Source of the DNA: an uncultured Actinomycetes bacterium | GTDB lineage: Bacteria > Actinomycetota > Actinomycetes > Mycobacteriales > Mycobacteriaceae | Reading direction: 5' to 3' | DNA: 37,237 nucleotides | Assembly (NCBI GenBank): GCA_903862565.1 | Contig: CAIOYU010000405.1 | Location: forward strand, 1-37,237 | Shown: in pieces, positions 1-37,237 of the stretch | Layout of the letters: every line of letters starts with the position of its first letter | Numbering within the stretch: position 1 is the first letter of the stretch | The notes under the pieces: model-generated | Databases searched by the model: none | The model's input: the letters and a program-made list of their open reading frames with translations, nothing else | What the model was told of the DNA's origin: nothing | Position numbers and translations under genes: made by a program

Positions 1-797
1 CCGTCGTCGATGGCGTCCTGCAACGGCTTGAGCAGTACGACGCCCACGCCGCTGCCGAAAATCGTTCCGTCCGAACGGATGTCGAAGGGACGGCACCGCC
101 CGGTCGGGGACACCATGGACCCCGGCTCGTACCAGTAGCCCACCTGGTGCGGCACCCGGATCGAGGAACCGCCGGCCAGTGCCATCTCGCACTCGCCGTT
201 GAGGATGCTCTGGCAGGCCAGGTGGACTGCGACCAGTGACGACGAGCAGGCGGTCTGCACCGACAGCGCCGGGCCGCGCAGGTTGAACTGGTGTGCCACC
301 CGGGTGGCCAGGTGGTCCTTGTCGGTGTTCAGCGACAGGTTGACCATGTCGAAGCTCGCGCCCTGACCGATCACCAGGTGCGGGTCGTAGTGCGACATGA
401 TGTTGTGCAGCAGATATCCGCTGGAGGAACTCGTCCCGAACACTCCGACGGTCTTGTCGTCGGTGGCCGGGTTGAAGCCGGCGTCCTCCATCGCGTGCCA
501 GGCGGTCTGCAGGAAGAGCCGATGCTGGGGGTCGAGCATCCGTGCGGCGGCCGGGGTGAGGCCGAAGAAGTCGGCGTCGAACTCCTCGATGCCGGGCATC
601 AGCGCTGCGCGGCGAACGTAGGACTTGTTGGCCAGGGCCTTCTCGCTGACCCCGGCGCTGAGCAGATCGTCCTCGGAGACGTCGACGATGGACTCGACGC
701 CCGAGCGAAGGTTCCGCCAGAACTCCGACAGGGACCTGGCGCCCGGGAAGCGCCCGGCCATGCCGATGACGGCAATCGCGTTACTGCTGCTGGTCAC
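1..797 (-). CDS. ppsE: PpsE-like polyketide synthase, N-terminal KS only (cut by window edge)
   Basis: I translated this by hand because the ORF track does not list it. It starts at a GTG whose last two bases overlap the TGA of the 1831-aa PKS (GTGA overlap), so it is probably translationally coupled. About 265 codons are visible, all ketosynthase: AIAVIGMAGRFPGA near residues 8-20, DPQHRLF near 89-95, and the active-site QTACSSS with Cys184. The QTACSSS (rather than DTACSSS) site, the SGYLLHN and DPHLV stretches and the almost absent N-terminal docking helix resemble M. tuberculosis PpsE as I remember it. PpsE performs the last extension of phthiocerol and hands the chain on, with TesA and PapA5 as partners. 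The AT, ACP and C-terminal parts lie outside the window, so only family assignment by KS is possible. Confidence 0.85.
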   Translation of the reverse strand, partial: MTSSSNAIAVIGMAGRFPGARSLSEFWRNLRSGVESIVDVSEDDLLSAGVSEKALANKSYVRRAALMPGIEEFDADFFGLTPAAARMLDPQHRLFLQTAWHAMEDAGFNPATDDKTVGVFGTSSSSGYLLHNIMSHYDPHLVIGQGASFDMVNLSLNTDKDHLATRVAHQFNLRGPALSVQTACSSSLVAVHLACQSILNGECEMALAGGSSIRVPHQVGYWYEPGSMVSPTGRCRPFDIRSDGTIFGSGVGVVLLKPLQDAIDD

Positions 798-3700
798 GGT
801 CGTCTCACCTTTCGCCGTTCGGCGGCGCGCTGACGGGCCGCGGCCCGTGTCTGGGCCCGCTCCTTCACCGCGCTGGGGCGCTCCACGGAGCTTTCGGCCA
901 GGTCGAGCTGGCGAATGATGTCGACCGCCAGGTCGGTCAGGCTGGCGCCCTGCAGGATCAGGGCCACCGGCGGTTCCACACCGAAGTCGGCGCGAACGGA
1001 GTTTCGCATCCGCACCGCCATCAGCGAGTCCATCCCCAACTCGGTGAGGGGTTGCACGATGTCGATGGCGTTCTCGTCGGCGAAGCCCATCACCGCGGAG
1101 ATCCGCTTGCGCAGGCGGGCGGTCACGGCCGGCTCCACCTCGTCGGGACCGAGTTCGCGCAGCGCCTCGAGGCCGCCCCAGTCGTCGTCGGCGTCGAGCA
1201 GGTCCAGTTCCGCGCCCAGGTTGGTGAAGTAGGCGAGCTGACGGATCTCCGGGAAAGCCTCCAGCGCGCGGTCCAGACGCAGCCGTGCCACGCCCACCTT
1301 GGTGAAGTCACCGCCCAGCACCGCCTCCAGCGCCTCGATGCCCTCGGCGGGCGACATCGGATCGATCACGCTGAACGACAGCGCGCGGGCCAGGCCCACG
1401 TCCGCCCACTGACCCCAGTGGATGCCGACGGCGGGAAGCCCGGCCGCCCGGCGCCACTCGACCAGGGCGTCGAGCCAGGAGTTGGCGCATCCGTAGGACA
1501 GCTGTCCGGGTGAGCCCAGCAGGGAGACCACCGAGGAGAACCCGGCCCACCAGTCCAGATCCCGGTCGGCGGTCGCTTCGTGCAGCCAGACCGCACCGGC
1601 TGCCTTGGGCGCCCAGATGCGGTCCAGGCTGTCCTCGGTGAGCCCGGCGACGAGTTGGTCATCGAGCACCGCGGCGGCGTGGATGACCCCGCGCAGGGGC
1701 AGGCCGGTCTGCTCGGCGGCAGCGACGAGCCGTTCGGCCACGCCTGCGGCGGCGATGTCCCCGAGTTCGGCGACGACGTCGGTGCGGCCGCCCAATTCGT
1801 CGCCCAACTCGTCGAGGACCGCTTGGGTCTCCTCCGTGGGGGCCGACCGGCCGTTGAGGACGACGCGCCCGGCGCCCCGGTCGACGAGCCAGCGGGCGAC
1901 CTGCAGGCCGATGCCGCCGAGACCGCCGGTGACGATGTAGGCGCCGTCGGCCCGGACCACCGGATTCACCGGGCGCTCAGGCGCTTTCGCGCGGGAGAGC
2001 CGTTCGACGTACCGGCGGCCGCCGCGCCACGCCACCACGTCGTCCTTGGCGGAGGCGGCCAGTTCGGCGCGCAGGGCCGCCGTCGGATCGGCTGCAGCAT
2101 CGCCGTCGAGGTCGACCAGCGTGGTGCGCAGTCCCGGGTGCTCGGTGGCCAGCACGCGGACCAGGCCGCGCAGGGTGCCGATGCCGGGGTTGCCCGCCCC
2201 CGCATCTGAATCTGGGCCACCGTTGACCACCAGTCCGCCCCGGCCGACCAGCCACAGGCGCGGGGAGGCGCCGTGCCAGCCGCCGGTGATCGTGCGCACC
2301 GCCGCGGAGATCGCCCACACCTTGTCGCGGGCGTAGGCCAAGGCACTCCCGGCGTCGCCGGTTGCGAACGGTCGCTGCCCGACGAAGGCGATCACTCCGG
2401 TCGGGGGCAGGTCGGGATTCGAGGCGGCCTCGGCGAAAGCCGACTGGACCGCCGACTCGTCGTTGAGGTCGGCGGTGAGCACCCGGCGGGTGGCACCGGA
2501 GAATGCGGCGGCGAATTCGCCGGCGGTCGCCTCGCTGTCGGGGCCGTCGGTGAGCAGCAGCCAACTGCCCTGGGGCTCAGTCGGCGACACTGCAGTGCCC
2601 GGCTCGGCGGGGACTTCCTCCCAGCCGACGCTGAACAGCTTCTGGGACAACGGCAATGGAACCGTGCGGCGCTGGACGCGGCGTAGGTAGACGCCGTTGA
2701 CCTCGGCGAGCGGATAGCCGGCGTCGTCCAGCAGCGTGACCCGGCCGACGGCGTCGCCGCCGTCGTCGTCGATGCTCACCAGTTCGGCCCGGCAGCGTGC
2801 GCGCCGCCCGATCTCGCCGAACACCCGAATGGACTCCATAGCCACCGGCAGGTATGTCACATCACCTGCGCCGGCGAGTATTTCAGCGGGCATCGCGGCG
2901 GCGAGACCCTGCAGTGCGGCGTCGAGCATGACCGGATGCAGCACGATGCCGCGGTGCGGGGTCGCCTCGTCGGGCAGTGCGATCTCGGTCTCGGTCCACC
3001 CGCCGGGGGTCCGGACGATCCGCGACAGGGCGGCGAACGCGTGCCCGTGATGGGCGCCGGTCCGGCGCAGCGCCGAGTAGAAGTCGTTGGGCGACAGCAC
3101 AGTTCCGTCGGGTGTGGCGGGCTGCGGTTCGCGCTCGGGTGTGCCGTTTCGGGCGGCCCGGACGCGGGCGACCGCGTGCCGGGTCCAGGCGCCGGCGGCC
3201 GAGCGGGAGAAGATCTCGACGCGCTTGTCGCCGCCGTCGTCGAACAGTTGGGTGGTCAGGGTCGTGTGTTCGTCCAGGGGCAGCATCTGTTCGACCTCGA
3301 GGCGGTCCACCTCGACCTCGCGGGCCGGCAGGCCGAGGGCTTCACACCCGGCCGCCAGCGCGATCTCGGCGAAGCCCGCCCCGGGCATGACCGGTAGGCC
3401 GTGCACCTTGTGGTCGGCGAGCCACGGGTGCATCTCGGTGCCGACGTCGGACTGCCACACGTGTGCACCGCCGGCGCTGACACCACCGGTGGGCAACTCG
3501 ACGTGCATCCCGAGCAGTGGGTGGGAGCCGATGAGTTGCCTTCTGCCCGAACCGCTGGGCATCCAGTAATCGGTGTGCAGCCACGGGGTGGGCGGCAGGT
3601 CCACGAGGTGGTCCTGCAAGGACATACCGGGTTCCCCGGCCGTGGGGGCGGGGTTACGCGGCGGTCGCAGGGTGGCCAGCTGGGTGTGGAAAGTCAGTGT

Positions 3701-6289
3701 TTCGGGGTTGTCGCGGTTGATCGTGCCGAGCACCCGAACCTTCTTGGCGGGGCTGGCCGATTCCAAGGTTTCGGTGATCGCCCGGGTCAGCAGCGGATGA
3801 GGGCTGACCTCGACGAAGTTGGTGTGGTCGGCGCCCGCGGCGTGTACCGCCTGGCTGAACCGGACCGGGTTGCGCAGGTTGGCCGCCCAGTAGTCGGCGC
3901 TGTACAGCGGTGCGCTGCCGGTGTATTCGGTGGTGCTGATCATCGGGATCGTCGGCCCGGCCGGATCCAGGTGGGCGAGGGCGGCACGAAGGTCGGCCAG
4001 GATCGGATCGATGGTCGGGTGATGCGAGGCGACGTCGACCTGGATACGCCGGGCCAGAAGGCCTTTGGCGTCGACGTCGGCGACGAGCGCGTCGACCTGG
4101 TCGGGCGGTCCGGCGATCACGGTCTGCTTCGGCGCGGCGTATACCGCGATCGTGACGTCCGGGTGGCCCGCGATCAGCCGCTCGGCGGCGTGGGCGTCCA
4201 GTTCCAGCAGCGCCATCGCGCCCTGGCCGGACAGCCGGGCCATCAGCCGCGACCGGGTGGCGATCACGTCCAGGCCCTCGGCGGGAGTCAGTGCCCCGGC
4301 CACCACCGCGGCCGTGACCTCCCCCATCGAATGCCCGATGACGGCGTCGGGTTCCACACCGTAGGAGCGCCACAACTGGGTCAGCGCCAACTGCACGGCC
4401 ACCAGCACCGGCTGGATCCGGTCGATGCCGACGACGTCCTCGCCGGACTCGAGCACTCCGCGCAGCGAGAATCCGACCGTCTCGGCGAAGATCGGTTCGA
4501 GTTCGTCGACCGCTTTGGCGAAGGCGGGTTCCTGGGCCAGCAGGGTCCGGCCCATGCCGGCCCACTGCGAACCCTGACCGGAATACAGGAAGACGGTGCC
4601 CGTCCCGGGTACGGCGTCGTGGGCGGCCACCACACCGGGCGCCGGTTGCCCCGCGGCCAGCGCGCGCAGACCGGCGGCCGCCTCGGTGTGGTTACGGGCG
4701 CAGACCGTGGCGACCGTGCCGAACCGGCTGCGCTGATTGAGGGTGTAGGCGAAGTCGGCCAACGGCACCGTGGCGCCGTCGCGCTCGATCCAGTCGGCCA
4801 GCATCCCGGCGTTCGCGGCGACCCGCTGGGCCGACTTCCCGGAAACCACCAGCGTCACAACGCCGGAACCCTCGGCGGCGGCCGGTGCGGATTCGGGTCC
4901 CTGTTCCAGAACCACATGAGCGTTCGTCCCGCCCATGCCGAACGAGGACACCGCGGCGCGGCGCGGGCCCCCGGTGGACGGCCACGGAACGGCTTCGGTG
5001 GGGACGAAGAACCGGGTGGCCGACGGGTCGATCGCCGGGTTCCACTGGTCGAAGTTCAGGTTCGGCGGAATGCTGCCATGCCGAAGCGCCAGAACGGCTT
5101 TGATGAGTCCGGCGATACCGGCCGCGGCCTCGAGGTGGCCGAAGTTGGTCTTGACGGCGCCCAGCGCGCACGGCGCGTCGCCTTTTCCGTACACCGCAGC
5201 CAGGGCGTCGAACTCGATCGGATCGCCCAATGCGGTTCCGGTGCCGTGGGTTTCGATGAAGTCCACCGACCCCGCCGTCACATCGGCGGAGCGCAGGGCG
5301 CGGACGAGCACGTCCCGTTGCGACGGCGCGTTCGGGGCGGTCAGGCCGTTCGACCGGCCGTCCTGATTGACCGCCGACCCGCGCACCACCGCCAGCACGC
5401 GGTCGCCGTCGCGAACAGCGTCGGTGAGGCGCTTGAGCACCACCACGCCCACGCCCTCACCGCGGACGAAGCCGTCGGCTCGGGAGTCGAACGCGTGGCA
5501 CTTGCCGTGCGGCGAAAGCATTCCCCACTTCGCCAGTGCGAGTTGGGTTTCCGGGCGCAGGTTGAGGCTGACGCCGCCGGCCAGGGCCAGGTCGCTCTCG
5601 CGCATCCGCAGGCTCTGGCAGGCCAGGTGCACCGACACCAGAGACGACGAGCATGCGGTGTCGACCGCGACGGCCGGACCGCGCAGGCCCAGCAGGTAGG
5701 CGATTCGGCCGACGGTGACGCTGTGGGCGTTCCCGGTTGCCGAGTAGGCGTCGATGGTGTCGGGGTTCTCGGCGGCCGCGCTCTGGTATTCGGTGTAGTA
5801 CACGCCCAGCATGACCGCCGTGCGCGACTCCCCGATCTTCTCCGGGGCGATGCCGGCATTCTCCAGTGCCTCCCAGGCCACCTCCAGGGCTACCCGCTGC
5901 TGCGGATCCATCGCCACGGCCTCGCGCGGGGAGATGCCGAAGAAATCGGCGTCGAACCCGGCGACGTCGGACAGGTAGGCGCCCCACTTGGTGGGCATCT
6001 TCCCCGGCGCCATGGGATCGGTGTCGTAGAAGGCCTCGGCGTCCCAGCGTTCGGGGGGCACCACGGTGACCGCGTCCGTACCGTTTTCCAGGAGGTCCCA
6101 GTAGGCCTCCGGCCCGCTCACGCCCCCGGGGAAGCGGCATCCGATGCCGACCACCGCGATCGGTTCGGCGCCCGCGATCCGGGACGCCTTGTCGAACTGT
6201 TCGGTGAGCGCCGTTCGCTGCTCGGCCGTCATGGCCGAAATCCGGTCGAATGTGGTTTTGATCGGCGTCTGCTTGTTCGGACTTGTCAT
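794..6289 (-). CDS. Modular type I PKS, KS-AT-DH-KR-ACP (1831 aa), PpsD-like body with PpsB-like N-terminus
   Basis: Single extension module. The N-terminal helix FDRISAMTAEQRTALTEQF (residues 14-32) looks like a docking peptide. KS has DTACSSS with Cys213 and ETHGTGT. AT has GHSMGEV and the specificity-type motif DVASHHPTID, which I recall from methylmalonyl-using PpsD. DH carries the full HxxxGxxxxP site (His960, HKVHGLPVMP) and LDAALQ (Asp1123), so it looks active. KR has GGLGGIG near residue 1455 and Ser/Tyr/Asn residues in SSVVS and YGCAN. ACP has GMDSLM with Ser1755. The tail is very basic (RAAARQRAAERRKVRRP), like PpsD, and should dock onto the PpsE-like enzyme encoded next. The start ATG overlaps the preceding stop (ATGA). 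There is no enoylreductase. Length matches PpsD (about 1827 aa), but the first ~200 residues look more like PpsB. Confidence 0.95.
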   Translation of the reverse strand: MTSPNKQTPIKTTFDRISAMTAEQRTALTEQFDKASRIAGAEPIAVVGIGCRFPGGVSGPEAYWDLLENGTDAVTVVPPERWDAEAFYDTDPMAPGKMPTKWGAYLSDVAGFDADFFGISPREAVAMDPQQRVALEVAWEALENAGIAPEKIGESRTAVMLGVYYTEYQSAAAENPDTIDAYSATGNAHSVTVGRIAYLLGLRGPAVAVDTACSSSLVSVHLACQSLRMRESDLALAGGVSLNLRPETQLALAKWGMLSPHGKCHAFDSRADGFVRGEGVGVVVLKRLTDAVRDGDRVLAVVRGSAVNQDGRSNGLTAPNAPSQRDVLVRALRSADVTAGSVDFIETHGTGTALGDPIEFDALAAVYGKGDAPCALGAVKTNFGHLEAAAGIAGLIKAVLALRHGSIPPNLNFDQWNPAIDPSATRFFVPTEAVPWPSTGGPRRAAVSSFGMGGTNAHVVLEQGPESAPAAAEGSGVVTLVVSGKSAQRVAANAGMLADWIERDGATVPLADFAYTLNQRSRFGTVATVCARNHTEAAAGLRALAAGQPAPGVVAAHDAVPGTGTVFLYSGQGSQWAGMGRTLLAQEPAFAKAVDELEPIFAETVGFSLRGVLESGEDVVGIDRIQPVLVAVQLALTQLWRSYGVEPDAVIGHSMGEVTAAVVAGALTPAEGLDVIATRSRLMARLSGQGAMALLELDAHAAERLIAGHPDVTIAVYAAPKQTVIAGPPDQVDALVADVDAKGLLARRIQVDVASHHPTIDPILADLRAALAHLDPAGPTIPMISTTEYTGSAPLYSADYWAANLRNPVRFSQAVHAAGADHTNFVEVSPHPLLTRAITETLESASPAKKVRVLGTINRDNPETLTFHTQLATLRPPRNPAPTAGEPGMSLQDHLVDLPPTPWLHTDYWMPSGSGRRQLIGSHPLLGMHVELPTGGVSAGGAHVWQSDVGTEMHPWLADHKVHGLPVMPGAGFAEIALAAGCEALGLPAREVEVDRLEVEQMLPLDEHTTLTTQLFDDGGDKRVEIFSRSAAGAWTRHAVARVRAARNGTPEREPQPATPDGTVLSPNDFYSALRRTGAHHGHAFAALSRIVRTPGGWTETEIALPDEATPHRGIVLHPVMLDAALQGLAAAMPAEILAGAGDVTYLPVAMESIRVFGEIGRRARCRAELVSIDDDGGDAVGRVTLLDDAGYPLAEVNGVYLRRVQRRTVPLPLSQKLFSVGWEEVPAEPGTAVSPTEPQGSWLLLTDGPDSEATAGEFAAAFSGATRRVLTADLNDESAVQSAFAEAASNPDLPPTGVIAFVGQRPFATGDAGSALAYARDKVWAISAAVRTITGGWHGASPRLWLVGRGGLVVNGGPDSDAGAGNPGIGTLRGLVRVLATEHPGLRTTLVDLDGDAAADPTAALRAELAASAKDDVVAWRGGRRYVERLSRAKAPERPVNPVVRADGAYIVTGGLGGIGLQVARWLVDRGAGRVVLNGRSAPTEETQAVLDELGDELGGRTDVVAELGDIAAAGVAERLVAAAEQTGLPLRGVIHAAAVLDDQLVAGLTEDSLDRIWAPKAAGAVWLHEATADRDLDWWAGFSSVVSLLGSPGQLSYGCANSWLDALVEWRRAAGLPAVGIHWGQWADVGLARALSFSVIDPMSPAEGIEALEAVLGGDFTKVGVARLRLDRALEAFPEIRQLAYFTNLGAELDLLDADDDWGGLEALRELGPDEVEPAVTARLRKRISAVMGFADENAIDIVQPLTELGMDSLMAVRMRNSVRADFGVEPPVALILQGASLTDLAVDIIRQLDLAESSVERPSAVKERAQTRAAARQRAAERRKVRRP

Positions 6290-9200
6290 CGGAAACCGCT
6301 CTCGGACTCGACGCTGTTGGACTCAACACTGTCGAACAGCGCATCCAGGACACTGACCGAGTCGGTGATCACCTCATTGTGGTCCTCCGACGACTGGTCC
6401 GCTTTGGGCGTCAGCAACCCTGCCACATGCGCGGCAAAGGACGAAACCGTGGGATGGTTCCACAGCATCGTCGCCGACAACTCCCTCCGCACCAGCTGCT
6501 TTGCGTCCCGGAGCAGGGTCATCGCCATCATCGAGTCCAGGCCCAACTCCGGGAACGGCGTGTCACAGTTCACCGCCGATTCCGGCATTCCCAACTCCCG
6601 GGCGAGAATCGCGCGCAGTCGCTGCCGAAGTTCGGCGACGATCTCCTCGGCCGACATCTCCGCCCAGTCCGGCACCTCGATGGGGGCCGACGAGGCATCC
6701 ACGTCGGTCGTCACCGGGACCGAGTCCACCGCAGCGTACCGCAATCCCCGCAGGTCGACCCAGGTGCCGCCGTCGCGGCCCACCACCGTGACGTCGACCA
6801 CGAGATCGTCCCCGGTGCCACCGCGGCGGCGCACGACGACGGTGCCGTCCGGGCCCGTGGGTGCGGCCGTCCAGTGCACTCCCTCGACGGCGGCGGGCAG
6901 TAACAGCCGAGAATCGGACCGGTCGGCGAGCCGGGCCAGGTAAACCGCGGCGTCCAGGACGGCAGCGCCCTCGAAATGGGAGCCCTGGGCGTCGCCACTC
7001 GGCGCAGCGGGCAAGGTGACCGTGCCGCTGAGCCCGCCGGGAACCGGCTCGCAGCCACGGACCGCCCAGTCGAAAGCCTGCCCGTCGACGCCGACGGCCC
7101 GCTGCAGGTCGGCGATGGCCGCGGCGGTCAGAGGTTCGCCGAGGCCGGGTTCGGTCGCGGCGTGCGCGTCCCCGTCCGGCGGCGCCGGAAGACGTTCGGC
7201 GAGGCGCGCGCTGCAGTGCCGGGTCCAGCGGTCGGCCGGGGCCCCGCGGCCGGCGCTCGACGACACCGTCACCGCGTCCCCGTCGACGCTGACCCGGATG
7301 ACGCGCGGCCTGTCGACCACGATCGGGTACTCGAACCGAAGATCGGCCAGCGCCGGGGTTCCGCGTTGGGCCGCCACGGCGCACAACGTCTCCACCAGCA
7401 CCGATACCGGCACCACCTCGACACCGTGCACCCGGTGGCCACCCGGATAGGGCCGGGCGTCTGGGTCCAGCAGCGCCAACCATTCGGCATCGCCGCCCTG
7501 CTCGCCGAGCAGGGTGCCGAAGACGGGTGCGCCCAACTGGTCGGCACCGGTTGCACCGCCGGACAACAGGCTGTCGATCACGGGCATCGGCGCCCGCATC
7601 CCGTAGGCGTCGGCGAGCCGGCTCCAGTCCGCCGCGACCACGACCGACTGCACGCCGGCGTCCGGGCTGAGCACCGCCGGGAGCAGCCGGATCGCCACGT
7701 CGTTGGGCATCGGCAGCAATCCGGCCGATTTCGTCGACGGCTGTGCGTCGGCCCAGCTCTTCCACAGGCCCCAGTCGACGACCGTGGCGGGCAGCCCCAG
7801 GGCCCGGCGCGCGTAGGCCAGTGTGTCGAGGAAGGCGTTGGCCGCGGTGTAGTGCCCCAGCCAGCGGGAGCCGATGATGCCGGTGACCGAGGAGAACAGC
7901 ACGAAGCGGTGTATCGGGGTGGTCAGCGACAGCGTGTGCAGCACGGCCGCGGCATCCAGCTTGGGCCGGAACATGGTGGTCACGTCGAGGTCGGTCATCT
8001 CGCTGATCAGCGCTTCGGTCCCGGCCAGCGCCGCCAGGTACACCCCGTCCAGCGGTGGCAGATCGGCCCCGAACCGGTCGAACAGCGCGCTCATCGCGGC
8101 GTGGTCGGCGGCGTCGGCGGCCACCTCCACCAGTGTCGTGCCCAGGCCGGCCAGTTCAGTTGCGAGCTCACCCAGCCCGTTGCCGCGGCGCGATACCGCG
8201 ACGACGGTCGAGGCGCCCATCTCGGCGAGTTGGCGGATCAGGTAGGGCCCGACGTTGCCGGTCGCGCCGATCACCAGGTGGCTGGTGCCCCCCTCGAGGC
8301 GGGTCAGCCCGACCGCCGGGGCCGGCTGGGGTTCGAGTCGGGGCACGTGGCGTGTGCCGCGGCGGTACACCGCTTGATCGTCGGGTCCGGCATCGGCCGC
8401 CTCGGCCGACACCCAGCGCGCCACCAGTTCGGCGGGCACCGCGTCGTCGACGTCGAGGATTCCCGACCAGAACTCGGGGTGCTCCAGCCTGATGGTGCGC
8501 GCCATGCCCCAGAGGACGGCGTGCACCGGATCGGCCCGATCGCCCTCGGTGAGGGGTTGGGCATTGCGGGTGACGATCAACAGCTTCGGGGGTTCGGCCG
8601 TCCCGGCCAGCACCGTGACCAGCCGGCGGGCGTCGTTGAAGAGGCGGTATCCCGCCGCCACGTCGAGGCGGCCCGACTGTGCGGACGGGGCGAAGACGAC
8701 GTGGTCCACGCCGGCCAGTGCCGCCCGCAGTGCGGCGTCGTCCCCGACGCTCTCGACGGTCAGCGCCCGTGCGTTCCCGCCCAGTAGTCGGGCCAGGTCC
8801 GCGTCGGCGTGCCCACCGTCGCCCAGCACCAGCCACGACCGGCCTGGGGTGTCGTGCGCGCCGGCCAGCGGCCGGGCCGGCCAGGCCAGCGCGTGGAACC
8901 AGTCGGTGTCCCCCGTGCGGTCCCCCGTGCGGTCCCCCGTGCGATCCCCCGTGCGGTCGCGGCGTTCCGGGGAACTCGAGGTGAGCCAGTGCCGGGTGTG
9001 GTGCCAGGGCGTGGCCGGAATCCGCGGGTGCGGTTCGGCGGGGTGGACGACCTTGGGCGGGCGGACGGTATGGGTGGCGTTGAGGTTGGCCCGGAAGGTG
9101 AAGGTGTCGTTGGTGTCGCGCAGCAGTGTCGCGATGGTGTGGTGGTGGCGGTCGTCGAGCGTCTCGTCGATCGCGTAGGCGAGCAACGGGTGCGGGCTGA

Positions 9201-11703
9201 CCTCGACGAAGGTGGCGTGGTCTGCACCGGCCGCGGCCACCGCCTGGGTGAAGCGCACCGGGTTGCGCAGGTTGGCCACCCAGTGCTCGGCGTCGAACGT
9301 GGCGTCCGCGCGGTCGGCGGTGGTGACGAACACCGGGATGCTCGGCGGTTGCGGATTCAGGTCGGCCAGTTCGGTGCGCAGCTCGGGCAGCACCGGGTCG
9401 ATGATCGGGTGATGGGAGGCGACGTCGACCTGTACCCGGCGGGCCAGGCGGTCCTGGGCTTCCACCACCGCGATCACGGCATCGACCTCCGCGGGTGGAC
9501 CGGCGATCACGACCTGGCGGGGTGCCGCGTACACCGCGACCGTCACCCCGGGGTAACCGGTGAGCAACTCCTCGGCGCTGTCGGCGTCGAGTTCGAGCAG
9601 CGCCATCGCGCCCTGACCCGACAATCGGGACATCAGCCGCGACCGGGTGGCGATCACCTTCACCCCGTAGGCGGGGCTCAGCGCCCCGGCCACCACCGCG
9701 GCCGTCACCTCGCCCATGGAATGCCCGATCACCGCGTCCGGGGACACGCCGTTGGCGCGCCACAGCGCGGTCAGCGCCAGTTGCATCCCCACCAGAACCG
9801 GCTGGATCCGGTCGATGCCGACCACCGGTTCACCGGACTCGAGCACCGCACGCAGCGAGAAGCCCGCATGCTCGACGAACGCCGACTCCAATTCGTCGAC
9901 GGCCGCGGCGAAGGCCGGTTCGTCGGCCAGCAGCGCGCGACCCATGCCGGCCCACTGTGACCCCTGACCGGAGTAGACGAACACCGTCCCGGTGCCGCAC
10001 GGTCCGGTGTGCGGTCCGGCCACCCCGGGCGCCGGGTATCCGCCGGCCACCGCGCGGAGTCCGGCCACCGCCTGGGCGCGGCTGCCCGCGGTGACGGTGG
10101 CGAACCGGGACTGCTGGGCCCGGTGGTGGTTGAGCGTGTGGGCGATGTCGGCGAGGGGGACGTCCGCACCGGCGTCCTCCATCCAGTCAGCCAGCCGCTG
10201 GGCCAGCGAGGCGATCCGCTCCGGCGTCTTACCGGTGAGCACCAGCGTGGTGATGGAGGGCGTCGTGATCAGAGCCTCCGGCGCGTCGGCCTCGGTGACC
10301 GGCGCAGAGGCCGGCGCCTGCTCGATCAGGATGTGGGCGTTGGTGCCGCTGACACCGAAGGACGAGACCGCGGCCCGGCGGGGCCGGTCCACGCGCGGCC
10401 AGTCCATCGGCTCCGCGGCGATCGTGAAGCGGCTGGCACCGGGACCGGCGTTGGGGGTCAGCCGGGTGAAGTGCAGCAGTTTCGGGATGTGCGCATGGTG
10501 CACGCTCAGGACGGCCTTGATGAAGCCGGTGACCCCGGCGGCGGACTCCAGGTGGCCGAGGTTCGTCTTGACCGATCCGAGGACCAGGGGTGCAGCCCCG
10601 GCGCGGTCGCCGTAGACCGCGCTGAGTGCGTCCAGTTCGATCGGGTCGCCCAGGGGGGTGCCGGTGCCGTGCGCCTCGATGTAGTCGACGTCGGAGGGAG
10701 CCAGGCGGGCCGCGTGCAGCGCCTGGCGCATCAAGGCCTGCTGGGCCGGTCCGTTCGGGACGGTCTGACCGCTGCTGGCTCCGTCCTGATTCACCGCCGA
10801 ACCGCGCACCACGGCCAGCACCCGGTCGCCGTCACGCTGGGCGTCGGTGAGGCGCTTGAGCACCACGACACCACAACCTTCGCTTCGCACATAGCCTTTC
10901 GCGTCGGCGTCGAAGCTCTTGCACAGGCCGTCGGAGGCGAGCATGCCGAACCGCGAGCAGGCGATGCTGTTCTCCGGACTCAGGATCAGGTTGACACCGG
11001 CCGCCAGGGCGTAGTCGCTCTCCCCCCGGCGCAGGCTCTCGCAGGCCAGGTGGATCGAGACCAGCGACGACGAACAGGCGGTGTCCAGAACCACCGCCGG
11101 GCCGCGGGCGCCGAGGAAGTACGACAGCCGGCCCGCGGCGAAGTTCGGGGCACTGCCGAATGGGATGTAGGCGTCGATGTCTTCCCGGCGGAGTTTCCCG
11201 GCCACCGAGTGGTAGTAGTCGCTGGTGGTCATCCCAATGAAGACCCCGGTCTGGGTACCCCGGATCGACAGCGGGTTGATGCCCGCGTATTCCAGTGCCT
11301 CCCAGGCCACTTCCAGCAGCAGGCGCTGCTGCGGATCCACTCCGGCCGCCTCGCGCGGGGAGATGTTGAAGAACTCCGCGTCGAATTCGTCGGGGCTCCA
11401 CGAGGTCAGGAAACCGCCCTCGCGGTTGCAGATGGTGCCCGGCGCCGTGTAGTCCTCGGAGTACAGGTCGTCGGCGTCCCACCGGTCGGCCGGAACGCGG
11501 ACGACACCGCTTGCGCCGTCCTGCAACAACTTCCAGAAGCCGTCGGCGTTGTCGACGCCCCCGGGCAGCCGGCACCCGATGCCCACCACGGCGATCGGCT
11601 CAGTGCCGGCCTTCTCCGCAATCTCCAGACGAGCCGTCAGGTCGTCGATCTTGCGCAGTGCCTCGGTGATGATCGCCCTGCGATCAGGCGTTGCGGCAGT
11701 CAT
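6286..11703 (-). CDS. Modular type I PKS, KS-AT-KR-(DH-like)-ACP (1805 aa), unusual domain order
   Basis: The N-terminus MTAATPDRRAIITEALRKID is nearly the PpsC start I remember and is a coiled-coil docking helix. KS has DTACSSS (Cys210) and EAHGTGT; AT has GHSMGEV and DVASHHPIID. The KR comes directly after the AT: GATGNVG near residue 1146, with SSVTG and YTAAN. Only after the KR is there a DH-like region, with HRVHGVEVVP (His1423) and LDAAV near 1584. The C-terminal ACP has GLDSMM (Ser1724). The tail SVLDALFDSVES matches that of the 1878-aa PKS and PpsA. A run of four DRTG repeats lies in the AT-KR linker. It starts three bases after the stop of the 1580-aa PKS and overlaps the next gene by ATGA. 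Whether the DH-like domain works is unclear: the His is kept but the domain is short and downstream of the KR. Confidence 0.95.
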   Translation of the reverse strand: MTAATPDRRAIITEALRKIDDLTARLEIAEKAGTEPIAVVGIGCRLPGGVDNADGFWKLLQDGASGVVRVPADRWDADDLYSEDYTAPGTICNREGGFLTSWSPDEFDAEFFNISPREAAGVDPQQRLLLEVAWEALEYAGINPLSIRGTQTGVFIGMTTSDYYHSVAGKLRREDIDAYIPFGSAPNFAAGRLSYFLGARGPAVVLDTACSSSLVSIHLACESLRRGESDYALAAGVNLILSPENSIACSRFGMLASDGLCKSFDADAKGYVRSEGCGVVVLKRLTDAQRDGDRVLAVVRGSAVNQDGASSGQTVPNGPAQQALMRQALHAARLAPSDVDYIEAHGTGTPLGDPIELDALSAVYGDRAGAAPLVLGSVKTNLGHLESAAGVTGFIKAVLSVHHAHIPKLLHFTRLTPNAGPGASRFTIAAEPMDWPRVDRPRRAAVSSFGVSGTNAHILIEQAPASAPVTEADAPEALITTPSITTLVLTGKTPERIASLAQRLADWMEDAGADVPLADIAHTLNHHRAQQSRFATVTAGSRAQAVAGLRAVAGGYPAPGVAGPHTGPCGTGTVFVYSGQGSQWAGMGRALLADEPAFAAAVDELESAFVEHAGFSLRAVLESGEPVVGIDRIQPVLVGMQLALTALWRANGVSPDAVIGHSMGEVTAAVVAGALSPAYGVKVIATRSRLMSRLSGQGAMALLELDADSAEELLTGYPGVTVAVYAAPRQVVIAGPPAEVDAVIAVVEAQDRLARRVQVDVASHHPIIDPVLPELRTELADLNPQPPSIPVFVTTADRADATFDAEHWVANLRNPVRFTQAVAAAGADHATFVEVSPHPLLAYAIDETLDDRHHHTIATLLRDTNDTFTFRANLNATHTVRPPKVVHPAEPHPRIPATPWHHTRHWLTSSSPERRDRTGDRTGDRTGDRTGDTDWFHALAWPARPLAGAHDTPGRSWLVLGDGGHADADLARLLGGNARALTVESVGDDAALRAALAGVDHVVFAPSAQSGRLDVAAGYRLFNDARRLVTVLAGTAEPPKLLIVTRNAQPLTEGDRADPVHAVLWGMARTIRLEHPEFWSGILDVDDAVPAELVARWVSAEAADAGPDDQAVYRRGTRHVPRLEPQPAPAVGLTRLEGGTSHLVIGATGNVGPYLIRQLAEMGASTVVAVSRRGNGLGELATELAGLGTTLVEVAADAADHAAMSALFDRFGADLPPLDGVYLAALAGTEALISEMTDLDVTTMFRPKLDAAAVLHTLSLTTPIHRFVLFSSVTGIIGSRWLGHYTAANAFLDTLAYARRALGLPATVVDWGLWKSWADAQPSTKSAGLLPMPNDVAIRLLPAVLSPDAGVQSVVVAADWSRLADAYGMRAPMPVIDSLLSGGATGADQLGAPVFGTLLGEQGGDAEWLALLDPDARPYPGGHRVHGVEVVPVSVLVETLCAVAAQRGTPALADLRFEYPIVVDRPRVIRVSVDGDAVTVSSSAGRGAPADRWTRHCSARLAERLPAPPDGDAHAATEPGLGEPLTAAAIADLQRAVGVDGQAFDWAVRGCEPVPGGLSGTVTLPAAPSGDAQGSHFEGAAVLDAAVYLARLADRSDSRLLLPAAVEGVHWTAAPTGPDGTVVVRRRGGTGDDLVVDVTVVGRDGGTWVDLRGLRYAAVDSVPVTTDVDASSAPIEVPDWAEMSAEEIVAELRQRLRAILARELGMPESAVNCDTPFPELGLDSMMAMTLLRDAKQLVRRELSATMLWNHPTVSSFAAHVAGLLTPKADQSSEDHNEVITDSVSVLDALFDSVESNSVESESGFR
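8908..8955. repeat. 12-bp tandem repeat, four copies, inside a PKS gene
   Basis: Four consecutive 12-bp units (gtcccccgtgcg, the fourth starting with a) lie in the AT-KR linker of the 1805-aa PKS and encode DRTG four times on the minus strand. The unit is a multiple of three, so gain or loss of copies keeps the reading frame. Confidence 0.95.
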
Positions 11704-11706
11704 GGA

Positions 11707-14700
11707 TTAGCTCAATCTCTCGGATAGTTTCTGCAGGAGTTCGTCTTCGGCGAGATCGTCGTAGTCGTCCAGGCTTTCGTCGTCGGCAGCGCCTGCGGTT
11801 TCGGGCAGCAGCGTCGCGAGGTATCCGGCCAGCGTCTCGACGGTGGGATAGTCGAAGACCACCGACGCCGGCAGGTCTTCGCCGAGGGTCTCGCTGAGCC
11901 GTTGCCGAAGGTTGACGCTCATCAGCGAATTCATGCCGCTCTGGAAGAACCCGCTGGACCGGTCGAGCATGTCGGCCGGCTGGCCCATGGACTCGGCCAC
12001 CAGTGTTGCCACCCGCTCGGTCAGCAGATCCATGCGCAGCGCCGGGTCGCAGCTCTCCAGTGCCACGCGGAACTCGGTCAGCTCACCCTGCCCGGCGTCG
12101 GAGCCGGGTTGGGCCAGCAGGTCGTCGATGATGTGCAGCGGGGTGCGGGTCCGGTAGGCGCTGGCAAGTCGGTTCCAGTCCGCGGCGACGACGGTGGCGC
12201 GCACCGGCGCGTCGGGTCCGGCCGCCATCGCAAGTGCCCGGATGGCGAGGTCGTCGGGCAACGGCAGCAGGCCCGACTCCAGGGTGACCTCTTTCTCGAA
12301 GCCGGACTGGTTGTCGGCCAACGACTTCCACAGTCCCCAGTTGACCGCGGTGGCCGGCAGCCCGGCCGCCCGGCGGGCGAATGCCAAGGTGTCCAGGAAG
12401 GTGGTGGTGGCGGCGTAGTGGGCCAGCCACCGCGAGCCCAGCACGCCCGAAATCGAGGAGAAGAGCACGAAGTGGCGCACCGGATGCTTGAGCGAGAGGG
12501 TGTGCAGCAGCGCCGCCGCGTCCAGTTTCGGCCGGAACATCACCGCCACGTCGTCGTCGGTCATGTCCCGCAGAGTGACCGGCCCGCCGGCGAACGCCGC
12601 GAGGTAGATGCCGGCCAGCGGTGGTAGATCATCGCCGAATCGGTCGAACAGAGCAGACAGCGCGCCCTCGTCGGAGGTGTCGGCCGCCACGGTCACCAGT
12701 TGCACCCCGCGTTCGGCCAGGCTGCCCGCCAGGGCGTCGAGGCGCGAGCCCGGATTGCGTGACACCGCGACGACGGTCGTGGCGCCCATGTCGGCGAGTT
12801 GCCCGATCAGAGAGGGGCCGATGTTGCCCGTCGCGCCGATGACGAGATGGCTGGTATTCGGCTCCAGTGCCACACCGGCCTGGGGCGGGGCGGCCGGGAG
12901 CAGGCGTGGAACGCGCCGCACTCCGGCCCGGTAGACCACCTGGTCCTCGCCGTTGCTGCGCTGCACCTCCGAGATCACCCACGCCGCAACGCGTTCGGCG
13001 GGCACCGACTCGTCGAGGTCGATGATGCCGCCCCAGATCTCGGGGTGCTCCAGGGCCAGTGTTCGGCCCAGACCCCACAGCACGGCCTGCGCCGGGTTGG
13101 CCCGATCGCCGGGTTCGACGGGCTGAGCGTTGCGCGTCACCAGGACGAGTTTCGGGGGCAACGGCCGGTCGGCCAGCGCGACGGCCAAAGTCCTTGCCGC
13201 AGTGAAGATCCGGTAGGCCGACTCCGTTCCCGTACCGGTGGCCTCGGGTGCATAGAGCACATGGGTGATCCCGGACAGCTCGGCCAGTACCGCATCGGGG
13301 TCGTCGGCGAGCATCGCCGCCGGCCGCACCGTGACTGCGCCGTCCCCGCCCAGCAAGCGGCCCATCTCTTCGCCAAGGGCCGCATTCCCCAGCACCAGCC
13401 ACGAGCCGTCTGCACGGCCGGAATCCCCGGCCAATTCGGCTGGCGGCCAATGGAGTTCGCTCACCCACTCGGCGGGCACGAGACCGTCGGGGTACCGGTG
13501 CGACCCGGCGCTCCCGGTCCGCTGGCGTGCCGGCGGCCGGGCCACCCAATGACGGGCGTGCTGCCACGGCGTGGTCGGCAGCTGCGGGTGGGGCCCGGGC
13601 GGATGCGGTGTCGTCGGCGGGTGGGTGATGTGGGCGGCGTTGAGGTTGGTGTGAAACGTCACCGTGTCGTCGGCGTCACGGGTCAGGGTGGACAGGATGT
13701 GGTGGTGGACATCGGCGAGGGTGTCGGCGATGGCGTGGGTGAGCATCGGGTTGGGGCTGATCTCGATGAACGTGCCGTACTCGGCGGCCGCGGCGCTCAC
13801 CGCCCGGCGCAGCAGCACCGGCCGGCGCACGTTGGCCACCCAGTACTCGGCGTCCAGCACCGGCGTCACGTACGGATCCTCGCCGACGGTGGAGAACATC
13901 GGGAGGGAGGGAACACGCGGGGACAGATCGGCCAGCTCGGCACGCAGCGGTTCGCACACCGGATCCATCAGCGCGGTGTGTGAGGCCACCTCCATGTTGA
14001 CCCGCCGCGCGAACCGGTTGGCTGCGGTCTGTGCGGCCAGCAGTGCCTCGATCTTCTCGACCGGGCCCGCGACGACGGTCTGGCGCGGCGACAGACAGCC
14101 CGCCACCTCGACACCCGGGTAGTCGGCGATGAGCGCGCCGACGGTCGCGTCGTCCCCATCGAGAAGTGCCACCGCACCGGAGCCGCCCTGCTGTTCCATC
14201 AGACGCGAGCGGACGGCGATCACCCGCAGACCCTCGGCGGGGGTCAGCGCCCCCGCGACGACGGCCGCGGTGATCTCCCCCATCGACTGCCCGACCACCG
14301 CATCGGGATGCACCCCGTAGGAGCGCCACAGCGCGGTGAGAGCCAGCTGTATCCCCATCACCAGCGGTTGCACCCGAGCGTCCCCGCGCACCGCCTCGCC
14401 TCCGGCGAGCACCTGCTGCAGGGAGAAGCCCACCTGTTCGGCGAACACCGGCTCCAACTCGGCCACCGCCGCGGCGAAGGCGGGTTCTTCGGCCAGCAAC
14501 CGCCGGCCCATGCCCGCCCACTGCGACCCCTGCCCGGAGTAGACGAACACCGTGCCCGGCCGGCACGGGCCCCGATGCGGTCCGACCACTCCCGCCGCGG
14601 ACTGACCGGCGGCCAGCGCGGCCAGCCCGGCCAGTGCCTGATCCCGATCTCTGGCGCACACCGTGGCGAACAGCCGTTCCCGGGTCCGGTGATGGTTGAG

Positions 14701-16449
14701 GGTGTGGGCCACCTCGTCCACACCCACGTGCGCGCCCGAGCGCTGCCACCACTGGGCCACCGCTGCGGCCACCGCGGCAATCCGGGCCGGGGTCTTGCCC
14801 CCGACCACCAGGGTGCTCACCGCCGGCGGCTCCTCCGCGGGCTGCGCGACGGCGGGCGCGGGCGCCTGCTCCAACACGACGTGCGAGTTGGTTCCGCCGA
14901 ATCCGAACGACGACACCCCCGCGCGGCGTGGCCGACCCCGGTCGGGCCATTGTGTTTGTGAATCAACAACTTTCAGTCGCAGCTTCGCGAAGGGGATGTG
15001 CGGATTGGGGTTCGCGTAGCCGATCGTCGCCGGAATGGACCCGCGGTCCAGGGCCAGCACCGCTTTGGCCAGTCCCGCGATTCCGGCGGCAGCCTCCAGG
15101 TGGCCCAGGTTGGTCTTCACCGATCCGATGAGCAGGGGTTCCTGCGCCGGGCGGCCCCGGCCCAGGACCGTGCCCAGCGCCCGCGCTTCGATGGGATCAC
15201 CCAGTGCGGTCCCTGTGCCGTGGGCCTCCACGTAGTCCACGTCGCGGGCGTCGACGCCCGCGTTGGCGTAGGCCGAGCGCAACACCGCCATCTGCGCGGC
15301 GGGGTTGGGAGCCATCAGCCCGTTGGAACGGCCGTCCTGGTTGACCGCCGATCCCCGGATCACCGCCAGCACCCGATCGCCATCGCGCACGGCGTCGGAC
15401 AGGCGCTTGAGTACCACGACAGCGGCGCCCTCGGCGCGCACGAAACCGTCGGCGGCCGCGTCGAACGTGTGGCACCGGCCCGACTGCGACAGCATCTCCG
15501 CGGAATCGAATCCCCTTGTCGGCGCTGGTGACAACACCACGTTGACCCCGGCGGCCAACGCTACGTCGGACTCCCCCGACCGCAGGCTCTGACCGGCCAG
15601 ATGCACCGCGACCAACGACGACGAACAGGCCGTGTCCACCGTCACCGACGGGCCCCGCAAGTCGTAGTGGTAGGACACCCGGTTGGCGATGATGCTCAGC
15701 GCACCGCCAGTGCCCGACCAGGCATCCAACTCCGTCAGGTCGGCCGAGGCCAGCGTCCAGTAGTCGGGCGAGCACGCTCCGGCGAAGACACCGGTGCGGG
15801 TCTCGGCCAGCGAATCAGCCGGAATACCGGCATGGTCGAGGGCTTCCTGGGTCACCTCCAACAGCAGTCGCTGCTGGGGATCCATCTTGTCGGCCTCCCC
15901 CGACGGTATCTCGAAGTACTCGGCGTCGAAGCCGGCGACGTCGTCGAGGAATCCGCCCCAGCGGGTGATCGAGGCCAGCACCGCGGCCTCCTGCGCCGAG
16001 CCGTCGTCGAACCACTCCCACCGCTCGGCCGGCACCTCACCGACTCCGCAGTTGCCCTCGACTAGCAAGTCCCACAGGTCATCCGGGCTCTGCACCCCGC
16101 CCGGGAAACGGCAGCCCAAACCGATCACCGCGATGGGCTCGCGCTCCCCGAGCACTCGATCGGCGCCGGCGGGCACCCACACCGGTTCCACCTCACCGCC
16201 GGTCAGGAACTTCGACAGTGCCTCCACAGTCGGGTACTGCCAGAACTCCACCGGCGACACCGGCTTGCCCAGCAACTCCGACAGGTGCCCGGTGAGCAGT
16301 ACCGCATCCCGGGAGCCCACTCCCAGGTCATGCATGGACGCACCGCGGTGAATCTGGTCGGGATCGCAGCCGAGGGTGGTGACCAGGTAGTCGGTCATCC
16401 AGCGCCGGACGCCGTTCTCGTCCAACTCCGGGGTCAACTCCGAACTCAC
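11707..16449 (-). CDS. Loading and extension PKS, ACP-KS-AT-KR-ACP (1580 aa), PpsA/PpsB hybrid type
   Basis: The start is a GTG overlapping the FAAL stop (GTGA). An N-terminal carrier domain ([10 protein letters not shown], Ser46) is the expected acceptor for the acyl chain from the adjoining FAAL. KS has DTACSSS (Cys275); AT has GQSMGEI and [10 protein letters not shown]. There is no DH. KR has GATGNIG near residue 1203 and SSISG, with YAATT where most KRs have YxxxN; PpsB, as I recall it, also lacks that Asn. The C-terminal ACP has GMNSLM (Ser1508). The tail [13 protein letters not shown] closely resembles the PpsB tail, which docks to PpsC; the next gene has a PpsC-like N-terminus, so linear hand-over to the 1805-aa PKS is likely. 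The expected chemistry is fatty acyl loading, one extension and reduction to a beta-hydroxy chain. The N-terminal half is very like the 1878-aa PKS. Confidence 0.95.
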
Positions 16450-18164
16450 GTAGCGTCCAGACGGCTGAAGTGCCCCAGCCGGTACCGCTCCGCGGACGCC
16501 GACCGGCGCACCTTCCCACTGGTCGTGACAGGAATCGAACCCGGCCCGACCAGGACCAGATCAGCTACCCGCACCCCGTGGGCCTTCGAAATCGCGGCTG
16601 ACACTTGGGTTTTGAGACCAGATAATTCGGGGGTCTTCGTCTTCAGTTCGGCGACGACCACGAGCCGCTCGCTCCCGCCGTCGGGGACGGACACGGCCGC
16701 CACCCGCCCGCCGGTGACCTTGGCGACGGTGGCCTCGATGTCGTCGGGATAGTGGTTGCGCCCGTCGACGATCAGCAGATCCTTCATCCGGCCGATGATG
16801 TACAACTCACCGTCGAACATCACCCCCAGATCCCCTGACTTGAGCCAGGGCCCGGTCGGGCTGCCCGCCGCCAACTGTCCGTTGAACACCTGCTCGGACA
16901 GTTCCGGATTGTGCCAGTACCCGGCCGCGATCTGCGGACCGTGAACCCAGACCTCACCCACTTCGCCGGGGGACTTCTCCCGCCGCGTCTCCGGGTCGAC
17001 GATCCGGAAGTCACAGGACCGGGGGGCCCCGTGACTGACCAGTTCGGACCCGCCCGTCCCACACACCTCGGCGTGCCCGGCGGTCAACTTGTCGGTGTCG
17101 AACCGCACCTCAGCGGGTGGTCGCCCACCGGGCGAGGACGCCACGTAGACCGTCGCTTCGGCCATGCCCCAGGTTGTCCGCATCGCCGAGTCGGGCAGGC
17201 CGAACGCCGCGAAGCGCTCATTGAAGCGCCGGACCGTCGAGCCGCGCACCCGCTCGGCGCCGTTGATCAGTACCGCCGCCCGGCTCAGGTCCAGACCGGC
17301 CATGTCTTCGTCGGAGGTCCGGGCCATGAGGACCTCGTAGGCGAAGTTGGGGCCGGCGGTGAACACGTTGGGGTGGGCCGCGATGTGCTGCAGCCAGCGC
17401 ACCGGTTTCTGCAGGAAGGACACCGGGCTCATCAGCACGGCCGAACATCCGCTGTACAGCGGGATGAAGATGCCGACGACCATTCCCATGTCGTGATAGA
17501 ACGGCGCCCACGAGACCACCGTGAGGTGCCTCGGCGACACGGTGCCGAGGGCCTCGAGGTAGTCGGGGAACGCCTGTTCCAGATTCGCGGCGACGTTCGC
17601 GTGGGTCATCGACACACCGGCCGGACGGCGGGTCGACCCGGAGGTGTACTGCAGGTAGGCGATCTTCGGCGGCGACGGCACCGCAGGGGATGCCGGCGGG
17701 GAGTTCACGCCTGAGAAGAAGTCCAGCGCATCGACTTCGATGACCCGCGGGGGCCGCTGGCCCGGCTGTGCGTGGATATAGGTTCTGACCTCGTCGACGA
17801 CCGCCGAGGTGGTCAGGACGGCGACCGGCGTGCTGTCCGTCATCGCTCCCGACACGCGTTCGTCATGCTGGCCCGGTTGCGGCACCGAGAGTGGAACGGC
17901 GATGAACCCGGCCTGAATCGCTCCGAGGAAGCCGACGATGTAGTCGAGGCCCTGCGGTGCCAGCACCATGGCCCGGTCGCCGGGTGAGCCGTGGTGCGAC
18001 AACTGATCGGCGACCACCAGCACCCGGTCACGCAGTTCAGACCAGGTGATGCTCTCTGCCGTTCCGGCGGGGTCGGACTCGTAGTCGTAGAACGTGTAGG
18101 CGGTGTCGTCGGGCTGCTCGTCAGCCCTGCGCTCGATCAGTTCGGGGACCGTCGTCTCGCTCAC
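16446..18164 (-). CDS. Fatty acyl-AMP ligase (FAAL, FadD26 type), copy 1
   Basis: Activates a fatty acid as acyl-AMP and passes it to a PKS carrier domain, here probably the N-terminal ACP of the 1580-aa PKS, whose start overlaps this stop. Recognisable parts are the adenylation motif YLQYTSGSTR, WAPFYHDMGM, TWGMAEATVY, and the hinge/C-domain block KSGDLG...IVDGRNHYPDDIEATV. I place the start at the GTG giving VSETTVPELIERRADEQ (572 aa), because FadD26-type proteins begin there and a GGAAGG lies 10 nt upstream. The ORF track's longer form starts at a GTG (18254) that overlaps the previous stop and adds 30 residues with no family resemblance; it cannot be excluded. It is highly similar to the next FAAL over its whole length, so the two look like a tandem duplicate pair. 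Confidence 0.92.
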   Translation of the reverse strand: MSETTVPELIERRADEQPDDTAYTFYDYESDPAGTAESITWSELRDRVLVVADQLSHHGSPGDRAMVLAPQGLDYIVGFLGAIQAGFIAVPLSVPQPGQHDERVSGAMTDSTPVAVLTTSAVVDEVRTYIHAQPGQRPPRVIEVDALDFFSGVNSPPASPAVPSPPKIAYLQYTSGSTRRPAGVSMTHANVAANLEQAFPDYLEALGTVSPRHLTVVSWAPFYHDMGMVVGIFIPLYSGCSAVLMSPVSFLQKPVRWLQHIAAHPNVFTAGPNFAYEVLMARTSDEDMAGLDLSRAAVLINGAERVRGSTVRRFNERFAAFGLPDSAMRTTWGMAEATVYVASSPGGRPPAEVRFDTDKLTAGHAEVCGTGGSELVSHGAPRSCDFRIVDPETRREKSPGEVGEVWVHGPQIAAGYWHNPELSEQVFNGQLAAGSPTGPWLKSGDLGVMFDGELYIIGRMKDLLIVDGRNHYPDDIEATVAKVTGGRVAAVSVPDGGSERLVVVAELKTKTPELSGLKTQVSAAISKAHGVRVADLVLVGPGSIPVTTSGKVRRSASAERYRLGHFSRLDAT

Positions 18165-18250
18165 CGCGTGGAAACCTTCCTGAGCGTCGGCGGTTGTGCC
18201 GTCGCACTCTAGCGGAGACTTCACCGCCCGGGCGGTGTTGCAAGCCATGG
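18165..18250 (-). other. 86-nt spacer between tandem FAAL genes
   Basis: Non-overlapping stretch between the two FAAL genes if the shorter start of copy 1 is used. It contains the ribosome-binding site GGAAGG for copy 1 near its downstream end. I see no clear hairpin or promoter in it. Confidence 0.4.
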
Positions 18251-19984
18251 TCACTGATCGTCCAACCGGCGTAGCCGGCCCGACTGGTACAGCTCCAGAG
18301 AAGCCTTCCGGCGAACCTTGCCGCTCGTCGTTATCGGAAGCGAACGTGGCGCCACGAACATCGCGTCCGTCACCCGGACTCCGTGGGCGCGGGAAACGGC
18401 GTTGGTGACCTGCTGTCGCATGGTCTGGAGTCGCTCCGGTTCGGACTCCTTGACTTCGGCGATCACGATGAGCTTCTCGGTGCTCTCGTCAGCCACCGCG
18501 ACCGCAGCCACCCTGCCCCCGGTGATCTTCACGACCGTGGCCTCGATGTCATCGGGATAGTGGTTGCGTCCGTCGACGATCAGCAGATCCTTGAGCCGCC
18601 CGATGATGAACAACTCGCCTTCGAACATCACCGCGAGATCCCCGGTCCGCAACCAGCGGCCCGCCGACTCGGTGTTCGCCAGCTGACCGTTGAACGTCCG
18701 CTCGGTCGCCTCCGGGTTGCGCCAATAGCCCGACCCGACCTGGTCGCCCTGCATCCAGAGTTCCCCGACCTCGCCGGCTGGTTTCTCCAGCCGCGTCTCG
18801 GGATCGACCACCCGCAGCTCGCAGGTGCGCGGCGTGCCGACAGTCACCAGCACGCTGCAATTCGGCGCATCGGTCGCGCCCTCGACGCACTCCTCGGCAT
18901 ACCCGGCCGCCAGCTTCTCGGTATCGAAACGCCGCACCGTCGGCGCCCTGCCGCCGGCCGAGGCCACCACGAACACCGCCGCCTCGGCCATCCCCAGGGT
19001 GGGCCGCATCGACCAATCCGCCAGACCGTAGGGACCGAACCGGTCCTGGAACCGCCGCAGGGTCGAAGCGAGAACACGCTCGCCGCCGTTGATCATCACC
19101 AGCACGCCGCCCAGATCCAGCCCGGCCAGGTCGGCATCGGCGCTGCGGGCCGCGGCGAGGTCGAAGGCGAAATTCGGTCCTGCGGAGAACACGCTGGTGT
19201 GTGCGGCCATCTGCTGGATCCAGCGCACCGGCTTCTGCATGAACGCCACCGGGCTCATCAACACCCCGGGCCGGCCCGTGCACAGCGGGCAGAACACCCC
19301 CTGGATCAAGCCCATGTCGTGATAGAGCGGCGCCCACGACACGACGGTCATATCAGCGGGCGCCGTGCCGCCGAAATCTTCGAAGTATTCGGTGATCGCC
19401 TGCTCGATGTTGACGATGGCGTTCTTGTGGGTGATCTCCACGCCGGCCGGCTGCCGGGTCGAGCCAGAGGTGTACTGCAGATAGGCGATCGCGGGGAACT
19501 TCTGCACTGCAACAGGATTGGCCGGGGACGCAAAGTCCAGGGCGTCCACTTCGATGACCCGTGGGGCGCGCTGTCCGGTCTGGGCCTGGGCGTATTTGCG
19601 GACTTCGTCGACGACGGCGGAGGTGGTCAGCACGGCGGCCGGCGAGCAGTCCCGCAACGCGCTGGCGACCCGTTCATCGTGCTGGCCCGGCTGCGGAACC
19701 GAGAGCGGCACGGCGATGAAACCGGCCTGGATCGCACCGAGGAAGCCGATGACGTACTCCAGCCCCTGCGGCGCCAGGATCGCCGCCCGGTCACCGGGGG
19801 CCCCGTGCTTGGAGAGCTGTTCGGCGACCACGTCCGCCTGGTCACGAAGCTCCGACCAGGTGAGGCTCTCGGCCGCACCGGCGGGGTCGGCGTCATAGTC
19901 GACGAACGTGAAGGCGACGTCGTCGGCTTGTTCCGCGGCTCGTTGCGCGAGCAAGGCGGGTATGAGGAATTCGGTCTCCGGCAT
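18251..19984 (-). CDS. Fatty acyl-AMP ligase (FAAL, FadD26 type), copy 2
   Basis: Second of two adjacent FAALs. Motifs include YLQYTSGSTRQPAG, WAPLYHDMGL, RPTLGMAEAAV, RTGDLAVMF and IVDGRNHYPDDIEATV. The start is set at ATG giving MPETEFLIPALLAQRAAEQ (577 aa), because an AAAAGGGA lies at good distance upstream; the track's version adds 18 residues from an upstream ATG. Compared with copy 1 it shares long identical stretches such as FLGAIQAGFIAVPLSVPQPG, but it differs in the acyl-pocket and C-terminal regions, so substrate preference may differ. It follows the 1878-aa PKS by 63 nt, the longest break inside the PKS run after that between the two FAALs. It could serve either N-terminal ACP in this cluster. 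Confidence 0.92.
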   Translation of the reverse strand: MPETEFLIPALLAQRAAEQADDVAFTFVDYDADPAGAAESLTWSELRDQADVVAEQLSKHGAPGDRAAILAPQGLEYVIGFLGAIQAGFIAVPLSVPQPGQHDERVASALRDCSPAAVLTTSAVVDEVRKYAQAQTGQRAPRVIEVDALDFASPANPVAVQKFPAIAYLQYTSGSTRQPAGVEITHKNAIVNIEQAITEYFEDFGGTAPADMTVVSWAPLYHDMGLIQGVFCPLCTGRPGVLMSPVAFMQKPVRWIQQMAAHTSVFSAGPNFAFDLAAARSADADLAGLDLGGVLVMINGGERVLASTLRRFQDRFGPYGLADWSMRPTLGMAEAAVFVVASAGGRAPTVRRFDTEKLAAGYAEECVEGATDAPNCSVLVTVGTPRTCELRVVDPETRLEKPAGEVGELWMQGDQVGSGYWRNPEATERTFNGQLANTESAGRWLRTGDLAVMFEGELFIIGRLKDLLIVDGRNHYPDDIEATVVKITGGRVAAVAVADESTEKLIVIAEVKESEPERLQTMRQQVTNAVSRAHGVRVTDAMFVAPRSLPITTSGKVRRKASLELYQSGRLRRLDDQ

Positions 19985-20033
19985 CAGGTCATCCCTTTTC
20001 ATCGTCGCGTCCAGTTCGTGGCAAATCGCCGGT

Positions 20034-20059
20034 CTCACAGCAGCGGCTCACAGCAGCGG
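20034..20059. repeat. Perfect 13-bp tandem duplication over a PKS stop codon
   Basis: ctcacagcagcgg occurs twice in a row. On the minus strand the first copy read holds the last codons and TGA of the 1878-aa PKS, and the second copy follows directly after the stop in another frame. It looks like a small slippage duplication. Confidence 0.9.
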
Positions 20060-23000
20060 CGTGGACTCGATGCTGTCGAACAGCGAATCCAGCACGCTGG
20101 CCGTTGCGTCGGCGCTCGCGTCGTCGTCCTCGTCGTCCGGATAGGCATCCGGCTGGAGCTGCTTGGCCAGATAGTTCGAGAACGTCGCGATCGTGGGGTG
20201 ATTCCAGAGCATCGTCGCCGACAGTTCCATGCCGACGAGTTCCTCGGCCTGGCGCCGGATCGACATGGCCATCACGGAGTTCAGGCCCATCTCGGCGAAG
20301 GGGCGATCCAGCTCGACCTCGTCCTCGGGCAGGTGCAGTTCACCGGCCAGGATCGCCCTCATACCGGCTTGAAGTTCGGTGCGCAGATCCTCCGGTGAGG
20401 TCAGCGACCAGTCCCGGGCGGGACGCGAGATCACGTTGGCGGCCGACAACGCGGCCTCCGCGGACTGCATCGGGGCCATCACCACTTGAGCGAGGTCGTA
20501 GCGGGTGACGTACTCCCAGGCCGCGAAGGCCTCGGCCGGGTTGACCGGGCGGGAGCCCATCCGCTCCAACTCCTGAACGACGACGTGGGCTTCCTTGGCG
20601 AACCCCAGTCCCTGCCAGGCCACCCAGTCCAGGCTCACGGTGTTGCACCCCAGCCGATGGCGGGCCCGGGCCAGGCAGTCCAGGTAGGCATTTCCGGCCG
20701 CGTAGGCCGCTTGGCCGGGAACGCCGAAAACGGCTCCGGCAGAAGCGATCAGGAACAGGAAGTCGACGCTGCCCGGCGGGAAGACCTGGTTGAGTGCCTG
20801 CGCACCGGCGATCTTCGGCCAGACGGTGCGCTCGACGCGGCTGGTGTCGAGTTCCGTCACGAGTTGGCCCTCGGTCAGCCCGGCAGCGTGGATGACGCCG
20901 AGGATCGGCGGGTGGCCATCGTCGGTCCGCTTGTCCACCAGCGCCCGCACGGCGTCCGGCGATCCGGTGTCGAGGCTCACGACATCGACGGAGACACCGC
21001 GCATCTCGAGGCCGCGCACCGCCGCAATGCGCCGGCGGGTGTCCGCCGGAAGGGTGGTGTCATCCCACCCACGGCGGGGCGGCAGCGCCGTCCGGCCGGC
21101 CAGCACCAGACGCCGCGCGCCACGGTCGACGAGCCAGTCCGCCATCAGCAGGCCGAGTTCACCCAGGCCGCCGGTGATCAGGTACGCCCCTTCCGGCCGG
21201 CAGCGTAGTGGTTCGCGCGTCGACTCGCCGGACAGTGGGGCCAGCGCCGCGGCGAGGAACTCCCCGTTACGCAGCAACAACGTTGCTTTGGCCGGATGGT
21301 GCAGAACCTCCGAGAGGGCCAGCGCGCAGTCCGCGGGGTCGTCTCCGGCCGGGATGTCGACCAGCCCGCCCCAGAGTTGGGGCTGTTCGGCGCCGATGAC
21401 ACCCGACAGTCCCCACAGGGAACTCTGGCGCAGCGCCTCGTCGGTGCCGGCGTCGTACACCCCATGGGTGAGGATCCACAGGGTCGCCGGGTGGCGGTAT
21501 TCCCGCTCGGCCAACTTCGCCACCAGTGCACCGACCTCGGCGGTCAGTCGGACGGCGGTGTCGACGTCGGTCTCGGGGTTCCCGGTCTCGCCCGGACCGG
21601 CCACGTAAACGACGTAGCGGGCGTGGGCGATGTCGGCCTCGGGATAGCCCAGCACCGCGAATCGATCGCGCAGGGCTTGGGCCGCCTGGCTTGCACCGAC
21701 CACGGCCAGCGGAGCGGGCGCAGCGACGGTCGCTTCGCCATCGGTGTCGAGAATCCTTGGCTGCCAGTCGATCTGGTGAGCGATGGTCCGTGGATCGGCG
21801 AACGTCAGCCCGGTTCCGGGCGCAACCGTCGAATACTCGAGCCCGCGGAGATCGGCGAGCACCTGCCCGTCGGTGGCCCGCAGTTCGACGTCGACGGTGA
21901 GGTCGTCTCCCGGCCGCTGGCGAATCTCGATGACGCCCAAGCCTTCCGGCAGGTCCATCGCCGGCGCGGTTGCCGCAACGCTGAAACCCTCCAGCGCGGT
22001 GGGCAGCATCGGGCCGGAGTTCGACCCGTCGACCAGTCGCGCCATGTCCAGCGCCGCGTCGAGCAGCGCCGGCAGCCCGAGGTCGGGAACCCGGACGTCC
22101 GCACGCAGCCTGCCCGCCGTCGACTCGTGGGAGTCCAGCGACCACTCGAACGCCTGTCCCTCGACGCCCCAGTCCCGATAGATCTCGACCAGCGCGGCCG
22201 GATCGTGGCCGGTGTTCTCGAGGGCCGCGCCGGCGGGGTCGTAGTCGGAGCCTGGGACGGACTCCGGCAGCCGGTGCGACAACCGTGCGCTCGCATGCCG
22301 AACCCATTGGGGTTCGGCGTCGGGGTCGGCGCCGGTCTCCTCCGCGGCGACCGCCGAGGAGATGGTCACGGTCTGGCCGTCGGAGAACACCTGGACCACC
22401 CGCGGTCGGTCGAACACGACCGGACTCTCGAGGCGGACATCCTCGACCGCCGAGGCACCGCATTCGGCGGCAGCCACTGCAAGTGTCTGCAGCAGAACGG
22501 AGGTCGGCACCACCTCGACGCCATCGATACGACGGAAACCCTTGTACGGCTTGGCAGTTGCCACCAGCCGCGCCTGCCATAGATGCGCGGGCACAGCTCC
22601 GCCGACCGGAATGTGCCCGCCGAGCAGGGTGCCCGGACGCGCAACGGTCCCTTCCGACGACGTGTTCAGCTTCTTGATCGCCCAGTGGTGAGTGGGGTGC
22701 CACGGGGTTGTCGGCAGTGCGATGTGCGGTTCGGGCAGGTGGGGTGTGGTGGGCGGATGAACGGTGTGGGTGGCGTTCAGATGGGTGTGAAAGGCGATGG
22801 TGTCGTCGGCGTCCCGGGAGAGGGTGGCCACGGCGTGGTGGTGCGTGCTGGTCAGCGTGTCATCGATCGCGTAGGTGAGGATCGGATTGGGGCTGACCTC
22901 GATGAACGTCCCGTAGTCGGCCGCGGCGGTGATCGCGCGTTCGAAGTTCACCGGGCGGCGGACGTTGTCGGCCCAGTAGTCGGCGTCCACGACCGAGACA

Positions 23001-25684
23001 TCTGCCGGGTCGTTGACCGTGGAGATGAACGGGATGACGGGCGTCCGGGGCGTCAGGTCAGCCAATTCCTGGCGCAGTTCGCCCAGGACCGGATCCATCA
23101 GTGCGGTGTGGGAGGCCAGTTCCATGTTGACCCGGCGCGCGAAGCGGTCCTGCGCGGTCTGGTCGGCCAGGAAGTCCTCGACCTGCTCGACGGGACCGGC
23201 GACGACGCTCTGACGCGGGGACAGGTAGCCGGCGACTTCGACCCCGGGATAGCCGGTGACGGCCTCGGCGGTGGCCTCCCCGTCCAGTTCGACCAGTCCG
23301 ACCGCACCCTGCCCGCCGAGCTTGGCCATCAGCCGTGAGCGGGTGGCGATGACGCGCAGGCCCTCGGCGGTGCTGAGGGCTCCGGCGACCACCGCGGCCG
23401 TGACCTCGCCCATCGAGTGGCCGATGACCGCGTCCGGGACGACGCCGTAGGAGCGCCACAGCGCGGTGAGGGCGAGTTGCAGACCCATCAGGACCGGTTG
23501 CACGCGGGCATCCCCGGTGACCGTCTCGCCCTCGACGAGGACCTGGCGCAGCGAGAAGCCGACCTGTTCGACGAAGACCGGGTCGATGTCGTCGATGGCG
23601 CCGGCGAACGCAGGTTCGTCGACCAGCAACTGGCGGGCCATGCCCGGCCACTGCGAGCCCTGACCCGAGAAGACGAACACCGTTCCCTGCCGGCACTGTC
23701 CGCGGTGGGCGCCGGCCACACCGGGTGCGGTGCGACCCTCGGCCAGTGCCCGCAGGCCGTTGACCACCTGGTCGCGGTCTCGGCCGCACACCGTGGCGAA
23801 CTGCCCGTAGCGCGCCCGGTGGTGGTTGACGGTGTGGGCCACCTCGGACAGGGGGACCTCGGAACCGGCGCCGTCCATCCAGTCGGCGAGCATCCCCGCC
23901 AGCGCGGCGATGCGGGCCGGGGTCTTACCCGAGACCACCAACGTGGTCACCACCGGCGAATCCGCTGGTGTGGGCGGCTGGGCGGGGGCCTGCGCCGGAG
24001 CCTGTTCGATGACCACGTGAGCATTGGTGCCGCCGAACCCGAAGGAGGACACCCCCGCCCGGCGCGGCCTGCCCGTCGCGGCCCACGGGGTGGGCTCGGC
24101 GACAACCTTCAGACGCAAGCTGTCGAAAGGGATGTGCGGGTTGGGCACCTCGTAGCCGAGGTTGGCCGGAATCTCGCCGCGGTGCACCGCCAGTACGGCT
24201 TTGATCAACCCGGTAACCCCGGCCGCGGACTCCAGGTGACCGAGGTTGGACTTCACCGAACCGATCAGCAGCGGCGCCTCCGCCGGACGGCCGCGGCCCA
24301 GTACCGTGCCCAGGCCCCGCGCCTCGATCGGGTCGCCGAGCAGGGTGCCCGTTCCGTGGGCCTCGACGTAGTCGACCTCACGCCCGTCGATCCCGGCGTT
24401 GGCGTAGGCCGCCCGCAGCACCGCCATCTGCGCGGCCGGGTTGGGGGCCATCAGCCCGTTGGAACGGCCGTCCTGATTGACCGCCGATCCCCGGATCACG
24501 GCCAGCACGCGGTCGCCGTCGCGCACGGCGTCGGACAGGCGCTTGAGCACCACCACCCCGGCGCCCTCGGAACGCACGAACCCGTCGGCCCGTCCGTCGA
24601 AGGCGTGACAGCGCCCGGACGCCGACATGACCTCGGCGGAATCGAAGCTGCGCGTCGGAGCCGGGGACAGCAGGACGTTGACGCCGGCGGCCAACGCCAC
24701 GTCCGAGTCGCCCGAGCGCAGGCTCTGGCAAGCCAGGTGCGCCGCCACCAGCGACGACGAACACGCGGTGTCGACCGTCACCGACGGACCGCGGAAATCG
24801 AAGAAGTACGACACCCGGTTGGCGATGATGCTCAGCGCACCGCCGGTGCCCGACCAGGCGTCGACGCCGGCGAGGTCGGCGGCCAACAACGACCCGTACT
24901 CGCCCAGACACGCCCCGGCGAAGACACCGGTCTGGGTGTGGCGCAGTGACTGCGGTGTGATGCCGGCATGTTCGAGTGCCTCGTGCGTCACTTCCAGGAG
25001 CAGCCGCTGCTGGGGATCCATCTTGTCGGCCTCGCGGGGCGGCACTTCGAAGAACTCCGCGTCGAACTCGGCCAGATCGTCGAGGAATCCACCCCAGCGG
25101 GTGGTGGCCGCCAGCGCGGCCGCGCTCTCCGGTGAACCGCCCTCGCACCACTCCCACCGTTCGGCGGGCACCTCACGAACCCCCGAACGGCCTTCGGCCA
25201 GGAAATCCCAGAACTCGTCGGGCCCGTGCACCCCGCCAGGCAGCCGGCAGCCCAGCCCGATGACGGCGATCGGGTCGTTCTCGACGGGGGCCGCGCCGCC
25301 TGCCGGGGCAGCGACCGCGGACGCATCGAAGACCGGTTCCACCTCGCCGCCGGTGACGAACCGGGCCATCAGGTTGACCGTGGGGTACTGCCAGAACTCC
25401 AGCGGCGAGACCATCCGGCCGACCAGCTCGGACAGCTCCCCCGCCAACACCACCGCGTCGGCGGATCCCACGGCGAGATCGCTCAGCGGCGCATCGCAGT
25501 CGATGTCCTCGGGGGCGATCCCGATCGTGTCGACCAGATAGTCGACCAACCACTGCCGGACGGCGTCTTCGTCGAGCTCGGCGTCAGGTTCCGCCTGCGG
25601 TGTCGCGTCGAACTCCGAGTGAGACCCCGCGGCTGTCTCCGGCAAGGGTCCTGGTTCCACTCCGGAGTCCGACTCCGGGGTCAT
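20048..25684 (-). CDS. ppsA: PpsA-like PKS, ACP-KS-AT-(DH-like)-KR-ACP (1878 aa)
   Basis: Length (PpsA about 1876 aa) and C-terminal half, including the tail SVLDSLFDSIES, match the PpsA I remember. The N-terminal carrier domain has DLAVGSADAV (Ser74), probably charged by the FAAL encoded just upstream, whose stop overlaps this ATG (ATGA). KS has DTACSSS (Cys308); AT has GHSMGEV and [13 protein letters not shown]-like region follows in which the catalytic His position is Arg1051 (RRIDGVEVVP), so it is probably inactive. KR has GGLGELG near 1506 with ASAG and YAAGN. The C-terminal ACP has GLNSVM (Ser1803). PpsA loads a fatty acid, extends it once and reduces it to a hydroxy chain. The tail equals the tail type of the 1805-aa PKS, so its natural partner should be the N-terminus of the 1831-aa PKS, not the neighbouring 1580-aa one. 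Confidence 0.95.
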   Translation of the reverse strand: MTPESDSGVEPGPLPETAAGSHSEFDATPQAEPDAELDEDAVRQWLVDYLVDTIGIAPEDIDCDAPLSDLAVGSADAVVLAGELSELVGRMVSPLEFWQYPTVNLMARFVTGGEVEPVFDASAVAAPAGGAAPVENDPIAVIGLGCRLPGGVHGPDEFWDFLAEGRSGVREVPAERWEWCEGGSPESAAALAATTRWGGFLDDLAEFDAEFFEVPPREADKMDPQQRLLLEVTHEALEHAGITPQSLRHTQTGVFAGACLGEYGSLLAADLAGVDAWSGTGGALSIIANRVSYFFDFRGPSVTVDTACSSSLVAAHLACQSLRSGDSDVALAAGVNVLLSPAPTRSFDSAEVMSASGRCHAFDGRADGFVRSEGAGVVVLKRLSDAVRDGDRVLAVIRGSAVNQDGRSNGLMAPNPAAQMAVLRAAYANAGIDGREVDYVEAHGTGTLLGDPIEARGLGTVLGRGRPAEAPLLIGSVKSNLGHLESAAGVTGLIKAVLAVHRGEIPANLGYEVPNPHIPFDSLRLKVVAEPTPWAATGRPRRAGVSSFGFGGTNAHVVIEQAPAQAPAQPPTPADSPVVTTLVVSGKTPARIAALAGMLADWMDGAGSEVPLSEVAHTVNHHRARYGQFATVCGRDRDQVVNGLRALAEGRTAPGVAGAHRGQCRQGTVFVFSGQGSQWPGMARQLLVDEPAFAGAIDDIDPVFVEQVGFSLRQVLVEGETVTGDARVQPVLMGLQLALTALWRSYGVVPDAVIGHSMGEVTAAVVAGALSTAEGLRVIATRSRLMAKLGGQGAVGLVELDGEATAEAVTGYPGVEVAGYLSPRQSVVAGPVEQVEDFLADQTAQDRFARRVNMELASHTALMDPVLGELRQELADLTPRTPVIPFISTVNDPADVSVVDADYWADNVRRPVNFERAITAAADYGTFIEVSPNPILTYAIDDTLTSTHHHAVATLSRDADDTIAFHTHLNATHTVHPPTTPHLPEPHIALPTTPWHPTHHWAIKKLNTSSEGTVARPGTLLGGHIPVGGAVPAHLWQARLVATAKPYKGFRRIDGVEVVPTSVLLQTLAVAAAECGASAVEDVRLESPVVFDRPRVVQVFSDGQTVTISSAVAAEETGADPDAEPQWVRHASARLSHRLPESVPGSDYDPAGAALENTGHDPAALVEIYRDWGVEGQAFEWSLDSHESTAGRLRADVRVPDLGLPALLDAALDMARLVDGSNSGPMLPTALEGFSVAATAPAMDLPEGLGVIEIRQRPGDDLTVDVELRATDGQVLADLRGLEYSTVAPGTGLTFADPRTIAHQIDWQPRILDTDGEATVAAPAPLAVVGASQAAQALRDRFAVLGYPEADIAHARYVVYVAGPGETGNPETDVDTAVRLTAEVGALVAKLAEREYRHPATLWILTHGVYDAGTDEALRQSSLWGLSGVIGAEQPQLWGGLVDIPAGDDPADCALALSEVLHHPAKATLLLRNGEFLAAALAPLSGESTREPLRCRPEGAYLITGGLGELGLLMADWLVDRGARRLVLAGRTALPPRRGWDDTTLPADTRRRIAAVRGLEMRGVSVDVVSLDTGSPDAVRALVDKRTDDGHPPILGVIHAAGLTEGQLVTELDTSRVERTVWPKIAGAQALNQVFPPGSVDFLFLIASAGAVFGVPGQAAYAAGNAYLDCLARARHRLGCNTVSLDWVAWQGLGFAKEAHVVVQELERMGSRPVNPAEAFAAWEYVTRYDLAQVVMAPMQSAEAALSAANVISRPARDWSLTSPEDLRTELQAGMRAILAGELHLPEDEVELDRPFAEMGLNSVMAMSIRRQAEELVGMELSATMLWNHPTIATFSNYLAKQLQPDAYPDDEDDDASADATASVLDSLFDSIESTPLL

Positions 25685-27420
25685 GTCGACGCGTCCACGC
25701 GGTTGAACTCACCGGCCCGGTACATCTCGCCACACGACGACCGCCGCACCTTGCCGCTGCTGGTGATCGGAATCGAGCCTTGGCCCACCAGGACCAGATC
25801 CGCGACCCGGACGCCGTGCACCCGATTGACCTCGGCGGAAACCTCGCGCTTGAGGGTGCGCACCTCGTCCTCGTCGGTGGGTGTCTTGAACTCGGCGATG
25901 ACGACGAGCTTCTCGCTGGTGTCGGTGGGAATCGAGACCGCAACCGTTCGGCCCTTGGTGATCATCGAGACCGTGGTCTCGATGTCCTCCGGGTAGTGGT
26001 TGCGCCCGTCGACGATCAGCAGGTCCTTGATGCGCCCGATGACGAACACTTCGTCGTCGAAGATCATCCCGAGGTCGCCGGTCCGCAACCAATCGCCCTT
26101 CGGGACGTCGCCGGATGCGCTGGCCAACTCCGCGCCGAAAAACTTCGCCGTCAGCTCCGGGTTGTGCCAGTAACCGGCGGTGACCTGTTCCCCGTGCACC
26201 CAGATCTCGCCGACCTCGCCCGCCTGCCGCTCGATCGCGGTGTCGGGATCGACGACACGGACCAGGGCGTCGGAGCGCGCTGTCCCGCAACCGACCAGTT
26301 CCGAACCGCCCTCAGCACACAGTTCGGCGTGCCCGGCGGAGAGCTTCTCGACGTCGAACCGCAGCACCGTCGGCGACCGGTCGCCGGGCGAGGACACCAC
26401 GTACACCGTCGCCTCGGCCAAACCGTAGGAGGGCCGCATCGCATACGGCGACAGGTTGTATTTCGCGAACTTCTCGTTGAACCGCCGGACCGTCGCTCCG
26501 TGAACCCGCTCGGCGCCGTTGATCATGCCGACCACGCGGCTCAGATCCACCCCGGCCATGTCCTTGTCGGACACCCGGCGGATCAACAACTCGTAGGCGA
26601 AGTTCGGCGCCGCGGTCAGGGTGTGGCCGTGATCAGCCAGAATCTGGAGATAACGGGCCGGTTTGAGCAGGAATGCCACCGGGCTGGTCAGCACTGACGG
26701 CCGGCCGGAAGCGATCGGGCCGAAGGCACCGATTATGAGCCCCATGTCGTGGTAGAACGGCAACCACGAGACCAGGTGACCGTCCTCTGGCGCACCACCC
26801 TCGAGGTGGTCCAGGTAGTCGTCGGTGATCTGGCGGATGTTCCCCAGCGCATTGGCGTGGGTCACCATCACACCGGCCGGCGAACGGGTCGATCCGGAGG
26901 TGTACTGCAGGTAGGCGACCTCTTGCGGGGTGCCGGAGGACGGCTCGTCGCTCAGCGGCGAGTCGTAGTCCAGGGCGTCGACCTCGATGACGGCGGGGAC
27001 GGATCCCCCCGGCTGTGCGTTGGCCAGCGCCACCACGTCGCCGACGATGGACGACGTCGTCACGATCGCCACCGGGGTGCTGTCCCGCAACGCGCCCGCC
27101 ACGCGCTCGTCGAGTCCGCCGGGCATCGGTGTCGGCAGCGGCACCCCGAGGAAGCCGGCCTGGAGTGCGCCGAGGAACCCGACGATGTAGTCCATGCTCT
27201 GCGGCGCGACGATCGCCACCCGGTCGCCGGGCACTCCGCAACGCAGCAGTTGCTGGGCAACCACCTGCACTCGGTGGTAGATCTCGGCGAATGTGAGGGT
27301 GTCAGCAAACCCCGCCGGATCGACGTCGTAGTCGATGAATTTGTACGCGAGATCGTTCGGCTGCTGCTCTGCTCGCTCCTTCAGCAGCGCAGGGATTGCC
27401 AACTCAGGCTTCGCAATCAC
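25681..27420 (-). CDS. Fatty acyl-AMP ligase (FAAL, FadD26 type), first gene of the PKS run
   Basis: 579 aa from a GTG start (VIAKPELAIPALLKERAEQQ), with GAGGGTGAG a short way upstream. Motifs include YLQYTSGSTRSPAG, WLPFYHDMGL, RPSYGLAEATVY, RTGDLGMIF and IVDGRNHYPEDIETTV. FAALs make acyl-AMP and transfer the acyl group to an ACP, not to CoA. The gene directly abuts the PpsA-like PKS with an ATGA overlap, so its most likely partner is that enzyme's N-terminal ACP, as for FadD26 and PpsA. It is more distant from the two tandem FAALs than they are from each other. It lies first after a 128-bp gap that holds a plausible promoter, so it probably heads the ~27-kb operon. Confidence 0.93.
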   Translation of the reverse strand: MIAKPELAIPALLKERAEQQPNDLAYKFIDYDVDPAGFADTLTFAEIYHRVQVVAQQLLRCGVPGDRVAIVAPQSMDYIVGFLGALQAGFLGVPLPTPMPGGLDERVAGALRDSTPVAIVTTSSIVGDVVALANAQPGGSVPAVIEVDALDYDSPLSDEPSSGTPQEVAYLQYTSGSTRSPAGVMVTHANALGNIRQITDDYLDHLEGGAPEDGHLVSWLPFYHDMGLIIGAFGPIASGRPSVLTSPVAFLLKPARYLQILADHGHTLTAAPNFAYELLIRRVSDKDMAGVDLSRVVGMINGAERVHGATVRRFNEKFAKYNLSPYAMRPSYGLAEATVYVVSSPGDRSPTVLRFDVEKLSAGHAELCAEGGSELVGCGTARSDALVRVVDPDTAIERQAGEVGEIWVHGEQVTAGYWHNPELTAKFFGAELASASGDVPKGDWLRTGDLGMIFDDEVFVIGRIKDLLIVDGRNHYPEDIETTVSMITKGRTVAVSIPTDTSEKLVVIAEFKTPTDEDEVRTLKREVSAEVNRVHGVRVADLVLVGQGSIPITSSGKVRRSSCGEMYRAGEFNRVDAST

Positions 27421-27498
27421 GTATTTCTCACCCTCAGGACTGACTTGTACCCCCGGACTGAGGGTGACCTTCTCGATGTCTGGTGGATCAAACTCGAT

Positions 27499-27511
27499 TA
27501 AGAAAATCTTA
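27499..27511. promoter_or_regulatory. Palindrome at operon promoter (possible operator)
   Basis: taagaaaatctta has arms TAAGA/TCTTA around AAA and overlaps the putative -10 and start region of the FAAL-PKS operon. It could be a binding site for a repressor or simply AT-rich promoter DNA. Confidence 0.25.
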
Positions 27512-27533
27512 GCTTATCGGCTGGTGGTGGCAA
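27506..27533 (-). promoter_or_regulatory. Putative sigma-A-type promoter for the FAAL-PKS operon
   Basis: On the minus strand TTGCCA is followed after 16 nt by TAAGAT, close to the housekeeping -35 and -10 forms. It sits in the only AT-rich patch of the 128-bp gap between tesA and the FAAL, about 80 nt before the GTG. The -10 overlaps a small palindrome. Assigned from sequence pattern only. Confidence 0.45.
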
Positions 27534-27548
27534 ACTATAGCGCTCGGC

Positions 27549-28259
27549 TCAACCGCCACACACCGCGAGTATCCGGCCTTCGATGTCAGCCACCAACTCC
27601 GGGAGATGATCGTTGAGATAGAAATGATGGCCGGGAAACGTACGGACGGTGAACTCCGAGGTCGTCCGTTCCGACCAGGGAAGAACCTTATCGCGGGTGG
27701 CGATCTGGTCGTCTGCGCCGAGGTACGCGGCGATCGGGCACGACACGGTTGCCTCCGGCGGGCAGTCGTAATCGCCGATTGCCCGGAACCCCCGGAGTGT
27801 CGGCAGAATTCTGGCGGCGAATTCCTCGTTCTCCAGCAACTCGGGGCTGGCACCGGTGAACTGGGCGGCCGCCTCAAGCAGCCCACGGTCGGTGTCGGTC
27901 GTGTCGTCGAACCCGACACGGCCCGGTGCGGCCGAGGCGGAGACGAACAGTTCGGCAATGGGGTTTCCGGCCGCCTCGAACCGCCGGGCCACTTCGAAGG
28001 CCAGCAGTCCGCCCATGCTGTGCCCGAAGAACGCCACCCGACCTTCGGACTGATCCAGCGGCGACAACATCGCCGTCACCCGGTCGGCCAGGTCCGGGAT
28101 GCTCGTGAACGAGGCCAGATCATGGGTACCGCCGCGGCCCGGATACTTGACCGCCACACGCTTGATGTCGGCGGTGAACGTCTTGGAAAACGGGATGTAG
28201 TACTGCGCCGAGCCACCGGCATGCGGGAAGATGAACAGCTTGGGAGTCGGCCCGGTCAC
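27549..28259 (-). CDS. tesA: TesA-like type II thioesterase
   Basis: 236 aa alpha/beta hydrolase. It has FPHAGGSAQYY near the N-terminus, the nucleophile elbow GHSMGG (Ser81), an acid region around YLGADDQIA and the catalytic His in FPGHHFYLNDHLPELV. The last stretch is almost identical to M. tuberculosis TesA as I remember it. TesA cooperates with PpsE at the end of phthiocerol assembly and also edits misloaded carrier domains. The start is a GTG giving VTGPTPKLFIFPHAGG; the ribosome-binding site is weak. It is separated from the FAAL by 128 bp and is divergent from the metallothionein gene, with 49 bp between starts. Its presence beside a PpsE-like gene supports the assignment of the whole cluster to the Pps class. 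Confidence 0.92.
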   Translation of the reverse strand: MTGPTPKLFIFPHAGGSAQYYIPFSKTFTADIKRVAVKYPGRGGTHDLASFTSIPDLADRVTAMLSPLDQSEGRVAFFGHSMGGLLAFEVARRFEAAGNPIAELFVSASAAPGRVGFDDTTDTDRGLLEAAAQFTGASPELLENEEFAARILPTLRGFRAIGDYDCPPEATVSCPIAAYLGADDQIATRDKVLPWSERTTSEFTVRTFPGHHFYLNDHLPELVADIEGRILAVCGG

Positions 28260-28274
28260 CGGCCCAGATTACCG

Positions 28275-28301
28275 TTGCGCCAGCGGCCCCACCGATAGGA
28301 T
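28275..28301 (+). promoter_or_regulatory. Putative leaderless-type promoter of the metallothionein gene
   Basis: TAGGAT ends exactly 7 nt before the ATG, the spacing at which mycobacterial TANNNT promoters give leaderless mRNAs. A weak -35 (TTGCGC) lies 15 nt further upstream. The same bases contain AGGA, 8 nt from the ATG, which could instead act as a ribosome-binding site. Confidence 0.4.
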
Positions 28302-28308
28302 TACTCGC

Positions 28309-28545
28309 ATGACTGTCACCCCGGCTGACTGTAAGAACCCGAATTGCACGTGCTCGCCGTGTACCTGTGGCCCGGACTGCTCCTGCGGCAAGGACGCCGG
28401 CTGCGGCAACTCCGACTGCACCTGCGGCCCGGACTGCGCGTGCGGACCCGACTGCTCCTGCGGCAAGGACGCCGGCTGCGGCAACCCGAACTGCACCTGC
28501 GGCCCGAATTGCGCCTGCGGCCCGAATTGCTCCTGCGGCACGTAA
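28309..28545 (+). CDS. Metallothionein-like cysteine-rich repeat protein (78 aa)
   Basis: The ORF track gives a longer version, but the cysteine-rich protein begins at MTVTPADCKNPNC. It has 21 Cys in 78 residues (27%), no His and no aromatic residue, and all Cys fall in CxC, CGPxC or CGxxxC spacings. Residues 20-44 and 45-69 are a near-perfect 25-aa tandem repeat (CGPDCSCGKDAGCGN core), followed by a partial third unit. This composition is typical of metallothioneins, which bind Cu(I) or Zn(II) as thiolate clusters in the cytoplasm. It does not resemble the mycobacterial Cu metallothionein MymT (53 aa) or cyanobacterial SmtA as I recall them, and I cannot name a family. It is divergent from tesA and ends convergently with the thiolase. 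I see no RicR-type box upstream, so the metal that would induce it is unknown. Confidence 0.85.
   Translation: MTVTPADCKNPNCTCSPCTCGPDCSCGKDAGCGNSDCTCGPDCACGPDCSCGKDAGCGNPNCTCGPNCACGPNCSCGT
28366..28515 (+). repeat. 75-bp tandem duplication within the metallothionein gene
   Basis: Two 75-bp units (28366-28440, 28441-28515) encode the two 25-aa Cys repeats. A stretch of more than 30 bp (ctgctcctgcggcaaggac onward) is identical in both, pointing to a fairly recent duplication. A third, partial unit follows. Confidence 0.88.
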
Positions 28546-28558
28546 TACCGCTGGGCTC

Positions 28559-28591
28559 GAGCCTCTCGATGAGTCAGAGCCTCTCGATGAG
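28559..28591. repeat. 15-bp direct repeat flanking the thiolase stop codon
   Basis: gagcctctcgatgag occurs twice, separated only by tca, which is the TGA stop of the thiolase on the minus strand. The last five codons (LIERL) are thus repeated in frame right after the stop. The 10-bp palindrome ggctcgagcc overlaps the outer copy and may help end transcription between the two convergent genes. Confidence 0.9.
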
Positions 28592-29797
28592 AACGGCGAC
28601 GCCCAAGCCGGCCGCCCCACTGACGGCCGCGACGCCGTAGCGGCCGTCTCGCCGTTCGAGTTCCTCCAGGCAGCTACCCACCAGAATCGCTCCGGTGGCA
28701 CCGAAGGCATGCCCCATCGCCATCGTGCCGCCGTTGGGATTCATGCGGTCCGGCCCCGCGTCGAGTTCGCGCCGGAACTTCACACACAGCGCGGCGAAGG
28801 CTTCGGCGAACTCGAAGACGTCGATGTCGGCCGGGCGCAGGCCGGCCCTGGCCAGAACCTCCACGACCGCACTCTGGCCCGCGGTCAGCATCACCACCGG
28901 GTTGACCGCCGTGGCCGCCGACGCGACGATCCGGCCGCGCGGCGCCATCCCGAGTGCCTCGGCGGACTCGCGGGTTCCGAGCAGGAGAAGCGCTGCGGCG
29001 TCGGCCATCTGGGGTGACGTGCCCACGGTGTGCAGGTGCTCGATCGAGGCAACGCCTTGGTAGGCGCCCAGTGCGATCGCGTCCTGCCCGTCGGCGCCCA
29101 GCGCGGCAAAGGCCGGCGGCAGCGCTGCCAGCGATTCGAAAGTCGTATGGGGACGGACGAGTTCGTCGTGATCCAGGCCCGGCGACTCCCCCGACGCCGA
29201 GATCGGAACCAGTGAGCGCGCGAACGCCCCAGCGGCCCGTGCCGCGGCGGCTTTCTGCTGGGTCTCCACGCCGTAACGGTCGAGGTCGCCGCGGGGGATT
29301 CCCTCGATCGTCGCGTTGAGGTCTGCCGCGATCCCCATGTGCACCGAACCCACCCGGCGGATGGTGTCCGGATCCGTCCACAGCGGGCCCCGGTCGGCGA
29401 ACAGGGGCACCCGGGAGACCGACTCGACCCCGCCGGCGACGGCAAGGGTGAGGTCACCGGCCTTCAGTCGCGCGGACGCCAGTGCGACCGCATCGATTCC
29501 CGATGCGCAGAACCGGTTGATCATCAGGCCCGGAACGTGATCACCCCACCCGGCAAGCAGCGCCGAGGTGCGGGCGATGTTCGCGCCCTGCTCGTCGACC
29601 TGCGAGGCACAGCCCACGATGACGTCCTCGACCCGTCCGGTGTCCAGTCCGGTCCGATCGATCAGGGCATGCTCAAGATGAACCAGGAGGTCCGTCGCCG
29701 TGTGTTCGTGCAGCGATCCTGTGGCCGACGCCTTGCCGCGCGGGGTCCGGACGTAGTCCAGGACAACAGCGGTCCCCTCGTTCATCGGCTCGCTCAT
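28574..29797 (-). CDS. Thiolase family protein (acetyl-CoA acetyltransferase-like), atypical C-terminal site
   Basis: 407 aa from the ATG giving MSEPMNEGTAVVLDYVRTPRG, with AGGAG upstream; the 754-aa ORF of the track is only the open frame running back through the kinase gene. The acyl-accepting Cys97 is in INRFCASGIDA. AGGVES and NPNGGTMAMGHAFGATGA are typical of FadA proteins, though the usual GHP reads GHA. The second catalytic Cys of thiolases (CxGGG motif near the C-terminus) is replaced: the region reads AAVSGAAGLG with Ser393 (AGT). Thiolases either cleave 3-ketoacyl-CoA or condense acyl-CoAs; loss of this Cys should impair normal thiolysis. It starts two bases after the kinase-like gene's stop, so the two are probably co-transcribed. 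Confidence 0.88.
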   Translation of the reverse strand: MSEPMNEGTAVVLDYVRTPRGKASATGSLHEHTATDLLVHLEHALIDRTGLDTGRVEDVIVGCASQVDEQGANIARTSALLAGWGDHVPGLMINRFCASGIDAVALASARLKAGDLTLAVAGGVESVSRVPLFADRGPLWTDPDTIRRVGSVHMGIAADLNATIEGIPRGDLDRYGVETQQKAAAARAAGAFARSLVPISASGESPGLDHDELVRPHTTFESLAALPPAFAALGADGQDAIALGAYQGVASIEHLHTVGTSPQMADAAALLLLGTRESAEALGMAPRGRIVASAATAVNPVVMLTAGQSAVVEVLARAGLRPADIDVFEFAEAFAALCVKFRRELDAGPDRMNPNGGTMAMGHAFGATGAILVGSCLEELERRDGRYGVAAVSGAAGLGVAVLIERL

Positions 29798-29799
29798 TG

Positions 29800-30594
29800 T
29801 CAGGGCTCTCCTGGGAGTTGTAGTGCAGCGTGCGCGGCCGCGACCGTCTGGTGTGCGTATCCCTCGCCGAACAATGCGACGTGGGCGAGCAACGGGAACA
29901 GCTGGTGCAGCGCAATCCGGTCGCGCCACCCCGGCCGCAGCCGGCGCACGCCCTGGTAACCACGGTAGACGGCTTCCAGGTGGGGGCAGCCGAACAGGGC
30001 CAGCATCGCGAGGTCGGTCTCCCGATGCCCGCCCTGGGCTGCAGGGTCGATCAGGACCGCGCCGTGCGGCGTCCACATCACGTTGCCGCTCCACAAGTCG
30101 CCATGGAGCCGGGCCGGGTGATCGTCGTCGTCGAAATCCCCTGCGCGGCAGCGCCGGATGACCTCCATCACGAGGTGGCGGTCGTCGGTGTCCAGTCCGG
30201 CGGCGGCACGGTCCAGCATGGGTGCCAGACGCTCGTCGGCGTAGAACCGGCCCCAGGTGTCGTGTGGCGTCAGGCTCATCGGCAGCGGTTGGTGCAGTGG
30301 GCCGAAGAACCCCGGCCCGGTCCAGCCGTCGGGCGGGGCTCCGAATCCCGCCGCGCCGGCGTCGTGGGTGACGGCCAGGCAACGGCCGAAAGCCTCGGCG
30401 GCCGCCGAAGTCGCAGTTCCGCGGTCCAGCTGTTCCAGCGTCAGGCTGGTGTCGTCCCAGCGGGTCACCCGAGCACAGGGCATGCCACCGGACACAGCGG
30501 CAAGCCAGCGCAGTCCCGCCGCCTCGCAGGCGAAAAAGCCCTGCGGCGCAGCGGGATTGCATTTGACGAAATCGGGACGGTGAACGCTTACGAT
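29800..30594 (-). CDS. Fructosamine kinase / ketosamine-3-kinase family protein, start unresolved
   Basis: Kinase of the aminoglycoside-phosphotransferase-like fold. The diagnostic motif HGDLWSGN, followed by VLIDPAAQGGHRETDLAM, is that of fructosamine kinases, which phosphorylate sugar adducts on proteins or metabolites so that they fall off. The ATP-binding Lys is probably in DFVKCNPAAPQGFF close to the N-terminus. No ATG, GTG or TTG is in frame between that motif and the divergent gene; the nearest in-frame ATG (30693) lies inside the other gene. The end at 30594 is therefore nominal. A TTG preceded by GGAGG at ideal spacing (30625) is in the wrong frame, so a frameshift, sequence error or rare start codon is possible. 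The remaining ~260 residues look intact. It is coupled to the thiolase (2-nt gap). Confidence 0.8.
   Translation of the reverse strand: MVSVHRPDFVKCNPAAPQGFFACEAAGLRWLAAVSGGMPCARVTRWDDTSLTLEQLDRGTATSAAAEAFGRCLAVTHDAGAAGFGAPPDGWTGPGFFGPLHQPLPMSLTPHDTWGRFYADERLAPMLDRAAAGLDTDDRHLVMEVIRRCRAGDFDDDDHPARLHGDLWSGNVMWTPHGAVLIDPAAQGGHRETDLAMLALFGCPHLEAVYRGYQGVRRLRPGWRDRIALHQLFPLLAHVALFGEGYAHQTVAAAHAALQLPGEP
30563..30594 (+). promoter_or_regulatory. Possible promoter for the phosphodiesterase gene
   Basis: TTGACG and TACGAT are separated by 20 nt, a little long, but the -10 fits TANNNT and lies about 70 nt before the chosen GTG. It overlaps the uncertain N-terminus of the divergent kinase-like gene. 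Confidence 0.3.
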
Positions 30595-30664
30595 GACTGA
30601 GGCTAGCAGCGTGTCTGCGGTGCAAGCGTTGCCTCCGCACGCGTTCCCCCGAGAGGAGACGGGC

Positions 30665-31813
30665 GTGACCCTGCCCCGGCTTCGAGGCGACATACCGCAC
30701 CTGTCCGAGGTGACGCCCTCGGTCCTCGCCGGGATGGGGGTGGCCGGGTTCAGCGGGCCGATCGGACTCCCGGGGCCCGTGCGTGGCGCCTGCGTGCTGT
30801 TGATCGATGGATTGGGCGCCGGACTGCTGGACAGCCATCTCGCGGATGCACCGGTGCTGGCCGGCATGCGGGCCGGGACGCTGGGCGTGGGTTTCCCGTC
30901 CACCACCGCGGCCGGATTGGCTGCCATCGGAACCGGTTGCGCCTCAGGGGAACACGGCATGGTGGGCTATTCCTTCCGGGTGTCCGGCATACCCGGCCCG
31001 GGGCTGCTCAATGCGTTGAGTTGGCGGCCCCACCCCTGGGGCTCGGACCTGCGCGAGACCGTCGTTCCGGAGTCGATGCAGCCGAAAGCGACCACCTTCG
31101 AGCGTGCCGACGCGGCCGGGGTGGCGGTCAGTGTCATCTCGGCCGCGCAGTTCGACGGTTCGGGGTTGACCCGGGCGGTGTTGCGCGGCGGTCGCTACAT
31201 CGGCGTGCACGCTCTCGGCGATCTGGCGGCGCGGGTCGGTGAGGCGATCGCCGAGGGAGGGTTCTGCTACGGCTACCACAGCGAACTCGATCTCCTCGGC
31301 CACCTGTACGGACCCGGCTCGCTCCCCTGGAGGATGCAACTCCGGCAGGTCGACCGCCTGGTCGAATCCATCGTCGAAACCCTGCCGCCCGCGGGGCTGC
31401 TCGCGGTGGTGGCCGACCATGGCATGGTGACCGTGGATCCCGGGAACTTGGTGGATCTGGATGACAGCCCAGCGCTGCTGAGCGGGGTGGCGGCCATCGG
31501 CGGCGAACCCCGGGCACGTCACGTCTACACCGTCGGCGGGGCGCAGGCCGACGTGCTGCAGGCCTGGCGGCAGACCCTCGGGCAGCGGGCATGGGTGGTC
31601 ACCCGCGACGAGGCGATCGAGGCCGGCTGGTTCGGCCCCCGCCTCGACGACGCCGTGCGGCCACGCATCGGTGACGTCGTGGCCGCAGCACGGGACGCCG
31701 CGGTGCTGGTGCGACGCACCACAGAACCGCTGGAATCAAATCTGCGCGGACATCACGGGTCATTGACCGATGCCGAGCAGCTGGTCCCGCTGCTGATCGC
31801 CCACAACCCATGA
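30665..31813 (+). CDS. Alkaline phosphatase superfamily phosphodiesterase/nucleotide pyrophosphatase-like
   Basis: 382 aa from GTG (VTLPRLRGDIPHLSEVTPS), chosen because AGAGGAGA lies just upstream; the track's ATG at 30593 adds 24 residues that overlap the probable promoter. Two-metal site residues of this superfamily are visible: LLIDGLGAG (first Asp), the Thr nucleophile in GFPSTTAAG, SELDLLGH (Asp/His) and VVADHGMV (Asp/His). Such enzymes hydrolyse phosphodiester or phosphonate bonds; the substrate cannot be told. No signal peptide is evident. The stop overlaps the ATG of the following broken amidohydrolase gene (ATGA), so the two were once probably an operon. Confidence 0.88.
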   Translation: MTLPRLRGDIPHLSEVTPSVLAGMGVAGFSGPIGLPGPVRGACVLLIDGLGAGLLDSHLADAPVLAGMRAGTLGVGFPSTTAAGLAAIGTGCASGEHGMVGYSFRVSGIPGPGLLNALSWRPHPWGSDLRETVVPESMQPKATTFERADAAGVAVSVISAAQFDGSGLTRAVLRGGRYIGVHALGDLAARVGEAIAEGGFCYGYHSELDLLGHLYGPGSLPWRMQLRQVDRLVESIVETLPPAGLLAVVADHGMVTVDPGNLVDLDDSPALLSGVAAIGGEPRARHVYTVGGAQADVLQAWRQTLGQRAWVVTRDEAIEAGWFGPRLDDAVRPRIGDVVAAARDAAVLVRRTTEPLESNLRGHHGSLTDAEQLVPLLIAHNP

Positions 31814-32162
31814 CCGATCCGGCCCTCAGGGCGTCGCTCGACACACCTCAAACTCATCATCGCGCACATGGGACTGCCGGAGTACCGCGAATTCCTTGCT
31901 CTCGCAGAGCAATTCAGTGGCGTCTATCTCGATACCACCATGGTGTTCACCGACTTCACCGAACAGCTGAACCCGTTCCCACCCGAAGCGCTCCCGGATC
32001 TGCAACGCCTGGCCGACAAGGTGCTGTTCGGCAGCGACTACCCGAACATCCCCTACCCGGACCCCCGACGCGGTCGCGGCCGTCATCGGCATAGGCCTCG
32101 GCGAACAGTGGTGCCGAAAAGTTCTGTATGCCAACGCCGCAACGCTGTTCGGCCTGGGTTAA
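31810..32162 (+). pseudogene. Amidohydrolase (amidohydrolase_2 family) remnant
   Basis: Only the C-terminal third of a TIM-barrel metal hydrolase is left, and it is spread over two frames. One frame reads LKLIIAHMGLPEYREFLAL and continues to VLFGSDYPNIPYP, the usual metal/active-site Asp region. The end of the protein, AVIGIGLGEQWCRKVLYANAATLFGLG, is in another frame, reached by a one-base shift near the C-run at about 32060. The ATG at 31810 overlaps the previous stop and is followed by about a dozen codons in a third relation, so an internal deletion removed the N-terminal two thirds. The stop region overlaps that of the convergent arylsulfatase. Confidence 0.8.
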
Positions 32163-34663
32163 TCGGTCGCAAAGGCCGCCTCGGCATCCCGGTTGAGATC
32201 GACGTAGGCCTTCTCGCTGACATCGAAGGCGACGCCCTGAATGGTCCCGCCGCTAAACGTTCCGGGATTCTTGTACTGGTCGGAGACGTTGTCGCCGCTG
32301 TCGTATCCCACACACAGACCGTCGCCCGCGAGGGTGAACTTGCCGATCTGGGCCCGCATCGGTCCGCTGGTCACCGCCTTGCCGTCGACGTAGAGCGTCG
32401 TCGTGCCCAGGGATTCGCCGTGTTCGCCGGCCTTCTCCCGCTTGAATTCCATTCCGATCTGGTGCTTTCCGGGCGGCAGCGGGGGCGAGACGAAATCCTG
32501 CTCGGGCTTGATGCCCAGGAAGTTGTAGACGTAATGCAGCCGGCCGTCCTTGATGAACAGGGTGTGGCCGCCGAAGCGGGAACCGTGCGCGAAGATCACC
32601 CCTTGGGCGCCCGGCTCCAGGTCGGCGTTGGCGACGATCTTGTAGGAGCGGCCGCGGACGCTCACCGCCACGCCCTCGGGCACCGGAGCGGTGTCGGGGT
32701 AGTAGACGTAGCGGTCGCGCGGCGGCTCGGACTGCGGCCGCGGGGTGCCCGCCTGTTCCACCGCGGAGCGGTCGTCCAGCGGCAATACGAAGTTGTCCCT
32801 GGCTTCCTCGTCCCAGGCCTTGATCAGCTCTTTGAGCTTGTCGGGGTGCTGGTCGGCGACGTTGGTGGACTCCGAGCGGTCCTCGTCGACGTGGTAGAGC
32901 TCCCAGCGATCCTGATCGAAATGGCCCTTGTTGCTCAGCGGGGCGTGCAGGGCTGCCGCTTTCCAGCCGTCCTGCCAGATGCCCCGGGTGCCCAGCATGG
33001 CGTAGTACTGCCGCTTGCGGGTGGTGGCGGCGCTGCCGTCGTCGAAGCTGTAGCGCATCGACACACCGTTCATCGGGTACTGCTTGATGCCCTTGTATTC
33101 CTTGGGCATCTCCAGGCCTGCGACGTCGAGGACGGTCGCGGCGACGTCGGTGGCGTGGTGATACTGCTGGCGCACCTCGCCTTTGGCCTTGATGCCCTTC
33201 GGCCAGGAGATCACCATGGGGTCACAGGTACCGCCGGCGAACTGCGCGTACCGCTTGAACATCTGGAACGGCGTCGAGAACGCCGTCGCCCACCCGGTCG
33301 GATAGTGGTTGTAGGTGTCCGGGCTGCCAAGGGTGTTCAGGTACTTCATGTTCTCCGACAGTTCGTCGGGATAACCGTTGAAGAACTTGTTCTCGTTCAC
33401 CGATCCGTTGGGCGACCCCTCCCCCGATGCCCCGTTGTCGGCGCAGTAGAAGATGATCGTGTTCTCCAACTGCCCCGTCTTGTCGAGATAGTCGACGATG
33501 CGCCCGACCTGAGCATCGGTGTATTCGGAGAATCCGGCGTACACCTCGGCCATCCGCGCGAACAGCTTCTTCTCATCCGCGTTCAGTGAATCCCACGGCC
33601 GGACAGCATCATTGGCGGCGGCGACGTCAGCGGGCAGCGGGTTGATGGGCGTCAGATTGGTACCCTCGGGCAGCACGCCCTTCTGGATCATCCGTGGCAG
33701 CACCCACTCGCGGTAAGCCTCGTAGCCGTCGTCGAACTTGCCCTTGTACTTGTCGATGTATTCCTGGGGCGAATGATGCGGGGCGTGGTTGGCACCCGGG
33801 CAGAACCACATGTACCAGGGCTTGGACGGGTTGGACGACTTCTGGTCCCGCAGCATCCGGATCGCATTGTCGGTGAGGTCTTTCGACAGGTGGTAGCCCT
33901 CGTCGGGACCGTACGGCTGCTCGACGAACCTGTTGTCCTCGACGAGGTCGGGGAACCATTGGTTGGTCTCCCCGCCCAGGAATCCGTAGAAGCGGTCGAA
34001 GCCCTTCTGCAGCGGCCACTCCGACTTGCTCCCGCCACTGGAGACGTCTTCCTCGGGAACGTTGTGGTTCTTTCCGACCCAGAAGGTGCTGTAGCCGTTG
34101 TCCTGGAGCACCTGGCCGATGGTGGCGCACTGCGCGGGCAGGCGGGCGGCCATCCCAGGAAAGCCGTTGGAGCCCTCGGTGATCGAGCCCGAGCGGTTCA
34201 CGTGCTGGCTGCGCCCGGTGAGGAAGCACGATCGCGTGGGCGAGCACAGCGCGGTGGTGTGCCACTGGGTGTACATGACGCCGTTGTCGGCCAGTTTCTG
34301 CATGACCGGCATGTTGATACGGCCACCGTAGGGCGACCACGCCGCCAATCCGGTGTCGTCGTAGAGGACCACCAGGATGTTGGGAGCGCCCTCGGGGGCC
34401 TTCTTCAGTTCGAAGGGCTTCCAGTCGGCTTTCGAGTCCCGGATGTCGAGTTCGATCTTGCCGTCGAAGCCCTCGTTGATCCCGGTGCCATACCCGGGCG
34501 GTCCGTCACCCTTCGAACCACAACTGACAGCGAACGTGGAGGCCGCGGCGGCCCCCACTCCGGCCGCCATGCCCCCCAGCATCTTCCGCCGCGAAATCCC
34601 GCGCTTCTGGGCGTCATCAGATGCGTTACGGGGATCGGTTCCGTCGGATTGCCGGTCTGTCAC
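32159..34663 (-). CDS. Arylsulfatase, formylglycine type, Tat-exported
   Basis: 834 aa from a GTG with AAGGGAG upstream; the track's version adds 47 residues. The N-terminus GISRRKMLGGMAAGVGAAAA is a twin-arginine signal, followed by FAVSCGS (Cys48), which might be a poor lipobox, so the enzyme could be secreted or lipid-anchored. The sulfatase core begins with NILVVLYDDTG (metal-binding Asp pair) and CSPTRSCFLTGR. Cys140 in the CxPxR motif is the residue that formylglycine-generating enzyme oxidises. Mycobacteria hold several such large sulfatases (the AtsD group is similar in size). The C-terminal ~150 residues form a beta-rich domain (GGHTLFIKDGRLHYVYNFLG). It hydrolyses sulfate esters; the substrate is unknown. 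The neighbours give no further hint. Confidence 0.92.
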   Translation of the reverse strand: MTDRQSDGTDPRNASDDAQKRGISRRKMLGGMAAGVGAAAASTFAVSCGSKGDGPPGYGTGINEGFDGKIELDIRDSKADWKPFELKKAPEGAPNILVVLYDDTGLAAWSPYGGRINMPVMQKLADNGVMYTQWHTTALCSPTRSCFLTGRSQHVNRSGSITEGSNGFPGMAARLPAQCATIGQVLQDNGYSTFWVGKNHNVPEEDVSSGGSKSEWPLQKGFDRFYGFLGGETNQWFPDLVEDNRFVEQPYGPDEGYHLSKDLTDNAIRMLRDQKSSNPSKPWYMWFCPGANHAPHHSPQEYIDKYKGKFDDGYEAYREWVLPRMIQKGVLPEGTNLTPINPLPADVAAANDAVRPWDSLNADEKKLFARMAEVYAGFSEYTDAQVGRIVDYLDKTGQLENTIIFYCADNGASGEGSPNGSVNENKFFNGYPDELSENMKYLNTLGSPDTYNHYPTGWATAFSTPFQMFKRYAQFAGGTCDPMVISWPKGIKAKGEVRQQYHHATDVAATVLDVAGLEMPKEYKGIKQYPMNGVSMRYSFDDGSAATTRKRQYYAMLGTRGIWQDGWKAAALHAPLSNKGHFDQDRWELYHVDEDRSESTNVADQHPDKLKELIKAWDEEARDNFVLPLDDRSAVEQAGTPRPQSEPPRDRYVYYPDTAPVPEGVAVSVRGRSYKIVANADLEPGAQGVIFAHGSRFGGHTLFIKDGRLHYVYNFLGIKPEQDFVSPPLPPGKHQIGMEFKREKAGEHGESLGTTTLYVDGKAVTSGPMRAQIGKFTLAGDGLCVGYDSGDNVSDQYKNPGTFSGGTIQGVAFDVSEKAYVDLNRDAEAAFATD

Positions 34664-35004
34664 GTGGGCTCCCTTCGGCTGTGGTCCGGAAATTGTCCGG
34701 TTGGACTCGGAACCTAGCCGAGTTCGGGCCGGCTGTCCTCGAGTTTGACGCAAATGCAGACCTTTCGCCCAAATTTCTGGTGTGCCTCCTCTCCTTGCCG
34801 GCAAGCCAGCTGGAACAAGGAGTGACCGATGTCGAAATCGCCTGCCTCGCTGCGAGAATTCTCGATCCTGACGCGCGCCCGGATTCGTCCGATAACGAAG
34901 TCGTCAGGCCGGGAAGCGACTCGGGCAGGCCGACAACTCGCCTTGCGCGGCCCTGCCAACGGGTCGATACTGACTCGACGAGCACCCTGGAAAAGGGTAC
35001 GCCG
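34664..35004. other. Intergenic region upstream of the arylsulfatase, with dyads
   Basis: 341 bp with no convincing gene. Close to the arylsulfatase start are two short inverted repeats: ccgga-N5-tccgg (34686-34700) and actcgg-N7-ccgagt (34705-34723). The second encloses a possible minus-strand -10, TAGGTT. Further out is a perfect 12-bp palindrome, cttgccggcaag (34794-34805). An AAGGAG lies before an ATG at 34829, but the ORF from there runs through a region of unlike codon use and merges with the second half of the broken zinc-ribbon gene; I do not call it as a gene. The promoter of the small gene at 35005 must also lie here. Confidence 0.45.
34686..34723 (-). promoter_or_regulatory. Paired inverted repeats before the arylsulfatase start
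   Basis: ccggaaattgtccgg and actcggaacctagccgagt lie 23 to 60 nt upstream of the GTG and overlap a possible -10 (TAGGTT on the minus strand). This is a plausible operator region; no regulator is identified. Confidence 0.3.
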
Positions 35005-35173
35005 ATGGCTTTCGACTTCACGGTCGCTTGTCTGCGCTGTGCCGCAACCGTCACGGTGCCCGCAACGGACCGCCGGGAGCGTTCTCGAACTGCTCGTCGA
35101 TTTCGGCTGGCAGACGACGAAAGAGGGCGCCGTCTGCCACTCGCACAGATTCCGTCGCGCTGAGGCGTCATAG
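35005..35173 (+). pseudogene. Small zinc-ribbon-like protein gene, broken by a frameshift
   Basis: An AAAAGGG ribosome-binding site precedes ATG, giving MAFDFTVACLRCAATVTVPATDR in one frame. About 25 codons on, the sensible reading jumps to the next frame: VLELLVDFGWQTTKEGAVCHSHRF, ending at TAG 35173. Joined, these give a protein of about 55 residues with CxxC (CLRC) and CxH (CHSH) pairs that could hold one zinc. In either single frame the protein loses one of the pairs and turns Arg-rich. The shift falls around 35070-35085. It is either a real pseudogene or a one-base sequence error. I do not recognise a named family. Confidence 0.5.
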
Positions 35174-35239
35174 ATCAGCGCCGTTCCCGCTCACCCGAGG
35201 CAGTAAAATCTTCTCGTCCATCAACAGGAGGGTTTCTGC

Positions 35240-35746
35240 ATGGATTACAACTGGCTCAATCCCAAGGCCGATGCCCGGCCGGTCGGGAACAAGGGGTGGG
35301 GTTCGTTCGTGCGCGAGACCATCTCAGCAGGTGAGACCGTTGCAGCCTTCGGCGGTTGGGTGTTGCCCGGGGCCGTTCTGGAGACGCTCAGTGCGGACCG
35401 ACAGCATCGGTCGATCCAGGTCGATGACGATCTCTACCTGGTCCCCGGGGAAACCCCGGAGCCGGGCGACATGATCAACCACTCCTGCGAACCGAACTGC
35501 GGATTGATTGGGCAACTGCTCGTGGTGGCCATGCGGGACATTTCACCGGGTGAGGAGTTGACCTTCGACTACGCGATGTGCGACGCCTCCGACTATGACG
35601 AGTTCCGCTGTTTGTGTGGCCGGGCGACCTGCCGAGGGATCATCACCGGTTCGGATTGGCGCGACGCGGAATTGCAGAACAAGTACGCGGGCTGGTTCTC
35701 CCCCTACCTCGTCCGCCGGATTGCGGCGTTGCCCGCCCGGCCCTGA
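35240..35746 (+). CDS. SET-domain protein (putative lysine methyltransferase)
   Basis: 168 aa, with CAGGAGGG well placed before the ATG. The features of a SET fold are present: an N-terminal KGWGSFVRETISAGE strand region (residues 18-32), the pseudoknot motif NHSCEPNC (80-87), GEELTFDYAM (104-113) with the Tyr, and a post-SET type zinc cluster CLCGRATC (124-131), which with Cys87 could bind zinc. SET proteins transfer a methyl group from S-adenosylmethionine to a lysine; in bacteria the target is seldom known. It is nearly a minimal SET plus post-SET unit with no extra domain. A small acidic peptide gene follows 91 bp after the stop, in the same direction. Confidence 0.9.
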   Translation: MDYNWLNPKADARPVGNKGWGSFVRETISAGETVAAFGGWVLPGAVLETLSADRQHRSIQVDDDLYLVPGETPEPGDMINHSCEPNCGLIGQLLVVAMRDISPGEELTFDYAMCDASDYDEFRCLCGRATCRGIITGSDWRDAELQNKYAGWFSPYLVRRIAALPARP

Positions 35747-35837
35747 TCGCAGGCAACGCGCGTGTCGGTGGCCGGTGGCACCATTGCCCCGGCCGGCAGG
35801 ACAGGCTGACGGCGGTCCACGACACGGAGGTTCAGGG

Positions 35838-35954
35838 GTGGGACGGAAACCGAGCGACAACTACGACTACGGCGAGCCCGGCAAGTGGGGCGAGCCCTAC
35901 GAGATGATCGACTTCGTCGAGGGTGGCGAGGAGCAAGAGGACGACGACGAGTAA
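35838..35954 (+). CDS. Small acidic protein (38 aa)
   Basis: The track shows it only as the end of a longer shadow ORF. GTG at 35838 is preceded by GGAGG at 7 nt, giving VGRKPSDNYDYGEPGKWGEP and ending in a strongly acidic GGEEQEDDDE. Codons are strongly GC3-biased, as in the true genes. No membrane segment or Cys is present. Function unknown. The acidic tail and the position after the SET gene might suggest a partner or regulator, but that is speculation. Confidence 0.65.
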   Translation: MGRKPSDNYDYGEPGKWGEPYEMIDFVEGGEEQEDDDE

Positions 35955-35975
35955 CAACCCCAGACAAACCGACAC

Positions 35976-36003
35976 CGCCGTCCCTGTGTGAGGAACGACG
36001 GTG
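35976..36003. terminator. Possible bidirectional hairpin between convergent genes
   Basis: cgccgtc pairs with gacggtg (7 bp, one G-U) around a 14-nt loop, midway between the acidic-peptide gene and the convergent fasciclin gene. It lacks a U-tract, as is usual in mycobacteria. Confidence 0.35.
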
Positions 36004-36033
36004 CCGGCGTGGTGTTGAGAGCCGCAGCCGGTG

Positions 36034-36612
36034 CTAGCTGGCGGGAGGCAGCAGCACCGAGTCGATCAGGTAGATGGTGGCGTTGGATGCCGTCACGCCA
36101 CCGCACACCACGTTGGCGTTGTTGACCTTGAGAACGTCGCCCGAGCCGCTGACCGTGACGGTCGCGCCCTGGACGGTCTTGTGGGTGCCGACGACCTTGT
36201 CAGGACCGGCCTGACCGGCGACGACATGGTAGGTCAGGATCGAGGTCAGCAGGGCCGAGTCCGTCTTGAGCTTGTCGATCGTCGCCGCGTCAAGCTTGGC
36301 GAACGCGTCGTTGGTCGGGGCGAAGACGGTGAACTGGCCGCCGTTGAGGGTGTCAACGAGGTTGACGTGCGGATTGAGGCCGCCGGAAAGAGCGGAGGCC
36401 AGGGTGGTCAGGACCGGGCTGTTTGCGGCGGCGACGGTGACCGGCGACGCTGCCATTCCGGCGACCGAGCCTGGACCTGTCGGGTTCTGCTGGGCGTAGG
36501 CCGCACATCCCGGTCCGACGAGATCAGCGGATGCGGTGGGGGCCGTGACGACCGCGAACATCGCTGCCGCGGCGGCAGCGGTTCCAAAAGACTTCTTCAT
36601 TGACATGCTCAT
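36034..36612 (-). CDS. mpt70: Secreted fasciclin (FAS1) protein, MPT70-like
   Basis: 192 aa with a Sec signal peptide ([24 protein letters not shown]) cleaved before DLVGPGC. One FAS1 domain follows: [39 protein letters not shown] and [14 protein letters not shown] are nearly those of M. tuberculosis MPT70/MPT83. Two cysteines (VGPGC and NVVCGG) can form the known disulfide. There is no lipobox, so it is of the secreted MPT70 type rather than the MPT83 lipoprotein. Start ATG at 36612 has GAAAGG 8 nt upstream; two further in-frame ATGs follow within 12 nt. MPT70/83 expression depends on SigK, and a SigK-like promoter lies about 50 nt upstream, with the sigK gene close by. Confidence 0.92.
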
Positions 36613-36664
36613 AGGTTGAACCTTTCGATCTGTTGGCGCCCAGTGCGGGCGAACTGTCAGGGGT

Positions 36665-36692
36665 ACTTCGGCGCGGTCGCCGGTTTGGATTG
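36665..36692 (-). promoter_or_regulatory. SigK-like promoter of the fasciclin gene
   Basis: On the minus strand CAATCC, 16-nt spacer, CGAAGT. The consensus I remember for SigK is CCATCC-N16/17-CGAAT, so there is one mismatch in each box. The predicted transcript start is about 46 nt before the ATG. Confidence 0.55.
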
Positions 36693-36728
36693 GTCAAACC
36701 GGGACATGACATCAATCACAGGACAGAC

Positions 36729-36756
36729 CCATCCATGCCCCACTCGGCTCCGAATA
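36729..36756 (+). promoter_or_regulatory. SigK promoter, perfect match, for the small membrane protein gene
   Basis: CCATCC, 16-nt spacer, CGAATA: an exact match to the SigK consensus as I recall it, placed about 55 nt before the ATG at 36811 and pointing at it. Confidence 0.75.
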
Positions 36757-36810
36757 CACAATGCGGCCGGTGGTCGGGCCCGCACATAAACAAAAGATGG
36801 AGAACAAATC

Positions 36811-37017
36811 ATGGGTGACAAACTGTTCGCTCTCACGTCGCTTTCGGATTGGGCCTGGGGCGAGACCGCCGTCGTGGCGGTCCTCGTGCTGATCGGTGTC
36901 CTGACCATGCGCTCGGTCATCGAACGCGACAAGGCCATCGTCATCGGGAAAGGCGCCCAGGCTCGGTTGGAGGCGTACGAGGCCCGGTGGCGTACCGGAG
37001 GCCCTGCCGGCGCCTGA
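36811..37017 (+). CDS. Small single-pass membrane protein (68 aa)
   Basis: ATG with GGAG 8 nt upstream. A hydrophobic segment, TAVVAVLVLIGVLTM (residues 19-33), is preceded by a short N-terminal part and followed by a charged tail (RSVIERDKAIVIGKGAQARLEAYEARW), probably cytoplasmic and partly helical. I do not recognise the family. It is controlled by a perfect SigK-type promoter and lies between the MPT70-like gene and sigK, so it is very likely a member of the SigK regulon. It could be an accessory of the envelope response that SigK governs. Confidence 0.8.
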   Translation: MGDKLFALTSLSDWAWGETAVVAVLVLIGVLTMRSVIERDKAIVIGKGAQARLEAYEARWRTGGPAGA

Positions 37018-37113
37018 GGCAACACCCGGGAGTGTCGTAGATTTCTGTCCGCTTCCCGCTACGCTCCCAAAGGTGCCCAGAGTACTGGCGCCCGGAACGG
37101 GGAGTGTCTGACG

Positions 37114-37237
37114 GTGAGTCGCGAAGAAGGTCCTGCCCTCGACGCATTGTTGCGCCGAGTCGGGCACCGTGACCGCGAGGCGTTTGCCACGCTCTACGAC
37201 CTCACCCGCTCCCGGGTGTTCGGCTTGGTGTTGCGAG
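37114..37237 (+). CDS. sigK: ECF sigma factor SigK, N-terminal fragment (cut by window edge)
   Basis: Not in the ORF track because it is short. GTG with GGGAG about 10 nt upstream; the 41 visible residues include ALDALLRRVGHRDREAFATL and YDLTRSRVFGLVLR. This is the start of sigma region 2 and closely follows M. tuberculosis SigK (DLDALLRRVAGHDQAAFAEFYDHTKSRVYGLVMR as I remember it). SigK directs transcription of mpt70/mpt83 and is held by the membrane anti-sigma factor RskA, whose gene would be expected beyond the window. The 96 bp before it (37018-37113) show no SigK box, so autoregulation through this gap is not supported; read-through from the SigK-driven gene upstream is possible. Confidence 0.85.
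   Translation, partial: MSREEGPALDALLRRVGHRDREAFATLYDLTRSRVFGLVLR

Follow-up and report, generated by a model that had tools for sequence, protein, structure and literature searches.

The bacterial metallothioneins named in the literature cited here are SmtA with its Pseudomonas relatives, and MymT (PMC7387436, PMC7924339). The Pseudomonas relatives of SmtA are rich in His, and His serves them as a ligand (PMC7387436). MymT is a small, Cys-rich, copper-binding protein (PMC7924339) and comes from the same bacterial group as the DNA analysed here. A modular design is found in the fungi. CnMT1 and CnMT2 of Cryptococcus neoformans and TmMT of Tremella mesenterica consist of 7-Cys units in tandem, and every unit has three CxC pairs and a lone Cys. 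These Cu-thioneins raise their capacity by duplication of units, and the CnMTs bind Cu5 per 7-Cys unit (PMC4755600). We compared these systems with a Cys-rich gene in the window, a stretch of 37,237 nucleotides from an uncultured bacterium of the Mycobacteriaceae. With moderate confidence we propose that this gene belongs to a new family of modular Cu(I)-thiolate metallothioneins, which would serve as a copper buffer or store and whose capacity would grow by duplication of whole modules.

The reading frame starts with ATG, ends with TAA and encodes the protein MTVTPADCKNPNCTCSPCTCGPDCSCGKDAGCGNSDCTCGPDCACGPDCSCGKDAGCGNPNCTCGPNCACGPNCSCGT. Nine CxC pairs are present, and Phe, Trp and Tyr are absent. 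The protein thus shows the general traits of metallothioneins, being small and very rich in Cys, with CxC motifs and few or no aromatic residues. Like SmtA, BmtA and PmtA (PF02069), such a protein would be a small bacterial metal-thiolate protein. The SmtA/BmtA type, however, pairs His ligands with Cys, whereas the window protein contains zero His. Its Cys richness stands out among the 457 window frames of at least 40 residues: the best 60 residues hold 18 Cys, compared with 9 in the runner-up. The Cys residues follow the pattern CxNPxCxC-x2/3-CxC-x3-CxC, with seven Cys per module. Three complete copies were found, the third of which lacks nothing except the KDAG linker (Table 1). The broader pattern of the family, C-x-N-x2-C-x-C-x(2,3)-C-x-C-x(2,3)-C-x-C, likewise occurs three times, and a module profile scored the window modules singly with E values of 7e-10, 9e-8 and 3e-7. 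An earlier note on this DNA had described the length, the 21 Cys and the lack of His and aromatics correctly; its count of two full repeats and part of a third has to be replaced by three complete modules.

Table 1. Positions of the Cys-rich gene, its modules and associated DNA features in the window
Feature	Position	Strand	Basis
Three-module Cys-rich metallothionein-like protein, 78 aa, 21 Cys	28309..28545	+	ORF translation, Cys register
Module 1, CKNPNCTCSPCTCGPDCSCG with KDAG linker, 7 Cys, C-x2-C form	28330..28401	+	
Module 2, CGNSDCTCGPDCACGPDCSCG with KDAG linker, 7 Cys, C-x3-C form	28402..28476	+	
Module 3, CGNPNCTCGPNCACGPNCSCG followed by T, 7 Cys, C-x3-C form	28477..28542	+	
In-frame tandem duplication of 75 nt (25 codons), copies 28366-28440 and 28441-28515, 88% identical	28366..28515	+	
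Putative -10 box TAGGAT, ending 7 nt before the ATG	28296..28301	+	Consensus match only

At the DNA level, pN/pS was 0.18-0.30, both between the window modules and between the window gene and its counterpart at a syntenic locus (L001). The differences lie mainly at third codon positions. This concentration argues for a selected plus-strand protein, and against a duplication made by the assembly or a chance frame, and it supports purifying selection. The genome assembly itself is fragmented, with 781 contigs and 5.6% contamination. A minus-strand frame overlapping the gene is also open and is favoured by a GC3-based caller, as would be expected if the plus-strand frame were a product of chance and the real gene lay on the opposite strand. 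We give this explanation almost no credence. The protein is conserved in the plus frame, changes fall mostly on third positions, and relatives occur at unrelated loci in many genomes. The minus-strand gene was therefore rejected on the conservation of the plus frame and the low pN/pS. The syntenic locus has one module fewer than the window, two instead of three, and modules 2 and 3 of the window both share the C-x3-C form of the second module of L001. Thus the C-terminal module was probably duplicated in the window gene. The suggestion that the protein is expandable hereby gains direct support, from two modules and three at the same locus.

Relatives were first found in contigs labelled Mycobacterium or Mycolicibacterium, plus other actinobacterial bins. 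The profile search of mycobacteria for which the earlier note had asked was run with the module profile: of 397 genomes of the genus, which was assigned from the relatives, 75 carried the family. In the taxonomic family, 25 of 301 genomes and 5 of 31 genera carried it. Only 3 of 397 genomes in a sample of the phylum did so, and the family is rare outside its taxonomic family. Among the matches in the genus, two-module genes occurred in 13 genomes and three modules in the window only, the rest being one-module genes. One-module relatives are about 27-40 aa long and have 7 Cys. The module's seven Cys hardly vary. In 31 representative proteins they number 7, 14 or 21 in register, with two exceptions, one having lost a single Cys (L012) and the other having two extra Cys (L017). 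In phage and plasmid collections no phage matched, and one weak match came from Nonomuraea without annotation.

When the window protein was compared with Pfam and NCBIfam, no model scored above its cut-off, so that a match to a described metallothionein family, which would have spoken against a new class, was not obtained from these collections. PF02069 (Metallothio_Pro) found nothing in the genome of the window and matched none of 22 family members. An approximate MymT sequence gave no meaningful alignment to the window protein, and MymT is not built of repeats; in the window's own genome it produced just a weak match inside an unrelated frame and none that was convincing. The protein therefore fits neither MymT nor SmtA, as had been proposed. 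The idea of a repeat-built class is also supported, since relatives with one, two and three modules exist and none of the models of known bacterial metallothioneins gave a match. A weak match (E 0.0034) was seen between one of the 22 members, not the window protein, and PF02067 (Metallothio_5), which represents insect Cu-thioneins; no other model matched any of the 22. Searching the literature for the letters of the module motif found no paper; subscription literature lay mostly outside that search, and an earlier description is possible.

The likeness to the cryptococcal Cu-thioneins is in design. The window protein resembles them in its tandem 7-Cys units of three CxC pairs and one Cys, and it does not follow the Cys order of the fungal (Neurospora/Cryptococcus) type. 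The fungal unit reads [CXC]-X5-[CXC]-X3-[CXC]-X2-C, whereas the window module reads C-X4-[CXC]-X2/3-[CXC]-X3-[CXC], with the lone Cys at the opposite end. We do not claim homology. A closer agreement in spacing was found with a sea-urchin metallothionein domain (PDB 1QJL), which shows an identical C-x4-C-x-C-x3-C-x-C-x3-C-x-C arrangement over 22 residues (profile E 3e-4). This is an animal protein with additional Cys, and it does not repeat this module in tandem. In shuffles with Cys fixed, 2 of 300 reached the 1QJL score, and Cys placement alone gave about half of it. The resemblance is thus largely one of spacing and likely reflects convergence; descent from animals is not claimed. A snail Cd-metallothionein was a weak second match of the module profile. 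Another match, PDB 5vj4, obtained with a single protein as query, was dismissed as a low-complexity GP repeat.

The near-invariance of the seven Cys, the low pN/pS and the resemblance to known metallothioneins (1QJL, Metallothio_5) favour a metallothionein. Which metal it would bind is a separate matter. The main rival to a copper-thionein is a metallothionein that would bind divalent metals (Zn, Cd, Ni or Co) or have broad specificity. The spacing of the animal domain and the weak snail match are in keeping with this rival, and the missing His speaks against it. We judge it unlikely, also in view of the genes that surround the relatives.

To survey these neighbours, marker proteins were searched by local tblastn in 67 distinct loci, many of which share descent, so that the counts are not independent. 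About 23 of the 67 distinct family genes lie in copper loci with genes for a Cu(I) P-type ATPase, CtaG, SigC or PepSY. Among the metal-related contexts of the family, loci with copper ATPase, CtaG and SigC are the most frequent. The cluster around most two-module genes comprises a Cu(I) P1B-1 ATPase, SigC, CtaG/CopD, PepSY and a BlaI/CopY-like repressor, and many one-module genes starting with MTSNET are placed between a copper ATPase and CtaG. The ATPase of these loci passes TIGR01511, the copper-translocating model, and has the CPC, YN and MxxSS signatures. The adjoining ECF factor passes the SigC equivalog model. In M. tuberculosis, SigC governs copper acquisition genes and ctpB (PMC7924339). 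Copper is favoured because relatives adjoin these genes, have CsoR/RcnR-type operators and, in one case (L131), stand next to SCO1. Smaller groups of relatives adjoin NicT (L016, L031, L046) or CbiM/CbiQ (L004, L006, L009, L010, L014), which argues against copper and for a divalent metal. In the two-module loci, however, CbiM sits inside the copper cluster itself. Copper is better supported than zinc as the candidate metal.

A different context was seen in one genus of the taxonomic family. There, the one-module gene is directly downstream of mycothione reductase in all 12 loci tested (L117, L118, L120-L128, L130). This adjacency suggests a link between thiols and metal, and it also weighs against a copper role. 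It would fit a thiol redox buffer or sulfur reservoir working with mycothiol, for which metal binding is secondary. We find this improbable, as the association is confined to the one genus while copper loci dominate elsewhere, and the fixed CxC geometry exceeds the needs of a redox pool.

The promoter regions were compared next to the start codons. The spacing between the putative -10 box and the ATG of the window gene is of a kind that fits leaderless transcripts in mycobacteria, and the window gene's transcript would thus fit a leaderless type, like most relatives. In most one-module genes a -10 box TAnnnT lies at -13 to -8, with its key bases present in 33, 35 and 34 of 40 distinct upstream sequences. 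In the same sequences a conserved ATGC follows the -10 box just 5' of the start codon. The sequence TAnnnTCATATGC is strongly conserved directly before the ATG of one-module genes (e.g. L034, L041, L118), across unrelated loci and genera. It may be an operator that these genes have in common, placed on a leaderless promoter; the outer arms of TCAT-ATGC-ATGA match. Five distinct one-module genes (L010, L015, L018, L019, L038) have a CsoR/RcnR-type inverted repeat, TACC(C/T)-N-GGGGGTA, over the promoter, and only two such sites were found elsewhere in the 550 kb of loci scanned. Operators of this type cannot tell Cu from Ni/Co and would suit a divalent metal as well.

Leaderless polycysteine short ORFs have been described in mycobacteria. 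The promoter layout, which suggests a leaderless Cys-rich ORF, would therefore also agree with a Cys-responsive leader peptide acting as an attenuator. This is very improbable for a product of 78 aa with spaced CxC motifs and selection at the amino-acid level. The next gene is convergent and 28 bp away, which leaves no operon to attenuate, and no terminator-like hairpin was seen near the window gene. The attenuator peptide was rejected on the amino-acid-level selection and the absence of such a hairpin.

The surroundings of the window gene differ from those of most relatives. Upstream, at 49 bp and divergent, is a thioesterase closest to TesA of M. tuberculosis (PDB 6FVJ, E 3e-77), beyond which acyl-AMP ligases and type I polyketide synthases follow. 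The convergent gene downstream encodes a thiolase. With these two flanks the window copy has no adjoining copper gene of the kind common in the family. Its upstream region contains no CsoR/RcnR-type operator, and SigC has no match in its own genome. These results argue against the copper reading, which draws on the relatives; the window copy itself lies outside a copper locus. The earlier note had taken the lipid cluster next to the gene as a clue. This adjacency proved uninformative: relatives lie mostly in copper loci or by mycothione reductase, and of 30 TesA-like loci inspected, the window's own included, 29 are without the gene. L001, which was found separately, is the one other TesA-like locus with the gene and has flanks as in the window. 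Because the gene is missing from 29 of 30 loci, the adjacency is probably incidental, and a functional link to the lipid cluster was rejected.

The cluster itself (1-28259) is PDIM-like. Besides the TesA-like thioesterase it contains several type I PKS genes and three acyl-AMP ligases, of which two sit between PKS genes. Across the 3' end of the thiolase gene (28559-28591) there are two identical 15-nt copies of GAGCCTCTCGATGAG, 18 bp apart.

For the window protein we infer metal binding, with Cu(I) as the main metal, as well as induction. A short leaderless mRNA would probably be its template. The protein is presumably cytosolic, and no signal peptide is apparent from its sequence. Each module of 20-21 aa would supply seven thiolates, from three CxC pairs and one Cys, and these would most likely enclose Cu(I) in a small thiolate cluster. 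Like beads, the three modules may be strung on the short KDAG linkers. By analogy with the fungal 7-Cys units, roughly 4-6 Cu(I) could be bound per module, and capacity would rise with module number, from 7 to 14 or 21 Cys. The protein would buffer or store Cu(I) alongside export by P1B-1 ATPases. A broader proposal, which we offer tentatively and think somewhat more doubtful than probable, is that of a family for which the sources searched gave no description and in which Cu(I) capacity evolves as whole 7-Cys modules are gained or lost. It would belong to a SigC/CopA/CtaG copper module, and beyond detoxification it may pass Cu(I) on to export or to the assembly of oxidase.

If the copper-thionein reading is correct, a further metallothionein family would be present in about a fifth of the sampled genomes of the genus, and an intracellular Cu(I) store would be added to mycobacterial copper biology. 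The one-module genes are often so short that annotation may miss them. The family would offer a natural series of 7, 14 and 21 Cys for testing the additivity of thiolate clusters, and in bacteria it would mirror the way in which fungal metallothioneins grow by modules.

Further Cys-rich proteins were noticed in more distant bacteria. A Flavobacterium chromosome (L017, 5965-6087) encodes a one-module protein with the near-identical core CGNPNCTCVDCNCGPNCTCG, which may reflect transfer or convergence. An Armatimonadetes protein (L008, 5572-6369) has a hydrophobic segment at its N terminus together with many CxCGxxCxCG repeats, and is possibly an exported relative or a look-alike. In Oscillospiraceae proteins (L013, 5935-7410 and 9602-10564), Cys-rich repeat arrays (CNPxCTCxPCxC, CCDLYPDC) occur amid other domains.
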